The notes under the pieces were generated by a model, which was not told where the DNA came from, searched no databases, and worked only from the letters and a program-made list of their open reading frames with translations. DNA of 64,000 nt, taken from positions 105,956 through 169,955 of the forward strand of contig JAIUPD010000012.1 of assembly GCA_020161615.1 (NCBI GenBank), written 5' to 3'. Below, piece after piece: positions 1-64,000 of the stretch. This DNA comes from Pseudomonadota bacterium. Lineage in GTDB: Bacteria > Pseudomonadota > Alphaproteobacteria > Rhodobacterales > Rhodobacteraceae. Position numbers and translations under genes: made by a program. The first letter of the stretch is position 1, and each line of letters opens with the position of its first letter.

Positions 1-362
1 AACTGCAGGCCGAAGCGCGAATTGCACATGACCAGCACGTCGTCGGGTCCGAAAAGGCCGAACCCCTCCTGCACCGTCTCGATGGCATCGGCGAGGTTGC
101 GGCGCGCGGCCTCGGTCTCGCGGTTGGCGGCGGCGAGGCGGGCGTTGGACTGGTTCAAGAGGTCCAGCGCCGCCTCCAGCTCGCGCGTGCGGGCGCGGAC
201 CTGTTCCTCCAGCATCGCCGCGCGTTCGAATTGGGCATAGGCGGCGCCGGACAGGTCGGTGCCCTGCTCGACCCGGCGCATCAGCACCTCGACGATCTGC
301 AGGAGCTTGTCGGTCTGGCGGGCGGGGCTGTCCTCGGGGTTGAGAAGGCTGCGCGCGCTCAC
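1..362 (-). CDS. Sensor histidine kinase, N-terminal part (cut by left edge)
   Basis: Only the first ~120 residues are in the window; the gene continues past base 1. It starts at GTG 362, and this GTG overlaps the TGA of the FIST gene upstream (GTGA, 359-362), which implies translational coupling. Residues ~45-95 are a heptad-like coiled coil containing REQ/RELEAAL-type repeats (RARTRELEAALDLL), and from ~100 a PAS-like fold begins (VQEGFGLFGPDD). Family knowledge: in Rhodobacterales, FIST proteins are followed by a kinase with coiled coil, PAS, HisKA, HATPase and often a receiver domain; the catalytic part is not visible here, so kinase function is inferred from the N-terminus and the neighbour. 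Probable role: transmits the signal sensed by the FIST protein. Confidence 0.75.
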   Translation of the reverse strand, partial: MSARSLLNPEDSPARQTDKLLQIVEVLMRRVEQGTDLSGAAYAQFERAAMLEEQVRARTRELEAALDLLNQSNARLAAANRETEAARRNLADAIETVQEGFGLFGPDDVLVMCNSRFGLQ

Positions 363-1498
363 GGGCGGCCCCCGGGGGGATAGAGGGCGACGCCGGTCAG
401 GGTCTGGTTGACATGCATGGCGTTGAGTTGTTCGCCATAGGTGGAAAACCCGGTGACGCCATGGTCGCGCAGCAGGGTCGAGATGCGGCCGGTCAGCTGC
501 TTTTCCTGCGCCTCCATCCGGCGCAGGACGCAATCGCAGGCCAGGATCGCGGCGGGGCGCTGGGCGCCGGTCAGCCCCGCCAGCGCCTCGGCCAGATGCT
601 CGGCCATGTCCAGGGGTTCGGCCAGCGTCAGCACCAGCCCCTCGTCAATGGCGGAATAGAAGATCAGGTCGCCGTTCTCGTCCACCTGCCGGATCGAGCG
701 GACATGGTGGCGCCCGCCGACGCGCACGACGACCGGATGGGCGGCGAAGGTGAAGGGGGTCAGCTGCCCCGGGTCCTTGCCCAGCAGCCGGGCATATTCG
801 CGGGCGGCGGGTTCGGCGTTGATCGCCTGCACGGTGCGACGGGCGGGATCGGCGCGGGTCACCACCATGCGGGTGTCGGTCGGGCGGAAATGGTCGAATT
901 TGAAGACCTTGACCGGGCAATCAGTGCGCAGGATGGTCACGACGGCCGCGTTCCGCAGCGCCTTGCCGCCGTGGAAGACGAAGGTTTCCAGAAACCGGGT
1001 GCCATCGGCGGCGGAGCCGCCGAACAGGGGCGTGGCGCCGAGGCCGGGGGAGAGGAGCGAGGCCAGCTCGTCCTCCTTGGCCGAAAGGCCGTCGACCAGC
1101 AGGTAGACGAATTCATGCTCCCAATCGGGGTGGCTGCGCGCCAGGGCGCCCCGCGCCCGGATCAGATCGCCGATGACCGCCTGCGCGTCGAGGGACGACA
1201 GGTCCGGGATCAGCAGCGGTTCGGCGGCGAAATGGGCGGCGGGAAAGGCGGTGGCGACGATCTGGCCCTCGGCATAGCCGGCCGAGGCGATCTCGCCCGC
1301 GGTGGTGCAGCCGATCACCGGCGCCGGGGCCAGCGCGCGGGAAAGGGCGCGCACCAGCCGCTCGCGCTCTGGCGCCTGGGGCGAGACGAAGACCACGACC
1401 AGCGCGAAGGGGCCGGGCCCCAGCGACCGCGCCAGCGTTGCTTCCGCCTGCGGGTCGTCGGCCGCGGTCTCGGCCACGCGCATCAGCTCTGGGGCCAT
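359..1498 (-). CDS. FIST domain-containing sensor protein
   Basis: 379 residues read from ATG 1498, which has a GGAGG ribosome site six bases upstream; longer upstream frames are out of character (Arg/Gly-rich). Residues ~35-225 match the FIST N-terminal domain (GCTTAGEIASAGY, LVDGLSAKEDEL, LFGGSAADG) and ~235-360 the FIST C-terminal domain (CDCVLRRMEAQ, GFSTYGEQ). FIST domains are proposed to bind small ligands, possibly amino acids, and to feed histidine kinases or cyclases. No signal peptide or membrane segment is seen, so it should be cytoplasmic. The next gene on the same strand overlaps it by four bases and encodes a probable histidine kinase, so the two very likely form one signalling module. 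Confidence 0.9.
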   Translation of the reverse strand: MAPELMRVAETAADDPQAEATLARSLGPGPFALVVVFVSPQAPERERLVRALSRALAPAPVIGCTTAGEIASAGYAEGQIVATAFPAAHFAAEPLLIPDLSSLDAQAVIGDLIRARGALARSHPDWEHEFVYLLVDGLSAKEDELASLLSPGLGATPLFGGSAADGTRFLETFVFHGGKALRNAAVVTILRTDCPVKVFKFDHFRPTDTRMVVTRADPARRTVQAINAEPAAREYARLLGKDPGQLTPFTFAAHPVVVRVGGRHHVRSIRQVDENGDLIFYSAIDEGLVLTLAEPLDMAEHLAEALAGLTGAQRPAAILACDCVLRRMEAQEKQLTGRISTLLRDHGVTGFSTYGEQLNAMHVNQTLTGVALYPPGGRP

Positions 1499-1569
1499 CG
1501 CATCCTCCGTTGCGGAGGCGAGGCTAGGATGCGCTCTGGCGCTTGTCCAGAGCGGCAGGGGCCGTCCCT

Positions 1570-2319
1570 CTAGCGCAGCAGGCGCGCGGCGAACGCCGGC
1601 GACAGCCGGTTGACGAGGCGCAACAGCTTGGCCTTGCCGACCCAGATCTCGGCCTGGCCACGCTCGAGCCCGGCCAGCACCGCGGCGGCCGCCTGCGCCG
1701 GGGTGATCTTGCCCGACCCGCGCCCCGCGGTCATGTCGGTGGCGACGAGAGACATGATCGCCTCGCTCACCCGGACCTGCGGCGCGGCGCGGCTGCATTG
1801 GTAGCGCAGCGCCCGGGTGAAGGAGCGCGCCGCCGCCTTGGTCGCGCCATAGACCGGCGAGGCGGCCTTGGGCGCGATGGCCAGGCCCGAGGTGATGGTG
1901 ACGATCGCCGCCCGCTCATGGCGGGCAAGGACCGGCAGCAGGCCCAGGGTCAGGGCGACGATAGCGTCGAGGTTGGTGGCGATCTCCTGCCGGGCGAAGG
2001 CGGTGGCCTGGGTGGGCGGCAGCGCGAAGAGGTCCATTTCCCTCTGCACGCCCGCATTGTTGATCAGGATGTCGATGGCGGGATGGTCGCGAACCAGATC
2101 GACGACCAGGGCATCGACCTCAGCGGGCGAGGACAGATCCGCGCGCCGGCTAATGACCGCGCCCGGGAAGTCCCGTTCCAGTGTGGCAAGACGGGTCTGG
2201 TTCTGCCCGACGACAATGACCCGGCAACCGCGCGCCAGCAATTGCCGGGTCAATTCAAGCCCGATACCCCGCGCGCCGCCGGTCACCAGCGCGGTTCTGC
2301 CGTTTAGCGACAGGCTCAT
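1570..2319 (-). CDS. SDR-family NAD(P)-dependent oxidoreductase
   Basis: 249 residues of a classical short-chain dehydrogenase. The dinucleotide-binding TGGARGIG motif is at residues 13-20, NNAG at 87-90, and the catalytic Ser144, Tyr157 and Lys161 (YGATK) are all present. It resembles the DltE-type subgroup of uncharacterised SDRs. The start ATG (2319) overlaps the stop of the darcynin gene upstream by four bases (ATGA), so the two are translated together. A divergent TetR gene with a palindrome in the shared promoter region probably controls both. The substrate cannot be told from sequence. It is soluble, with no signal peptide. Confidence 0.9.
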   Translation of the reverse strand: MSLSLNGRTALVTGGARGIGLELTRQLLARGCRVIVVGQNQTRLATLERDFPGAVISRRADLSSPAEVDALVVDLVRDHPAIDILINNAGVQREMDLFALPPTQATAFARQEIATNLDAIVALTLGLLPVLARHERAAIVTITSGLAIAPKAASPVYGATKAAARSFTRALRYQCSRAAPQVRVSEAIMSLVATDMTAGRGSGKITPAQAAAAVLAGLERGQAEIWVGKAKLLRLVNRLSPAFAARLLR

Positions 2320-2645
2320 GCCCCTGCCTCCGCCTGTTGGAAGGCGCGAAAGCCGTTCTCCAGCGCGGGGGTGATCGACACGACGTCGAAATAGGGGGCC
2401 GAGATCAGCGGCGTGTTCCGCAGCCGCTCCATGGTGAAATAATAGGCCAGCATGTCCGAGGTCTCGAACACCGCGATATCCGAGGCGCCGCCGCTAAAGG
2501 CTTCGGCGTCGTAAAAACGCATCGTCACGCGCTCGTCGGCCAGCGCCCGGGCCAGGCTTTCGGCGGCGATGGCGTCGCGCTCGGCGGGCGCGAGGCGCAG
2601 CCAGCCGGGGGTTGCGCGCAGATGCACGAAGATGGTCCAGATCAT
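2316..2645 (-). CDS. Darcynin-like small protein
   Basis: 109 residues from ATG 2645 (MIWTIFVHLRATPGWL...). The longer frame up to 2714 would run through the operator palindrome and has no ribosome site, so the internal ATG is preferred. The N-terminus 'FVHLRATPGWL', the 'MRFYDAEAF' strand and the 'TSDMLAYYFTMERLR' segment match my memory of the darcynin family (alpha/beta ferredoxin-like fold, dimeric, function unknown). First gene of a two-gene unit with the SDR; divergent from a TetR regulator. Likely soluble. The family assignment is from recall and should be treated as probable; the coding call itself is strong because of the overlap with the SDR start. Confidence 0.75.
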   Translation of the reverse strand: MIWTIFVHLRATPGWLRLAPAERDAIAAESLARALADERVTMRFYDAEAFSGGASDIAVFETSDMLAYYFTMERLRNTPLISAPYFDVVSITPALENGFRAFQQAEAGA

Positions 2646-2690
2646 CTCATGTGCCCTCGGGTTGCCTTGGGGGATGCGATGGGGAAAGAA

Positions 2691-2704
2691 TGAGCAATCG
2701 CTCA
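2691..2704. promoter_or_regulatory. Probable TetR operator, TGAGC-N4-GCTCA palindrome
   Basis: A perfect 5-bp inverted repeat with a four-base spacer lies between the divergent darcynin/SDR unit and the TetR gene, 30 bases before the TetR start. TGAGC-type half sites are common for TetR-family repressors controlling divergent oxidoreductase genes, so autoregulation plus control of the SDR unit is the natural reading. Confidence 0.6.
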
Positions 2705-2733
2705 GGTTTCTCAACTCGCATCCCGGAGGGGCG

Positions 2734-3345
2734 ATGACCGCGCCGCTACATCCCCGAAAAAACCCGCGTCAGGCTCGTGCCCGCGCCACCGTGACCGCGA
2801 TTCTGGAAGCCGCGGCTCGCATTCTGGTGGCCGAAGGGCTGGAGCGGCTGACCACCAACCGCGTGGCCGAGGTGGCGGGGGTCAGCATCGGCACGCTCTA
2901 TCAGTATTTCCCGACCAAGGAGGCGATCCTGGCCGAGATCCTGCGGGACAAGCGGCAGCAGCTTCTGGAGGATATCCGGGCCGCGACCGCCGAGGGGACG
3001 GGAGAGGGCTTCGAGGCGCGGCTCTCGCGCTTGGTCGAGGCGGCGATCGCCCATCAGCTCGGGCAGCCGACTCTGGCGCGATCGCTGGAGTATCTCGACA
3101 GCCTGTTGCCGTTGGAAGCCGAGACGCAGGCCCTGAAAGCGGCGATCCTGGAGCGGGTGGCGGGGTTTCTGGCGCGGGGCGGCGTCGCACGGCCCGACGA
3201 GAGCGCCCGCGATCTGGTGGCGGCGCTGAGGGGCATGATCGACGCGGCCGGGCTGGCGGGCGAGACGGACCGCGCGGCGCTTTTCCGGCGCGCGATGCGG
3301 CTCGTGCGGGGCTATCTGGACCTGGGGGAAGGGGTTTCGCGATAG
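2734..3345 (+). CDS. TetR/AcrR-family transcriptional regulator
   Basis: 203 residues from ATG 2734, preceded by a GGAGG ribosome site. Residues ~12-60 form the TetR helix-turn-helix (ILEAAARILVAEG; VAEVAGVSIGTLYQYFPTKE), ending in the typical YxYFPxKE helix. The rest is an all-helical ligand-binding domain with no recognisable ligand signature. The gene is divergent from the SDR/darcynin unit and a palindrome sits in the intergenic region, so it probably represses its own promoter and that unit. It ends in a strong GC hairpin shared with the convergent aspC. Confidence 0.93.
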   Translation: MTAPLHPRKNPRQARARATVTAILEAAARILVAEGLERLTTNRVAEVAGVSIGTLYQYFPTKEAILAEILRDKRQQLLEDIRAATAEGTGEGFEARLSRLVEAAIAHQLGQPTLARSLEYLDSLLPLEAETQALKAAILERVAGFLARGGVARPDESARDLVAALRGMIDAAGLAGETDRAALFRRAMRLVRGYLDLGEGVSR

Positions 3346-3385
3346 GCTGCGACGCCTCCGGCGCCGAGGCCCCAAGAAACGAGAC

Positions 3386-3466
3386 GGGGGGCGCGGGGGG
3401 CATTCTTCCCCCCCGCGCCCCCCTGAGGATATTTAAGGCGCAAAGAAGGGCGGGGTCCGCCCTTCC
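3386..3466. terminator. Bidirectional terminator / dispersed intergenic element, copy A
   Basis: Between convergent tetR and aspC. A long G/C hairpin (arms about 3386-3400 and 3408-3423) is followed by the core GAGGATATTT at 3425-3434, AAGGCGCAAAG, then a second hairpin (AAGGGCGG...CCGCCCTT, 3446-3466). Read from the right, the second hairpin is followed by CTTTG and AAATATCC. Each hairpin thus has a T/A-rich tract on its inner side, suiting a two-way terminator. The core recurs at 14863, 33616, 34132, 40762, 40807, 52530 and 52584. Confidence 0.7.
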
Positions 3467-3480
3467 ACGGGGGCAGGCGC

Positions 3481-4740
<1,260 letters not shown>

Positions 4741-4797
4741 TCAAGGGCCAAGGTGGGCCATGCCGCACCGCAGCGCCGACAACCGAGGAGACAGAGA

Positions 4798-5193
4798 ATG
4801 GAAAGCTGGTACACCGATGACCGGGCCACGCTGGGCGATCGCCTGGCGGCCGGGCGCGAGGCGGCCGAGATGACCCAGGCGCAGCTGGCGCAGCGGCTGG
4901 GGGTGCGGGCAAAGACCCTGCGCGATTGGGAAAACGATGTGTCCGAGCCACGGGCGAACCGCCTGCAGATGCTGGCAGCGCTGCTGGGCGTCTCGCTGCG
5001 CTGGCTCTTGACGGGCGAGGGCAGCGATGTCACGCCCCCCGAGGAAGAGCCGCGCACGACCGATCCGGCGCTGAAGGCCGCGCTGGGCGAGGTGCGCAGC
5101 CTCAGGGCCGAGCTGCTGGCGATGGGCGAGCGGATGGGACGGCTGGAAAAGACGCTCCGCCTGCAGGCGGCGGGCAACGGGGACAACAGGTGA
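4798..5193 (+). CDS. XRE-family helix-turn-helix regulator
   Basis: 131 residues from ATG 4798, with GAGGAGACAGAG just upstream as ribosome site. Residues ~12-65 form an HTH_3 domain (GREAAEMTQAQLAQRLGV, TLRDWENDVSEPRANRL, LLGVSLRWLLTGEG). The C-terminus (~80-120) is a predicted coiled coil (LRAELLAMGERMGRLEKTL), likely for dimerisation. It overlaps sdhE by four bases (GTGA), an arrangement I recall from other Rhodobacterales, so it may tune succinate dehydrogenase assembly or simply share its promoter. No operator could be assigned. Confidence 0.88.
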   Translation: MESWYTDDRATLGDRLAAGREAAEMTQAQLAQRLGVRAKTLRDWENDVSEPRANRLQMLAALLGVSLRWLLTGEGSDVTPPEEEPRTTDPALKAALGEVRSLRAELLAMGERMGRLEKTLRLQAAGNGDNR

Positions 5194-5483
5194 TCGAAAC
5201 GGATCTTGAGAACCGGCTGAAACGGCTGAGGATGCGGTCCTGGCGGCGGGGGATCAAGGAGATGGACCTGATCCTGGGGCCTTGGGCGGACGAGCGTGTG
5301 GCGACGCTCGACGCGGGCGCGCTCGATACCTATGAGGCGCTTCTGGGCGAGAATGACCACGACCTTTACCAATGGGTGACGGCGCGGATCGGCCAGCCCG
5401 GGGCGCAGCCTTTGGGGCCGCAGACCTATGACGGGTTGCTGGGGTCGATCGCCACCCATGCCGCCGGGCGTCTGAAGGCGTAA
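5190..5483 (+). CDS. sdhE: FAD assembly factor SdhE (succinate dehydrogenase assembly factor 2)
   Basis: 97 residues starting at GTG 5190, which overlaps the TGA of the XRE gene. The hallmark RRGIKEMD stretch (the RGxxE flavinylation motif) is at residues ~19-26 and the ENDHDLYQWVT helix at ~54-64 is typical. SdhE/SDHAF2 promotes covalent attachment of FAD to the flavoprotein subunit of succinate dehydrogenase in the cytosol. Length fits the family (80-100 residues). It is followed by a clear intrinsic terminator. Confidence 0.9.
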   Translation: MIETDLENRLKRLRMRSWRRGIKEMDLILGPWADERVATLDAGALDTYEALLGENDHDLYQWVTARIGQPGAQPLGPQTYDGLLGSIATHAAGRLKA

Positions 5484-5516
5484 TGCGGGCGGCCGTCACG
5501 GGCCGCGCGCGCCATG

Positions 5517-5547
5517 AAAAAGGCCGGGTCCCGGGACCCGGCCTTTT
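5517..5547. terminator. Intrinsic terminator between sdhE and the secreted repeat-domain gene
   Basis: AAAAAGGCCGGGTCCC / GGGACCCGGCCTTTT is a near-perfect palindrome with A-tract on the left and T-tract on the right, so it can stop transcription from both convergent genes. Confidence 0.9.
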
Positions 5548-5564
5548 CCTGTGTCAGGCGGCGA

Positions 5565-6548
5565 TCACTTGCCCGCGGGCGCCTGCGGCTGCTGCACGGC
5601 GGGGCCGCTGGCCGAGAAGGTGATCGAGGCGTCGCAGGTCGACTGGCCGAAGGTGCCGACCCAGATGTCATAGCGCCCCTCGACCGCATCGCCGATCTGG
5701 ATGGCCGGCTGCAGGTCGGTGGCATCGTCGTTGAAGACCCACGAGGTATTCGGGTCGTTGACCAGCAGCGTCGTGTCGCAGCTGCCCTGCACGGCGATGT
5801 CGAGCGTGGTCACCTGGCCCTGGGTGTCGAGGTAGAGCGAGAAATCGGGCGCCTGGGCGACATAGCCATGCGCCTGAATGCCGCATTGGTTGTCGAAGAG
5901 GTCGACGCCGCCCCCGGCCACGACCTGACGGCTGTCACCGCCGGCCCCGGTGGTCAGGCGCACTTCGGCGCCGCCCAGCGACCAGTCGGGGCAGGTGGGT
6001 TGTGCGGGCTGCTGGGGTTGCTGGGGCGGGGTGGTGCCGCCGGTCGAACCCGCCGGGGGGAAGGTCTCGGCGATCAGTGTCGCCTGGCAGGCCTGCTGGT
6101 TGTAGCTGCCGATCCAGATGTCGTATTGACCCGAGGCCGCGTTCGGCAGCCGCAGGCGCGGCTGCAGGGTCCCGTCCTCGTCATCGTTGAAATGCCACTG
6201 GCCCGAGAAATCGTTGACCAGGAGCGTGGTGTCGCAATCGGTCTGCACGCGGAATTCCAGGTCGCGGCCCATGTTGCGGGCGTCGTACTGGAGGGTGAAG
6301 TTCGGCGCCGGGGTAATATAGCCCACGCCCTGAACGCTGCCGCAATTGGCGAGGTTCAGGCCGCCACCGGCGAAGAGCGGGTATTGCTGCGCCGTCCAGG
6401 CGGTTTCGGCATCGGTCGAAATCGGGATGCCCCCCAGCTGCCAGTCCGGGCATTGCTGCGCGGCGGCGGCGCCGGCCAGACCGACGCTGACCGCGCCGCC
6501 CGCGGCGGCGATCAGAAATCCTTGCTTGAAACGGGTGTAAATCGACAT
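5565..6548 (-). CDS. Secreted protein with two copies of a pre-peptidase-like domain
   Basis: 327 residues from ATG 6548 (CAGGAGCAACC ribosome site). Residues ~1-30 are a signal peptide (RFKQGFLIAAAGG...AAAAQQ). Two homologous modules follow, about residues 31-170 and 195-320, each starting with CPDW.LGG and containing GGG.(N/D)L..C, a GY..PAP(N/D)F strand, CDTTLLVND, W.FNDD, and a closing YDIW(V/I)G(T/S) plus a Cys. They are joined by a Pro/Gln-rich linker. The CDTTLLVND...FNDD...YDIWVGT pattern resembles beta-sandwich pre-peptidase C-terminal domains common in secreted Rhodobacterales proteins; no catalytic domain is attached. Function unknown; the four conserved Cys suggest disulfides in the periplasm. 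A single-domain paralogue lies directly upstream on the same strand. Confidence 0.85.
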   Translation of the reverse strand: MSIYTRFKQGFLIAAAGGAVSVGLAGAAAAQQCPDWQLGGIPISTDAETAWTAQQYPLFAGGGLNLANCGSVQGVGYITPAPNFTLQYDARNMGRDLEFRVQTDCDTTLLVNDFSGQWHFNDDEDGTLQPRLRLPNAASGQYDIWIGSYNQQACQATLIAETFPPAGSTGGTTPPQQPQQPAQPTCPDWSLGGAEVRLTTGAGGDSRQVVAGGGVDLFDNQCGIQAHGYVAQAPDFSLYLDTQGQVTTLDIAVQGSCDTTLLVNDPNTSWVFNDDATDLQPAIQIGDAVEGRYDIWVGTFGQSTCDASITFSASGPAVQQPQAPAGK

Positions 6549-6772
6549 GGTTGCTCCTGAAAAAGTAGGCGTTGCGGGGCGAAGCCTGGAACCGATTTCG
6601 GACTCAGTCAAGGCACATCCCGATCCCCGGGGTTTCAGCACTTGGTGAGAATCCTGCAACAATTCGTGGCAGTTCGACGGTTGGTCGGCCTGAGGGGCGG
6701 CAGCGTTCAAAGGAATGTCGGCTTTTCTTGCCCCTCGGGCCTGGTCCCTTGGCAGGACGGCGGCCGGGGGCG
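6549..6772 (-). promoter_or_regulatory. Probable promoter/leader region of the two-domain secreted protein
   Basis: 224 bases without a gene between the two paralogues. On the minus strand a TTGACT hexamer (near 6607) precedes a weak CAGGCT at 17-base spacing, then the CAGGAGCAACC ribosome site. No further conserved element was recognised. Confidence 0.35.
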
Positions 6773-7234
6773 TCAGAAGGTCTCGATCTGCAGTTCGGCC
6801 TCGCAGCTTTCCATGCCATAGGTGCCGACCCAGATGTCGAAGCGGCCGCTCGGTGCGTTGTCGATCCTCAGCGCGGGATCGGTGCCGTTGGCATCGTCGT
6901 TGAAAAGCCATTGGCCGTTGCTGGCATTGACCAGAAGCACCGCGTCGCAGGCGGCCCGCACGCGGATTTCCAGCGCCCGGCCCATGCCCAGGGCCTCGTA
7001 CGCCATGGTGAAATCGGGCGATTCGATCACATAGCCCGCGCCCTGCGTTTCGGGGCAGGTGGCGAGGTCGATGGTGCCGCCGGCGATGACCGGGGTCGCC
7101 TGGGGGACATAGGCGGTTTCGGCGGTGTAGCTGAGCGCCGCGCCGGGCGTCTCGTAGCTGGGGCAGGCTTGGGCTGCGGCCGGAACGGCGAGCGCCAGAA
7201 GGGCAAGGGCGACGGGGAGGGAGGGGAGGGTCAT
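6773..7234 (-). CDS. Secreted single-domain paralogue of the pre-peptidase-like protein
   Basis: 153 residues from ATG 7234. Signal peptide 1-22 (LPVALALLALAVPAAAQA), then one module matching those of the downstream gene: CPSYETPG, GGTIDLATC, GYVIESPDF, CDAVLLVN, WLFNDD, FDIWVGT, and a final Cys (ESCEAEL). Probably the same fold and periplasmic or extracellular location; role unknown. It lies upstream of the two-domain gene on the same strand, separated by 224 bases, so separate promoters are possible. The three modules in two genes look like a local duplication series. Confidence 0.85.
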   Translation of the reverse strand: MTLPSLPVALALLALAVPAAAQACPSYETPGAALSYTAETAYVPQATPVIAGGTIDLATCPETQGAGYVIESPDFTMAYEALGMGRALEIRVRAACDAVLLVNASNGQWLFNDDANGTDPALRIDNAPSGRFDIWVGTYGMESCEAELQIETF

Positions 7235-7405
7235 GCAGGGCTCCTGACAGGGTTACGGGCACAAGATCATGGGGTTCGGGACGGGTCAATCGCTGCCGGT
7301 CGCGCGGCGAGGCAGAAAAATCCGCGGGCTTAACGCCTTGTTTGCAATTTGTGGTGCATTCTCTGTCAATCGAACCGAACGAAAGTCACAAGGCCGGAGA
7401 CGCGC

Positions 7406-7921
7406 ATGAGTTTTCACAGCCAGGTCAGGGGACCGTCCGACGACGGTGCCGAAGGCAGTGCCGAACTGCTGCCGCGCTATCTCGATTCGCTGTCGCTGGT
7501 GGAAAGGCTCCACCGGCTGCTGCTCGATGTCATCAAGGACGAATTCGAGCGGCTGGGTATCCTCGACATCAATGCCGTGCAGGCGCTGTTGCTGTTCAAC
7601 GTCGGCGACAACGAGGTGACGGCGGGCGAGCTGAAGTCGCGCGGCTATTACCAGGGCTCGAATGTCTCGTACAATCTGAAGAAACTGGTCGAGAACGGCT
7701 ATATGCACCACGCCCGATGCGAGATCGACCGCCGCTCGGTCCGGGTCCGCCTGACGCCGAAAGGGCAGGAGGTGCGCGATGTCGTGGCCGACCTCTTTGC
7801 CCGCCATGCCGAGGGGATGGAGGGCAAGGGCATCGTCGGGCTGGAGGAACTGGACGGCATCAACAATTCGCTCAAACGGATGGAGCGCTACTGGACCGAC
7901 CAGATCCGCTATATCTATTGA
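7406..7921 (+). CDS. MarR-type winged-helix regulator, LdtR-like
   Basis: 171 residues from ATG 7406, with GGAG six bases upstream; the longer frame from 7349 lacks a site. An N-terminal helix (LLPRYLDSLSLVERLHRLLLD) leads into a winged helix: GELKSRGYYQGSNVSYNLKKL is the recognition region and YMHHARCEIDRRSVRVRLT the wing. This matches the strongly conserved alphaproteobacterial MarR subgroup to which LdtR, a regulator of L,D-transpeptidase and stress genes in Liberibacter, belongs. It should bind DNA as a dimer in the cytosol. An AT-rich stretch with TGCA-N8-TGCA (around 7339-7356) precedes it and could be an operator, but this is a guess. Confidence 0.85.
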   Translation: MSFHSQVRGPSDDGAEGSAELLPRYLDSLSLVERLHRLLLDVIKDEFERLGILDINAVQALLLFNVGDNEVTAGELKSRGYYQGSNVSYNLKKLVENGYMHHARCEIDRRSVRVRLTPKGQEVRDVVADLFARHAEGMEGKGIVGLEELDGINNSLKRMERYWTDQIRYIY

Positions 7922-8037
7922 ATGGCGCCGGGCTGGTTCTTCTGGATCAGCCCGGTCAGCGCCGCGACCAGAAGACTTGTGAGACCCTTGCCGTAACGCC
8001 GGGACAGGTCATAAAGCGAGCGCCCATTGAACGACAC
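7915..8037 (-). CDS. Possible 40-residue small protein
   Basis: From GTG 8035-8037 to TAG 7915-7917 the minus strand encodes a compact, protein-like sequence: SFNGRSLYDLSRRYGKG then a hydrophobic stretch TSLLVAALTGLI and a polar end QKNQPGAIQ. An in-frame stop lies just upstream (before the GTG), so the frame is closed. Third codon positions are mostly G or C, like neighbouring genes. The weak point is the lack of a clear ribosome site (only CAGGG). The tail overlaps the last codons of the convergent MarR gene. It could be a small amphipathic membrane protein, or chance; I recognise no family. Confidence 0.35.
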   Translation of the reverse strand: MSFNGRSLYDLSRRYGKGLTSLLVAALTGLIQKNQPGAIQ

Positions 8038-8097
8038 CCCTGAAGCAGGGGCTCCGTGCGACTATCGGCGACTCGTGGCCCCGCGAGCGGGGTGTAG
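8037..8097. terminator. Hairpin-rich spacer downstream of lipA
   Basis: Two stems: CCCCTGAAGCAGGGG (about 8038-8052) and a longer GGCCCC...GGGGCC structure containing CCCCGCGAGCGGGG (about 8076-8097). They lie after the lipA stop on the minus strand and may stop its transcription, although no T-tract is present. No match to SRP RNA or tRNA was seen. Confidence 0.4.
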
Positions 8098-8108
8098 GGG
8101 CCAAGGGC

Positions 8109-9053
8109 TCACCCCAGTTTCGCCATCCGGGCGTCCCGCAGGCGGGCGAAATCGTCGCCGGCGTGGTAGCTGGAGCGGGTCAGGGGGGTGGCCGAGACCA
8201 TGAGGAAGCCCTTGCCATAGGCCGATTTCTCGTAGCTGGCGAATTCCTCGGGCGTGACGAACCGCTCCACCGCGTGGTGCTTCGGCGTCGGTTGCAGATA
8301 CTGGCCGATGGTCAGGAAATCGACATCGGCCGAGCGCATGTCGTCCATGACCTGCAGGACGCCCTGCCGGTCCTCGCCCAGACCCACCATGATCCCCGAC
8401 TTGGTGAAGATCGACGGATCCAGCTCCTTCACCCGCTGCAAGAGGCGCAGCGAGTGGAAATAGCGCGCGCCGGGCCGGACGGTCGGGTAGAGACCGGGCA
8501 CGGTTTCGAGGTTATGGTTGAAGACATCGGGGCGGGCCGCGACCACCACCTCCAGCGCGGAAGCATCGCAACGCAGGAAATCGGGGGTCAGGATCTCGAT
8601 CGTCGTCTCGGGCGCGCGGTGGCGCACGGCGCGGATCGTCTGGGCAAAATGCTCGGCCCCGCCATCGGCCACGTCATCGCGGTCGACCGAGGTGATGACC
8701 ACATGCTTCAGCCCCAGCGTCGCCACGGCATGCGCGACGCGCCCGGGTTCGAAGGCGTCCAGCGCCTGCGGCTTGCCGGTCGCCACGTTGCAGAAGGTGC
8801 AGCCGCGGGTGCAGATCTCGCCCATGATCATCATCGTGGCGTGGCCCTGCGACCAGCATTCGCCGACATTGGGGCAGCCGGCCTCTTCGCAGACGGTGGA
8901 CAGGCGGTTCTCGCGGATGATCTCGCGCGTCTGGTTGTAGCCGGCGCCGCCCGGGGCCTTGACGCGGATCCAGGCGGGTTTCTTCGGCTGCGCGTTATCC
9001 GGGCGATGCGCCTTTTCGGGGTGACGCTGGTCGGGCAGCTTGAGGTCGCGCAT
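8109..9053 (-). CDS. lipA: Lipoyl synthase
   Basis: 314 residues, complete. LipA inserts two sulfur atoms into protein-bound octanoyl groups to make lipoate for 2-oxoacid dehydrogenases and the glycine cleavage system. Both iron-sulfur clusters are visible: the auxiliary-cluster motif [12 protein letters not shown] and the radical-SAM motif [20 protein letters not shown], the [12 protein letters not shown] stretch and the C-terminal LTRSSYHAG (with the conserved Ser ligand region) are typical. ATG 9053; stands alone on the minus strand between the hairpin spacer and the peroxiredoxin gene. Confidence 0.97.
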
Positions 9054-9159
9054 CGGGTCCTCCCCTGGCGGATGGCTGGGATTTATCTAGGCAAATTCCC
9101 GCCGGAAAGCAACAAAGCCGCTGCCGTGCCGCCATGCGCGGCTTGCATGGCAGCACGCA

Positions 9160-9190
9160 AAAGGGCCGGTCGCGCGGACCGGCCCCTTGC
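9160..9190 (-). terminator. Intrinsic terminator of the peroxiredoxin gene
   Basis: On the minus strand GGGGCCGGTCC-GCGC-GACCGGCCC is followed by TTTTGC, directly after the peroxiredoxin stop. Confidence 0.85.
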
Positions 9191-9207
9191 TGCGCGTCGT
9201 ACCGAGG

Positions 9208-9756
<549 letters not shown>

Positions 9757-9777
9757 GATCTTGTTTTCCTTGAGGGT

Positions 9778-9813
9778 TCACGGGAATCGGACCGCAATGG
9801 CCCTTGCGCCCAT
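9778..9813 (-). CDS. Possible 11-residue leader peptide upstream of peroxiredoxin
   Basis: ATG 9813 to TGA 9778 reads MGARAIAVRFP and has an excellent GGAGG site five bases upstream (GGAGGGCGAC-ATG), stronger than that of the peroxiredoxin gene itself. It ends 21 bases before the peroxiredoxin start. Translation of this short frame could modulate the downstream gene, but it may also be chance. Confidence 0.25.
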   Translation of the reverse strand: MGARAIAVRFP

Positions 9814-9909
9814 GTCGCCCTCCGGGAAAGATTCTGCAACCGCAAAAGCGTCGCATGCGGCGTCGCGGCGACTTGTCGCCCGGGCGTGGTGGGAAAAGCG
9901 GCGCGCTGC

Positions 9910-11094
9910 CTAGCGGCCCAGCATCCGCATGCCCTCGGTCAGGCCTTCCAGCGTCATCGGCACCATCTGTTCCTCGAAGATCTCGTTGATCAGGCGGATG
10001 GAATGCGAATGGGTCCAGTAGTGTTTCGGCGTCGGGTTGATCCAGAGGTGATGCGCCCAATGCTCGCGCGCCCGGTTCAGCCAGGTGGCGCCGGATTCGT
10101 CGTTCCAATGCTCGTTGGCGCCGCCCGCATGCATCACCTCATAGGGCGACATATTGGCGTCGCCGACGAAGATGCATTTGTAATCGGGACCATAGGTGCG
10201 CAGCACCTCCCAAGTGGGGGTGCGGGCGTCCCAACGGCGGTGGTTGTCCTTCCAGACGAATTCGTACAGGCAATTGTGGAAGTAGAAATGTTTGAGGTGC
10301 TTGAACTCGGCCCGGGCCGCGCTGAACAGCTCCTCGACCACCTTCACATAGGGGTCCATCGACCCGCCTACGTCCAGAAACAGCAGCACTTTCACCGCGT
10401 TGCGCCGCTCAGGCCGGGTTTTCACATCCAGCCAGCCCTGTTCGGCCGTGGCGCGGATCGTGCCGTCCAGATCCAGCTCCTGCTCGGCCCCGTCGCGGGC
10501 CCAGTTCCTGAGCCGCTTCAGCGCCACCTTGATGTTGCGGGTGCCGAGTTCGACGGAATCGTCGAGGTTGCGGAATTCGCGCTTGTCCCAGACCTTGACC
10601 GCGCGGCCGTTGCGGCCCTCTTTCTGGCCGACGCGCACCCCTTCGGGGTTGTAGCCATAGGCGCCGAAGGGCGAGGTCCCGGCCGTGCCGATCCATTTGT
10701 TGCCGCCCTGGTGGCGGCCCTTCTGTTCCTCAAGCCGCTGGCGCAGCGTCTCCATCAGCTTGTCGAACCCGCCGAGCGCCTCGATCTGCGCGCGCTCTTC
10801 CTCGGTCAGGTGCTTCTCGGCCATCTTGGTCAGCCAGTCGTCCGGCAGGTCGATGGCGTCCAGCACCGCCTCGGGCGTCAGCGCCTCCAGCCCCTTGAAG
10901 GCGGCGGCGAAGGCGCGGTCGAAACGGTCGATGTGCTTCTCGTCCTTCACCATGGTGGTGCGGGCGAGGTAGTAGAAGCCCTCAGGGTCGAACTGCGCCA
11001 GCCCCGCCTTCAGCGCCTCCAGAAACCCCAGATATTCCCGCAGGGTCACGGGAACGGCATGCTGGCGAAGCTGATCGAGGAAGGGGCGAAACAT
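9910..11094 (-). CDS. VWA-containing CoxE-like protein
   Basis: 394 residues. The C-terminal half is a von Willebrand A domain whose metal site begins with LLFLDVGGSMDPY (DxGxS, about residue 243-247), with further strands HFYFHNCLYEFVW and YKCIFVGDANMSP. The N-terminal half (helical, with a Gln/Arg-rich stretch) is the usual CoxE/YehP-like extension. Such proteins generally partner with MoxR-type AAA ATPases as chaperone pairs, but no MoxR gene is in this window. Cytoplasmic. Its ATG overlaps the stop of the small membrane-protein gene upstream by one base, so the two are co-translated. Confidence 0.88.
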   Translation of the reverse strand: MFRPFLDQLRQHAVPVTLREYLGFLEALKAGLAQFDPEGFYYLARTTMVKDEKHIDRFDRAFAAAFKGLEALTPEAVLDAIDLPDDWLTKMAEKHLTEEERAQIEALGGFDKLMETLRQRLEEQKGRHQGGNKWIGTAGTSPFGAYGYNPEGVRVGQKEGRNGRAVKVWDKREFRNLDDSVELGTRNIKVALKRLRNWARDGAEQELDLDGTIRATAEQGWLDVKTRPERRNAVKVLLFLDVGGSMDPYVKVVEELFSAARAEFKHLKHFYFHNCLYEFVWKDNHRRWDARTPTWEVLRTYGPDYKCIFVGDANMSPYEVMHAGGANEHWNDESGATWLNRAREHWAHHLWINPTPKHYWTHSHSIRLINEIFEEQMVPMTLEGLTEGMRMLGR

Positions 11095-11258
11095 CAGGCG
11101 ATCCAGTCGATCCCCACGGCGAGCGCGGTGGCGATCAGCGCGCCGATGATGCCCCAGACCGCCGCGTATTGCGCGATGTCGAAGCCCGAGCCGCCGTGAC
11201 GGCGGGCCGAGAGCCCGCCCCAGAGCGCGCCGATGACGAAACCCGCGATGATGACCAT
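11094..11258 (-). CDS. Small two-helix membrane protein
   Basis: 54 residues from ATG 11258. Two hydrophobic segments (VIIAGFVIGALWGGL, residues 2-16, and AVWGIIGALIATALAVGI, 33-50) flank a short polar loop RRHGGSGFD. It is coupled to the VWA gene (stop/start overlap at 11094). Short proteins of this shape are conserved near CoxE-like genes in Rhodobacteraceae and sometimes carry misleading acyltransferase names; the length excludes an enzyme. Role unknown, inner membrane by inference. Confidence 0.75.
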   Translation of the reverse strand: MVIIAGFVIGALWGGLSARRHGGSGFDIAQYAAVWGIIGALIATALAVGIDWIA

Positions 11259-11280
11259 GATTGCCCCTGTTCCGGCGCCC

Positions 11281-12660
11281 TTACAACCGGGCCAGACGCT
11301 GGGCCGCGTTGCCGATCCGGGCGATTTCCTCGTACCGGGCCTGCGCTGCAGCCTCGGAGCCGAAGCCATAGCGCGCGGCGGGCATCGAGTCGAGCCTCAG
11401 CCGGTCGCCTTCGGCTGTGTTGCCGAGCTGCGTCTCGGCCTCGGAGCGGATGAAACCCAGCGAGGCGAGGAAGGCCGCGTTCTCGGTCCGCTCGGCGAAG
11501 GGGCGGGCCTGTTCGGTCAGATCCAGCGCCATCTGCGTCTGGCCGGTGGCCAAAGCCTGCACCGCCAGATGCATGTCGATATGCGCCGCGTGAACCTCGC
11601 CCCCCGGGGTGCGACGATAGATCTCGGCCGCGGTCAGCAACTGGTCCAGCGCCGATTCCCCGCGGTCGCGGGGCGCGAGGCGGGCGTTCAGCATCAGGCT
11701 CAGCGCCAGCCGCGTGTCGGTCCAGCCCTGCGCCCGGGCCATGGCCAGCGCTGTCTCGGCCCCCTCCCGGCGCTGCATCAGCCCGCCGTCCGAAGAGAGC
11801 GCCTGCTCGATGGCCAGCTGCCAGGCGCGCGGCGTCTCGCCCGCGGGCGTGCCGCCGCGGCCACGGCCGTCCGGGTTCATCCGGTTGAAGAGCGTCGGCA
11901 GCCGCGCCGCCACCTGCTCGCGCGTCATGCCGGGCGTGAGTTCCGGCGCGTTCCAGACCCTGAGGATCAGCATGTCGAAGCCGGTCAGCGTGGTCTGGAA
12001 ATTGTCGTCGTTGAAGATCGAATCCGCCAGCCGGAACAGGTCATTAAGCGGCCCCAGCGCCTGCCCGATCTCCTCGTGCAGGCAGTCGCGGATTTCTTGC
12101 GGGGTGGTGTCATCGGGGATGAAGACCGCGGCACTGGTGCGCTGCACCACGCGGGTCCAGTCGATCGACAGGCTCCGGCGGTTGGCCACGAATTCCTGCC
12201 AGTTGGTGACATTCGGCACCACGAAACAGGCGGCCGCGGGGACCACGGCCTGCATCTGGCGGCGCGGCAGGAATTCGACGGTGATCGTGTTCGCCCCCTC
12301 GGGCGCCGTGCCGGCCCGGGCGATGTCGATGGCGGCCTCGGTGTGAAGCCGCCCGATCAGCCGGTCGAGGTCGGCCACCGCGGTGGCGGGCAGGGCGCCG
12401 CGGGTCACCACGGTGACCGGCCCATCGAAGCGCGAAAAGGCCGGGATCGCGCGCCCGCTCTCCATCGCGAAGCCGAGTTCGAGGAAATCGGCCACCATCT
12501 CCTGGTTCGAGCGTCCGGGCGGCAGGGGATCGATGGCGCCGGGGCGATAGATCGCCAGGGGCTGCGCGGCGCCCAGGTTCGATTCCAGCCGCGCGACCTC
12601 GGTCGTCGGAACGCAAGCGGTTAGGGCCATCCCGGCGAGGGCGATGAGCGGGGCCTTCAT
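11281..12660 (-). CDS. DUF2927 lipoprotein
   Basis: 459 residues. A lipoprotein signal ends at the lipobox LTAC (Cys16). The central region carries the DUF2927 pattern, including [15 protein letters not shown] and a protease-like [13 protein letters not shown] motif that could bind metal (HExxxQ rather than HExxH). The C-terminal third is helical and TPR-like ([21 protein letters not shown]...). Likely anchored in the membrane facing the periplasm; function unknown. The start overlaps the dusA stop by four bases (ATGA at 12657-12660), so it follows dusA in one transcript, a pairing with no obvious functional reason. Confidence 0.85.
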
Positions 12661-13640
12661 GCCGCCTGCCTTTCCATAAGTCCGGCGACCAACGCCCGGT
12701 AATCGCCGAGGGTTCCGTTCGGCATCTCGCTCAGCGCACGCCGCCAGTGCCGCGCGCCGGGTTGCCCGGCGAAAAGTCCCAGCAGATGCCGCGTGACGCC
12801 GATCAGCCGCCCGCCGCGCGCCAGATGCGCGGCGATGACGTCTTCCATCCCGGCGGCGATGTCCAGCGGATCAGCCTCAGGCGCGCGGTCCCTGAAGATC
12901 AGGCGATCCGCCGCGCCCAGGATCTCGGCCGGCCGGTGATAGGCGGCGCGCCCGATCATGACGCCCGCGACGCCCCGCGCCAGCAGCGTCTCGGCCTCGT
13001 CCAGCGTGCCGATCCCGCCATTGACACAGATCTCAAGCTCCGGGAAGGCCGGGATCATCCGCGCCACCAGATCGTAGTCGAGGGGCGGCACTTCGCGGTT
13101 TTCCTTGGGCGAAAGTCCCTGCAGCCAGGCTTTCCGCGCATGCACGGTGACGCGCCGGATGCCCGCGTCCCGCGCCGCCTGCAGAAGGGCCGGCAGCGCC
13201 TCCTCCGGGTTCTGGTCATCCACGCCGATGCGGCATTTGACGGTGACCTCGACCGCGCTCGCCCCGCGCATCGCCGCCAGACATTCGCCCACCAGCCCGG
13301 GCGTCTTCATCAGCACGGCGCCGAAACAGCCCGATTGCACCCGGTCCGAGGGGCAGCCCACATTGAGGTTGATCTCTGCATAGCCCGCCTCGGCCCCCAG
13401 CCGCGCGGCCTCGGCCAGTTCCGCGGGGTCCGAGCCGCCCAGTTGCAGCGCCACGGGCTGCTCGGCGGGGTCGAACCGCAGAAGGTGCAGCGCGCCGCCC
13501 CGGATCAGCGCGGCCGAGGTGACCATTTCGGTATAGAGCAGCGCATGCCGCGACAGCCGCCGGTGGAACTGGCGGCAGGCGGAATCGGTCCAGTCGAGCA
13601 TGGGCGCAACGGAAAGGCGCCAGGCGGGGGGAGTCGTCAC
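12657..13640 (-). CDS. dusA: tRNA-dihydrouridine(20/20a) synthase DusA
   Basis: 327 residues. Flavin-dependent reduction of uridine 20/20a in the tRNA D-loop. Family signatures: [10 protein letters not shown] at the N-terminus, the catalytic Cys in [26 protein letters not shown] and [11 protein letters not shown], and [12 protein letters not shown] for FMN binding. Length matches DusA (about 330) rather than DusB/C. Cytosolic. First gene of a unit with the DUF2927 lipoprotein gene. Divergent from hemE. Confidence 0.95.
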
Positions 13641-13817
13641 TCAATCACCGGTCTTGATTTGACGGGAAGCATAGCCGAGCCCGGCGGCGAGGTCCACAAA
13701 GCGCGGGCGCCTGCCGCGCTGCCTCGCGGATCTTTGCGCGGCCGGGCTGCGACCGTGCCGCTTCTTGACATCGCGCCGCCCGCGCCCCATCCCGGCCGAA
13801 ACCCAGGAGGAACGCCC

Positions 13818-14861
13818 GTGACCGACGCATCCGCCCCGACCAAGACGATCCTGCGCGCGCTGAAGGGCGAGACCCAGGCCGTCCCGCCCGTCTGGATGAT
13901 GCGCCAGGCCGGGCGCTATCTGCCGGAATACCGCGCGACCCGGGCCCAGGCAGGGGATTTCCTGTCGCTGTGTTACAATTCCGAACTCGCCGCCGAGGTG
14001 ACCTTGCAACCGATCCGCCGTTACGGCTTCGACGCGGCGATCCTCTTTGCCGATATCCTGCTGATCGGCCAAGCGCTGGGGGTGAAACTCTGGTTCGCCG
14101 AGGGCGAGGGCCCGCGGATGGAGACGGTGACCGATGGCGCGGGCGTCGCCGCCCTGCGCCCTGCGGCCGAGGTGCACGAGACGCTGGCGCCGATCTACGA
14201 AACCTTGAAGATCCTGACCCGGGAACTGCCGCGCGAAACGACGCTCATCGGCTTCGCCGGCGCCCCCTGGACTGTCGCCACCTATCTGGTCGCCGGGCGC
14301 GGCACCAAGGACCAGGGCCCGGCGCATGACTTCATCGCCCGCGATCGCGCCGGTTTCGCCGCGCTGATCTCGGTGCTGGAGGCGGCGACGGTCGAATATC
14401 TCTCGGCTCAGGTCGAGGCCGGGGCCGAGGTGGTCAAGCTCTTCGACAGCTGGGCGGGCAGCCTCAAGGGGCAGGATTTCGACGATTTCGCCCTGAAACC
14501 CGCCGCGCGCATCATCGCCGCCCTGAAAGCCCGCCACCCGGGCCTGCCGGTCATCGCCTTCCCGCGCGAGGCGGGCGAGCGCTACGTCGGCTTCGCCCGG
14601 GCCACCGGGGCCGATTGCGTGGCGCTCGACAATTCGGTCAGCGCCGATTGGGCGGCCGAGCATGTGCAGAAGGACGGCTGCGTGCAGGGCAATCTCGCGC
14701 CGCATCACATGGTCGAGGGCGGCGCGGCGCTGACCGCCGAGACGAAGCGCATCGTCAAGGCTTTCTCCAATGGCCCGCATATCTTCAATCTCGGCCACGG
14801 CATCACGCCCGATGCCAATCCCGACAACGTGCAACGGATGATCGACGCGATCCGCGGCTGA
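13818..14861 (+). CDS. hemE: Uroporphyrinogen decarboxylase
   Basis: 347 residues from GTG 13818, seven bases after a perfect AGGAGG site; longer upstream frames cross the divergent dusA promoter. Signature [14 protein letters not shown] near residue 30 and the second signature [13 protein letters not shown] are present, with the catalytic Asp in ILFADIL. It removes four carboxylates from uroporphyrinogen III to give coproporphyrinogen III for haem and bacteriochlorophyll synthesis. Stands alone, followed by a hairpin element shared with the convergent metallo-hydrolase. Confidence 0.95.
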
Positions 14862-14862
14862 T

Positions 14863-14950
14863 TTCATTCTGCGAAAAATACGCAGGGGGGTTCTCAGGGG
14901 GAGCCTGCTCCCCCTGAGCGGGGGGTGCGGGGGGCTGGCCCCCCGCTTTC
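14863..14950. terminator. Bidirectional terminator / dispersed element, copy C
   Basis: Between convergent hemE and the metallo-hydrolase. It holds the element core in reverse (CTGCGAAAAATACGCAGG, 14869-14886), then a stem CAGGGGGAGC...GCTCCCCCTG and a further G-rich/CCCCCC arm. Structure parallels copy A at 3386. Confidence 0.65.
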
Positions 14951-14954
14951 TCCT

Positions 14955-15788
14955 CTACGGCCGCTCCAGCCGATAGCCGCTGCCATCCCGCACCGCGACA
15001 TGGAAGGCCGGGCGCAGGTAATGCCCGCCGGTAAACAGCGCCCCATCCGTGGCCAACTCGTCCAGCAGCCGCTTCCGCGTCTCCCGGGCGGTGTCCATGT
15101 CCATGTCGAAGGCGATGCCGATCTCGGGGTCGATGGCCTGCAGGGCGGGCGCGTGGATGATGTCGCCGCCGTGAATGAGTTGCGCCCCTCCGCTCGACAA
15201 CCGCCAGCCGCCGTGTCCGGGCGTGTGCCCGGCCAGCGGCATGGCGGTCAGGCCCGGCGCGATCTCGTCCTCGGGGCCGATCAACCGCAGCCGGTCGCCA
15301 TAGGCCGCCAGCACCGCCCGGGCGAGCTGCGCCCAGCCGGGGATCGGGTCGGGCATGGCGGCAGTCCGGCTTTCGTCCGACCAGAAGGCCTGCTCGGCGC
15401 GGGTCACGACCAGCTCGGCGCCGGGAAAGACCGCCTGGCCCCCGGGCGTGATCATGCCCGCGATATGGTCGGGGTGCAGATGGGTGGCGAAGAGCACGTC
15501 CACCTCCCCGGGGGCGACCCCCGCCTCGGCCATGGCCTGGGGCAGGAAGCCGCAGGTCGGCCCGAACAGGTCGCGCGGGCCCGCGTCGCACAGCACGGTC
15601 CGGCCGCCGTTGCGAATGAGCACCGCATTGAAATTAGTGGCGATTTTCTCGATGCCCTGTCGCTCCAGCAGCGTGTCGATATGCTCGGGCCGGGTGGCCG
15701 GGAACAGCGCGGCGCCGAAATCGGTGCTGCCGTCGGTCAGGACGGTGACGGCGGCCTCGCCGATGGTGCGGGTTGCAATGCGGCTCAT
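14955..15788 (-). CDS. MBL-fold metallohydrolase
   Basis: 277 residues from ATG 15788, with GAGGAGGACCCC just upstream. Metal-binding motif THLHPDHIAGM (HxHxDH), GHTPGHGGW, and the later Asp/His positions (GGDIIHAP, GGHYLRP) give the full metallo-beta-lactamase-fold dinuclear zinc site. No signal peptide, so cytosolic. Closest in style to the AhlD/quorum-quenching-lactonase and N-acyl hydrolase-like group of single-domain MBL proteins; the substrate is not predictable. Divergent from the ArsR-phosphatase fusion. Confidence 0.88.
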   Translation of the reverse strand: MSRIATRTIGEAAVTVLTDGSTDFGAALFPATRPEHIDTLLERQGIEKIATNFNAVLIRNGGRTVLCDAGPRDLFGPTCGFLPQAMAEAGVAPGEVDVLFATHLHPDHIAGMITPGGQAVFPGAELVVTRAEQAFWSDESRTAAMPDPIPGWAQLARAVLAAYGDRLRLIGPEDEIAPGLTAMPLAGHTPGHGGWRLSSGGAQLIHGGDIIHAPALQAIDPEIGIAFDMDMDTARETRKRLLDELATDGALFTGGHYLRPAFHVAVRDGSGYRLERP

Positions 15789-15913
15789 GGGGTCCTCCTC
15801 TGTTCGGGCCAAGCTAGCATGGCGTGGCAAACGGGCAACCGCCGCCTGGCCGTTTCGGGCGTCTTTGCGCCCGCGGCTTGTGGCAAATGCTGCAGTGCAG
15901 TAATTCGGAGATC

Positions 15914-16702
15914 ATGGAACATGACGCCGATCTCGTCGCCGCTTTCGCCGCGCTCGCCCATCCGCAGCGCCTGGCCGTGCTGCGGCTTCTGATGCGGCAT
16001 TATCCGCGCCGGGTGGCGGCGGGCGAGATCGGGGCGGTGCTGCGGCTGAAGCCCTCGACCCTCTCGGGCTATCTGGCGCAGCTTCAGGAGGCGGGGCTGG
16101 TTACACAGGAGCGTCGGGCGACCTCGCTCCTCTACGCCGCTTCGGTCGAGGGGGCGACGGCGCTGAACGAGGGCTGGATCGGCGCGCTTTGCGGCGGGCG
16201 CGGCTGGCCGGGGGCGGGGGCGCCGGGCAAGCGGGTGCGCAACGTGCTGTTTCTGGGGCAGGGCAACGCCGGTCCCTCGCTGATTGCCGAGGCGCTGCTG
16301 CGCGCCGCGGCGGGCGAGGCGGTCGAGGCGTTTTCCGCGGGCCTCGCCCCCGCGGCATCGGTTGACGAGTCGCTCATCGCCTTCCTCGCCGGTCGCGGGC
16401 ACGACACCGGCCCCCTCTGGGCCAAGCCCCTGGGCACCTGGCTGGGCGACGGGGCGCCGCCCTTCGACATCGTGGTCACGCTGGGCGACCGCGCGGCCTC
16501 GCGCGCGCCGGATTGGAGCGGTGCGCCGCATCGCGCCGCCTGGCGGCTTGCCCACGACCAGACCCTTGCGGCCCTGCACGACGATCTGGCGCAGCGCATC
16601 GCCGCGCTGGCGCGGCTCGATCTGGCGGTAACGCCCCCCGGCCGCGTGCAGGACGTGCTCGACGCGATGGCCGAGCCGCTCGGGGAACAGCCGTCCCCTT
16701 GA
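15914..16702 (+). CDS. ArsR-type regulator fused to a degenerate low-molecular-weight phosphatase domain
   Basis: 262 residues from ATG 15914 (CGGAG five bases upstream). Residues ~1-85 are an ArsR winged helix (FAALAHPQRLAVLRLLM, LKPSTLSGYLAQLQEAGLV). Residues ~108-258 have the low-molecular-weight protein phosphatase/arsenate reductase fold, but the active-site loop reads VLFLGQGNAGPS (111-122): the catalytic Cys is Gly115 and the phosphate-binding Arg is Pro121. The second arsenate-reductase cysteine is also absent (VVTLGDRAASRAPDW). The domain therefore cannot work by the usual thiol chemistry and more likely senses a ligand for the DNA-binding half. No arsenic genes are nearby. The end overlaps a probable FnrL box for the next gene. 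Confidence 0.88.
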   Translation: MEHDADLVAAFAALAHPQRLAVLRLLMRHYPRRVAAGEIGAVLRLKPSTLSGYLAQLQEAGLVTQERRATSLLYAASVEGATALNEGWIGALCGGRGWPGAGAPGKRVRNVLFLGQGNAGPSLIAEALLRAAAGEAVEAFSAGLAPAASVDESLIAFLAGRGHDTGPLWAKPLGTWLGDGAPPFDIVVTLGDRAASRAPDWSGAPHRAAWRLAHDQTLAALHDDLAQRIAALARLDLAVTPPGRVQDVLDAMAEPLGEQPSP

Positions 16703-16712
16703 CCTGAATCAA
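16699..16712. promoter_or_regulatory. Probable FnrL/Anr box TTGACCTGAATCAA
   Basis: Matches the FNR-type consensus TTGA(T/C)-N4-ATCAA with one tolerated change. It lies 57 bases before the AhpD-like start and overlaps the stop codon of the upstream gene. Family knowledge: FnrL activates genes at low oxygen in Rhodobacterales. Confidence 0.6.
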
Positions 16713-16769
16713 GGAGGGGGATTTCGGCCCATGGCATCCCGGTCTTTCGCATGCACGAAAGGGAATGTC

Positions 16770-17105
16770 ATGGATGCCAAAGCCGATCTCGTCGCCATCA
16801 AGGACCGCTCGCGGGCGCTGATCAAGGCGGTCAACGCGCCGATGAAGGGCTTCGGCCAGCTCAGCGCCGCGGTGAAAGAGCCGGGCGCGCTGTCGACCAA
16901 GGAAAAGGAATTCGTGGCCATCGGCATCGCCGTGGTGCAGGGCTGCGACGATTGCGTGGCGTTCCATATCGAGGTGCTGCAGAAGCTCGGCGCCAGCCGC
17001 GAGGAATTCGCCGAGGTTCTGGGCATGTGCCTGCAGATGGGCGGCGGCCCGGTGGTCATGAACGCGGGCCGCGCGCTGGCGGTCTGGGACCAGCTCGCCG
17101 CCTGA
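16770..17105 (+). CDS. Carboxymuconolactone decarboxylase/AhpD-like protein
   Basis: 111 residues from ATG 16770. The AhpD-type redox motif is present: E-K-E-F...QGCDDCVAFHI (Cys-x2-Cys with the conserved His four residues later). Small CMD proteins of this kind act as alkylhydroperoxidase-like thiol reductases or scaffolds; a true decarboxylase role is unlikely given the CxxC. Cytosolic, probably a homo-oligomer. The FNR-type box upstream suggests expression at low oxygen or under nitric oxide. Confidence 0.88.
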   Translation: MDAKADLVAIKDRSRALIKAVNAPMKGFGQLSAAVKEPGALSTKEKEFVAIGIAVVQGCDDCVAFHIEVLQKLGASREEFAEVLGMCLQMGGGPVVMNAGRALAVWDQLAA

Positions 17106-17155
17106 TCCTCGGTGCCACGACAGTGGCCCCCGTCACCTCGGGGGCCGTTCGCGTG

Positions 17156-18058
17156 TCAGAACTCGGTGTGTTTCATCACGTGCCGGGCACGGCCGACGAT
17201 CAGGGGATCGGGCTGGCCCACGACCTCGGGATCCTTGCCGGGATAGTCCAGCGAGGCCAGGAAATGCTTCATGCAATTCAGCCGGGCGCGCTTCTTGTCC
17301 TTGGACTTGACGATGGTCCAGGGCGCATCGGCCGTGTCGGTGTAGAAGAACATCGCCTCCTTGGCGGCGGTGTATTCATCCCACAGGCCAAGCGAGGCCT
17401 TGTCGATGGGCGAGAGTTTCCAGCGCTTCAGCGGATCGGTCTCGCGTTCCTGGAACCGGCGGCGCTGTTCGTCCGGCGTCACCGAGAACCAGTATTTGTA
17501 CAGCCTGATGCCCGACCGGACCAGCATCCGCTCCAGATCCGGCGCCTGGCGCATGAATTCGAGGTATTCCTCGGGCGTGCAGAAACCCATGACCCGTTCG
17601 ACGCCTGCGCGGTTGTACCAGGAGCGGTCATAGAACACCATTTCGCCCGCCGTCGGCAGATGCGCGATGTAGCGCTGGAAATACCATTGCCCGCGCTCGG
17701 CTTCCGACGGTTTGTTCAGCGCCACGACCCGGGCAAACCGCGGGTTCAGATGTTCGGTGAAGCGCTTGATCGTGCCGCCCTTGCCGGCGGCATCGCGCCC
17801 CTCGAAGAGGATGACGAACTTCTGCCCGGTCTCCTGCGCCCAGAGCTGAACCTTCAGCAATTCGGCCTGGAGCTTGGCTTTTTCCAGCTCATAGGGACGG
17901 CGGGCCAGCCGGTGCGGATAGGGATAATGCGCGCTTTCAAAGGCCGCCTGCAGCGCCGCTCCGGTCAGCGGGGCCGCAGAGGAGGCGGCGGTTTGGGGCG
18001 CCTCGGCGGAGGACGGCGCGGTTTCGGGAGCGGGCGTCGGGGTGGCGAGATCGTCCAT
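17156..18058 (-). CDS. ppk2: Polyphosphate kinase 2
   Basis: 300 residues from ATG 18058 (GGAG seven bases upstream); a TTG 12 bases earlier would add four residues. After a Pro/Ala-rich 40-residue leader, the single PPK2 domain has Walker A GRDAAGKGG, Walker B/lid DRSWYNRAGVERVMGF, and SVTPDEQRRRFQERETDPLKRWKLS split over the lid helices. PPK2 enzymes transfer phosphate between polyphosphate and nucleotides, usually driving NDP to NTP. This is the short, single-domain class I form. Cytosolic. It stands alone. Confidence 0.93.
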   Translation of the reverse strand: MDDLATPTPAPETAPSSAEAPQTAASSAAPLTGAALQAAFESAHYPYPHRLARRPYELEKAKLQAELLKVQLWAQETGQKFVILFEGRDAAGKGGTIKRFTEHLNPRFARVVALNKPSEAERGQWYFQRYIAHLPTAGEMVFYDRSWYNRAGVERVMGFCTPEEYLEFMRQAPDLERMLVRSGIRLYKYWFSVTPDEQRRRFQERETDPLKRWKLSPIDKASLGLWDEYTAAKEAMFFYTDTADAPWTIVKSKDKKRARLNCMKHFLASLDYPGKDPEVVGQPDPLIVGRARHVMKHTEF

Positions 18059-18451
18059 GCGGGGCTCCAAGGGGGCGTTTCAGGGGAAGCATAGCACGAC
18101 CGGGTTTCCGGGGCCTTGATTTCGCGCAAGACCGGCGATGCCTCTTGATTCGGCGTGGTCGAGGGGGGAAGCCGCGTATTGAAGGGGCGCGGCACGGTCT
18201 TCACGAAAATGTGATCAGCAGCTTTTTCTTGGTCGAAATGTGGCGAGAAAATGGCGGCAATGCACTGGAACTAAAAGAGAAATATGAAATCCTTAATATT
18301 CTCTGAAAATTCGATCCGGCATCGTCGATGTAAACCAAGACATCGCGAAGGCCAGGATCCTGACCGGCGAACCCAGCGGCGAGAGTTCTCTTGCCAGTTG
18401 AGTGATCGAGGCGCAGCCTTATGTCATGTGACAATCGATATGGTGAGCATC
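18059..18451. other. 393-base spacer, AT-rich in the middle
   Basis: No gene is supported. Bases 18205-18320 are markedly AT-rich for this genome and probably hold divergent promoters for ppk2 and the TadE-like gene. A 77-codon frame on the minus strand (18201-18434) has neither a ribosome site nor protein-like composition. Confidence 0.5.
18398..18425 (+). promoter_or_regulatory. Candidate promoter of the TadE/TadG unit
   Basis: TTGAGT at 18398-18403 and TATGTC at 18420-18425 with 16-base spacing, 27 bases before the TadE-like start. Assigned by eye. Confidence 0.35.
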
Positions 18452-18901
18452 ATGTGTTTTTCGGCCTCACTCAAATCGGATTTCCGCGCCTGGAAAGGTG
18501 ACGAAAGCGGCGCCTCCACCGTGGAATTCGTGATCCTGCTGCCGTTCATGATCGGGCTGCTGGGCCTGATCGCCTCGGCCAGCCTGCACCTGGCGCTGTC
18601 CAGCGATGTGCAGCAACTCTCGTACGAACTGGCCCGCGCCTCGCTTCCCGAGGCGCAGGCAACCGACACCGACGCGGAATGCGACGATCTCGGCGCGCGC
18701 TGGGTGCCCCGGCTGGCCGCCAATCTGCCGATGCTCGAGGCAGACCGCGTGCTGGCGGTGACCTGCCTGCAGGACCCCGACAGCGATCTCCTGCAGGTGA
18801 CCGTCAGCTACGATACGCGCGGCACCTTGGCGGCGATCCTGGGAGGGTTGGTCGGCTTGGAGTTCCACTCGTTCCGGCGCAGTTCTTTCATCAGGTGGTG
18901 A
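18452..18901 (+). CDS. TadE-like pilus assembly protein
   Basis: 149 residues from ATG 18452 (GGTGAG site); an ATG at 18440 would add four residues and cannot be excluded. A short charged N-terminus (KSDFRAWKGDESGA) precedes the TadE hallmark STVEFVILLPFMIGLLG, where Glu follows the G-x-x-x-V/T pattern of a pseudopilin-like segment, a single transmembrane helix. The remainder is periplasmic and has two Cys. Tad systems build Flp pili for adhesion; no other tad gene is here except the TadG-like gene three bases downstream, so this is an isolated pair. Confidence 0.85.
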   Translation: MCFSASLKSDFRAWKGDESGASTVEFVILLPFMIGLLGLIASASLHLALSSDVQQLSYELARASLPEAQATDTDAECDDLGARWVPRLAANLPMLEADRVLAVTCLQDPDSDLLQVTVSYDTRGTLAAILGGLVGLEFHSFRRSSFIRW

Positions 18902-18904
18902 AGA

Positions 18905-20440
18905 ATGCGACCTCGCCTGACCGCCTGTTCGGAAACGGGGGCGGTGTCCGTCTTGTTCATGATCCTTCTGCCGGTTCTGCTGCTGGCCGGGGGCTTGGCC
19001 ATCGACGTGATGGCCCTCAATGCCGAGCGCCGCTATGTGCAGGCGCAGGCCGATCTGGCCGCCCTGGCGGCGGCGCGTCACATGGCCGGAGCCGCCGGGG
19101 CCCGGCAGGCCGCCCGGCAGACCGTCGCCAGCAACCGCGTGTTCGAAGCCTCGCCCCTTGCCGATTCGGACATCGTTTTCGGCGTGCTGAGCGGGTCCGA
19201 TTTCATCCCGGCCGCCGATCAGACGACCACCCGGGGCGCCGATGCCGTCCGCGTCGTGGTCGAGGCCCCGGCGCAGATGTTTCTGCTGGATCTCTTTCTG
19301 ACGCTCGACGACCGGGTCGTCCGGCGCGAGGCCGTCGCGGCGATCGAGCGGCCGCGCGTCAGCTTTTCGCTGGGCAATTGCCTGGCCGAACTCTCGCTGC
19401 TCGGATCCCTGCTGCGGCCCTATCTGGGGGTCGAGACCGATGTGCTTTGCAGCGGGCGCGGGGTCGATACGCTGGTTTCGCTTCCCGGCGTGCTGGAGGC
19501 CAGCGCCTCGCTGCTCACGCCCACGGGCGAGCCTTTCACCTATGGCGATGTCCTCGACGCCGAGCTGTCGTCGGGCGCGTTGCTGGCCGTGGTCACCGGC
19601 TTGCCCCGGCAGCTGGGTCTTGGCCCCAGCGTGCAGCTGGGGCAGGCGCTGCGGCTGCCTGACTCGATCCGAAGGCTGCATATCGGCGCGCCCATCGGCG
19701 CGGCCTCGATCCAGAAGGCCGATCTGGTCTTCGCCATCGCCGAACTGATGGCCGAGCGCGTGGCCTCGCTCGATGTCGGGCTGCAACTGGGCGGGCAACA
19801 GGTCGGCGCGGTGGTGCGGGTGGGCGATTCGCGGCAGATGGTGATCAACGCGATCCCCGGCAGCCCCGAAGCCCGGGCCACAACCGCGCAGATCCGCGTC
19901 GATCTGAACCCGATCCGTCTGCTGGGCGTGATCGACCTGAACGTCAGCCTGCGCGTGGCCAGCGCCGAGGCGGTGCTCAGCGACCAGGGCGATGCCTGCG
20001 CCACCGAGCCCCTGGCGGTGGTCGCCGATTTCCAGCCCATCGACGCGCGGCTGGTCGATATCGACCTGTCGATGCGGCTGACCGGGCTCGGCGGGGCGCT
20101 GGTGCCCTTGTCGGTCAGCGCCGACGGGATGCGCGACGACAGGCGCACCGGTTTCGCCTTTACCCGCGCCCGCTACGAGACCGAGCCGAGAGCGACCTTT
20201 TCGCCCACCGATGGCGTCGTCGCCAATCTGCTGTCGGTGCTGGGCAGCCTGACGTTGGGGGTCTATGGCCGCGACCTGCCGCGCCTGCCGCTGGGGGGCT
20301 CGCTGCTGGGGCAGCAGACCGCGCTGCTGGAGGCGGGGGAGGGGGTGTTGCTGGACCTTCTGGGCCTCGAGCTGGCGCGGGCCGAACTGGAACTCCTGGA
20401 CCTGTCCTGTCCCTCGCCGAACCCTTGGCTGGTGCGCTGA
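18905..20440 (+). CDS. TadG-like protein with N-terminal membrane anchor
   Basis: 511 residues from ATG 18905, three bases after the TadE-like stop. The N-terminus has the TadG/TadE-like prepilin anchor (ETGAVSVLFMILLPVLLLAGGLAIDVM), followed by AERRYVQAQADLAALAAARH typical of TadG. The long remainder is probably periplasmic, with several Cys (C180, C210, C387 region, C502 region by rough count) and no von Willebrand domain as found in true TadG. It is likely an envelope protein related to Flp pilus assembly but may have diverged. Leu-rich, beta-sheet type composition towards the end. Confidence 0.8.
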   Translation: MRPRLTACSETGAVSVLFMILLPVLLLAGGLAIDVMALNAERRYVQAQADLAALAAARHMAGAAGARQAARQTVASNRVFEASPLADSDIVFGVLSGSDFIPAADQTTTRGADAVRVVVEAPAQMFLLDLFLTLDDRVVRREAVAAIERPRVSFSLGNCLAELSLLGSLLRPYLGVETDVLCSGRGVDTLVSLPGVLEASASLLTPTGEPFTYGDVLDAELSSGALLAVVTGLPRQLGLGPSVQLGQALRLPDSIRRLHIGAPIGAASIQKADLVFAIAELMAERVASLDVGLQLGGQQVGAVVRVGDSRQMVINAIPGSPEARATTAQIRVDLNPIRLLGVIDLNVSLRVASAEAVLSDQGDACATEPLAVVADFQPIDARLVDIDLSMRLTGLGGALVPLSVSADGMRDDRRTGFAFTRARYETEPRATFSPTDGVVANLLSVLGSLTLGVYGRDLPRLPLGGSLLGQQTALLEAGEGVLLDLLGLELARAELELLDLSCPSPNPWLVR

Positions 20441-20606
20441 GGCGGCGCGGGACCGGCCGCCGTAAAGATCGCCACCGTTGCCGGCATCCCCCATGCCGAA
20501 GGTGTTAGCGCGCGCACGTTCTTGTGAAATAATCTTGCGCGGGTTATTCAGCGCCCGACGACCAGACGGGCGGCGCCTCGCCCGGCCCTTGCAACGGAGG
20601 ACCAAC

Positions 20607-22178
20607 GTGAAGATCGGGGCACCGAAAGAGATATTCCCGGGTGAAAACCGGGTCGCCATGACGCCGGACTCGGCGCTGCAATTGCAAAAGCTTGGCCATA
20701 GCTGCGTGATCGAGACCGGGGCGGGTGCCGCTTCGGGCTTCGAGGATGCCGCCTATGCCGCCGCCGGCGTGGAAATCGTCCCCTCGGCCGAGGCGCTGTT
20801 CGCCGCCGCCGATGTGGTGGTGAAGGTGCGCGAGGCGACCGCCGAAGAGATGGGCCGCCTGCGCCCCGACCAGACGCTGATCGCCTTCTTCTGGCCCGCC
20901 CAGAACGCCGAGATGCTGGAACTGGCCAAGGAAAAGGGCGCGACCGTCGTCGCCATGGACATGGTGCCGCGCATCAGCCGCGCCCAGAAGATGGACGCGC
21001 TGTCCTCGATGGCCAATATCGCCGGCTACCGCGCGGTGATCGAGGCCGGCAACAATTTCGGCCGCTTCTTCACCGGCCAGGTGACGGCGGCGGGCAAGGT
21101 GCCCCCGGCGAAGGTGCTGGTGGTCGGCGCCGGTGTGGCGGGTCTGGCCGCGATCGGCACCTCGACCTCGCTGGGCGCCATCACGCTGGCCTTCGACGTG
21201 CGCCCGGAGGTGGCCGAGCAGATCGAATCGATGGGCGCCGAGTTCGTCTATCTCGATTTCGCCGAGGCGCAGCAGGACGGCGCCGCGACCGGCGGCTATG
21301 CCGCGCCCTCCAGCCCCGAATTCCGCGAAGCCCAGCTGAAGAAATTCCGCGAGCTGGCGCCGGACGTCGATATCGTCATCACCACCGCCCTGATCCCCGG
21401 CCGTCCGGCGCCCAAGCTCTGGACCGAGGATATGGTGGCGATGATGAAGCGCGGCTCGGTCATCGTCGACCTCGCGGCCGAGCGGGGCGGGAACTGCGAC
21501 CTGACCGTCAAGGACCAGAAGATTGTGACGCCGAACGGCGTGACCATCGTCGGCTACACCGATTTCCCCAGCCGGATGGGCACCCAGGCCTCGACGCTTT
21601 ATGCCAACAACATCCGGCATATGCTGACCGATCTTACGCCGGGCAAGGATGGCGTCATCAACCATAACATGGAGGATGATGTGATCCGCGGCGCGACGGT
21701 CGCCAAGGACGGCGCCATCACCTTCCCGCCGCCGCCGCCGAAGATCCAGGCCATCGCCGCCGTCAAGCGCGAGAAGCCGAAAGAGCTGACGCCCGAGGAG
21801 AAGCGCGCCCAGGAAGTCGCGGCCTTCAAGGCGCAGACCCGGCAACAGGTCACGCTGCTGGCCGTGGGCGGGGGGCTGTTGCTGCTGGCAGGGGCCTTCG
21901 CGCCCGCCAGCTTCATGGCCCATTTCATCGTCTTCGTGCTGTCGGTCTATGTCGGCTTCCAGGTCATCTGGAATGTCAGTCATTCGCTGCACACCCCGCT
22001 CATGGCGATTACCAACGCCATCTCCTCGATCATCATCCTCGGCGCGCTGATGCAGATCGGCTCGGGCAGCTGGCTGGTGATGATCCTCGCGGCGCTTTCG
22101 GTCCTGATGGCCGGCGTCAACATTTTCGGTGGCTTCATGGTCACGCGGCGCATGCTCGCCATGTTCCAGAAGTCGTAA
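20607..22178 (+). CDS. pntA: NAD(P) transhydrogenase, alpha subunit
   Basis: 523 residues from GTG 20607 (CGGAGG seven bases upstream). Domain I (NAD(H)-binding) has [19 protein letters not shown], the [10 protein letters not shown] and [16 protein letters not shown] dinucleotide fold, and [13 protein letters not shown]. From ~400, after a Lys/Glu-rich hinge, four membrane helices form the domain II part. Here soluble and membrane parts are one chain, as in E. coli, not split as in Rhodospirillum rubrum. With PntB it couples proton flow to NADP+ reduction by NADH, supplying NADPH. Stop and pntB start are 13 bases apart. Confidence 0.97.
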
Positions 22179-22191
22179 GGAGCGGTTCACA

Positions 22192-23631
22192 ATGGCTTAT
22201 GGTTTCACGACCGCCGCTTACGTCGTCGCGGCCGTTCTCTTCATCCAGTCGCTGGGCGGGCTCTCGGGCCAGGAAAGCGCCAAGCGCGCCGTCTGGTACG
22301 GCATCGTCGGCATGGCGCTGGCCGTCGTCGCCACCCTCATGGGGCCGGGCGCCGGTAACTGGGTCGTCTCGCTGGTCATGATCGCCATCGGCGGTGCCGG
22401 GGGCTGGGTCGTCGCGCAGCGCGTGCAGATGACCGAGATGCCGCAGCTCGTCGCGGCGATGCACTCGCTGGTCGGCCTCGCGGCCGTCTTCATCGGCTAC
22501 AACGGCCATATCGAGATGGTGCGCGTCGCCGGCCTGCACGACGACCCGGCGGCGCTGGCGGCGCTTTCGGGCTTCGCCGCCACCGTCGCCCACAAGACCG
22601 CGGCCGAAATCGCGGTGCTGAAGATCGAGGTCTTCCTCGGCGTCTTCATCGGGGCCGTGACCTTTACCGGTTCGGTCATCGCCTATGGCAAGCTGGCCGG
22701 CAAGGTCGACGGCAAGGCCAAGAAACTGCCCGGCGGTCACATGCTGAACGCGGGCGCGGCGCTGATCTCGCTCATTCTGCTGGTGCTCTACTTCCAGGGT
22801 GCGGGCACCTGGGCGTTGCTTCTGATGACGCTGGCCGCCTTCTTCATCGGCTATCACCTGATCATGGGCATCGGCGGCGCCGACATGCCGGTCGTGGTCT
22901 CGATGCTGAACAGCTATTCCGGCTGGGCGGCGGCGGCGATCGGCTTCTCGCTGTCGAACGACCTGCTGATCGTGGTGGGCGCGCTGGTCGGTTCGTCCGG
23001 TGCGATCCTGTCCTACATCATGTGCAAGGCCATGAACCGCAGCTTCATCTCGGTCATCCTGGGCGGCTTCGGCGGCACCACCGGCCCGGCGATGGAGATC
23101 ACCGGCGAGCAGATCGCCATCGACGCCGACGGCGTGGCGGCGGCGCTGAACGAGGCCGACTCGGTCGTCATCGTCCCCGGCTACGGCATGGCGGTGGCGC
23201 AGGCGCAGCAATCGGTCAGCGAACTGACCCGCAAGCTGCGCGCCAAGGGCAAGAACGTCCGTTTCGCCATCCATCCGGTGGCGGGCCGTCTGCCCGGGCA
23301 CATGAACGTGCTGCTGGCCGAGGCCAAGGTGCCCTATGACATCGTGCTGGAAATGGACGAGATCAACGAGGACTTCCCGGAAACGGATGTGGTCATCGTC
23401 ATCGGCTCGAATGACATCGTGAACCCCGCGGCGCAGGAAGACCCGAACTCGCCCATCGCCGGGATGCCGGTGCTGGAAGTGTGGAAGGCGAAACAGGTCT
23501 TCGTGTCCAAGCGCGGGCAGGGCACCGGCTATTCCGGGATCGAGAACCCGCTGTTCTACAAGGAGAATACGCGGATGTTCTACGGCGACGCCAAGAAGTC
23601 CATCGACCAGCTTCTGCCGATGGTCGAGTGA
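22192..23631 (+). CDS. pntB: NAD(P) transhydrogenase, beta subunit
   Basis: 479 residues from ATG 22192, AAGGAG nine bases upstream. The N-terminal two thirds form about nine membrane helices ([18 protein letters not shown] at the start, then [20 protein letters not shown]). The C-terminal ~180 residues are the NADP(H)-binding domain [51 protein letters not shown] and [17 protein letters not shown]. Forms the membrane proton channel with PntA. Ends in a strong terminator. Confidence 0.97.
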
Positions 23632-23652
23632 TCTGTCGGATCTGCGAACCGC

Positions 23653-23687
23653 GAAACGGGGGGCCAGGTGCCCCCCGTTTTCTTTTG
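23653..23687 (+). terminator. Intrinsic terminator of pntAB
   Basis: AAACGGGGGGC-cagg-tGCCCCCCGTTTT followed by CTTTT, 21 bases after the pntB stop. Confidence 0.92.
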
Positions 23688-23792
23688 TCTGACAGTGGCC
23701 GCGCCCCCGCCGCGCGGCGGGTTTCCAGCGGAAATGGGGCAGGGTGCAGGCTGTCGCTTTCGGCCGCATTGCTTCACCCGCGCATTTTCCCA

Positions 23793-23822
23793 TTGAACAG
23801 GAGGGGCCTCACCCCCTATGTT
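23793..23822 (+). promoter_or_regulatory. Candidate sigma-70 promoter of rne
   Basis: TTGAAC (23793-23798) and TATGTT (23817-23822), 18 bases apart, inside the long spacer. Transcription from here would give an rne leader of roughly 330 nucleotides. Confidence 0.45.
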
Positions 23823-24157
23823 TACCGGGCACGGTGTTTGCATGCCGTTGCACGACATTCACGGCCCGGGTCTCCCTCTCACGGTGAGAAGCGGGCGGGA
23901 TCGGCCCTCAAAGCCGTAGGAACGCCTGGTCTGGTTCAAGCCGATCGGGTCTGTCATGGACGCGGCGCCCCGGCGCGCGCGTCGGAGCCTGTAACCGCGA
24001 TGCCATGGGGCGCATCAGTTAGGATCGAGACCGGGACGCGCGAAGGCGCCTCCCGCCGTCCGCCTGCGCCCGGGCTCGCCCACACATTCCCCCCAGCTTC
24101 CGTGCCGCGCGGCCCTTCGGGACCGGGCGCACCGCCTCTGGGGGCGAGAAAGATACC
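23823..24157 (+). ncRNA. Long structured 5' leader of rne (putative cis-regulatory RNA)
   Basis: About 330 bases with no coding frame of any quality precede the RNase E start. Several GC-rich stems are visible (CTCACGGTGAG at ~23879; GGCGCCCCGGCGCGCG; GCGCGGCCCTTCGGGACCGGGCGC just before the start). RNase E genes are known to autoregulate through long untranslated leaders that the enzyme cleaves. Function here is inferred by that analogy; I match it to no named RNA family. Confidence 0.4.
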
Positions 24158-27076
24158 ATGGGAAAGAAACTACTCATTGATGCCACGCATGCGGAGGAAA
24201 CCCGCGTCGTGGTCCTGGACGGCAACAAGGTCGAGGAATTCGATTTCGAGACCATCCACAAGCGCCAGCTTGCCGGCAACATCTACCTCGCCAAGGTAAC
24301 CCGCGTCGAACCGTCGCTGCAGGCGGCCTTCGTCGATTACGGCGGCAACCGCCACGGTTTTCTGGCTTTCGCCGAGATCCACCCCGATTATTATCAGATC
24401 CCCGTCGCTGACCGCCGCGCCCTGATCGAGGAAGAGCGCGCTCTCGCCCGCGACCAGGAGGAAGAAGGCAATCGCCGGGCCCGCAAGCGCCGCGACCAGG
24501 CCCCCGCGGCCGAGGAGCAGGCAAGCGAAGAGCAGGGTAGCGACGAGGCGACCGCCGCCGCCGATGCCGCCAGCGCCGACACCGCCAGCATCGAGCCGGT
24601 CAACGGCATGGATGCCGAGGGCGTGGTCGAAGCGCCCGCCGCCGAGGACGCGCCGCGCGGCCGCCGCAAACGCGCCGCCGCCGAGGATGACGCCGCTGCG
24701 GAAACCGCGGCGACAGAAGCGCCTGCCCCCCAGGCGGCCCAGGCCGAGGGGATGGAGCATCGCACCTATGGCGCGATGGATATCGTCGAGCTGGGCGAGG
24801 ACGAGACCGCCGATGGCCCGGAAGTCGCCGCGGTCCGCGCCGACGAGGAAGAAGAACCCTACAGCGCCCGTGACCACGCCTCGGACATCGACAGCGAGAT
24901 TGAATCGGTCGCCGACGAGGATGTCTCGGACGAGGTGCGCCCGCCGCGCCGGACCCGCGCCCGCCGCTACAAGATTCAGGAAGTGATCAAGGTCCGGCAG
25001 ATCATGCTGGTCCAGGTCGTCAAGGAAGAGCGTGGCAACAAGGGCGCCGCGTTGACCACCTATCTGTCGCTCGCCGGCCGCTATTGCGTGCTGATGCCGA
25101 ACACCGCCCGGGGCGGCGGCATCTCGCGCAAGATCACCAACGCCGCGGACCGCAAGAAGCTGAAGGACATCGCCGCCGAGTTCGACGTGCCCGATGGGGC
25201 TGGCCTGATCATCCGCACGGCCGGTGCCAACCGCACCAAGCCCGAAATCAAGCGCGACTACGAATATCTGTTCCGCCTGTGGGAGCAGATCCGCGACCTG
25301 ACGCTGAAGAGCATCGCGCCCGCGCCGATCTATGAAGAGGGCAACCTCATCAAGCGCTCGATCCGCGACCTTTACAACAAGGACATCGACGAGGTTTTGG
25401 TCGAGGGCGAGGGCGGCTACCGCACCGCCAAGGACTTCATGAAGATGATCATGCCGTCCCACGCCCGCAACGTGCAGCTCTACACCGAGCAGATGCCGCT
25501 CTTTGCGCGCTTCCAGGTGGAAAGCTACCTGGGCTCGATGTTCAACCCGACCGTGCAGCTGAAATCGGGCGGTTACATCGTCATCGGCGTGACCGAGGCG
25601 CTGGTCGCCATCGACGTGAACTCGGGCAAGTCGACGCGCGAAGGCTCCATCGAGGACACGGCGCTCAAGACCAACCTCGAGGCCGCCGACGAGATCGCCC
25701 GCCAGCTGCGCCTGCGCGACTTGGCCGGTCTGATCGTCATCGACTTCATCGACATGGAAGAGCGCAAGAACAACGCCTCCGTCGAGAAGCGGCTCAAGGA
25801 AGCCCTGCGCAACGACCGTGCCCGCATCCAGGTCGGCCGCATCTCGGGCTTCGGCCTGATGGAGATGTCGCGCCAGCGCCTGCGCCCGGGCATGATCGAG
25901 GCGACGACGCAGCCCTGCCCGCATTGCCACGGCACCGGCCTGATCCGCTCGGACAACTCGCTGGCGCTGCAGATCCTGCGCGCGCTGGAGGAAGAGGGCA
26001 CGCGCAACCGCTCGAAAGAAGTGCTGGTCAAGGCGCCCATCGGGATCGTCAACTACCTCTTCAACTCGAAGCGCGAACATCTGGCCCAGATTGAGCAGCG
26101 TTATGGCATGGCGATCCGGCTGGAGGCCGACCCGTCGCTGATCTCGCCCGATTACGTGATCGAGAAGTTCAAGACCGCGACCAGGATCGTGCAGATCCCG
26201 GCCACGCCGGTGATCTCGCTCGACGCGCAGACCATGCATGACGTGGATGACGATCTGGCCGACGAGTTCGAGGACGAAACCGAGGTCGAGGCGGAAGCCG
26301 AGGCCGAGGCGCCGGAAGCGGCGGCCGAACCCAAGGGCGAGAATGGCGAGGGCGGCAAGCGCAAGCGCCGTCGGCGCCGGCGTCGTCGGGGTGGCAAGGA
26401 CGGCGAGTCGCGGGGCGATGCCGCGGACAATGACGGCGACGAGGGCGACGACAGCGACGAGGGCGAGGCCGAAGAATCGGTGACCGCGGTCGAAACCGTC
26501 GAAACCCCGGCCGAGGCACCGGCGGAAGCCGCCGCCGACGTCGTGACCGAGGATGCGGCAGAGCCCGCGGCCGAGGAAAAGCCCGCCCGCAAGCGCCGCA
26601 GCCGCAGCCGCAAGCCCAAGGCTGATGAGGAAGGCGCGGAAGCGCCTGCCGAAGCTCCCGCTGCCGAGGTCCAGGCCTCGGAGGGTCAGCCTGAGGAAGC
26701 ACCCGCCAAGCCCAAGCGCACCCGCGCCCGGCGCAAGACCAAGGCCGAACTCGCCGCCGCGGCCGCCGCCGAGCCTCCGGTCGAGGTTCCGGCAGAGGCA
26801 CCGGTCGAGACGCCGGCAGAAACGCCTGTCGAGGCCCCGGTGCCGACGCCTGACGAAACCCCGGTCGAGACCCCGGTGGAAGCCCCGGTCGAGGCGCCCG
26901 CCGAGACCCCGGCCGAAACCCCTGTCGAGGTTCCTGCTGAAACGCCGAGCCAGTCCTCGGTTCCCGCCGAAACCGGCGTGCAGACCGCAGAGGCGCCGGC
27001 CGCCCAGGCTGCGCCCGAGGCCAACGCCGGTCCATCGCGTCCGCGCCGTTCGGGCTGGTGGTCGCGCAAAGGCTGA
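24158..27076 (+). CDS. rne: Ribonuclease E
   Basis: 972 residues from ATG 24158. The S1 domain starts at ~39 (GNIYLAKVTRVEPSLQAAFV), is interrupted by an acidic, Ala/Glu/Arg-rich insertion at ~97-267 typical of alphaproteobacterial RNase E, and resumes at RRYKIQEVIKV. The DNase I-like catalytic core has AIDVNSGKSTREG and VIDFIDMEERKNN with its metal-binding Asp residues; the zinc link CPHCHGTG is at ~587. Beyond ~700 the tail is disordered: an Arg-rich RNA-binding patch (KRKRRRRRRRRGGK, ~732-745), further basic clusters and a Pro-Val/Thr-Glu repeat. It is the core endonuclease of the RNA degradosome for mRNA decay and rRNA/tRNA processing. A long leader suggests autoregulation. Confidence 0.96.
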   Translation: MGKKLLIDATHAEETRVVVLDGNKVEEFDFETIHKRQLAGNIYLAKVTRVEPSLQAAFVDYGGNRHGFLAFAEIHPDYYQIPVADRRALIEEERALARDQEEEGNRRARKRRDQAPAAEEQASEEQGSDEATAAADAASADTASIEPVNGMDAEGVVEAPAAEDAPRGRRKRAAAEDDAAAETAATEAPAPQAAQAEGMEHRTYGAMDIVELGEDETADGPEVAAVRADEEEEPYSARDHASDIDSEIESVADEDVSDEVRPPRRTRARRYKIQEVIKVRQIMLVQVVKEERGNKGAALTTYLSLAGRYCVLMPNTARGGGISRKITNAADRKKLKDIAAEFDVPDGAGLIIRTAGANRTKPEIKRDYEYLFRLWEQIRDLTLKSIAPAPIYEEGNLIKRSIRDLYNKDIDEVLVEGEGGYRTAKDFMKMIMPSHARNVQLYTEQMPLFARFQVESYLGSMFNPTVQLKSGGYIVIGVTEALVAIDVNSGKSTREGSIEDTALKTNLEAADEIARQLRLRDLAGLIVIDFIDMEERKNNASVEKRLKEALRNDRARIQVGRISGFGLMEMSRQRLRPGMIEATTQPCPHCHGTGLIRSDNSLALQILRALEEEGTRNRSKEVLVKAPIGIVNYLFNSKREHLAQIEQRYGMAIRLEADPSLISPDYVIEKFKTATRIVQIPATPVISLDAQTMHDVDDDLADEFEDETEVEAEAEAEAPEAAAEPKGENGEGGKRKRRRRRRRRGGKDGESRGDAADNDGDEGDDSDEGEAEESVTAVETVETPAEAPAEAAADVVTEDAAEPAAEEKPARKRRSRSRKPKADEEGAEAPAEAPAAEVQASEGQPEEAPAKPKRTRARRKTKAELAAAAAAEPPVEVPAEAPVETPAETPVEAPVPTPDETPVETPVEAPVEAPAETPAETPVEVPAETPSQSSVPAETGVQTAEAPAAQAAPEANAGPSRPRRSGWWSRKG

Positions 27077-27129
27077 CCCCTCGGGACGCCGGCGCCTGCG
27101 CCCCGGTGTCGCAGTGAAGGAAACGTGAG

Positions 27130-27160
27130 CCGCGCCCCCCGTGACGAACGGGGGGCGCGT
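27130..27160 (+). terminator. Hairpin downstream of rne
   Basis: CGCGCCCCCCG-tgacgaa-CGGGGGGCGCG. Strong stem but only a short following T content, so termination may be partial and allow read-through into ccdA. Confidence 0.6.
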
Positions 27161-27192
27161 CGCTATCAGGGACCGACCAAAGGAGCCTGCCG

Positions 27193-27939
27193 ATGTTCGG
27201 GATCGACCTCTTCGACGCTGCCCTGATGCCGTCCTTGTTCGTGGCGCTGCTGGCGGGGTTGCTCTCGTTCCTCAGCCCCTGCGTGTTGCCCATCGTGCCG
27301 CCCTATCTGGCCTATATGTCTGGCATCTCGATGCGAGAACTGACCGAGAGCCGGGGCCTCAGCCCCGCCACGGTGCCCGCGCTTTTCTTCGTCATGGGGC
27401 TGAGCACGGTTTTCCTGTTCCTAGGCTTCACCGCGTCGTCTCTGGGGCGCCTCTTTCTGGCCTACCGCGAAGAATTCGCCATGGCGGCGGGCGTCGTCGT
27501 GATCGTCATGGGCCTGCATTTCCTGGGCCTGTTCCGGCTGGGCTTCCTGATGCGCGAGGCCCGGTTCGACGGCGGCAAGGGCGGCTCGGCCTTCGGCGCC
27601 TATGTGCTGGGGCTGGCCTTTGCCTTCGGCTGGACCCCCTGCATCGGGCCGATCCTGGGCACGATCATCACCCTCGCCGCGGCCGAGGATTCCGTGGCCC
27701 AGGGTACGGCGCTGCTCGCCGCCTATGCCGTGGGGCTGGGGCTGCCCTTCCTGCTGGCGGCGGTGTTCATCACCCGGTCGATGCGGCTGATGAACCGGCT
27801 GAAGCCCTGGATGGGCTGGATCGAAAAGGCGATGGGCGTGCTGCTGGTCGTGGTCGGCGTGGCGCTGATTACCGGCTGGATGGCCGATTTCTCGTTCTGG
27901 CTGCTCGAGGTCTTCCCGGCGCTGGGTCGGATCGGCTGA
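27193..27939 (+). CDS. ccdA: Cytochrome c biogenesis protein CcdA
   Basis: 248 residues from ATG 27193, preceded by AAAGGAGCCTGCCG. Six transmembrane helices in the CcdA/DsbD-beta layout, with the redox pair in LSFLSPCVLPIVPPYL (helix 1) and GWTPCIGPILG (helix 4). It carries reducing equivalents from cytosolic thioredoxin across the inner membrane to periplasmic thiol proteins for cytochrome c maturation. The thioredoxin partner CcmG is not in this window. Follows rne by 116 bases including a hairpin. Confidence 0.94.
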   Translation: MFGIDLFDAALMPSLFVALLAGLLSFLSPCVLPIVPPYLAYMSGISMRELTESRGLSPATVPALFFVMGLSTVFLFLGFTASSLGRLFLAYREEFAMAAGVVVIVMGLHFLGLFRLGFLMREARFDGGKGGSAFGAYVLGLAFAFGWTPCIGPILGTIITLAAAEDSVAQGTALLAAYAVGLGLPFLLAAVFITRSMRLMNRLKPWMGWIEKAMGVLLVVVGVALITGWMADFSFWLLEVFPALGRIG

Positions 27940-27989
27940 GGGCTGTGCTGCGACGATGACGAGGAACGGCGCCCTGCGGCGCCTCCCTG

Positions 27990-29774
27990 TCAGGCCTTGA
28001 ACTGCAGCGCATGCAACCTGGCATAGGCCCCGTCGCGGGCCAGCAGCGTTTCGTGATCGCCCTCCTCGACGACTTGGCCCGCCTCCATCACCACGATCTT
28101 GTCGGCGTGGCGGATGGTGGAAAGCCGGTGGGCGATGACCAGCGTCGTCCGCCCGGCGCTGAGCCTGTCCAGCGCCTCCTGCACCAGCGCCTCGGACCGC
28201 GCGTCCAGCGCCGAGGTCGCTTCGTCCAGCAGGAGGATCGGCGATTCCCTGAGCAGCGCCCGGGCGATGGCCACCCGCTGCCGCTGCCCGCCCGACAGCG
28301 CCGAGCCGCGCGGTCCGACACGGGTGTCGAGCCCCTCGGTCAGCGAGGGCAGGAATTCGTCCACATGCGCCGCGGCGACGGCCTGCGGCAGGCGGGCCTC
28401 GGCCCCTGCCGGTGCGCCCATCAGCACGTTGTCCCTGAGCGTCTCGTCAAAAAGGGCGCTGTCCTGGGCCACGACGCTGAAGAGGTCGCGCAACCCGCGC
28501 AGATCCATGCGGGCTATATCCTCGCCGCCGATCAGCACCTGGCCCGATTGCGGATCGGCAAGGCGCGTCAGCAGGGTGAAGACCGTCGATTTCCCGGCGC
28601 CCGAGGGGCCGACCAGCGCGGTGGTCTTGCCGGCTTCGGCGGTGAAGGAGAGGGCGCGCAGCACCGGATCGCCGTCATAGGCGAAGGTCACGCCCTCGAA
28701 ACGGATGGTCTCGGTTCCCCGGACGGGCAGGGGGGCGAGCGGGCCCTGCGGCTGGGCGATGCGGGGCTTTTCGTCCAGAAGGCGGTGGATGCGGTCGAGC
28801 GAGGCCAGCACATTCTGCCAGGCGCCCGACATGGTGCCGAGGCGGCGCAGCGGCTCGAACAGAAGGGCGATGGCGGCAACGAAGGTCATGAATTCGCCGA
28901 CCGTGCGGTCCCCGGCGACGATCTGCGCCCCGGCGAAGGTCAGGACCAGCGTGAAGCCCAGCGCCGCCACCAGATCCGACATCGAGCCCATCGCCGCCTG
29001 ACCCGCCGCGACCCGCACCCGGGCCTTGACGAAGCGCGACAGGACGCGCGACAGCCGGTCGCCCTCGCTGGTCTCGATGCCGGTGCGCTGGATGGTCTGG
29101 ACGCCGTGGAAGATCTCGTCGAGCCGGGTCGAGGCCGCAGCCGAGGCGTCGCGCGCCCGCACCCCCATGTCGCGCACCACCCGCTGCAGGAAGCCCGCCG
29201 GAAGCACCAGAAGCGGCACGCCGACCAGCGCCACCAGCGTCCAGACCCAGTCGGTCCAGAGCGCCACGCCGAGGAGCGCCACGATCGACACCGCATCGCG
29301 GGCGACACCGGGCAGGATCCGCTCGAAGACCGCGTTGAGCTCGGCCGTGTCGCCGCGGACCCGGTCGATCAGATGGCCCGGCGGATGGGTGTGGTGGAAG
29401 GATTGGTCGAGGCCCATCAGATGCAGGGTCAACTGACGCTGCAGGCCCGCGCCGACCTTCTCGGCCACATGGGCCATGATCGTGCGGTAGACGAGCGAGG
29501 TGGTGGCGCGCAGCACGAAAGTGGCGCCGAAACCCAGCGCGATCCATTTCACCAGATCGCCGCGGCCGGCGACCAGCACCTGGTCGAACATCGGCTTCAG
29601 CAGCGCCGAGAGCGCCCCGGCCATGGCGCCGTCGATCGCCATGCAGAGGATGGCCACGGACATGAGGGGCATCCAGCGCCGAACATGGTTGGCCCAGAAC
29701 CAGCGGGCCAGCCGGCGGTCATGCGCGCGGCTGCGGGGCGGCTCGGCAGGGATCGGATCGGGGGAGGCGGTCAT
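27990..29774 (-). CDS. MsbA-type ABC exporter (fused permease and ATPase)
   Basis: 594 residues from ATG 29774; a TTG six codons earlier would be an alternative start. N-terminal six-helix ABC exporter domain (~35-330), then a nucleotide-binding domain with Walker A VGPSGAGKST, Q-loop VVAQDSALFDE, signature ALSGGQRQRVAIARALL, Walker B ILLLDEATSALD and H-loop VIAHRLSTIRHAD. All ATPase residues are intact. The layout is that of MsbA/lipid and drug exporters, working as a homodimer in the inner membrane. No lipopolysaccharide genes flank it, so the substrate is open. It lies downstream of the pentapeptide-repeat gene on the same strand. Confidence 0.93.
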   Translation of the reverse strand: MTASPDPIPAEPPRSRAHDRRLARWFWANHVRRWMPLMSVAILCMAIDGAMAGALSALLKPMFDQVLVAGRGDLVKWIALGFGATFVLRATTSLVYRTIMAHVAEKVGAGLQRQLTLHLMGLDQSFHHTHPPGHLIDRVRGDTAELNAVFERILPGVARDAVSIVALLGVALWTDWVWTLVALVGVPLLVLPAGFLQRVVRDMGVRARDASAAASTRLDEIFHGVQTIQRTGIETSEGDRLSRVLSRFVKARVRVAAGQAAMGSMSDLVAALGFTLVLTFAGAQIVAGDRTVGEFMTFVAAIALLFEPLRRLGTMSGAWQNVLASLDRIHRLLDEKPRIAQPQGPLAPLPVRGTETIRFEGVTFAYDGDPVLRALSFTAEAGKTTALVGPSGAGKSTVFTLLTRLADPQSGQVLIGGEDIARMDLRGLRDLFSVVAQDSALFDETLRDNVLMGAPAGAEARLPQAVAAAHVDEFLPSLTEGLDTRVGPRGSALSGGQRQRVAIARALLRESPILLLDEATSALDARSEALVQEALDRLSAGRTTLVIAHRLSTIRHADKIVVMEAGQVVEEGDHETLLARDGAYARLHALQFKA

Positions 29775-29951
29775 GACGGGCCGGTCTTGCAAGGGCTCGC
29801 GGCTCTATAGCGCGGAACGGCGGCGGGGGAAACCTCGGGTTTCGGACACGGCCCCGGCGGGGGTGTCCCATGCGTGGGACGTTTTGGGGGGGTGAGGGAT
29901 TACAGGGGGTTAGCGGGGGGTGTTAAGGGTTTGGTAGGAGTGTCCCAGGGG

Positions 29952-31910
29952 TCATGGGGGTGGCGGAGGGGTGTAGCTGGCGGGGTCGGCGCGCCATTTG
30001 GCGAGTTCGGAGTCGTAGGTGGGGCCACCGTCCTTGGCTTGCTGCGGCAGCGCCCAGTCCGGCCAATGCCGGGGGCGGGTCAGCGTGTCGGGAAGGATGA
30101 CGCTGCGGTCGCCGAAACTGGCGTCGACCTGTTCCTGGGAAATCTTGACGCTTGACCAATCGACCGACTGGAGCCCCACCCCCTGAAAGATCGCATGTTT
30201 CAGGTTGGTACGGTCGCTCATCCGCGCCTCGCTAAGATACACGCCCGCTAATCGCGCCCGCCAGAAGGACGTGCCCTCGAGCCGGGCGTCGCAAAGGTTC
30301 GCGCCGTCCAGACGGCTCCTTTCGAGGTTTGCCCACCGCATCCGCGCGAAGGCGAAGTCGGTGTTCTCCAGCCGCGCGTGGGTGAGGTTCGCCCCCTCCA
30401 TGTGCGCCCCCCAGAGGGTCGCCCCCTCCAGCTGCGCCCGCGTGAGGTCCGCCCCTTCAATCCGCGCGTGTCCGAGTTCCGCCCCCTCCATCCGCGCTTC
30501 CACGAGGTTCGCCCCCTCCATCCGCGCCTGCGAGAGGTTCGACCCTTCCATCCTTGCGCCTGTGACGATTGTGCCCTGCATCCAGGCCTCCCCCAGGGAT
30601 GCGCTTTGCATCCGCGCCTGCCAGAGGATAGCGCCCTCCAACCGCGCCCGCGTGAAGATCGCGCCCTCCATCCGCGCACCATCGAAACGGGAGAACGAAA
30701 GGCTGCCCTCGGTGAGGTCTGCGCGTTGGAGATTGGTCTTGCGCAGGTCCAGCCGATATCCGGCGTAGGCGCGGACGGCCTCTGTCCAGTCCTCCAGGTC
30801 GGCTCTGAATGCCTCCAGTTCACGGAAAGACAGCGGTGCGTCGCCGGGTACGTCGGGCAGCGCGGGGCAGGGGGTGTCGGTAGGATGGCTGGCCCGCGCA
30901 TCGGGCGGGTCAGGCCAGGCTGCCTCGACCCGGATCTGGGCCGGGGTGCGGCGGCCGATGACCTTCAAGGCCAAGGCTATGTCCTCGCGGGGCGGTTTGA
31001 GCGACTGAGCCCATTGGTAGAGGGGCGAGTCAAAGAAGAAATCCTTCAGACGCTGCTCACGGCGTCGGAGATGCCACCAGCGCTCTTCCTCGGTCGGGTC
31101 GTCCTTGAGTGGTTCCCAGTCGCCGAAGGGGTGATCCTTCGCCGTGCGGGCAGGGGCGTTCTCGCGGATATAGGCGCAAAGGATTTCCATGACTCGCACA
31201 TGGTCGCGGCCTTTGTCATGGGTGGTGCTGTCCTGCGCGATGCGTTCGAGGGAGAGGATGGCGCCGATGCGGACTTCGAGGTTGGGGACGGTTTCGGAGA
31301 AGGCCTGCCAGTCTCCCTTGTCGATTACCAGTTCATTTGGGGCCAGATGGATGCTTTCGTCGCGCCATTCGATCTCGGTACGGTCCTCCGGCGGGCCGAT
31401 GTCTCGATCATCAAAGAGCGGATCGCCGGGCGGTGTGTAACGGATCACGACAGGACGCCCGATCCGGTCCACTTTCTTCTCCGCCCCCAGCTGCTCGACC
31501 GCTTTCGAGATGCGGTCGGTCATGTGGCCCTCTTTCTGCCAGCGGACGGTCTGGTGCTTCAGGATCGTGCCCCAGATCAGGAACGGGGCGCCAAGGAGGG
31601 CGGCGATGAGTGAACCGGCGCCGAGGCTGATGCCTTCCGTCCGGTTTTCCATTGCATTGATGATCGTGTGGCGCAGCGTGGCGAAGGCAGCGATGATGGC
31701 CACAAGGAACAGAAGCGCGCCGAGGAGGATCAGAACGATCGCAAAGGCGTTCAGGCCTGCGCTCGGGAAAGGAAAGGTCGTCGGGGTCCGTTTCATCAGG
31801 ATCGGCAAGGCGGCCCAAAGCGTCGCGCAGATCAAAAGGAACGCCACAATGAGGAGCGACCAGAGCGGTAGAGTGATGGGCGTCAGAACGTCAGAGGCGG
31901 TGTCGGTCAT
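29952..31910 (-). CDS. Membrane-anchored pentapeptide-repeat protein
   Basis: 652 residues from ATG 31910. Two or three N-terminal membrane helices (LWSLLIVAFLLICATLWAAL; AIVLILLGALLFLVAIIAAF; SLIAALLGAPFLIWG) are followed by a soluble region with IGAILSLERIAQDS...RVMEILCAYIREN, a segment I recall from other Rhodobacterales pentapeptide proteins. From ~395 to ~575 about 35 pentapeptide repeats of the A(D/N)LxxA type form a right-handed quadrilateral beta helix (ARMEGANLVEARMEGAELGH, etc.). The repeats give a near-periodic DNA pattern. Such proteins may mimic DNA or act as membrane-linked scaffolds; no specific role is known. A short Pro-rich end follows. Confidence 0.88.
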   Translation of the reverse strand: MTDTASDVLTPITLPLWSLLIVAFLLICATLWAALPILMKRTPTTFPFPSAGLNAFAIVLILLGALLFLVAIIAAFATLRHTIINAMENRTEGISLGAGSLIAALLGAPFLIWGTILKHQTVRWQKEGHMTDRISKAVEQLGAEKKVDRIGRPVVIRYTPPGDPLFDDRDIGPPEDRTEIEWRDESIHLAPNELVIDKGDWQAFSETVPNLEVRIGAILSLERIAQDSTTHDKGRDHVRVMEILCAYIRENAPARTAKDHPFGDWEPLKDDPTEEERWWHLRRREQRLKDFFFDSPLYQWAQSLKPPREDIALALKVIGRRTPAQIRVEAAWPDPPDARASHPTDTPCPALPDVPGDAPLSFRELEAFRADLEDWTEAVRAYAGYRLDLRKTNLQRADLTEGSLSFSRFDGARMEGAIFTRARLEGAILWQARMQSASLGEAWMQGTIVTGARMEGSNLSQARMEGANLVEARMEGAELGHARIEGADLTRAQLEGATLWGAHMEGANLTHARLENTDFAFARMRWANLERSRLDGANLCDARLEGTSFWRARLAGVYLSEARMSDRTNLKHAIFQGVGLQSVDWSSVKISQEQVDASFGDRSVILPDTLTRPRHWPDWALPQQAKDGGPTYDSELAKWRADPASYTPPPPP

Positions 31911-32222
31911 CGGGTCTTTCACGCGCAAGGGACCGGGGAAGGATGGCGGTTCGGGGGGCGGTTGGGAAGGGGGTGGTGCGGGCGAACAGGCATCCGACGG
32001 GGCGGGGTCCTGGGGGTGGTGGGTTGGAAACCCACCCTACGGGGGAGGGGCTGGCGTGGTCTGGGCGAGCGCGCGTCCTGCGGGGCGCTGCGGGTGGGTA
32101 GCTTATGCGGTGACCGGGTTGGAAACCGGGGCAAAAGGGGCCGACCGCCCGATTGGCGGCGGCTTGCTCGTCTCCCGGGATTGGCCTAGACACGTCGCGA
32201 CGTTTTCTCGCAAAGGTGAGCC
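31911..32222. other. 312-base spacer upstream of proS
   Basis: Holds the divergent promoters of the pentapeptide gene and proS. No coding frame is supported. It contains a perfect hairpin related to a widespread repeat (32018-32036) and a second weaker GGTTGGAAACC stem near 32118. Confidence 0.5.
32012..32040. repeat. GTAGGGTGGG-type palindromic repeat
   Basis: On the minus strand GTAGGGTGGGTTTCCAACCC begins a near-perfect hairpin (arms GGTGGGTT/AACCCACC). The TAGGGTGGG...CCCACC form resembles a REP-like element dispersed in many unrelated bacterial genomes. Confidence 0.45.
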
Positions 32223-33563
32223 ATGCGCCTCAGCCGCTATTTCCTGCCCGTCCTCAAGGAAAACCCCTCGGAGGCGCAGATCGTCAGCCACCGGCTGATG
32301 CTGCGCGCGGGCATGATCCGCCAGCAGGCGGCGGGGATCTATTCCTGGCTACCCCTGGGCTACAAGGTGCTGAAACGCATCGAGCAGATCGTGCATGAAG
32401 AGCAGGTGCGCGCCGGCCACATCCCGCTGCTGATGCCGACGCTGCAGCCGGCGGATCTGTGGCGCGAATCCGGGCGCTATGACGCCTACGGCGCCGAGAT
32501 GCTTCGCATCAAGGACCGGCATGAGCGCGACATGCTCTATGGACCGACGAACGAGGAGATGATCACCGACATCTTCCGCAGCCATGTCGGCAGCTACAAG
32601 GATCTGCCGCTGACGCTGTATCACATCCAGTGGAAATTTCGCGACGAGGTGCGGCCGCGCTTCGGCGTGATGCGCGGGCGCGAGTTCCTGATGAAGGACG
32701 GCTACAATTTCGACATCGACAAGCCCTCGGCGCTGCATGCCTATAACCGGCATATGGTTTCGTATCTGCGGACCTACGAGCGGATGGGGCTGACGGCGAT
32801 CCCGATGCGGGCGGACAGCGGCCCGATTGGCGGCGACGACACGCATGAATTCCTGGTGCTGGCACAGACGGGCGAATCCGAGGTCTTCTACGACGACCGG
32901 GTGACGCAGCTGAAGCTGGGCGACCGGCAGGTCGATTACGACAATTGGGACGAGGTGGCCGGGGTCTGCAAGGAATTCACCACGCTCTATGCCCGCACCG
33001 ACGAGACCCATGACGAGGCCAAATTCGCCGAGATCCCCGAGGAGCACCGCAAGGTCGGCCGCGGCATCGAGGTGGGGCAGATCTTCTTCTTCGGCACCAA
33101 ATATTCAGAGCCGATGGGCGCGGTGGTGGTCAACGACAAGGGCGAGCGGGTGCCGGTGCAGATGGGCTCGCACGGGATCGGTGTCTCGCGTCTTCTGGGC
33201 GCGATCATCGAGGCCTCGCATGACGACAAGGGGATCATCTGGCCCGAGGGGGTGACGCCGTTCCATGCGGGGATCGTCAACCTCAAGCAGGGCGACGGGG
33301 CGGCGGATGCGGCTTGCGACGCGCTTTACAAGGCGCTGGTCGGGGCGGGGCTGGACCCGCTATACGACGACCGCAACGAGCGGGCGGGGGCCAAATTCGC
33401 GACGATGGATCTGATCGGGCTGCCCTGGCGGATCACCGTCGGGCCGCGCGGGCTGGAGAAGGGCGTGGTGGAACTCACCTCGCGCCGGACCGGCGAAAGC
33501 GAGGAGCTGGCGCCCGAAGCGGCGGTGGCGCGGCTGGTGGAGATCTACGCGGCCCATCGCTGA
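32223..33563 (+). CDS. proS: Prolyl-tRNA synthetase (short alphaproteobacterial type)
   Basis: 446 residues from ATG 32223 (AAAGGTGAGCC). Class II core: motif 2 in the [18 protein letters not shown] region and motif 3 in [15 protein letters not shown], then the anticodon-binding domain (ANKAGA-like [26 protein letters not shown]). The N-terminal [20 protein letters not shown] is standard. The editing insertion between motifs 2 and 3 is missing, as expected for the alphaproteobacterial short form. Charges tRNA-Pro. Stands alone; followed by a terminator and a dispersed element copy. Confidence 0.96.
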
Positions 33564-33615
33564 GCTGGGTACTTCTGGCGAGCGCCGGGGGGTTTTCCAC
33601 CCCCCGGACCCCCCG

Positions 33616-33664
33616 GAGGATATTTGAGGCGCAAAGAAGGGCGGGACTCACCGCCCTTTTTCTT
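33616..33664 (+). terminator. proS terminator with dispersed element core, copy B
   Basis: Core GAGGATATTTGAGGC (33616-33630) then GCAAAGAA, a GGGCGG-gactca-CCGCCC stem and TTTTTCTT. The CCCCCCGG arm lies just left. Clear intrinsic terminator on the plus strand. Confidence 0.85.
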
Positions 33665-34294
33665 GAGCTTTGGCCTCGATTGGGGGCGCGCGCGAAGGGC
33701 GAATTAAGGTTAATGCGGGAGGCGGCGGCCCCGGGAGGGGGCTTCAGGTCCAGAAGGTGCCTCGGCGATCAGGGGGGCGGGGTGTGCGCCTTGGTCGGGG
33801 AGGTGGGGCAGGGCGCCTGGCGCTGACGGGCGCAGGGCCGCGCGGTTCTTGCGGTGGGGCTCGCCGGAATGAGCCGTGGGGCCGCCCCGGTGCCCGCGGT
33901 TTGCCGGTGCCGGGTCCCGCCTTCGCGGAACCAGGGCGCCAGTCTAACGCTTCATGCTGGTATCGCCCGTCAACCCCCCCGGCAACCCGCAGGCCGATCA
34001 TCCCGCGACAGCGCACCACTTGCCGGGGCGGGGCCCGGCCTCGCCCCGGATCGAGACCGCGCCACGGTCGTACCCCCAGCAGCCGCACCTGCCCTTGAAC
34101 GCAATGCCCTGGGTAAGCTCTCCTTAACCCGCTTTCTTTGTTCTACAAATATCCTCGAGGGTCCGGGGGCAGACGGCCCCCCGGGGGTGGCCAGGGGCGC
34201 GGACATCGGGGCGGGGCGGAACCGGAAGCGTCCCTCGGGCGTTGGGGTCGAGGGAGCAGGCGGGAGGCGTCTGCCGGAATGAAAGGTCATAGTC
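33665..34294. other. 630-base spacer without a gene
   Basis: Several open frames exist but are Arg/Pro/Gly-rich and lack ribosome sites, so none is called. It contains TTAAGGTTAA near 33703, G-rich low-complexity stretches, and a second element copy (CTTTGTTCTACAAATATCC at 34135-34153 followed by a CCGGGGGC-agacg-GCCCCCCGG stem). Read on the opposite strand that copy is the inverse of the one at 33616. Confidence 0.5.
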
Positions 34295-34456
34295 ATGCTG
34301 AAGTGGATTCTCATCCTGCTTGCCGTTGCCGCCATCGCCGGTCTGCTGGGATTCGGCCGGATCTCGGGCGTGGCGCTGACCGGGGCCAAGGTCCTGATCG
34401 TGGTGGCGCTGATCATGTTCCTGCTTCTGCTTTTCGGCGTGGTCGCCATCGCCTGA
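34295..34456 (+). CDS. DUF1328 small membrane protein
   Basis: 53 residues from ATG 34295 to TGA 34456, weak AAAGG ribosome site. Two hydrophobic helices (WILILLAVAAIAGLLGF and GAKVLIVVALIMFLLLLFG) with the conserved linker GRISGVALTGAK identify the DUF1328/YtjA family, stress-associated inner-membrane proteins of unknown mechanism (family knowledge). Too small for routine frame lists but the match is clear. Stands alone downstream of the repeat-rich spacer. Confidence 0.88.
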   Translation: MLKWILILLAVAAIAGLLGFGRISGVALTGAKVLIVVALIMFLLLLFGVVAIA

Positions 34457-34612
34457 CCGGGGGCCTGTGGCTGCCACCCGGGGAGGCCCGGGGGCAGTGC
34501 ACGAATGCGCGAGGAGGCGCCCGGGCGGCGATTTGACCCGGCGGGCCGCGGTGACAGGCCACCCGGCCGCGGCTATAGATCGGGCGAAACCCCTGCCGTG
34601 AGCGCACTCCGC

Positions 34613-35566
34613 ATGCCTGTCCGCATCCTCGCCTCTCTGGTGGCCTTGCTGTTGGCCGTCCTGCTCTTCGCCGCGCCGCTGCAGGTCGGGGCACAGCAGC
34701 CGGCGCCGCAGGAGCGTGCAGAGCGGTTGGCCACCGCCTTTCTGGCCTGGGCCGAGGCCGCCGGGGCGCCGGGTGCCGAAATCGCCATTGCGCGCAACGG
34801 TGACCGGGTTCTCGCACGCGCGGCCGAGGGGCTGCCGGGGGCGCCGCGGGTCCTCGCCTCGCTGGGAAAGTCGGTGACCGCGCAATGCGTGGCGGGGCTG
34901 GTCGAGGCGCGGCGTCTGCGCTGGGACTCGACCCTCGGGCAGGTGCTGGGCTGGACCGGACCCGGCGCCGACATCACCGTCGCCTCCCTCGTTACTCAAT
35001 CGGCCGGGCTGCGCGACGACCGCACGCAGGAGGCGATGCCCCTCTGGCACGCGGGGGGCGGCGACTGGCGTCTGGTGGCGGGGTGGGGCCTGCGCCCCGG
35101 CCCGGCCGACTTTGCCTATAACAACGAGAATTATGCGCTGCTTGGCACGGTGATCGAACGCGTCACCGGGCAGGCCTATCAAACGGCCTGCGACGGGGTG
35201 CTGCCGGGCTCGACCATGGCACCGGGCACGGCGGTCTATGGGCCGCTCGGTGGCTGGCAGGCCAGCCTGGGCGATTACGCCGTCTTCCAGTCGCTGCTCT
35301 GGGGCAACCGCGCGCCCGAGGGACCGGTGGCGGAACTGGGCGGCGACGTGGTTTATGGGTTGGGGATGTATGGACGCCCCTCGGGCGAGGGCTGGATCTG
35401 GTGGCATCTGGGCGCGCTCTGCATGCCCGGCATCATCGAGGCGACCAGCTATGCGCTGGTCATGCGCGAGGGCTGGAGCGTGGCGGTGGCGATGGATTCC
35501 TGTCCCGATTACGATCAGCTGAGCGCACTCGACCGCACCCTCTGGGAGGCCTTCGGCCATGAATGA
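34613..35566 (+). CDS. Serine hydrolase of the beta-lactamase/DD-peptidase superfamily
   Basis: 317 residues from ATG 34613; GTG 34598 five codons upstream is an alternative start. A signal peptide (ILASLVALLLAVLLFAAPLQVGAQ) exports it to the periplasm. The three class C/esterase motifs are present: SLGK (Ser-x-x-Lys nucleophile, near residue 80), YNN (Tyr-x-Asn) and HLG in place of KTG. These support an active serine hydrolase, such as an esterase, D-aminopeptidase or beta-lactamase-like enzyme; sequence does not decide. It overlaps the next gene by eight bases, so the two are coupled. Confidence 0.85.
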   Translation: MPVRILASLVALLLAVLLFAAPLQVGAQQPAPQERAERLATAFLAWAEAAGAPGAEIAIARNGDRVLARAAEGLPGAPRVLASLGKSVTAQCVAGLVEARRLRWDSTLGQVLGWTGPGADITVASLVTQSAGLRDDRTQEAMPLWHAGGGDWRLVAGWGLRPGPADFAYNNENYALLGTVIERVTGQAYQTACDGVLPGSTMAPGTAVYGPLGGWQASLGDYAVFQSLLWGNRAPEGPVAELGGDVVYGLGMYGRPSGEGWIWWHLGALCMPGIIEATSYALVMREGWSVAVAMDSCPDYDQLSALDRTLWEAFGHE

Positions 35567-36467
35567 CACCGCCATCCCGCGCATCGATCTGGATGCGCTT
35601 TTTGCCGGCGACCCGGCGCAGGCGGCCGAGGTGCGGCGTGGCGCGGCCGAGGTCGGCTTTCTGGTGGTGACGGGCGGGCCGCTGCCCCCGGCGCGCGTGA
35701 CCTCGGTCATCGCCGCCTATCGGGCCTTCTTCGCGCTGCCCGAAGCCGAGAAGCGGCAGGTGGACATGGCTGCCACCGGGTCCAACCGGGGCTGGGGCGG
35801 GCCGCGTTCCGAACAGGTCGATCCGGCGGCGAACCCCGATTACAAGGAGGTCTTCGACATCGGCTTCGAGGTGCCGGGCTCATCCCTGCCGGTGCATGCG
35901 CCGAACCTCTGGCCCCTGCGTCCCGAGGGGTTCCGGGCGACGCTTGAAGACTATTACGCCGAGGCGAGGACGCTCGCCCTGCGGCTGCTGGGCGCCGTGG
36001 CCGAGGCAATCGGCGAGGATCCCGGTTTCTTTGCCGACAAATTCGCCCAGCCTATGGCGCTGTTGCGCGGCAATTACTACCCGCCGCGGCCGGACTGGGC
36101 GGGCGAGAAGGATTTCGGCATCGCCGCGCATACCGATTACGGTTGCCTGACGCTTCTGGCCAGCGACGGCGTGCCGGGGCTGGAGGTGCTGACGCGGGCC
36201 GGGGATTGGGTGCCGGTGCTGGCGCCGCCGGGATCCTTTGTCATCAATTTTGGCGAAATGCTCGAGATCTGGACCAGCGGGCGGGTTCGCGCGACGCCGC
36301 ATCGGGTGGTGGGGACGGGCGAGGAGCGGATTTCGGTGCCGCTCTTTTTCAACCCCGATCCGGGGACCAATGTGGCGCCCCCCGGCTCGGGCCAAGTAAT
36401 CCTTGCGGTTGAGCATCTGCAACAGCGCTTCGCGGAGACTTACGTGCATCTGCAAAAGAGGCGCTGA
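35559..36467 (+). CDS. Isopenicillin N synthase-family 2-oxoglutarate/Fe(II) oxygenase
   Basis: 302 residues from ATG 35559, inside the end of the hydrolase gene. The DIOX_N domain starts IPRIDLDALF; the iron triad is HTDYGCLTLL (His, Asp) and the distal His in VRATPHRVV, and Arg-x-Ser (ERISVPLFF) binds the 2-oxoacid. Most bacterial members are not penicillin makers but hydroxylases of small molecules. Cytosolic. Coupling to a beta-lactamase-fold hydrolase is intriguing but no peptide synthetase is nearby, so antibiotic synthesis is unlikely. Confidence 0.88.
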   Translation: MNDTAIPRIDLDALFAGDPAQAAEVRRGAAEVGFLVVTGGPLPPARVTSVIAAYRAFFALPEAEKRQVDMAATGSNRGWGGPRSEQVDPAANPDYKEVFDIGFEVPGSSLPVHAPNLWPLRPEGFRATLEDYYAEARTLALRLLGAVAEAIGEDPGFFADKFAQPMALLRGNYYPPRPDWAGEKDFGIAAHTDYGCLTLLASDGVPGLEVLTRAGDWVPVLAPPGSFVINFGEMLEIWTSGRVRATPHRVVGTGEERISVPLFFNPDPGTNVAPPGSGQVILAVEHLQQRFAETYVHLQKRR

Positions 36468-36623
36468 ACCGGCGCTGACCAGCGCGGCCGCGAAATTTGC
36501 GTGACGCGATGGGGATTTGGCCAGAACGTGCCTGAGCCGGACAGGCGGGGGGGCGGCTGTTGACGCGCTGGCGCGGGGGCGGTACGGGAATGGGCCGTGC
36601 CCCGATGGCCGACGCCGGAACCG

Positions 36624-38042
36624 ATGCCGACTTCCTTGCTGCTGATCCTCACCGCCGCCGGATTCGGCGCCTCGCCGCTTCTGATCGCCGAGGCCGTGGC
36701 GTATTTCCCGCCCTGGACGCTGGCCGCGCTGCGCGCCGCGCTGGGCCTGCCGCTGCTGTTGCTGGCGGCGGGGGCGCTGGGTCCGCAGCGCAGGCCCAGC
36801 CGCTACGACCTGCTGACGGCGCTGGTGGGCGGCACGCTGGTGGTGACCATTCCGTTCGTCAGCATGGCGGCGGGGATGCAATACATCCCCTCGGGCATGG
36901 GGGGCATGCTCTATGCGACGATGCCGCTCTTCACCCTGGCGCTTGCCGCCCTCTTTCTGGCCGACGAGCCGGCGAGCCTCGGGCAGGCGATCCGCATCGG
37001 CACCGGGCTGATTGGCGTGGCGATGATCTCGATCCCGGCGATCCGGGCCGGGGGCTTCGCCGAGGCTGGCTTCGGCACGCTGATGGTGCTGATCTCGCCC
37101 CTGAGCTATGCCGCCGGCAATGTCTGGTTCCGACGCCGCCGCAAGATGGCACCGCTGGTTCTGTCGGCGGGCATGTTCGCGGTGGGGGCGCTGACCGTCT
37201 GGCCGATGGCGCTGCTGATCGACGGGCGCGTCGCGGTTGAGCCGTCCGTCGCCGTGATCGGCACGCTGGCGGCGCTGGTGGTGCTGGCGACCATCGCGCC
37301 GAACCTGCTGAATTACGCGCTGGTGCAGCGGGCCGGGGCCAATCGCGCGGCGCTGGCGATGTTCCTGATGCCCGCCTTCAGCGTGGTCTTCGGCATGATC
37401 TTCCGGGGCGAACGGCTGCCGATGCTGGCCTTCGTCGGTCTGGCGCTGGTCATCCTGGCCTCGACCGCGCGCCTGCCCGGCTTGTGGCGGCGCGGAAGCC
37501 GGGGGTTCAGGCGCCGGGTCAAGCGGTTGCCGGTGGCGCAGGCCGCCCCGGCGGGAACCTTCGTGAGCCGCCGTCAGCCGGTTCCCGCCGCGCCGATGCC
37601 TGCGCCGGTCACGGCGGCCTCCACCCTTGCCCCCGTCGAGACGCCTGCCGAGCCCCCGTCCAAGCCGCGCCCCCATGAGGCCTTGACGCCCGCCGACCGC
37701 CGCGCGCGCCGTGAGGCGGTTCATGCCGCGGCCCTCCGCAACGCCGAGGCCGCGGCGCGTCAGGCGGGCAACCGCAAGAGGGGCCGTCGCGTCCCGGCGC
37801 CGTCCCTTCCGGCGGATCAGGCCGAGGCGCCGACAATCGCAGGCGGGACGCCCGATGATGCGGCGAAGGCTGCCCCACCGATCACGGCTGCGCCGAAGCC
37901 CGCAGACCAGGACCCGCCCAAGCACCCCGGTGCCGGAGCCTCGGAAGCGCCGGGAACCGGAACCCGGAACCCGGAAACGGCCAAGCCGGGGTCCCCGGCC
38001 GGAACCGGCGTCTCGACCGACGCGCTGTCGTCCGGGCGTTAG
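36624..38042 (+). CDS. EamA/DMT-family transporter with long C-terminal tail
   Basis: 472 residues from ATG 36624; a GTG nine codons earlier is possible. Residues ~1-290 hold ten membrane helices as two EamA repeats (ILTAAGFGASPLLIAEAV; NLLNYALVQRAGANRAALAMF), the drug/metabolite transporter fold for exporting small molecules such as amino acids. The last ~180 residues are not membrane: basic, Pro/Ala-rich and probably disordered (RRGSRGFRRRVKRL, then many PxxPxx repeats), unusual for this family, whose members are usually ~300 residues. The tail should be cytosolic. Substrate unknown. Confidence 0.82.
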   Translation: MPTSLLLILTAAGFGASPLLIAEAVAYFPPWTLAALRAALGLPLLLLAAGALGPQRRPSRYDLLTALVGGTLVVTIPFVSMAAGMQYIPSGMGGMLYATMPLFTLALAALFLADEPASLGQAIRIGTGLIGVAMISIPAIRAGGFAEAGFGTLMVLISPLSYAAGNVWFRRRRKMAPLVLSAGMFAVGALTVWPMALLIDGRVAVEPSVAVIGTLAALVVLATIAPNLLNYALVQRAGANRAALAMFLMPAFSVVFGMIFRGERLPMLAFVGLALVILASTARLPGLWRRGSRGFRRRVKRLPVAQAAPAGTFVSRRQPVPAAPMPAPVTAASTLAPVETPAEPPSKPRPHEALTPADRRARREAVHAAALRNAEAAARQAGNRKRGRRVPAPSLPADQAEAPTIAGGTPDDAAKAAPPITAAPKPADQDPPKHPGAGASEAPGTGTRNPETAKPGSPAGTGVSTDALSSGR

Positions 38043-38062
38043 GCATCCCTTCCACGCCGCCG

Positions 38063-38676
<614 letters not shown>

Positions 38677-38680
<4 letters not shown>

Positions 38681-39324
38681 GTCCTGAAGATCCTGATGTC
38701 CTGGGTTTCGTGTTCGAAAGCGGCGAGTTCGGCCGCGAAAGCCGCCCCGCCGAGATCGTCGAGCGTGGCAGCACCGGCCCGTCCCGCCAGATCCGCCAGC
38801 AAGGGAGCGAGGCGGGCGAGAACCCGCTGCCCCTCGGTCTGACCCAGCGGCACATGGCGCACGGCGATGGTGACGAGGTTGCCGGCAAAGCCCTGAAGAT
38901 AAAGGGCGATGATCGTGGCCGGGGGCAGGGTAAGGGCGGCGCTGCCCGCCGCCTCGGCCAGGGCAACGGGCAGGGCGCGGGGCGGCTGCGGGCGTCCGGT
39001 CAGCGCGCTGACCGTGCGGGCGAAGGCCTGGCCCTGGTCCAGCGTCTCTCGCAGACGCTCGGCCGAAGGGGCCAGGGCGCGGGCGAGGACGTCGAGCGCC
39101 GCCAGATCCGCGCCGTCGCGCAGCCCCACGGCCACCAGCACCGCGTCCTGCCAGCCCGCGCCGTGCCTGAGGATGCCCTCAAGCCAGGCCTGAAGCGTCG
39201 CGGCATCCGTGACCTTCCCCTCGGCCACCACCCGCTCCAGCCCATGCGAATAGGCGAAGGCCCCGGTCGGAAAGGCCGGGGACAGCCATTGCGTGAGGGT
39301 GAGGAGCGCGGCGGGATCGGTCAT
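38677..39324 (-). CDS. ureF: Urease accessory protein UreF
   Basis: 215 residues, all-helical. The N-terminal [21 protein letters not shown] is the UreF signature (SPxFPxGxFxxSxGLE). It acts with UreD as the scaffold that checks GTP-dependent activation. Starts nine bases after ureE and overlaps ureG. Confidence 0.95.
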
Positions 39325-39333
39325 CGGCAGGGC

Positions 39334-39900
39334 TTAGTCAGCCTCGTCGCCGCCGTGGAAATGGGCGCCGTGGTGGTGAATATGGCCGTCGTGGCTGTGG
39401 TGGTCATGGGTGTGAAAGGGCGTGCCGGGCGCGTGGCTGTGGGCGTGGCTGTGCCCGTGGTCATGCCCCATGGTCCGCCCGGTGCCATAGGCGCCCGATT
39501 CCGGCGCGAAGGGGCGCGAGACGCGGGTGATCCGGGCGCCAAGGCCCTTGAGCATCCCCTCCAGCACATGATCCTCGCGGATCAGCAGATAGGTGTCGTG
39601 GATCTCGCAGGGGGTATGGCGGTTGCCGATATGCCAGGCGAGCCGGGCCAGATCGCCGGTGATCAGCAGGACGTTTTCCTCGGCGGGAACGATCTGGATC
39701 GCGCGCCCGTCCTCCAGCTCGAACCCCCAATAGGAATCGAGGTTGGTGACGGCGGGCAGGTCGACCATGAACCCCTCGTCATGCACCGTCACCAGCCGTT
39801 TGCGGCGCATCAGACGGGCGTCGTAATCGAGCACGACCAGATCATAGGTCCGGTCGGGCGCGGCGGTCAGAAGACGGGTCGCGGGGGGCAGATCGGTCAT
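39334..39900 (-). CDS. ureE: Urease accessory nickel metallochaperone UreE
   Basis: 188 residues from ATG 39900; the longer frame adds 20 unlikely residues. The N-terminal domain has RLVTVHDEGFMVDLP and the C-terminal domain has WHIGNRHTPCEI with the conserved His-Gly/Asn nickel site. The last ~30 residues are His-rich (HDHGHSHAHSHAPG, HTHDHHSHDGHIHHHG), a nickel store. Divergent from an unrelated 118-residue gene, which separates this set from ureC. Confidence 0.94.
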   Translation of the reverse strand: MTDLPPATRLLTAAPDRTYDLVVLDYDARLMRRKRLVTVHDEGFMVDLPAVTNLDSYWGFELEDGRAIQIVPAEENVLLITGDLARLAWHIGNRHTPCEIHDTYLLIREDHVLEGMLKGLGARITRVSRPFAPESGAYGTGRTMGHDHGHSHAHSHAPGTPFHTHDHHSHDGHIHHHGAHFHGGDEAD

Positions 39901-39971
39901 CGGCGAATCCTCGTAAACGCGGTCTTCACCGTTGCAGGGCAGGATGACCCGCGCAAGCAACGGAGGGACGC

Positions 39972-40328
39972 ATGCAAGCGGTTGGTTTGTCGGACGAGTT
40001 GGCCATGGTTCGGTCGCGTATCACGGCGCTGAGGACGCGCGAGGCGATGCTCTGCGCCGAGCTGGAACAGGCGGATCTGCTGGGAAGAACGGGGCAATGG
40101 ACCCAGGCCGAACTGGTCGAACGACGGGTCCGGGTCTTCGATCACCGGCTGCTGCCCAAGGGCGTGCAGGAGGATCCGGCCTTCTGGGTCGAGCGCCGCA
40201 GGATGGAGGTGCGCTGCCGCTTGCGGGACGATGCACGGGTCCCGATCGCCATGCGCCGGGCCGAGATCGCCGCCCCGCTGATGGGGGCGGCGGATGCCAA
40301 TCTGATCGGTGGGGCGGCCTGGCTCTGA
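39972..40328 (+). CDS. Unrecognised 118-residue protein
   Basis: From ATG 39972 with a clear GGAGG site. The N-terminal 50 residues are helical and charged (LAMVRSRITALRTREAMLCAELEQAD), a likely coiled coil; the rest is mixed and includes FDHRLLPKGVQEDPAFW and Arg-rich stretches. No signal peptide or membrane helix, one family-like feature only (a coiled-coil dimer). It sits between ureE and DUF1127, convergent with the latter and divergent from ureE. I do not recognise a family; it may be lineage-specific. Confidence 0.7.
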   Translation: MQAVGLSDELAMVRSRITALRTREAMLCAELEQADLLGRTGQWTQAELVERRVRVFDHRLLPKGVQEDPAFWVERRRMEVRCRLRDDARVPIAMRRAEIAAPLMGAADANLIGGAAWL

Positions 40329-40341
40329 GCCAGGCCGCGGT

Positions 40342-40563
40342 TCAGAGCGCGAGGCGGTCGCGGAAGACGTGATGCACGATGCGGTCGCGGCTGATCCCCA
40401 TCTCGGCCAGCTGCGCATCCGAGAGCATCTGCAGCCGCTCGATCTGGTCGCGCCGGGTGCGGGCCTCGAGATAGGCATTGAACCCCTGACCGAGCGAGGC
40501 GAAGAAACGGTCGATCTGCGCGCGCATGCGCGGCGAGAAGTCGGTGGTACTGGTGAAGGCCAT
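40342..40563 (-). CDS. DUF1127 small protein
   Basis: 73 residues. The DUF1127 core is complete at ~36-68: RRDQIERLQMLSDAQLAEMG, then ISRDRIVHHVF. In Rhodobacterales such Arg-rich small proteins are tied to stress and small-RNA biology, and some bind RNA (family knowledge). No membrane segment. Stands alone between the ureE region and ureC; no connection to urease is implied. Confidence 0.88.
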   Translation of the reverse strand: MAFTSTTDFSPRMRAQIDRFFASLGQGFNAYLEARTRRDQIERLQMLSDAQLAEMGISRDRIVHHVFRDRLAL

Positions 40564-40921
40564 TGTCGGAAACCTCGAAGAATGAGTGTTTCCCCCCTGC
40601 GAGCAAGGTAGGTCATGCCGGTCGGCCGAACCAGACCCAACTCGGCAATGCTGCGTTGCAGCGATGGCATGGCTGTCGAGGCGCGTCCTGGCGCACGGCG
40701 CGCGGGCAGGGGCCGGGTGAGGGGGCTGTCTGCCCCCTCTGCACTTCGGGCATTCACCCCAGAGGATATTGGGGGAACAAAGATGCGGCTTAGCACTTTC
40801 TTAACCTTCATCTTCGTTCTGCAACTATCCTCGGGGGGTGAATTGGCCGTCAGGCCAAGAGGGGGGCAGACGGCCCCCCTTTCTGTTTCGTGTGGGCGCC
40901 GCGGGCGGGGGGCACGGAGCC
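40564..40921. other. 358-base spacer with a paired dispersed element
   Basis: No gene seen. Left half unremarkable. Right half: core copy D1 (CCAGAGGATATTGGGGG, 40760-40775), then inverted copy D2 (TTCATCTTCGTTCTGCAACT, 40807-40826, continuing TATCCTCGGGGGG), a TTGGCC-gtca-GGCCAA stem, and a terminator-like AGGGGGGC-agacg-GCCCCCCT stem ending at 40880, 42 bases before the ureC stop on the other strand. Confidence 0.6.
40860..40889. terminator. Hairpin downstream of ureC
   Basis: AGGGGGGC-agacg-GCCCCCCT (40860-40880) lies just after the ureC stop; T-rich tract TTTCTGTTT follows on the plus strand and CTTGG on the minus. Confidence 0.6.
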
Positions 40922-42631
<1,710 letters not shown>

Positions 42632-42719
42632 GGCGGTTCCTTTCAGGCGTCCCGGAGGCCGCGCGGGATCGCCCCGGTCGCGGGACCGGAGAGCGTGGTG
42701 GGGCAGGGTAAGACGTGAT

Positions 42720-43034
42720 TCAGGCCGGGCGGCCGGGTCCCCGGCGCGACAGCGTGCGGTGGTTGGCCGAGGTGCGCCTGGCATAGGGCGCGAGCGCGGC
42801 TTCGGCCACATGCAGCGGCGATTGCGCCAGCGCCAGCGCCTTGCCCATCCCCAGCGTCGCCTCGCCCAGCGCGTCCAGCTTTTCGGTCATCATCCGCGCG
42901 GCCTCGCCATCGCGGGTGCGCCAGGCGCCCATCAGTCCCAGCGTGCGCATGGCGACAACCTGCTGCGCCTGCAGCGTCATGAGGCTTGTCTCCAGCGACA
43001 GGCGGAAGAGATCGGCGGAGAACGGGAAGACCAT
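42720..43034 (-). CDS. Phasin-like protein in urease operon ('antifreeze protein' of Rhodobacterales)
   Basis: 104 residues from ATG 43034. Helical and amphipathic: [54 protein letters not shown]. Rhodobacterales homologues next to urease genes are often called type I antifreeze proteins because of Ala-rich helices, but the pattern is closer to phasins, which coat storage granules. No signal peptide. The gene lies between ureB and ureC, so it should be co-expressed; how it serves urease is unknown. Confidence 0.7.
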
Positions 43035-43196
43035 GGGCGCGCATCCTTGCAAGGCGGACCTCGGCACGAGGCACCGCCGGGGAGCGGGCCGGAACCAGGG
43101 CCAGGGGCGCGACCCTACACCATTTGCCGGGCCGGGTCTCTTCCGTCCTTGGTCGAAGGCTATTTCGGCGGCCGGGGGGCGAGGCGGGGGGCTGCA

Positions 43197-43502
43197 TCAC
43201 AACGCCCCCATGACCTTTCCGTTGAAACCGAAGACTTTTCGCGCGCCCTGGAAGGGGATCAGCCGCACCTCGCGGGTCTGGCCCGGTTCGAACCGCACCG
43301 CGGTGCCGGCGGGGATGTCCAGCCGCAGGCCCCGCGCGGCCTGACGGTCGAAGGCGAGGCCGGGATTGGTTTCGGCGAAATGGTAATGCGAGCCGACCTG
43401 GACTGGCCGGTCGCCGGTATTGGCGACCAGCAGCGTGGTGACGGGGGATTCCGCGTTCAGGATGATGTCGCCCTGGGCGGCGAAGATCTCTCCGGGGATC
43501 AT
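43197..43502 (-). CDS. ureB: Urease beta subunit
   Basis: 101 residues, standard length. Opens [16 protein letters not shown] and has [19 protein letters not shown], the UreB signature. Small subunit that forms part of the urease trimer with UreA and UreC. Starts 10 bases after ureJ. Confidence 0.97.
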
Positions 43503-43512
43503 GGCGCGCGCC

Positions 43513-44067
43513 TCAGGCCAGGGTCAGGGCGAGGCCGCCGAGCGCGGCCGCGCCGCCAAGGCCGCGGAGCGCGAGCCCGCTCAGCGTCCGGCCCAGCGCG
43601 ATGCCAGCCCCGTGCAGCGCGGCGGTGGCCAGCGCGAAGCCCAGGGCATAGAGGGCCAGCCCCTCGGCCGGGCCTTCGGCGCCATGGGCCCAGCCATGGG
43701 CGAGCCCGAAAAGCGCGACCATCGGCACGAGGGCGGTGAGCGGCAGCCGGGCGGCCAGCGCCACCAGCGCGCCGAGCACGATGATCGAGGCGAGGATCGC
43801 GGGCTCGACCGCCGGCAGCGCCACGCCGGCAAAGCCCAGCATGCCGCCCGCTAGCATCGCGCCGACGAAGGCTGCGGGCAGCGCCCAGAGCGTCCGGCCC
43901 CCGGCCTGTGCCGCCAGCAGCCCGACCGCGATCATGGCCAGCACATGGTCGAGCCCACCCAGCGGGTGGCCGGCGCCCGCCAGGAACGTCCCGCTGTCGT
44001 GGCCGGGATGGGCCAGCGCGAGCGAGGGCACCAGAAGGATCATCAGGGCGAGGGGAAGGATGCGCAT
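43513..44067 (-). CDS. ureJ: HupE/UreJ-family membrane protein
   Basis: 184 residues: signal peptide ([20 protein letters not shown]) then about six membrane helices. [26 protein letters not shown], here cited only as its start HPGHDSGTF and the [13 protein letters not shown] core, is the conserved HupE/UreJ nickel-binding motif. Probably a nickel permease that serves urease. Sits between ureA and ureB with 10-base gaps on both sides. Confidence 0.93.
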
Positions 44068-44077
44068 GGGGGGCCTT

Positions 44078-44380
<303 letters not shown>

Positions 44381-44395
44381 CGCTCTCTCCTAGAT

Positions 44396-45175
44396 CTACC
44401 AGACGCGCGGCAGGGGGCCGGGGCGCAGGACCGCTACCAGCCGGGCGATCTGCCGCCTGAGCGGCCAGCCATCCGCCGCCATCAATCGGATTGTCAGCTT
44501 GCCGTCCGGGGCCGAGGCCGCGCCGCGCACGCCCGGTTCGGTGAGTGCGCCGCGAACCGGGCCCAGCGCATCCGCCGCGCCGCGGGCGATCAGCGCCATC
44601 GAGGCGAAGGCACGGGCGCCATCGAGCGTGGCGGGGCCATGCAACGCGTCGGTGCCAAGCGCCACGGGTTCGACCAGCACCGGGCGGCCCCCACGGCTCA
44701 CTTCGCGCCGGTCGTGGAAGGTGAGGTCGCGCACCGTCTCGCCCATCGCGGCACGGCCGAGGACCACGGCCTCCAGCAGCAGGCATTCGGCCTCGGGCCC
44801 CAGCGCGATGCGGGTGCGGCGGTGCAGCGCCGAGCGGTCAAAGAGGATCGTCTCTTGCGGCAGCCAGTCGAGGCGACCCTCGGTTATCGTCAGATCCACC
44901 TCCAGCCGGGCCTGCCCGCCGCCTGCGCGATAGGCGCGTTCGGCGGTCTGGGTGGTGGCGGTGATGTCGCGGTCGGTGGTCAGGGCAAAGCGCAGCCGGT
45001 CGCCCCCGGTCAGCCCGCCCGAGGTGTTGAGGAACACGACTTCGGGCCGCTGGTCATGAAGCACGATCGCCTTGGCCGACCCTTCGGTATAGAGCCGCTG
45101 CAAACGCCCGGCGGCGAGCGTCACCTCGGCGGTGCCGCGCGTGCGTTGGTGCGGGATCGGGGCGAGGGCGTTCAT
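44396..45175 (-). CDS. ureD: Urease accessory protein UreD
   Basis: 259 residues from ATG 45175, preceded by CGGAGTCCCC; an ATG five codons earlier lacks a site. Core motifs FLNTSGGLTGGDRL, the TTQTAERAYRAG strand and WLPQETILFDRS are typical of UreD/UreH. It recruits UreF/UreG to apo-urease. First gene of the urease operon; divergent from the HAD gene. Its upstream region carries a 20-base-spaced direct repeat. Confidence 0.95.
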   Translation of the reverse strand: MNALAPIPHQRTRGTAEVTLAAGRLQRLYTEGSAKAIVLHDQRPEVVFLNTSGGLTGGDRLRFALTTDRDITATTQTAERAYRAGGGQARLEVDLTITEGRLDWLPQETILFDRSALHRRTRIALGPEAECLLLEAVVLGRAAMGETVRDLTFHDRREVSRGGRPVLVEPVALGTDALHGPATLDGARAFASMALIARGAADALGPVRGALTEPGVRGAASAPDGKLTIRLMAADGWPLRRQIARLVAVLRPGPLPRVW

Positions 45176-45280
45176 GGGGACTCCGTTCATCCCACCGAAA
45201 CCGGGGCGGGGGCCGGGGTTCAAGCGGGCGGGCGTATCGCTGGCGTCGGACCGGGAGAGGCATGTGGTAGATGCCTGCCG

Positions 45281-45311
45281 AATGGGCGGAACGATAAAAA
45301 AATGGGCGGAA
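45281..45311. promoter_or_regulatory. Direct repeat AATGGGCGGAA in the ureD/HAD promoter region
   Basis: Two copies at 45281-45291 and 45301-45311, exactly 20 bases apart (two helical turns), separated by an A-tract. About 105-135 bases upstream of ureD and as far from the divergent HAD gene. Tandem sites on one DNA face suit a transcriptional activator or repressor; which regulator is unknown. Confidence 0.45.
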
Positions 45312-45433
45312 TGCAAAGCGAGGCGGCGCCTTGCTGCCTGCATCGGCGGCAAGGGTGGCGCGAAATGCCGCTTTCGCCCGCGCCCGGGATTTGCCAGCAT
45401 GGCGCCGACGCGTGATCTGCCGCCGGAATCCCG

Positions 45434-46309
45434 ATGCACCCCAATGCCCGCTGGGCCTTTGCCCGTTACCGCGCCGTGGCGCATCGCCTGCCCCAGCCGG
45501 GGGACTGGCCGAAGCGCACCTACCGGGTGCTGGATCTTCAGTATGTGCTGAAGCGCTATGATGGCTTCATCCTCGACGCTTTCGGAATCCTGAACGTGGG
45601 CGAGGGCGTCTTGCCGCAGGCGGTGGAGCGGGTGGCGCAGATGCGGGCGCTGGGCAAGAAACTGGTGGTGCTGACCAATGGCGCCGCCTCGCCCCGGGCC
45701 GAAGCTCTGGCCAAGTACCGCAAATGGGGGTTCGATTTCACCGAATCCGAGGTGATCGCCAGCCGTGACCTGGCCGGGGCGGCACTGGCCGGGCGGGGCG
45801 GTGTCTGGGCCGGGATCGCGCCCGAGGGGGCGGGATTCGACGACCTGCCGGGCGATGTGCGCCCCTTGGATGAGCGCCTGCTGACGGAGGCGGACGGCTT
45901 CCTCTTCCTCGGCTCGCAGGGCTGGAATGACGACAAACAGGCGGCGCTGGTCGCGGCCCTGCAGGCCCGGCCCCGACCGGTGATCTGCGCCAATCCCGAC
46001 ATGGTGGCGCCGCGTGAGGGCGGGTTCACCTGGGAGCCGGGGCATTACGCCCATGCCCTGCCCGTGCCGGTCGAGTTCCACGGCAAGCCCTATCCGGGCG
46101 CGTTCCAGGCGGCGCTCAGGGCGCTGGACCTGCCGCCCAGCCGCGTGGCGATGGTGGGCGACACGCTGCATACGGATGTGCTGGGCGGGCGGATGGCGGG
46201 GTGCGGCACGGTGCTGGTCGCCGGGCACGGATTCTTCAAGGGTGTCGATCCCGACCCGTTCATCGAGGCGACCGGCATCCTGCCCGATTACATCGCGGAC
46301 GAGACATGA
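45434..46309 (+). CDS. HAD-family class IIA phosphatase (TIGR01459-like)
   Basis: 291 residues from ATG 45434. HAD motif I YDGFILDAFGILNVG (DxxG rather than DxD), the cap segment LTNGAASPRAEALAKYRKWG, and motif IV MVGDTLHTDVLGGRMAGCGT with its Gly-Asp-Thr. Subclass IIA relatives include NagD; substrate unknown. Cytosolic. Overlaps trmO by four bases (ATGA). Confidence 0.87.
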   Translation: MHPNARWAFARYRAVAHRLPQPGDWPKRTYRVLDLQYVLKRYDGFILDAFGILNVGEGVLPQAVERVAQMRALGKKLVVLTNGAASPRAEALAKYRKWGFDFTESEVIASRDLAGAALAGRGGVWAGIAPEGAGFDDLPGDVRPLDERLLTEADGFLFLGSQGWNDDKQAALVAALQARPRPVICANPDMVAPREGGFTWEPGHYAHALPVPVEFHGKPYPGAFQAALRALDLPPSRVAMVGDTLHTDVLGGRMAGCGTVLVAGHGFFKGVDPDPFIEATGILPDYIADET

Positions 46310-46755
46310 GCCACAAGCCTCTGAAACCCGGCGAGGAAATGACGGACACGCCGCTGGGCGCGGATGCCACGCTCGGCTTCATCGGCCATGTGGAGACGCC
46401 CTGGAAGCGGCTCTCGGACTGCCCCAAGCGCGCCGATCCCGAGGGGCCCGAGAGTCTGGTGGTGGTCAGCGCGCCCTGGGACCGGGCGCTGGCGGGGGTA
46501 GAGGGGTTCGAGTGGCTGGAACTCTACCTCTGGTTCCACAAGGCACGGCGGGATCTGCTGCTCATCGCCCCCCATCATGCGGACGGGCCGCGCGGGGTCT
46601 TCTCCCTGCGCAGCCCGGTGCGACCGAATCCGATTGCGGTGACAAATGTGCGGCTGATCGCGCGGGAGGGTGCGCGGCTGAGGGTCGCGGGGCTGGAGGC
46701 GCTGGACGGCACGCCCCTTCTCGACATCAAGCCGGGGCGCTGTCCTTACGCCTGA
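46306..46755 (+). CDS. trmO: tRNA (N6-threonylcarbamoyladenosine37-N6)-methyltransferase TrmO
   Basis: 149 residues from ATG 46306, overlapping the HAD gene. The TsaA/YaeB fold signature SPVRPNPIAVTNVRL (typically SPxRPNPIGxS) and the end GTPLLDIKPGRCPYA are present. It methylates t6A37 of tRNA-Thr using S-adenosylmethionine. Short, lacking the extra C-terminal part of the E. coli enzyme. Partner HAD protein has no obvious link. Confidence 0.82.
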   Translation: MSHKPLKPGEEMTDTPLGADATLGFIGHVETPWKRLSDCPKRADPEGPESLVVVSAPWDRALAGVEGFEWLELYLWFHKARRDLLLIAPHHADGPRGVFSLRSPVRPNPIAVTNVRLIAREGARLRVAGLEALDGTPLLDIKPGRCPYA

Positions 46756-46757
46756 GG

Positions 46758-48308
46758 TTACTCGACCGGCGCCGGGGGCGCGTCGTTGCGGCCCAGCGGC
46801 ACCTCTTTCAGCGCCAGCGCGAACAGGACGCCGACCAGCGCCAGCCCGGCCACGATCCAGTAGATCGGCGCGATGGCGTCGACGACATGGGTGGCGATGG
46901 CGGCCCGGGCTTCGGGTGGCAATTGGGCCAATTGCTGCGGCCCCATCTCGGGGTTGACCGTGAGCCCGCCGAAGCTGGACGCCAACCGTGCCGTCATCAA
47001 CGCGCCGAAGAGCGCGACGGCGATGGAGCCGCCGATCTGGCGGAACATGACGCCCGCGGCGGTGGCGGTGCCCAGGACGCGCCGCGGCACGGCGTTCTGC
47101 GCCGCGGTGGTCAGCACCGGGAAGCAGAGCCCCAGCGCGAAGCCGAACAGCACCAGCATCGCCGAGAAGACCAGGGTCGAGGTATCGACGGCGATCCGCG
47201 TCAGCAGCAGCGCCGCGGCCACCAGCAGCCCCATGCCCGCCAGCGGCAGGATGCGGTAGCGCCCGGTTGCCCGCATGTAGCGGCCGGCGACGGTGGTGGC
47301 GGCGATGATGCCGATGGTCATCGGCGCCAGCAGCAGGCCCGACATCATCGGGGTGACCCCCCGCGCGACCTGCAGGTAGAGCGGCAGGAAGGTGACCGCG
47401 CCCAGCATCGCCGCCCCGGTAAGGAAGCTGAGAAGCGAGGTGTTGCGGAACACGTTGCCCTGGAACAGGTCGAGCGGCAGGATCGGCTCGGCCGCCTGGC
47501 GCTCGATGACGATGAAGGCGAAAACCGAGGCCACGAAGAGGGCGAGCAAGGCGGCGCTTTGTTCCGAGATCCAGGGGAAGCTGTGCCCGCCCAGCGCCGT
47601 GAACAGCGTGATCGAGGCCAGCGCGACCGAGAGCGCGGCGGCGCCCGACCAGTCGATCTTGTGCTTGTGGGTCGCGGTATGGGCCGGGAAGCTGACGGCG
47701 AAGCCCAGCACGGCGAGGATGCCCAGCGGCACGTTGACCAGGAAGATCCAGTGCCAGCTGAATTGCTCGACGATCCAGCCGCCCAGCAGCGGGCCGATCA
47801 TCGACGAGATCGAGAAGACCGCCGCGAACATGCCCTGGATCTTGCCGCGTTCCTTGGGCGGGATGACATCGCCGACCACCGAGAGCGCCAGCACGAAAAG
47901 CCCGCCGCCGCCCAGCCCCTGCACCGCGCGGGCGACGATCAGCGTCACCATGTCCTGCGAGATGCCGCACAGAAGCGAGCCGAGCAGGAAGAGGCCGACC
48001 GAGACAAAGACCATCAGCCGGCGGCCATAGAGGTCGCCGAGCTTGCCATAGAGCGGCGCCGCGACGGTCGAGGCGAGGATATAGGCGGTGACCACCCAGC
48101 TCAGATGCTCGAGCCCGCCGAGTTCCGAGACAATGGTCGGCAACGCCGTCGAGACGATGGTCTGGTCAAGGGCGGCCAGCAGCAGCAACGTGGCGACCGA
48201 GCCGATCACCAGGCCGACATTGTATTCATGCGCGGGCGGTTCGGGCGGGCGATGCGCCGCGGAATCCGCCGGGGTGCCGGGAACGGGGCCCGAAACGGGG
48301 GAAGTCAT
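46758..48308 (-). CDS. MFS efflux pump of the DHA2 (EmrB/QacA) type
   Basis: 516 residues from ATG 48308. Fourteen membrane helices; DHA2 motifs ALDQTIVSTALPTI, GKLGDLYGRRLMVF and GPLLGGWIVEQFSWHWIFLVNVPLG. Expected to export drugs or other toxic hydrophobic molecules across the inner membrane by proton antiport. No membrane-fusion protein gene is next to it, so it probably acts alone. The divergent-side neighbour is an Rrf2/NsrR-type regulator encoded upstream on the same strand. Confidence 0.9.
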   Translation of the reverse strand: MTSPVSGPVPGTPADSAAHRPPEPPAHEYNVGLVIGSVATLLLLAALDQTIVSTALPTIVSELGGLEHLSWVVTAYILASTVAAPLYGKLGDLYGRRLMVFVSVGLFLLGSLLCGISQDMVTLIVARAVQGLGGGGLFVLALSVVGDVIPPKERGKIQGMFAAVFSISSMIGPLLGGWIVEQFSWHWIFLVNVPLGILAVLGFAVSFPAHTATHKHKIDWSGAAALSVALASITLFTALGGHSFPWISEQSAALLALFVASVFAFIVIERQAAEPILPLDLFQGNVFRNTSLLSFLTGAAMLGAVTFLPLYLQVARGVTPMMSGLLLAPMTIGIIAATTVAGRYMRATGRYRILPLAGMGLLVAAALLLTRIAVDTSTLVFSAMLVLFGFALGLCFPVLTTAAQNAVPRRVLGTATAAGVMFRQIGGSIAVALFGALMTARLASSFGGLTVNPEMGPQQLAQLPPEARAAIATHVVDAIAPIYWIVAGLALVGVLFALALKEVPLGRNDAPPAPVE

Positions 48309-48434
48309 GCGAAATCTCGTCTGAAGAAACCGGGGAGGCCCGCAAATCGGGCGCAGCGGCCCCACACATAGGGCCTCGACCCCGGTTTCGGCAAGGCGTC
48401 GAAGTCCTTAATGTGTGAAATTTCTGCGACGGTA

Positions 48435-48899
48435 TCAGAAAACGTCGGCGTTTTCGGCCGTCGAGCCGGCGGGGATGAAGATGCGGGCGAGCGGGTCGTT
48501 GTCCCGGATCAGATCCTCGACCGTGTAGCGGTCGAGCGTGGCGTAGAAGGCGCCGAGCGCCTCGCACAGCATGCCCCGCAGGCGGCAGGCGGCGCTCAGC
48601 GGGCAGGTGTTGCGCGCCCCGTCCAGGCATTCGGCGAAGGGCAGATCGGCTTCGAACAGGCGCACAACCGTGCCGACGCCGATCTGGTCCGGTTCCCTGG
48701 CCAGCGCGATGCCGCCGCCACGGCCGCGGGTGGTGTTCAGGAAGCCGTTGCTTTCGAGCTGGTTGACCACCTGTGCCACGTGATGAAACGAGGCGTTGCA
48801 GGCCTGGGCCACATCGGCGGTGCGCAGCGTGTCCGGGGCGCGGCTGGCGCAGTGCATCAGGGTGCGCATGGCCAGATTGGTCCTCAGGGTCAGGCGCAT
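48435..48899 (-). CDS. nsrR: NsrR-like Rrf2-family regulator
   Basis: 154 residues from ATG 48899 (AAGGAT site). Rrf2 winged helix (MRLTLRTNLAMRTLMHC, VAQACNASFHHVAQVVNQL). Cysteines C91, C99 and C105 (C-x7-C-x5-C) match the iron-sulfur cluster ligands of NsrR, which senses nitric oxide. The spacing distinguishes it from IscR. It lies upstream of the MFS gene with 126 bases between. Nitric-oxide-responsive genes elsewhere would be its targets. Confidence 0.85.
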   Translation of the reverse strand: MRLTLRTNLAMRTLMHCASRAPDTLRTADVAQACNASFHHVAQVVNQLESNGFLNTTRGRGGGIALAREPDQIGVGTVVRLFEADLPFAECLDGARNTCPLSAACRLRGMLCEALGAFYATLDRYTVEDLIRDNDPLARIFIPAGSTAENADVF

Positions 48900-49059
48900 C
48901 GGTCGATCCTTTGCAATGGCGGACCAGCGGCCGGGCTGGGCAGCGTCTTTCAGCGGGTGCGCAAACCTGTGGCGCGATGGCGGGTTTCCTAGGGGAAGGC
49001 GCCGCGGGCGTCCTTGATCCAGATCATGTGGCCTGATCGCGCCATCGGGATGCAGGCGA

Positions 49060-49088
49060 CAGGGGCGCGCGTGGGTCGCGCGCCCCTG
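49060..49088 (-). terminator. Hairpin after the first SH3-like gene
   Basis: CAGGGGCGCGCG-tgggt-CGCGCGCCCCTG, directly downstream of the 49113-49406 gene on the minus strand. No T-tract. Confidence 0.6.
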
Positions 49089-49112
49089 TGGGGCCGGTCG
49101 GGTCGGAAAGGG

Positions 49113-49406
49113 TCAGGCGTAGGCGGTCGTCGCCTCTTCCCGCGGGACATAGCGGGCGTCGAGCGCGATCTCGGGATCCTCGGCGCAGCGGGCGGCGGCG
49201 AGGTCTTCGCTGCGCACCCAGCCATAGGTCTCGCCCAGCGTCACCCGGGACCACTCGCCGCGGCGTTCCAGCACGGTCACCGGGGCGCAGGCCGGGGCGG
49301 TCAGATGCGGCGCGGTGGTGATCGCGGCGAGGGGCAGGGCCGAGGCGGTGCCGATGGCCAGATTGGCGGCGGTGGCGAGCAGGGTGGCGGTGAGGAAGCG
49401 GGTCAT
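49113..49406 (-). CDS. Small secreted SH3-like protein 1
   Basis: 97 residues: signal peptide (FLTATLLATAANLAIGTASA) followed by one bacterial SH3-like domain (APVTVLERRGEWSRVTLGETYGWV, cited in part: VLERRGEWSRVTLGETYGWV). Two Cys (C40, C74 by count) could form a disulfide. Periplasmic or surface-exposed, function unknown. Last of three tandem similar genes; palindrome at 49466 upstream. Confidence 0.78.
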   Translation of the reverse strand: MTRFLTATLLATAANLAIGTASALPLAAITTAPHLTAPACAPVTVLERRGEWSRVTLGETYGWVRSEDLAAARCAEDPEIALDARYVPREEATTAYA

Positions 49407-49465
49407 GGCGGTTCTCCTGAAGGGGGGTGATGTCTTGGTTCTAACCCCGGGGCGGCCGCGGCGCG

Positions 49466-49479
49466 GTTCCCCGGGGAAC
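49466..49479 (-). promoter_or_regulatory. Palindrome GTTCCCCGGGGAAC upstream of SH3-like gene 1
   Basis: A perfect 14-base palindrome, 60 bases before the start. Related copies precede the other two SH3-like genes. On the minus strand it offers GGAAC, the -35 core of several ECF/general-stress sigma factors. Confidence 0.5.
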
Positions 49480-49484
49480 AGGGC

Positions 49485-49838
49485 TCAGGCTTCGGTCGGG
49501 CCTTCGGTGGCGGGCGCTTCGGTGGCGGGCGCCGCGGCGGGCGGGGTCGGGGCCGCCCAGTCGCCGGGGCCGTCGCTGGCCAGGTTGCCGCAGCGGGCGG
49601 TGGTCGCCTGCACCTCGATGGCGCGAATAAAGGCGGTGCCGAGATTGGTCTCGACCGCCAGCCAGCCCGGCGCGCTGTCGCGGGTGGTGACCGGGGTGCA
49701 GGCGGCGATTTCGCCCAGCCGACGGGCGCCCTGCGAGGGTTCGGCAAAGACCACCGCATCGCGGGTCAGGAAGACGGCGCGGGCCTCGGCGGCGACGGGA
49801 GCGAGGAGCAGGGAGGCGAGGATCAGGGGGCGGATCAT
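49485..49838 (-). CDS. Small secreted SH3-like protein 2
   Basis: 117 residues with a signal peptide (ILASLLLAPVAAEARA) and an SH3-like strand set (VVFAEPSQGARRLGEIAACT, TRDSAPGWLAVETNLGTAFI). The last ~30 residues are a Pro/Ala/Glu-rich tail. Two Cys. Secreted, function unknown. Between genes 1 and 3. Confidence 0.75.
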   Translation of the reverse strand: MIRPLILASLLLAPVAAEARAVFLTRDAVVFAEPSQGARRLGEIAACTPVTTRDSAPGWLAVETNLGTAFIRAIEVQATTARCGNLASDGPGDWAAPTPPAAAPATEAPATEGPTEA

Positions 49839-49917
49839 GGCGATTTCCTTTCGGGGTTCTGCGGGTCAGTGCCGCGTTTCGATGAGACCATCTTGGGTGA
49901 TTCCGCCCGGGCGCTCA

Positions 49918-49931
49918 GTTCCCTGGGAAAC
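49918..49931 (-). promoter_or_regulatory. Palindrome GTTCCCTGGGAAAC upstream of SH3-like gene 2
   Basis: Imperfect copy, 80 bases before the start of the second gene. GGAAC reads on the minus strand (49918-49922). Confidence 0.5.
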
Positions 49932-49997
49932 AGGGGGGCGACGAGGCGGGTCTTTTCCGGCGCAAGCGCCGACCCCGCCGTCCGGGCCGCAGAACGC

Positions 49998-50024
49998 GAA
50001 ACGGGCCCCCGAAGGGGCCCGTTC
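49998..50024 (-). terminator. Terminator after SH3-like gene 3
   Basis: AACGGGCCCC-ttcg-GGGGCCCGTTT on the minus strand, directly after the gene: short tetraloop stem with a T run. Confidence 0.8.
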
Positions 50025-50045
50025 CTGGGTGTGGCAGTGGCGGGA

Positions 50046-50357
50046 TCAGTACCGCGGATAGCTCGGCGCCGGGGCGGGCTGGTGGCCGTAGCTGCCGCCA
50101 TACGAGCAATGGGCGTTCGAATCCGAGACATAGCGGCCCGAGAGCCAGCCGTAGCTGCCCTGCCATTCGGCGCGCACCCAGCCGTCCTGCCATTCGTAGG
50201 TGGTGATGGAGGCGCAATGGGGCAGGGTGGCGATGACCGGGTAATAGGCCGAGGGGCCAGAGCGGAAATTGACCCCGGCGGTGGTCCAGGAATCGGCGGC
50301 CGAAGCGGCGGCGGGGATCAGGGCGAGGGTGGCGGCGATCAGGGCATTGCGGAGCAT
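50046..50357 (-). CDS. Small secreted SH3-like protein 3
   Basis: 103 residues: signal peptide (NALIAATLALIPAAASAA), SH3-like domain with the hallmark VNFRSGPSAYYPVIATLP (the N-x-R-x-G-P of SH3_3) and GWVRAEWQGSYGWLSGRYV, then a Tyr/Pro-rich tail. Three Cys. The best-matching of the three for SH3b domains, which bind cell-wall peptides in other proteins. First of the tandem set, 97 bases after the cyclase stop. Confidence 0.83.
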   Translation of the reverse strand: MLRNALIAATLALIPAAASAADSWTTAGVNFRSGPSAYYPVIATLPHCASITTYEWQDGWVRAEWQGSYGWLSGRYVSDSNAHCSYGGSYGHQPAPAPSYPRY

Positions 50358-50430
50358 GGGGTCGGTCCTTTCGGGGTTGGCGGCGTCATTGCCGATGAAC
50401 CCACCCTAGGGCCGGGGCGCGGCGTGCTCA

Positions 50431-50444
50431 GTTCCCGGGGGAAC
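50431..50444 (-). promoter_or_regulatory. Palindrome GTTCCCGGGGGAAC upstream of SH3-like gene 3
   Basis: Near-perfect copy, 74 bases before the start and 10 bases after the cyclase stop codon. On the minus strand GTTCCCCCGGGAAC. Confidence 0.5.
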
Positions 50445-50453
50445 AGGGGCGTC

Positions 50454-52319
50454 TCAGGTCTGGCTGTCGTCGGCGAGGGTGAAGACCTCGACCGTGCCGA
50501 AGCTGCGCAGGTCCTGGGGGCCAAGGGAACGCAGCGCCAGGCTGGTCCGCGCCGCCGTGCCGGGGCCGATGATCAGGGCGGGGCCGAGGCTCTTGCCCGC
50601 CTGTTCCAGCCGCGCCGCCAGATTCACGCAGGGGCCATGCGCGGTATAATCGATTCGCGCGCCCGAGCCGACATCGCCCAGGATCGCCTCGCCCGTCTCG
50701 ATGCCGATCCTGGTGCGGCCGATCCCCAGCGCGGCGCGCAGCGCCTCGGTCTCGCGCAGGATCTCGGCCGCGGCCCTCAGCGCCGCATCGGCATGGTCCG
50801 GCTGGTCGAGCGGCGCGTTGAAAAGCGCGTGCACCGCGTCGCCGACGATCTTGTCGATCATCCCGCCGTGGCGCAGGATCGCCGCCGAGACGGTGGCAAA
50901 ATAGCGGTCGAGCGTGGCGATCAGCGCCTCGGGCTCAAGCCGCTGGGTGGCGGCGGTGAAGCCCTCCAGATCGGTGAAAAGCGCGGTGACCTCGCGCCGC
51001 TCACCAGTCAGCCGCAGCAGCCGCGGGTTCGAGGCGAGGCGCGCGACGACCACCGGCGGCAGGAGCTGCCCCATGCGCTGACGCAGCGCCCGCTCGGCCC
51101 GGGCGGTGAGCGCGGCCTGCAGCAGGATCGCGGCGCTGGCGGCCAGCAGCAGGCCCGTCCCCGGCAGGAGCGGATCGTAAAGCCGGTTGTCGGCCAGATA
51201 GGCGGCAAGCGAGGCGCCGCCGAGGGCAAAGGCCAGCGCGGCCGCGGCGGCAAGGCCCCAGAGCGGCGCCAGATGCGGCAGGGCCAGCGCCAGGATAAGC
51301 CCGGCGAGGACGAGCGCCAGCGCTTCGGTCAGCGGCGCCGCGGCCGGGCGCCAGGGCAGGGTGCCCGACAGCAGGTCGGTGGTGAGATCGGCGGCGATCT
51401 GGACCGAGGGGTAAAGGGGATCGGCCGCGGTGGGCCTGAGCCCGCCCCGCTGCGGCACCGAGGAACCGACGATCACCAGGCTGCCCCGGAAGGCGAGGGC
51501 GAGGCTCTCGGCCGACAGCGCCTCGTGCAGCAGGACGCGGGCATCGAGGGTGCGGCCCTCGCGGGCCAGCGCCGGCCGGGGCCTGAGGCGCAGCGTGCCC
51601 GCCCGGTCGAGCGGCACCTCGCTTGCGCCGAGATGCAGGCTTGCGGCGCCGTCGCCCGCGATCAGCGGCGCCGGCAGGTCGCGGAACCGGCGCACCAGTT
51701 CCACGGGCAGCGAAGGATAGCCCAGCCCGGCCACGGTGACCGCGGCGGGCACGCGCCGCACCCGCGCCTCGGCATCGCCGGGCAAGGAGAGCGAGGCGAG
51801 GCTGACCCCGGGGGCGAGAAACCCGGGGCAGGGCCCCTCGGCCCCCGGCGCGGCCCAGAGGGCAGGGGCGGCGTTCTCGGCCAGGGCCAGCGCCGGCGCG
51901 GGACCGGGCAGGGGCTCGGGCCTTGAGGCCAGCAGGAAGCCCAGGACAGCGGGCCCGCGCGACAGCGCGGCGGCGAGGGCGATATTGGCGGTCTCGGGCC
52001 CGCAGCCGCCGGCAAACACCATGTCCCAGCCGACCAGCGCCGGATCGAGCGCGGCGAGCCGGGCGGCCAGCCGGGCGGACGAGGCACGCGACCAGGGATC
52101 GCCGCGGTCGTCGAGGCGGGGGATGTCGACCACCAGAACCCGCGGCAGGTCGGGCGCGGCGGCCGCGACCGGCGCCGGGGCCAGAACGATGAGGCTGTCG
52201 AGCGCGCGCTCCTGCCAGCGCTTGAGCGCCGGGGGAGGCACCAGCAACAGGGCGGCGGCGACCAGGCAGAGCGCGCCCGCCGTCGCCCCGGCCAGCCAGC
52301 GGCGGGGCAGGTCACGCAT
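50454..52319 (-). CDS. Adenylate/guanylate cyclase with CHASE2 sensor domain
   Basis: 621 residues. A membrane anchor (AGALCLVAAALLLVPPPAL) leads to an extracytoplasmic CHASE2 domain (~35-325: VLVVDIPRLDDRG, SLVIVGSSVPQRGGLRPTAAD), three membrane helices (~330-410), and a class III cyclase domain from ~440 with FTDLEGFTAATQ (metal Asp), IDKIVGDAVHALFN (second Asp) and VNLAARLEQAG (Asn/Arg of the transition state). All catalytic residues are intact, so it should make cAMP or cGMP in response to an external signal. The neighbouring secreted SH3-like proteins could relate to that signal, but this is a guess. Confidence 0.92.
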   Translation of the reverse strand: MRDLPRRWLAGATAGALCLVAAALLLVPPPALKRWQERALDSLIVLAPAPVAAAAPDLPRVLVVDIPRLDDRGDPWSRASSARLAARLAALDPALVGWDMVFAGGCGPETANIALAAALSRGPAVLGFLLASRPEPLPGPAPALALAENAAPALWAAPGAEGPCPGFLAPGVSLASLSLPGDAEARVRRVPAAVTVAGLGYPSLPVELVRRFRDLPAPLIAGDGAASLHLGASEVPLDRAGTLRLRPRPALAREGRTLDARVLLHEALSAESLALAFRGSLVIVGSSVPQRGGLRPTAADPLYPSVQIAADLTTDLLSGTLPWRPAAAPLTEALALVLAGLILALALPHLAPLWGLAAAAALAFALGGASLAAYLADNRLYDPLLPGTGLLLAASAAILLQAALTARAERALRQRMGQLLPPVVVARLASNPRLLRLTGERREVTALFTDLEGFTAATQRLEPEALIATLDRYFATVSAAILRHGGMIDKIVGDAVHALFNAPLDQPDHADAALRAAAEILRETEALRAALGIGRTRIGIETGEAILGDVGSGARIDYTAHGPCVNLAARLEQAGKSLGPALIIGPGTAARTSLALRSLGPQDLRSFGTVEVFTLADDSQT

Positions 52320-52818
52320 CGCGGCGCGGCCGGACGGGGGCTTTCGGGCGCAGGGCGGATCCTCCGGGCTGGTCGGGCCGAGAGTGATCCGCGACGCCGG
52401 GCGCTGTCAATCGCGCGCAAGGCGGCGGGAGGCGCGCTCCCACCCGCCCACCCCGCGCGCCTCCCGCCGCGGAGAGGGCGGCGCTTGTGGCGACCCCGGG
52501 GGGCCAGCCCCCCCCCCGGACCCCCCGGCGTATTTTGGGCAAAGTGATGAGAAAGGCGGAGCGTGCCGACAGGCGGGCGCCCCTTCATCTTCGTTCTTCA
52601 ACTATCCTCGGGTGGATTTTCAAGGAGGGTGGAAAACCCTCCTTGAAGCAGGGGGGCGGGGGGCGGCAGCCCCCCGCCTTCCGTATTCTCGTGGGGCGGG
52701 CTCCCGGCCGCGCCACGCGCACGGCGTTCTCCGCTGGAGCGCGCCATGGGCCCATTTCCGAGACGCCGCTCACGCCCCGCTTCCGCTCGCCCGAGGTGCG
52801 AGGGCGACATCCTTCGCC
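52320..52818. other. 499-base spacer with a paired dispersed element
   Basis: No gene is supported. It holds a core copy E1 (GGCGTATTTTGGGCAAAG, 52527-52544), an inverted copy E2 (TTCATCTTCGTTCTTCAACT, 52584-52603, then ATCCTCGG), an 11-base perfect stem TTCAAGGAGGG/CCCTCCTTGAA (52619-52647), and a GGGGGGC...GCCCCCC stem ending near 52678. The remaining part near 52700-52800 is plain GC-rich. Confidence 0.6.
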
Positions 52819-53292
52819 TCAGCCGTCTTCCGTCAGCAGCGTCTCCAGCCGCACGAAGCTCTCTTCCATCCCTTCGGCCAGCCCGCCCGCCAGCATCTCG
52901 TCGCGGGCCGCCGGGTCGGGGAAGGTCATGTGCAGCATCAGCCGCGTTCCCGCTCCGTCCGGCGCCAGCAGCGTCTCCACAACATTCTCGGGCGAGGGAT
53001 CGGGCAGGTGCAGGCGCTCGATGTGCAGCATCCGCCAGGGAGGCTCGGCCTCGATCACCTCGCCGGTCAGCGCGAGCGTGCGCCCCATCCGGTCGGACCA
53101 TTCGATCTGCATCAGTCCGCCCGCCCGGGCCGCGAGCTGGCAGCGGACCATGGGCCAGCCCGGCGGGCCCAGCATCCAGCGGGTGAGAAGGTCCGCCCGG
53201 GTCAGCGCGGACCAGACGCGGCCAGGCGCCGCGTCCAGCCGCCGGGTCAGGACCAGCGACGCGGCGCCTTCGCGGGTGACCTGGGTCAGCAT
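52819..53292 (-). CDS. SRPBCC/AHSA1-family protein
   Basis: 157 residues. AHSA1-type START-like fold: VTREGAASLVLTRRLDA, RVWSALTRADLLTRWMLG, EPPWRMLHIERLHLPD and the C-terminal helix GGLAEGMEESFVRLETLL. Hydrophobic-ligand-binding or Hsp90-cochaperone-like, but no specific ligand is indicated. Starts one base after the slyX stop, so it is co-translated. Cytosolic. Confidence 0.88.
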   Translation of the reverse strand: MLTQVTREGAASLVLTRRLDAAPGRVWSALTRADLLTRWMLGPPGWPMVRCQLAARAGGLMQIEWSDRMGRTLALTGEVIEAEPPWRMLHIERLHLPDPSPENVVETLLAPDGAGTRLMLHMTFPDPAARDEMLAGGLAEGMEESFVRLETLLTEDG

Positions 53293-53293
53293 C

Positions 53294-53497
53294 TCACCAA
53301 TGCGGGGGGCGCTGGTCGGCGAGGGGGATCTGCGTTCCCGCCTCGGCCTCGCGCTCGGCCTCGCGTTCCATCAGCATGCCCGTGCGATAGGTCAGCCGGT
53401 CGAGTTGCTGACCCTGGGCGCGGACGATATCCGACAGATCCTCGACCGCGCGGGTCAGGTGGGCGATGCGTTCTTCGAGGTCTTCGATCCGGGCCAT
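53294..53497 (-). CDS. slyX: SlyX-family protein
   Basis: 67 residues from ATG 53497. Heptad coiled coil IEDLEERIAHLTRAVEDLSD and the C-terminal QRPPHW (family PPHY/W ending) identify SlyX, a small coiled-coil protein of unknown role. Between DUF6455 and the SRPBCC gene in one minus-strand unit. Confidence 0.82.
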   Translation of the reverse strand: MARIEDLEERIAHLTRAVEDLSDIVRAQGQQLDRLTYRTGMLMEREAEREAEAGTQIPLADQRPPHW

Positions 53498-53528
53498 GCC
53501 CCCATGATGCGCCGCCCCGCGGCCGCGG

Positions 53529-53801
53529 TCAATCGGCCGGGTGCAGCGCGCGCAGCCCGTCCAGCCGGGCCCGGTTCCTGCAAAAGCTCGGCGGCCTGGC
53601 CACCTTGCCGTCGCGGCTGGCAAGGTAGAGCGCGCAGTAATGCGGTGCGCGGCAATGGGCGCATTTCGACAGCATGGAGGAGACACCGCCGGGCGTAAGC
53701 TCGTCGCCGCGGATCGCCTCGGCCAGCGGGATGTCCAGCGCCTCGACCATGCGCCAGAACAACAGATGATCATCGGGGGTTTGCGAAACGCTCTGGGTCA
53801 T
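53529..53801 (-). CDS. DUF6455 small cysteine-rich protein
   Basis: 90 residues from ATG 53801 (AGGAG six bases upstream). LLFWRMVEALDIPLAEAI, then a Cys set MLSKCAHCRAPHYCALYL (C-x2-C-x5-C) plus a later Cys (SFCRNRARL) suggest a zinc or iron-sulfur site. The family is common in Rhodobacterales and uncharacterised. First gene of the DUF6455-slyX-SRPBCC unit; divergent from hisS. Confidence 0.82.
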   Translation of the reverse strand: MTQSVSQTPDDHLLFWRMVEALDIPLAEAIRGDELTPGGVSSMLSKCAHCRAPHYCALYLASRDGKVARPPSFCRNRARLDGLRALHPAD

Positions 53802-54017
53802 GGGGTACTCCTTACCTTTTACCGGGCGCGGGCGAGATTCTCTGCCGGCGCGGGAATGGTTAATGACTTCTAAACCTATAGGCGTGTTTGTGGCAGGAAT
53901 GGGGCGGAACCGGGGTAAAGCGGGGCCGCAGGGCCCACGGGCGCCCGGGGATCGGCGGTTCTTGCCGCCGCGGCCCCCTTCGGCTAGACCACGCGCGGAC
54001 AGATCCGGGTAATATCC

Positions 54018-55673
54018 ATGAGCCAGACCAAGCAACGCCGTCCCAAGGCCGAGACGCCCAAGGGGTTCCGCGATTATTTCGGTGCCGAGGTGACGGCCCG
54101 CAAGGAGATGCTGGACCGCATCGCCCGGGTCTATCATCGCTATGGCTTCGATCCGCTGGAGACCTCGGCGGTGGAGACGGTCGAGGCGCTGGGCAAGTTC
54201 CTGCCCGATGTGGACCGCCCGAACGAGGGGGTTTTCGCCTGGCAGGAAGACGGCGGCGCGGAAGGCAAGGCGGGCGACTGGCTGGCGCTGCGCTATGACC
54301 TGACCGCCCCCCTGGCCCGGGTCGCGGCGCAGTATCGCAACGATCTGCCCAGCCCCTACCGGCGCTATGCCATGGGGCCGGTCTGGCGCAACGAGAAGCC
54401 CGGCCCGGGCCGGTTCCGCCAGTTCTATCAATGCGATGCGGATACGGTCGGTGCCTCGACCGTGGCCGCCGATGCCGAGATCTGCGCCATGCTGGCGGAT
54501 GTGTTCGAGGATCTGGGCCTCGGCGGCGATTTCGTCGTGCGCATCAACAACCGCAAGGTGCTGAACGGGGTGATGGAGGCGGCGGGGGTTCTGGACCCGG
54601 CCGATCCGTCGAAATTCGAGGCCGAGCGGGGGATCGTCCTGCGGGCGATCGACAAGCTGGACCGGCTGGGCGAGGACGGGGTGCGCGCGCTCTTGGGCGA
54701 GGGGCGCAAGGACGAGTCGGGCGATTTCACCAAGGGGGCGGGGCTCAGTGCGCGGCAAGTTGCCAAGTTGTTAGAGTTTGTTAGGATTTCGTCCCGAATT
54801 GATGACCTAACGGATCGGATCAATTCGAAACAGGTGTCTGTCGGAGACACAATTGCTGAAAAGTTTGAACAACTATATCCGAAGCTACTGCGCGTTCTCG
54901 TCAGACCAAGTGCGACAGAAGAACACATCGAAAAGTTCTATCGGAACGTCGCCGCAGTCGCCGTGCTCCACGACTTGGTAGGTGAGACTAAGTCTGGTAG
55001 TGAGGGAATCGACGAATTAGTCGAGATGGTCGATTTGCTGTCAGCGCAGGGCTATGGGTCCGACCGGGTGGTCATCGACCCCTCGGTCGTGCGGGGCCTC
55101 GGCTATTACACCGGCCCGGTGTTCGAGGCGGAGTTGACCTTCGAGATCCTCGACGAGAAGGGCCGCAAGCGGCAGTTCGGCTCGGTCGCCGGGGGCGGGC
55201 GCTATGACGATCTGGTCAAGCGCTTCACCGGGCAGGCGGTGCCGGCGACGGGGATTTCCATCGGCGTGGACCGGCTGCTGGCGGCGCTGAACGCCAAGGG
55301 GCGGGTCGTGGCGGATACCACGGGGCCGGTCGTCGTCACGGTGATGGATCGGTCGCGAATGTCTGACTATCAGAAGATGGTCGGCGAGCTGCGCCGGGCG
55401 GGCATTCGTGCCGAGGTCTACCTGGGCAACCCCAAGAACTTCGGCAACCAGTTGAAATACGCGGATAAACGCGGCTCGCCGGTCGCGATCATCCAGGGTT
55501 CGGACGAGGCGGCGCGGGGCGTGGTGCAGGTCAAGGATCTGGTCTTGGGTGCCAGGATCGCCGAGAGTGCGACGCTCGAGGAATGGAAGGACCGGCCGGC
55601 GCAGGTTGAGGTGCCGGTGGCCGATCTGGTCGCCACGGTCAGGGACATGCTGGCCAAGGATTCGCGGGGATGA
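54018..55673 (+). CDS. hisS: Histidyl-tRNA synthetase
   Basis: 551 residues from ATG 54018. Motif 1/2 regions [11 protein letters not shown] and [21 protein letters not shown] (given as [16 protein letters not shown]), and the histidine-binding [16 protein letters not shown] with GGGRYDDLV are intact; anticodon domain at the C-terminus. Anomaly: residues ~247-343 (54756-55046) are clearly lower in GC, use codons avoided elsewhere (TTA, ATA, AGT, GTA) and make the insertion domain between motifs 2 and 3 about 40 residues longer than I recall for relatives. The frame stays open and both flanks are normal, so the enzyme is probably active. Overlaps hisZ by four bases. Confidence 0.96.
54756..55046 (+). 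other. Low-GC in-frame segment inside hisS
   Basis: Hand count gives 54 G+C of 120 bases (45%) at 54781-54900 versus 40 of 60 (67%) at 54541-54600. It contains two inverted repeats: CGAATTGAT (54795-54803) with ATCAATTCG (54819-54827), and GTGTCT (54834-54839) with AGACAC (54845-54850). It encodes helical, charged sequence ([40 protein letters not shown]). No target-site duplication was recognised. No intein motifs. Confidence 0.75.
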
Positions 55674-56779
55674 GCATCGTCACGCCTGCGGCCCGGGCCG
55701 AGGGGCAACGGCTCTTCGGGGCGTTCCAGACCTGGGGCGCGGTGCCGGTCGAGGCGGCGGTGCTGCAACCGGCCGAGACGCTGTTGGACCTTTATGGCGA
55801 GGATATCCGCGCCCGGGCCTATGTCACGCAGGACCCGGTGCAGGGCGAGATGATGCTGCGGCCGGATTTTACCGTGCCGGTGGTGCAGGCGCATATGGCG
55901 GTGGGCGCCGAGCCCGCGCGCTATTGCTATCTGGGCGAGGTGTTCCGCAAGCAGGAGGACGGGGGCGCGCGCGCCTCGGAATACCTGCAAGTGGGGTACG
56001 AGGTTTTTGACCGCGACCAACCGCTGCGCGCGGATGCGGAGGTTTTCGCGTTGTTTTCCCGCATGTTGGCGGGCAAGGGCCTGCGCGCCGCGACCGGCGA
56101 TATCGGCATTCTCATTGCCGCGGTGAAGGGCCTGCCGACCAGCGACACCCGCAAGGCGGCGCTGATGCGGCACCTCTGGCGGCCGCAGCGCTTCCGGGCG
56201 CTGCTGGAGCGTTTCGCGGGGCGGGCGCCGCTGCCCAAGGGGCGGGCCGAACTGCTGGCGCGGCTGGCCGGGGGCGATCCGGTGGCCAGCGAGGCGCCGC
56301 AGATCGGCCTCAGGACCCGGGCCGAGATCGAGGCGCGGATGGCGAAACTGGCCGAGGATGCGGCGACCGCGCCCATTCCGGGCGATGTGGTCGACGCGTT
56401 GGAGGCGTTGATCCAACTCTCGGAAAAGTCCCGCAAGGCCCTGGAAGACATGCGGAAAATCGCATCGGTCCTGCCCTGGATCGCGCCATCGCTGGACCTG
56501 TTCGAGGAACGGCTCGCGGTGCTGGCCGCGCATGGGGTGGACGTCGCCTCGCTCGATTTCGAGGCCTCCTACGGCCGCACGACGCTGGAATATTACGACG
56601 GGTTCGTCTTCGGCTTCTACGCCGAGGCGCGGCCGGACCTGCCGCCCGTCGCCACCGGCGGGCGCTATGACGCGCTGACCGCGGTGCTGGGCGCCGATCA
56701 GAACGGTGGCCGCTCGATCCCCGCGGTGGGCGGCGTGATCCGCCCGGCGCTGGTCGTGGAACTGGAGGGCCGGACGTGA
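55670..56779 (+). CDS. hisZ: ATP phosphoribosyltransferase regulatory subunit HisZ
   Basis: 369 residues from ATG 55670, which overlaps the hisS stop. Synthetase-like fold without the catalytic motifs: [46 protein letters not shown]. Required partner of the short HisG to form the active first enzyme of histidine synthesis and its feedback inhibition by histidine. Overlaps hisG (GTGA). Confidence 0.93.
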
Positions 56780-57465
56780 GCGTGAAGATCGGCGTGCCGT
56801 CCAAGGGGCGGCTGATGGAGAAGACCTTCGACTGGTTCGCGGCGCGGGGCATCGCCATGAAGCGGACCGGGGCCGAGCGGGAATATTCCGGCGCGGTCGA
56901 GGGGATCGAGGGCGTCGATCTGGTGCTGCTCAGCGCCTCGGAGATCCCGCGCGAACTGGCCGCGGGGCGCATCCATCTGGGCGTGACCGGGACCGACCTC
57001 GTTCATGAAAAGCTGGGCAATGGCAAGGACTTGGTGGACGATCTTGCGCCCATGGGATTCGGCCATGCCGACCTGATCATCGCCGTCCCCGACTGCTGGG
57101 TCGATGTCGAGACGCTGGACGATCTGGACGCGGCGGCGGCGGCATTCCGGGCGGACCATGGCTTCCGCCTGCGGATCGCGACCAAGTACCACCGGCTGGT
57201 GCGGGATTACCTGCGTGCCCATGGCGTCGCCGATTACCAGCTGGTCGACAGCCAGGGCGCGACCGAGGGCACGATCCGCAACGGCACGGCCGAGGCGGTG
57301 GCGGATATCACCTCGACCGGGGAGACCCTGCGCGCCAACCATTTGAAAATCCTCGATGGCGAGCCGATCTTGCGCTCGCAGGCGACGCTCTTCGCCTCGC
57401 GCGTGGCGCCTTGCGATGCGGCCGAGGCGGCGGCGCTGGCGGCGTTGAAGGCGCGGCTGGCATGA
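56776..57465 (+). CDS. hisG: ATP phosphoribosyltransferase, short form
   Basis: 229 residues from GTG 56776, overlapping the hisZ stop. IGVPSKGRLMEKTFDWFA, then GVTGTDLVHEK, the phosphoribosyl-binding ATKYHRLVRDYLR and SQGATEGTIRNGTAEAVADI (given in part: GATEGTIRNGTAEAVADI). The regulatory C-terminal domain of long HisG is absent, consistent with HisZ being present. Catalyses condensation of ATP and PRPP, the first step of histidine synthesis. Overlaps the HAD gene by four bases. Confidence 0.96.
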   Translation: MSVKIGVPSKGRLMEKTFDWFAARGIAMKRTGAEREYSGAVEGIEGVDLVLLSASEIPRELAAGRIHLGVTGTDLVHEKLGNGKDLVDDLAPMGFGHADLIIAVPDCWVDVETLDDLDAAAAAFRADHGFRLRIATKYHRLVRDYLRAHGVADYQLVDSQGATEGTIRNGTAEAVADITSTGETLRANHLKILDGEPILRSQATLFASRVAPCDAAEAAALAALKARLA

Positions 57466-58124
57466 GCGGGGCGATCGACGGGATCGAGGGTGTCCGCGCC
57501 GTGGTCTGGGATTTCGACGGCGTTCTCAACCGCGCCGGGCGGCCCGACAAGGCAGGGATTTTCCCCTGGCAGGCCAAGGTTGCCGGGGATTTGGGAATCG
57601 ACGCGGCGGCGATGGCGCAGGCGGTCTTTCGGCGCGACAAGGCCGCCTTGATCACCGGCAAGGACGATGTGCTGGACCGTATCGCCGACTGGGCGCGGGG
57701 GGCGGGCGTCGATCTGGACCCGGAGGATGTGCTGGAGATCTGGTTCGAGGCCGACCACGACCCCGATCCCGAACTGGACCGCGTGCTGGGCCTGCTGGCC
57801 GAGGCGGGCGTGGTGCAGGTGATCCTGACCAACAACGAAGCCCGCCGGGCCCGCTGGATCGCCCAGGACGCGGGCTGGGCAGAGCGGGTCGATGCGATCT
57901 TTGCCTCGGGCGAGATCGGGGCGATGAAACCCGCGGCCGAGGCCTATGCGGCGGTCGAGGCGGCGCTGGACATGGCGCCGCACGAGATCCTGATCATCGA
58001 CGACACGCCCGGCCATGTCGAGGCGGCCGAGAAACGCGGCTGGCTGGGCTGGGACTATCAGGCGGGCGGGGCCATGGCGCTGGTGCAGGCCCTGATGCCG
58101 CTGCTGCTGAAAGCGGGCGAATAG
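57462..58124 (+). CDS. HAD-like hydrolase of the his operon
   Basis: 220 residues from ATG 57462, overlapping hisG. Motif I VWDFDGVLNR (DxD with Asp nucleophile and acid), motif II ILTNNEARRA, motif III Lys in GAMKPAAEAY, motif IV IIDDTPGHVEAA. All four HAD phosphatase motifs are intact. Position in a his operon suggests histidinol-phosphate phosphatase, but HAD histidinol phosphatases usually differ, so this is speculative; cap resembles phosphoglycolate-type phosphatases. Confidence 0.85.
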   Translation: MSGAIDGIEGVRAVVWDFDGVLNRAGRPDKAGIFPWQAKVAGDLGIDAAAMAQAVFRRDKAALITGKDDVLDRIADWARGAGVDLDPEDVLEIWFEADHDPDPELDRVLGLLAEAGVVQVILTNNEARRARWIAQDAGWAERVDAIFASGEIGAMKPAAEAYAAVEAALDMAPHEILIIDDTPGHVEAAEKRGWLGWDYQAGGAMALVQALMPLLLKAGE

Positions 58125-58262
58125 GGGTTCGGGCCAGTTTTCAAGCCCTTACGCCCTTGACCGGCGGGTAGGTGCGCCCGTAGCATGTGCCGCTGCCGTT
58201 AACCATGGCGCCTATCCATTGCCAGACAGGGCGCTTGGACGCCCTATCCAGAGGGTATTTCG

Positions 58263-59396
58263 ATGAACCATTCCAGAAGGGCGATGCTTGGCATCGCGTT
58301 GACCCTCGCTGCGGGCCCGGCGCTCGGGCAGCGGGTTGTCGAGTTCGATGTCACGCCGCGGACGTTCTCGCACAGCGATTTCTCGACGGTCGAGGGGCGG
58401 CGTGCGGTGCAGCCCTTGCCCTTCGCCGTGTTCGGTGACAGCAGCCCGAACCGGATGCGCAGCGATACCGGCGCGCCAAGCGTCACGCCCGGCCGGCCGC
58501 CGGTGGCGGGTTCGACCGAGCGGGCGCAAGCGCTCTATCCCGATCAATGGGCCCTTCTGGGCTCGCGCCCGACGCGCGAGGGCGTCCGCCCGCCCGCCGG
58601 CGATCAGGCGGCGCCCGACGGCGGGGTCGATTTCCTGGTCGCGCCTGGCGCCGGCTCCAACCGCAGCAATTTCGCGGGAACGACCGGCGTCTTCACCCAG
58701 TATTGCGAGAATTGCGACGCGCAGAACGTGAACTACCCGCAGATCGCCATCGGGGCGCTGTTCTTCGACATCGCCAGCGGCGGCAGCGCCAGTTGCTCGG
58801 CCTCGGTGATCGGCAACAATACCATCGTGACGGCGGCGCATTGCTGCTACGACCACGATGCCGAGGAGAACAACAGCAACTTCACCTTCGTGCCCGCCTA
58901 TCGTGACGGGGCGGCGCCGGTGGGGGCCTTTTCGGGCATCCGGGCGCGGATCCTTGGCGCCTATCGCAACAATCCCGGCCGGTCGAACGACCTGTGCCTG
59001 ATCCGTCTGGCCCCCGATGCCGGGGGCAATCAGGTCAGCTTCTATACCGGCTGGCTGGGGACCGCGGAGAACTTCGATTATTACCAGAACATGCATGCCG
59101 TGGGCTATCCGGGCAATATAGGCGGCGGACAGTTCCAGGAAGTCTGCACCGCTACCGGCAGCCGTCCGCCCCAGGGGTGCGAGCGCAACAACGTCCTGAA
59201 CATGGGCTGCTCGATGACCTATGGTTCCAGCGGCGGGCCCTGGATCATCTCCTATCGCAATGGCAACTTGGTCAATTCGGTGGTCAGCGGCTATGACAGC
59301 GTCAGCTGTACCGGCGATTTCGGCACCGTGTTCAACGGCCCGCGCTTTGCCTCGAACAACCTGGGCACGCTGTGCGATTCCCCCGGCTGGTGCTGA
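58263..59396 (+). CDS. Secreted trypsin-like serine protease (S1)
   Basis: 377 residues from ATG 58263 (no good ribosome site seen; GGTATTTCG upstream). Signal peptide (MLGIALTLAAGPALGQ). The first ~150 residues are a pro-like or linker region. The catalytic triad is His193 (VTAAHCC), Asp243 (RSNDLCLIRL) and Ser323 (YGSSGGPW). Several Cys pairs (CENC, CSAS, CSMTY, CTGDF, final C) suggest disulfides. Secreted to periplasm or medium; substrate unknown. The gene follows the HAD gene by 138 bases in the same direction. Confidence 0.9.
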   Translation: MNHSRRAMLGIALTLAAGPALGQRVVEFDVTPRTFSHSDFSTVEGRRAVQPLPFAVFGDSSPNRMRSDTGAPSVTPGRPPVAGSTERAQALYPDQWALLGSRPTREGVRPPAGDQAAPDGGVDFLVAPGAGSNRSNFAGTTGVFTQYCENCDAQNVNYPQIAIGALFFDIASGGSASCSASVIGNNTIVTAAHCCYDHDAEENNSNFTFVPAYRDGAAPVGAFSGIRARILGAYRNNPGRSNDLCLIRLAPDAGGNQVSFYTGWLGTAENFDYYQNMHAVGYPGNIGGGQFQEVCTATGSRPPQGCERNNVLNMGCSMTYGSSGGPWIISYRNGNLVNSVVSGYDSVSCTGDFGTVFNGPRFASNNLGTLCDSPGWC

Positions 59397-59432
59397 GGGG
59401 CGTTTGACCGCCGGCTGGCGCTGTCCCCCGGG

Positions 59433-59858
59433 TCAGCGCCAGCCGAATTCCGCCAGCGCCTCGGCCAGTTCGGGCGGCAGCGTCTCTTCGCCCGGACGTG
59501 CCTCGGGCAGGTCCCGCGGCGCATCCTCGGGCTGGAGATAGCGCCAGCCCTGGAAAGGGCGGCGCGGGGCCGGTTCGGTGCGGATCAGCGCCGGGTCGAA
59601 GACCAGCGCGCATCGGCTGATGCCATCGGCGCCCTCGACCGGTTCAAGGCGCAGAATGCGTTGGCGGACCAGCACATTCCCCTTGATGATCCAATAGATC
59701 GAGCCGCCGTCCAGCACCTCGTCGCCGCGCTTGGGCCACATGCGGGTGACATGCCGGGGCAGGCCGCCCGGCAGTTCGGCGGCGCGCTGGCGCTGCCATA
59801 GGGCGAGGTCCTCGACCGAGTCGCAGCCGACGCAGAGTTTGAGAATATGCAGGGCCAT
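59433..59858 (-). CDS. DUF1489 protein
   Basis: 141 residues. MALHILKLCVGCDSVEDL and RHVTRMWPKRGDEVLDGGSI (two separate conserved stretches) are the start and core of DUF1489, a family restricted to alphaproteobacteria, function unknown. It has Cys9 and Cys12. No signal peptide. Divergent from nrdJ. Confidence 0.9.
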   Translation of the reverse strand: MALHILKLCVGCDSVEDLALWQRQRAAELPGGLPRHVTRMWPKRGDEVLDGGSIYWIIKGNVLVRQRILRLEPVEGADGISRCALVFDPALIRTEPAPRRPFQGWRYLQPEDAPRDLPEARPGEETLPPELAEALAEFGWR

Positions 59859-59906
59859 GCCCCCTTATCCCTCTGGCCGGGCGCCGCCGCAAGGCCCCGG
59901 GCGGCG

Positions 59907-59935
59907 TTGACGATAGGGGTATCGCGGACTATGTT
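59907..59935 (+). promoter_or_regulatory. Candidate nrdJ promoter
   Basis: TTGACG (59907-59912), 17 bases, TATGTT (59930-59935). Near-consensus, 80 bases upstream of nrdJ. No cobalamin riboswitch was recognised in the following leader. Confidence 0.55.
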
Positions 59936-60014
59936 GCCTGAGGGCGCGGTCATGCTTTGTTCATGCCGCGCCCTTGCCCTTTCCATCCCCTTCCGAGCCC
60001 GACAGGACCCTCCC

Positions 60015-62501
60015 ATGAGCCGCTTTTCCGCCCCCATCGCCGAGCAGATCTGGGACATGAAATACCGGCTGAAAGACGCCTCGGGCCGGGCGCTGGACGC
60101 CACGCTCGAGGATTCGTGGCGCCGGGTGGCGCGCGATCTGGCCTCGGTCGAGGCCGCGCCCGAGGTCTGGGAAGAGCGATTCTATGCCGCGCTCGAGGAT
60201 TTCCGCTTCCTGCCCGCCGGGCGGATCCTGGCCGGGGCCGGGACCGGGCGGCAGGTGACCTTGTTCAACTGTTTCGTCATGGGGACTATCCCCGACAGCA
60301 TGGGCGGTATCTTCGAGATGCTGAAGGAGGCGGCGCTGACGATGCAGCAGGGCGGCGGCATCGGCTATGATTTCAGCACCATCCGGCCCAAGGGCGCGGC
60401 GGTGCATGGGGTGGCCGCCGATGCCTCGGGGCCGCTCAGCTTCATGGATGTCTGGGATGCGATGTGCCGGACGATCATGTCGGCGGGCTCGCGCCGCGGG
60501 GCGATGATGGCGACCATGCGCTGCGATCACCCGGATATCGAGGATTTCATCGCCGCCAAGCAGGATTCGGCCCGGCTGCGGATGTTCAACCTGTCGGTGC
60601 TGGTGACCGACCCGTTCATGGAGGCGGTGAAAGCGGACGGCAACTGGGATCTGGTGTTCGACGGAAGGGTCTATCGCACGCTGGCTGCGCGCGATCTGTG
60701 GAACCGGATCATGCGCGCGACCTATGATTACGCCGAGCCGGGGGTGATCTTCATCGACCGCATCAACGCCGCCAACAACCTGCGCTATGCCGAGACCATC
60801 GCCGCCACCAACCCCTGCGGCGAGCAGCCGCTGCCGCCCTATGGCGCCTGCCTGCTGGGCTCGATCAACCTGGCGCGGCTGGTCAAGGCGCCCTTCGAGG
60901 CGGGCGCGGGGATCGACACGGCCGAGCTGGACGAGCTGGTGCGGACCGCGGTGCGGATGATGGACAACGTGGTCGATGCCTCGAAATTCCCGCTGCCGCA
61001 GCAGGCGGCCGAGGCTGCCGCCAAGCGCCGCATCGGGCTGGGGGTCACCGGGCTGGCCGATGCGCTTCTGATGATGGGACTGCGCTATGGCTCGGACGAG
61101 GCGGTGGCGCAGACCGAGGCCTGGATGCATGCCATCGCCCGCGCCGCCTATCTCGCCTCGGTCGATCTGGCGCGCGAGAAGGGGGCCTTTCCCCTCTTCG
61201 ACGCCGAAAAATATCTCGCTTCGGGCACGATGCAGGCGATGGATGCGGATGTACGCGAGGCGGTGCGCGACCACGGCATCCGCAACGCGCTGCTGACCTC
61301 GATCGCGCCGACCGGGACCATCAGCCTTTACGCGGGCAACGTGTCCTCGGGCATCGAGCCGGTCTTCGCCTACGCCTATCGCCGCAAGGTGTTGCAACCC
61401 GACGGCTCGCGCACCGAGGAAGAGGTCGTGGATTACGCCGTCTCCCTCTGGCGCGAGAAATTCGGCGACACGCCCTTGCCCGAGCATTTCGTCAGCGCGC
61501 AGACGCTGGCGCCGATGGATCATGTGAAGATGCAGGCGGCGGCGCAGAAATGGATCGACAGCTCCATTTCCAAGACCATCAACTGCCCCGAGGATATCGG
61601 CTTCGAGGCGTTCAAGGACGTCTATCTGGCGGCCTGGGACATGGGCTGCAAGGGCTGCACCACCTACCGGCCCAATGCGGTGACGGGCTCGGTGCTGAGT
61701 GTGACCGGCAGTTCGAGCGATGCCGAGACAGTCTATCGGCAAATTCGCGCGGTCGCGGACAAGCAGAATCTCAGTGACAGGGCCCTTTCGCTGAAAGCTG
61801 GCCTCGGTGCAGGCTACGTGCACTCGATAAAGGCAGAGGGCAAGTCACCGACTCTTAGTTCTCTGAACAAGATTGCCGAGGCCCTTGGTGTCACTTTTTC
61901 CGAGTTGGTCGGCGGCGCATCGGGCACCCGCGAAACCATCGTTCGGGGGGGCGGCGAACCCGACCATCCGCACGGTGACGTGATCTACCTCGCCGAGCCG
62001 CTGGACCGGCCCGAGGCGCTGGAGGGTCAGACCTACAAGCTGAAATGGCCGGTCAGCGAGCACGCGATCTACATCACGGTGAACGATATTGTCGTCGGCG
62101 GGCGCCGGCGCCCCTTCGAGGTGTTCATCAATTCGAAGAACATGGAGCATTACGCCTGGACCGTGGCGCTGACGCGGATGATCTCGGCGGTGTTCCGGCG
62201 GGGTGGCGATGTGAGTTTCGTGGTCGAGGAACTGAAAGCGGTCTTCGACCCGCGCGGCGGCGCCTGGATGGGCGGGCGCTACGTGCCCTCGATCCTGGCG
62301 GCGATCGGCGGCGTGATCGAGGAGCATCTGGTCGCCATCGGCTTTATCGAGGGCGCGGGGCTGGGGCTGAAGTCCGATCCCAAGGCAGCAGCGGTGGCGG
62401 GGGGGCGCCCGGCGGCTTGCCCCTCGTGCGGGGCCTATGAGCTGGTGATGATCGAAGGCTGCATGACCTGCCGCGCCTGCGGTCATTCCAAATGCGGCTG
62501 A
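60015..62501 (+). CDS. nrdJ: Adenosylcobalamin-dependent ribonucleotide reductase (class II) with inserted HTH domain
   Basis: 828 residues from ATG 60015 (the longer frame adds 56 unlikely residues). Class II core: FLPAGRILAGAGTGRQVTLFN with an active-site Cys region, ATNPCGEQPLPPYGACLLGS, LTSIAPTGTISLYAGNVSSG (quoted as APTGTISLYAGNVSSG), and GCKGCTTYRPNA. The C-terminal TSCxxC tail (CPSCGAYELV, CMTCRACGHSKCG) reduces the active site. Makes deoxynucleotides from ribonucleotides with or without oxygen. Anomaly: residues ~573-634 (61731-61918) of the linker before the 'GDVIYLAEPLDRPEAL' part are a complete XRE-type helix-turn-helix. Function of this domain is unknown; the catalytic parts look intact. 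Confidence 0.95.
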   Translation: MSRFSAPIAEQIWDMKYRLKDASGRALDATLEDSWRRVARDLASVEAAPEVWEERFYAALEDFRFLPAGRILAGAGTGRQVTLFNCFVMGTIPDSMGGIFEMLKEAALTMQQGGGIGYDFSTIRPKGAAVHGVAADASGPLSFMDVWDAMCRTIMSAGSRRGAMMATMRCDHPDIEDFIAAKQDSARLRMFNLSVLVTDPFMEAVKADGNWDLVFDGRVYRTLAARDLWNRIMRATYDYAEPGVIFIDRINAANNLRYAETIAATNPCGEQPLPPYGACLLGSINLARLVKAPFEAGAGIDTAELDELVRTAVRMMDNVVDASKFPLPQQAAEAAAKRRIGLGVTGLADALLMMGLRYGSDEAVAQTEAWMHAIARAAYLASVDLAREKGAFPLFDAEKYLASGTMQAMDADVREAVRDHGIRNALLTSIAPTGTISLYAGNVSSGIEPVFAYAYRRKVLQPDGSRTEEEVVDYAVSLWREKFGDTPLPEHFVSAQTLAPMDHVKMQAAAQKWIDSSISKTINCPEDIGFEAFKDVYLAAWDMGCKGCTTYRPNAVTGSVLSVTGSSSDAETVYRQIRAVADKQNLSDRALSLKAGLGAGYVHSIKAEGKSPTLSSLNKIAEALGVTFSELVGGASGTRETIVRGGGEPDHPHGDVIYLAEPLDRPEALEGQTYKLKWPVSEHAIYITVNDIVVGGRRRPFEVFINSKNMEHYAWTVALTRMISAVFRRGGDVSFVVEELKAVFDPRGGAWMGGRYVPSILAAIGGVIEEHLVAIGFIEGAGLGLKSDPKAAAVAGGRPAACPSCGAYELVMIEGCMTCRACGHSKCG
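61731..61918 (+). other. In-frame XRE/CI-like helix-turn-helix domain inside nrdJ
   Basis: Residues ~573-634 read VYRQIRAVADKQNLSDRALS, LKAGLGAGYVHSIKAEGKSP, then TLSSLNKIAEALGVTFSELV: five-helix HTH_3 pattern with LSDRALSLKAGL (helix 2) and GYVHSIKAEG (recognition helix), like alphaproteobacterial phage CI/S24 repressors. Hand count gives 34 of 60 G+C (57%) in each of the windows 61741-61800 and 61801-61860, below the flanking sequence. No intein or splicing residues are present. Confidence 0.85.
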
Positions 62502-62622
62502 GGGGGCTTTCGGCCCTGCGCTGAAGGGGACCCCTCCCTGCCGGCCGAAGGGTTGACCGACAAACGCCGGGGCCGAGGCGCCGGCGCTCTTGGCTGGCGG
62601 GCGTCCCGGCCGCAGGTCCGCC

Positions 62623-62967
62623 TCAGCTTTTGGCCATATCCCCGGCCTCGGCCCAGTCGTAAAGGTCCGAGAGGATCCCGCGCAGCCCCTCGCCCCGGGG
62701 GCTGAGGACATAGCTGACCTCGCGCGGGTAGACATTGCTTTCGACCCGCCGCACCAGGTCGCGCCCGGTCATGCCCGCCAGCCGCTCGGTCAGGACCTTG
62801 GGCGAGATGCGCGGCAGCAGCGCCTGCAGTTCCGAATAGCGCTTTGGCCCGCCCGAGAGATGCCAGAGCAGGAGGGCGTTCCAGCGGTGGCCCAGAAAGC
62901 CCAGCCAATCCTCGGCCAGGCATTCGTCAGGTCGGCAGACGGTCGTTTCGGGCATCGGGCTTCCCAT
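62623..62967 (-). CDS. HxlR-family transcriptional regulator
   Basis: 114 residues from ATG 62967; ATG 62955 (GGGAAG upstream) is also possible and would drop four residues. HxlR winged helix: GHRWNALLLWHLSGGPKRYS, SPKVLTERLAGM, VSYVLSPRGEGL. N-terminal cysteines in VCRPDECLAEDW resemble the redox-sensing Cys of QorR/HypR-type members. Divergent from an NAD(P)-binding gene, the usual layout for a redox-sensing repressor controlling an oxidoreductase; that gene is disrupted here. Confidence 0.85.
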   Translation of the reverse strand: MGSPMPETTVCRPDECLAEDWLGFLGHRWNALLLWHLSGGPKRYSELQALLPRISPKVLTERLAGMTGRDLVRRVESNVYPREVSYVLSPRGEGLRGILSDLYDWAEAGDMAKS

Positions 62968-63042
62968 TTGGTTAGTCCTGAGTCGCTGTGATTTCAGCGC
63001 GCGGGGGACCTGCTTCAGGTCCGGTAGCGCAAGGAATGCGAC

Positions 63043-63228
63043 ATGAACAGGATACTCATCATCGGCGGCTATGGCCATGTCGGCCAAAAGATTGCCCGGC
63101 GTCTGATCGCCGCGGGCCGGTCGGTGACGATTGCCGGGCGCGATGCGGGCAAGGCCGCGGCGGCGGCGGGGCGGCTGGGCTGCCAGGGGGTGGCGCTGGA
63201 CCTTGCGCGTCCCGACAGCTGGCCGGCG
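63043..63228 (+). pseudogene. NAD(P)-binding oxidoreductase, truncated at its 5' part
   Basis: From ATG 63043 the frame reads RILIIGGYGHVGQKIARRLI, IAGRDAGKAAAAAGRLGC and VALDLARPDSW, an intact Rossmann start of the saccharopine-dehydrogenase/NmrA-like type. At about 63221-63229 the host-like sequence ends; the frame continues as Pro/Ser/Arg-rich nonsense (to 63363) because foreign DNA in another frame begins. The rest of the gene is not in this window. It would have been the divergent partner of the HxlR gene. Confidence 0.8.
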
Positions 63229-63722
63229 CCGACAAGGCCGCCGCCACCCTCCGCCGCGAGGTTGTCGCCAACTCCTCCGACACCCGGTGGGCGCACCTGC
63301 GCGAGCTTAACGCCGCCGCCGACAGCCTCGCCACCACGGCGCAGCTCTGGGCCAGCCCCGTGACCGTCCTCGCCCGCGCCGGGCTCGGGACCCCTGAGCG
63401 CAGCGCGTACCAGCAGCAGCTTGACGGCTCGGGCATCGTGGAGCTGAAGAACGCGGCGCTCCTCGCGGTGGCGACCGGCAACAAGGTCCTCGGGGCCGCC
63501 CTCGTCAGCATCATCGACCGGATGCCCGCCCGGTCCCGCCCGGTCAGCGCGCAGGACCTCGCGGACAAGCTGGTGGGCGAGGAGACGCGGAAGGTGCAGG
63601 ACGCCATCACCGCCGTGAAGCTCGCGGCGCAGCGCGCCATCAACCGAAACAGGGAGTGGGAGGCCGGGAAGGTCCGCCCGCTCGACCGGGTGAAGCTCGC
63701 CCTGAACAGCAACAAGGAGTGA
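63225..63722 (+). pseudogene. 5'-truncated phage-like coding sequence
   Basis: In the frame ending at TGA 63720-63722 a coherent protein tail of about 165 residues is seen: ATLRREVVANSSDTRWAHLR, ATTAQLWASPVTVLARAGL, AALLAVATGNKVLGAALVSI, RKVQDAITAVKLAAQRAINR. There is no start codon; it begins at the junction with the oxidoreductase. Codons favour CTC/GTC over CTG, unlike the neighbours. The helical, charged, small-gene style and tight spacing to the next frame look phage-like, but I recognise no named family. Confidence 0.6.
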
Positions 63723-63726
63723 TTCA

Positions 63727-63861
63727 ATGGCCCTCTTCCTCGTGACCCGCCCCAAGGGCGCTGAACACCTCCGCAACGCCTCCGGCCTGCACGCCGCCAT
63801 CGTGGACGCGGCCAGCGGCCCGGCGGCCATCGCCGCCGCCAACGCCCTCGCGCCGCACTGA
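63727..63861 (+). CDS. 44-residue phage-like protein, probably truncated by IS insertion
   Basis: ATG 63727 with AAGGAG seven bases upstream, four bases after the previous stop. Reads MALFLVTRPKGAEHLRNASG then AAIVDAASGPAAIAAANAL and APH. Its TGA (63859-63861) coincides with the likely first bases of the IS (TGACCTGCTCCCC), so the natural C-terminus may be lost. Confidence 0.5.
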   Translation: MALFLVTRPKGAEHLRNASGLHAAIVDAASGPAAIAAANALAPH

Positions 63862-64000
63862 CCTGCTCCCCTTGGAGTCCGCGTTTATAGGTTAGCTCTG
63901 TTCAGAGTTTGGTCCTCTTGTGACCGTTGGTGATACTCCCGCGGGGTGAGGCCGTCGAGGCTCGAATGCGGGCGGTGGTGGTTGTAGTCGTCGCGCCATG
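63859..64000 (-). mobile_element. IS3-family insertion sequence, right edge cut by window
   Basis: The left terminal sequence TGACCTGCTCCCCTTGGAG resembles IS3-type inverted repeats. The minus strand then encodes the end of an OrfB transposase, stop TAA at 63885-63887. The rest of the element lies outside the window. Confidence 0.75.
63885..64000 (-). CDS. IS3-family transposase OrfB, C-terminal end
   Basis: The 37 visible residues read WRDDYNHHRPHSSLDGLTPR, EYHQRSQEDQTLNRANL: the YNxxRPHSSLxxLTPxEY ending is diagnostic of the IS3-family integrase (DDE) domain, just after its last catalytic Glu region. Gene starts beyond base 64000. Confidence 0.9.
   Translation of the reverse strand, partial: WRDDYNHHRPHSSLDGLTPREYHQRSQEDQTLNRANL

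Follow-up and report, generated by a model that had tools for sequence, protein, structure and literature searches.

Exchangeable helix-turn-helix domains occupy a recurrent slot in the linker of the class II ribonucleotide reductase NrdJ in Rhodobacteraceae

Here, we show that the linker of a short, accessory ribonucleotide reductase (RNR), NrdJ, contains a slot in which many of the sampled Rhodobacteraceae carry a helix-turn-helix (HTH) domain, while most leave it empty. More importantly, these domains, which we refer to as heads, were acquired, lost, and replaced on many occasions, whereas the adjoining catalytic barrel stayed put. The gene analyzed in detail lies in a 64,000-nt stretch of DNA from a member of this family (referred to as the window). 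A first-pass annotation of the window had framed the HTH of this gene as one captured domain; the HTH proved real, but it is not a single case, because the slot recurs in dozens of genera with very unlike HTHs. We suggest, with about an even chance of being correct, that NrdJ provides a slot for exchangeable repressor-type, putative DNA-binding heads in an accessory reductase, and that these heads are kept diverse by selection.

The window gene nrdJ (60015..62501, + strand) has 828 codons, the HTH included, and its frame is unbroken across the HTH region. Based on profile matches, it is of the TIGR02504 type; the score of 600.6 bits against the curated equivalog model NCBIfam NrdJ_Z (TIGR02504) lies above the cut-off of 399.95 bits, and the protein is predicted from its family to be an adenosylcobalamin-dependent ribonucleoside-diphosphate reductase. 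Pfam recognizes an N-terminal all-alpha domain, the barrel (residues 85-551), and a TSCPD domain (residues 673-772), and the C-terminal cysteines and TSCPD are as in HTH-less relatives. The N-terminal all-alpha domain and the barrel are shared with other class II NrdJ proteins, including the solved B12-dependent RNR 1xje; in contrast to 1xje, window NrdJ has an extra HTH in its linker, and the sequence match to 1xje extends no further than residue 561, where the slot lies. The organism encodes a second, 1224-aa B12-dependent reductase (PRK07562, 2224.6 bits; G000:C12, L275:145-3816) on the same contig outside of the window, and the short NrdJ is, therefore, not its sole reductase. NrdA gave no match at 1e-100 in this organism. 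A link between the HTH and the class I reductase NrdA was considered and dropped because NrdA was found in 44 of 384 genomes overall and in four (G159, G175, G295, and G395) of the 43 HTH-bearing genomes, as judged from a by-eye comparison of two lists covering 384 genomes for NrdA and 394 for the HTH.

The linker of window NrdJ holds a complete Cro/CI-type (XRE) HTH, as the first-pass annotation had proposed. It spans residues 577-631 (61743..61907, + strand), and matches to Pfam HTH_3 score 27.6 bits in the full protein and 32.6 bits in a 93-aa segment (cut-off 23). AlphaFold predicted an HTH fold of five helices for the isolated segment, with a mean pLDDT of 73 and values of 79-88 in the HTH blocks. 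The full-length model was poor overall (mean pLDDT 55.2) and was used for the HTH block alone, which had a pLDDT of 85-94 and was flanked by stretches below 50; accordingly, the HTH is modeled as sitting in a flexible tether. In Foldseek searches with the segment model, the XRE/CI-type proteins SinR, C.AhdI, DdrO, and P22 c2 were matched with a probability of 1.00 and with E-values no better than 2e-3; target-normalized TM scores were 0.88 for C.AhdI, 0.82 for SinR, and 0.78 for P22 c2. By sequence, the PDB matches to a profile of 24 HTH linkers belong to the same group. The five-helix fold is that of P22 c2, 434 CI, SinR, DdrO, and C.AhdI; unlike in these proteins, the HTH here is an internal domain of an enzyme. 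The region of the recognition helix, helix 3 (GAGYVHSIKAE; 61806..61838, + strand), was placed from the segment model, and L131, whose head is the nearest to that of the window gene, differs from it at two residues. The insert has no splicing or endonuclease domain based on Pfam analysis of the window protein, and no such families are among those listed for two linker sets (29 and 31 linkers), which argues against an intein or a homing element.

Alignment with the nrdJ gene L003 of genome G010, which lacks an HTH and is 95% identical in the core, delimits the tract that differs. The alignment breaks after 61695 and resumes at ~61980, and the exchanged linker cassette (61696..61979, + strand) comprises 284 nt in the window versus 53 nt in L003. 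Thus, the window allele is a local swap of the whole linker, from 53 nt to ~284 nt. The extent originally given for the insertion, 61731-61918, does contain the HTH; however, the exchanged tract is wider. Among 60 genomes, 17 were from same-genus relatives, of which 14 were readable, and all 14 had a short linker of other sequence, supporting the earlier idea that the HTH was acquired relative to the same-genus relatives. An EPxxPHGDV tail lies at 61956..61982 (+ strand), and its PH closes the linker in 51/51 parsed HTH alleles. This tail is absent from the 14 same-genus relatives, and its PH ends the linker in 46 of 73 parsed HTH-less alleles, a ratio that is not a frequency because many HTH-less alleles were retrieved by the tail motif itself. 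Downstream of nrdJ, similarity to G010 (L276) continues over 62503-63231 and then ends inside a gene starting at 63043, which is a 338-aa open frame in G010; the frame at 63240-63719 has no PHROGs match, and to the eye, the end of the window resembles an insertion sequence. Probably, either a mobile element inserted or the DNA was rearranged just downstream of nrdJ (window 63232-64000).

How widespread is the slot? We searched 394 genomes of the family (approximately one per genus). An nrdJ match was present in 356, and in 41 of these, the match continued across the HTH without a break, a count obtained with one query carrying the window's own HTH, which more divergent heads may escape (G160 and G359 gave partial matches). 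Together with G026 and G159, which were confirmed additionally, at least 43 of the 356 nrdJ-bearing genomes have an HTH in the slot. Thirty of the 41 loci were fetched; all 30 contain an HTH-like insert, and HTH_3 was found at E≤0.01 in 27 of the 29 that were aligned. Among 289 genomes searched class-wide, 115 had an nrdJ match, 111 of them outside of the family; the match spanned the HTH without interruption in the window genome and in no other of the 115. More divergent heads may likewise have escaped this search, which used the same query. A DNA pattern representing the conserved tail motif (PHGDV..Y..PL.RP) matched at least 119 places in named genomes. Among the 80 of these loci that were listed, 32 have an HTH, 46 share the flanks but lack the domain, and two are cut by the locus edge; 29 of 31 scanned filled loci matched HTH_3 at E≤0.01. 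Their titles name Rhodobacteraceae, Rhodobacterales, or genera that we take to belong to Rhodobacteraceae, and five name just Alphaproteobacteria. The site of the HTH is constant, i.e., between SVLSVSEEK and APEV..EPxxPHGDV, and no other domain type was seen in the slot by eye among the listed tail-pattern loci; in L145, the linker is longer (50 residues) without containing another domain.

Some loci have additional peculiarities. In L018 (G026), the frame of the HTH-bearing nrdJ is broken soon after the HTH, giving a 752-aa frame followed by a separate 240-aa frame; this copy is either decaying or the break is a sequencing error. The nrdJ genes of G025:C2 and G051:C101 have ~1.1 kb of extra DNA in frame near query residues 265-270, resulting in frames of 1179 and 1163 aa, and these are possibly inteins at one site. 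Finally, draft genome G221 has two nrdJ matches (G221:C223 and G221:C147), one of which runs through the HTH, while the match on the other contig covers residues before the HTH; the second match is either a real second copy or contamination.

The heads are far more diverse than the enzyme that carries them. Among 51 distinct parsed heads (L018 and the HTH-bearing L125 are outside of this set), the median pairwise identity, calculated relative to the shorter sequence, is 22%, whereas the adjoining 400 residues of the barrel are 84% identical (200 random pairs). At one score threshold, the heads fall into three broad types (23, 18, and 7 heads) and three singletons; for this clustering, the tails were cut, because BLAST with the tail kept merged all 51, and single linkage still yields broad types. 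On an NrdJ tree of 109 genes (FastTree with SH-like support and the linker omitted; 15 of the 124 parsed non-duplicate genes were excluded as too short), there are at least 23 changes in HTH presence, of which 12 are forced by well-supported branches, and 38 changes in type; 53 of the 109 genes came via the tail motif, and HTH-bearing genes are, therefore, over-represented. Presence is nevertheless clustered compared with shuffled data (23 changes versus a mean of 35.7; 0/500 shuffles as low), as is type H0 (6/500 shuffles) but not H1 and H2. The clustering of presence and of H0 indicates that part of the pattern is inheritance. Exchange is seen in the supported sister pairs of differing type, L051/L122, L058/L060, L056/L154, and L035/L124, in which the barrels are 89-94% identical while the local identity of the HTHs is 18-38%. 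In the pair L104/L166 of the Marivita group, the barrels are 98% and the HTHs 28% identical, and the heads belong to one broad type at the clustering threshold. Similarly, in each of two genera with two genomes each, the heads differ between both species. The NrdJ head nearest to that of the window, in L131, is 61% identical with a barrel identity of 85%, and the L131 barrel is not near that of the window on the tree.

Where did the heads come from? Among the matches listed, free-standing relatives of the window HTH have at most 48% identity and include a phage hypothetical protein (47%), a plasmid XRE protein (48%), and XRE-cupin-like frames (40-44%); all of its PHROGs matches are transcription regulators or repressors. 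For two other HTH types, phage matches are at 39-46% and mostly annotated as CI repressors. The best identity to a phage record of any head tested is at most 47%, and none of these heads closely matches a known phage repressor. The proposed likeness of the window HTH to phage S24/CI repressors therefore holds in part: two other HTH types have phage CI proteins among their best phage matches, while the window HTH resembles mixed XRE regulators. The window protein has no S24 peptidase or CI C-terminal domain; Pfam at E≤1 gives only the HTH and the RNR domains. Of the ten distinct NrdJ heads of type B, six group in a clade (95/82) that excludes 22 rows of free-standing regulators, and the remaining four lie outside of that clade; a single clade of all ten was not rejected (p-AU 0.40). 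On the NrdJ tree, the seven type-B rows account for seven changes. This separation from free-standing regulators together with the scatter on the NrdJ tree suggests that cassettes with their heads move between nrdJ genes. Ultimately, the heads are perhaps from phages or other mobile elements. A viral origin of the HTH-bearing NrdJ as a whole was rejected: no viral contigs carry the tail motif, and the NrdJ of the Synechococcus phage S-ESS1 aligns in one piece and has no HTH. R7L likewise aligns in one piece. NrdJ proteins of Rhodobacteraceae phages are among the nearest viral relatives of window NrdJ (~54-66% identity in most rows listed), and most of 30 listed phage NrdJ records align as two segments that together span 86-87% of the query, as would fit an absent HTH.

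Base composition and substitution patterns distinguish the heads from their barrels. The window HTH has a GC content of 57.7% compared with 66.5% in the barrel (GC3 of 0.64 versus 0.89), in agreement with the 57% given in the first-pass annotation, and in 48 of the 51 parsed genes with an HTH, the GC content of the HTH is below that of the barrel in the same gene. In 46 pairs of heads with at least 50% identity, pN was 0.14-0.39 and pS 0.51-0.94. Thus, similar heads are under purifying selection, and the HTH is held as a protein. The frame was open in all 51 parsed genes; however, parsing demanded an open frame. In 45 of the 46 pairs, the head exceeded the barrel in synonymous difference, as expected if the heads have a separate, older history, although codon bias may lower the barrel value. 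Because heads were less similar than barrels in every one of the 46 pairs, no freshly transferred cassette was caught. In the similar pairs, helix 3 is the most conserved block (0.67 versus 0.47-0.64 in the other blocks). Its DNA-facing positions, which we assigned by alignment with the 434 repressor structure, are at 0.63, hardly above the 0.62 of helix 4, and over all 51 heads they are among the more variable positions. The net charge of the heads is on average +0.5 (range, −7 to +6). Instead of DNA binding in NrdJ, the purifying selection might reflect the need to fold, or it might have acted before capture.

Upstream of the window gene, a σ70-like promoter (TTGACG-17-TATGTT; 59907..59935, + strand; hexamers assigned by eye) has a perfect palindrome with 5-bp arms, CGATAGGGGTATCG (59911-59924, + strand), in the spacer between the −35 and −10 hexamers. 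From its sequence, CGATAGGGGTATCG is a possible candidate operator. This palindrome is missing upstream of L131, the gene with the nearest head; the corresponding promoter spacer in the HTH-less L003 is of different sequence. Palindromes with arms of at least 6 bp are no more common upstream of HTH-bearing nrdJ genes (11/47) than of HTH-less ones (17/58), and the longest arms do not differ (Mann-Whitney p 0.54), in a test that considered simple palindromes and is blind to other operator forms. The suggestion that the protein regulates its own gene is, therefore, not borne out, and we rejected NrdR-like autoregulation via the nrdJ promoter, as we found neither an operator common to same-type heads nor an enrichment of palindromes. 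A riboswitch or other Rfam RNA was rejected based on zero matches at the gathering score in window 58000-64000.

Searches of an open-access library, all aimed at ribonucleotide reductase, gave no paper describing a DNA-binding domain within this enzyme or a metabolic enzyme whose slot is refilled with different repressor heads. Type I restriction HsdS proteins combine a conserved scaffold with exchangeable target-recognition domains that are kept diverse. NrdJ resembles HsdS in its conserved scaffold and swapped, diverse modules; however, the scaffold here is a metabolic enzyme, and the DNA specificity of the heads is putative. PMC3653736 describes inteins and introns as recurrent insertions in RNR genes, and its main text nowhere uses the terms helix, DNA-binding, or repressor. 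In contrast to the insertions described there, the HTH stays in frame, lacks a splicing or endonuclease domain, and is hypervariable.

How could this diversity arise and be maintained? We suggest that homologous recombination in the conserved nrdJ flanks would swap the linker cassette between alleles, and that a free-standing XRE/CI regulator would occasionally be captured anew. The HTHs of NrdJ, which we take to be oligomeric, would then form a DNA-binding head with sequence specificity. Different heads might recognize the operators of different foreign elements, i.e., temperate phages, plasmids, and conjugative elements, so that rare head types would be favored and types swapped, and the enzyme would in effect carry a repressor head for its host. 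We prefer this binding of foreign operators over host tethering, protein-level control, and baggage because selection for differing specificities is expected to produce one scaffold with many unlike, frequently swapped heads, and because changing targets would naturally be supplied by mobile elements, which themselves use CI-type heads. As a function of the NrdJ head, it is tentative, and we give it less than an even chance. The fuller model, in which the enzyme is a chassis for an allele-swapped, immunity-like repertoire at the level of the population, each allele having another phage or mobile-element repressor specificity, with recombination in nrdJ and an advantage of rare types, is more speculative, and we consider it doubtful.

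Several other explanations deserve consideration. The HTH might bring NrdJ to the host chromosome, e.g., to replication or repair sites or to promoters, for local dNTP supply or moonlighting regulation. The intact fold under purifying selection fits this idea, as does a confidently modeled domain amid low-confidence linkers that is perhaps free to bind; however, a fixed host target does not predict that unlike HTHs are swapped between sister genes, palindromes are not enriched in nrdJ promoters, and the nearest same-type gene, L131, lacks the window palindrome, making this explanation unlikely. The HTHs in SinR/SinI and HipB/HipA proteins serve as interaction or oligomerization modules, and the head could similarly gate the cysteine tail or couple NrdJ to a partner, with DNA binding lost or irrelevant. 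Its placement in the tether between barrel and tail, the near-neutral mean charge of the heads, and the HTH-like domains in the phosphonate enzymes PhpD, MPnS, and HppE among the PDB matches, which are not known to bind DNA, are all compatible with such a role. Nevertheless, swapping very unlike heads would break a specific partnership, and helix 3 is, by a small margin, the best conserved block in similar pairs; we regard this role as improbable.

The heads may also be tolerated baggage, in which case small foldable domains would enter a permissive linker by recombination and persist neutrally until lost. The patchy presence with many gains or losses, the frame break just after the HTH in carrier G026, and the second, 1224-aa B12 reductase, in the presence of which the short NrdJ may be less constrained, speak for this; that the fillings are HTH-like, with HTH_3 in 29 of the 31 scanned tail-motif loci among those listed, and that pN is well below pS speak against it. 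Neutral baggage, which had been raised in the first-pass annotation, is thus disfavored by purifying selection and repeated exchange, and we assign it a low probability. Alternatively, the HTH could be ancestral to the family and evolve rapidly in place, with empty slots representing losses. While presence is more clustered on the tree than by chance and the PHGDV tail is common to HTH-bearing and many HTH-less alleles, sister genes with barrels 89-94% identical have HTHs of different types, the short linkers of the 14 readable genomes among the 17 same-genus relatives are of other sequence, and the whole linker of the window gene is unlike that of its nearest relative; we consider ancestral presence very improbable.

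If the heads bind DNA, then nucleotide supply would be tied to the control of mobile elements or genes in these bacteria. Moreover, natural swaps exist in the form of near-identical enzymes with different heads or none, making a direct test of the role of the head and of its diversity possible.
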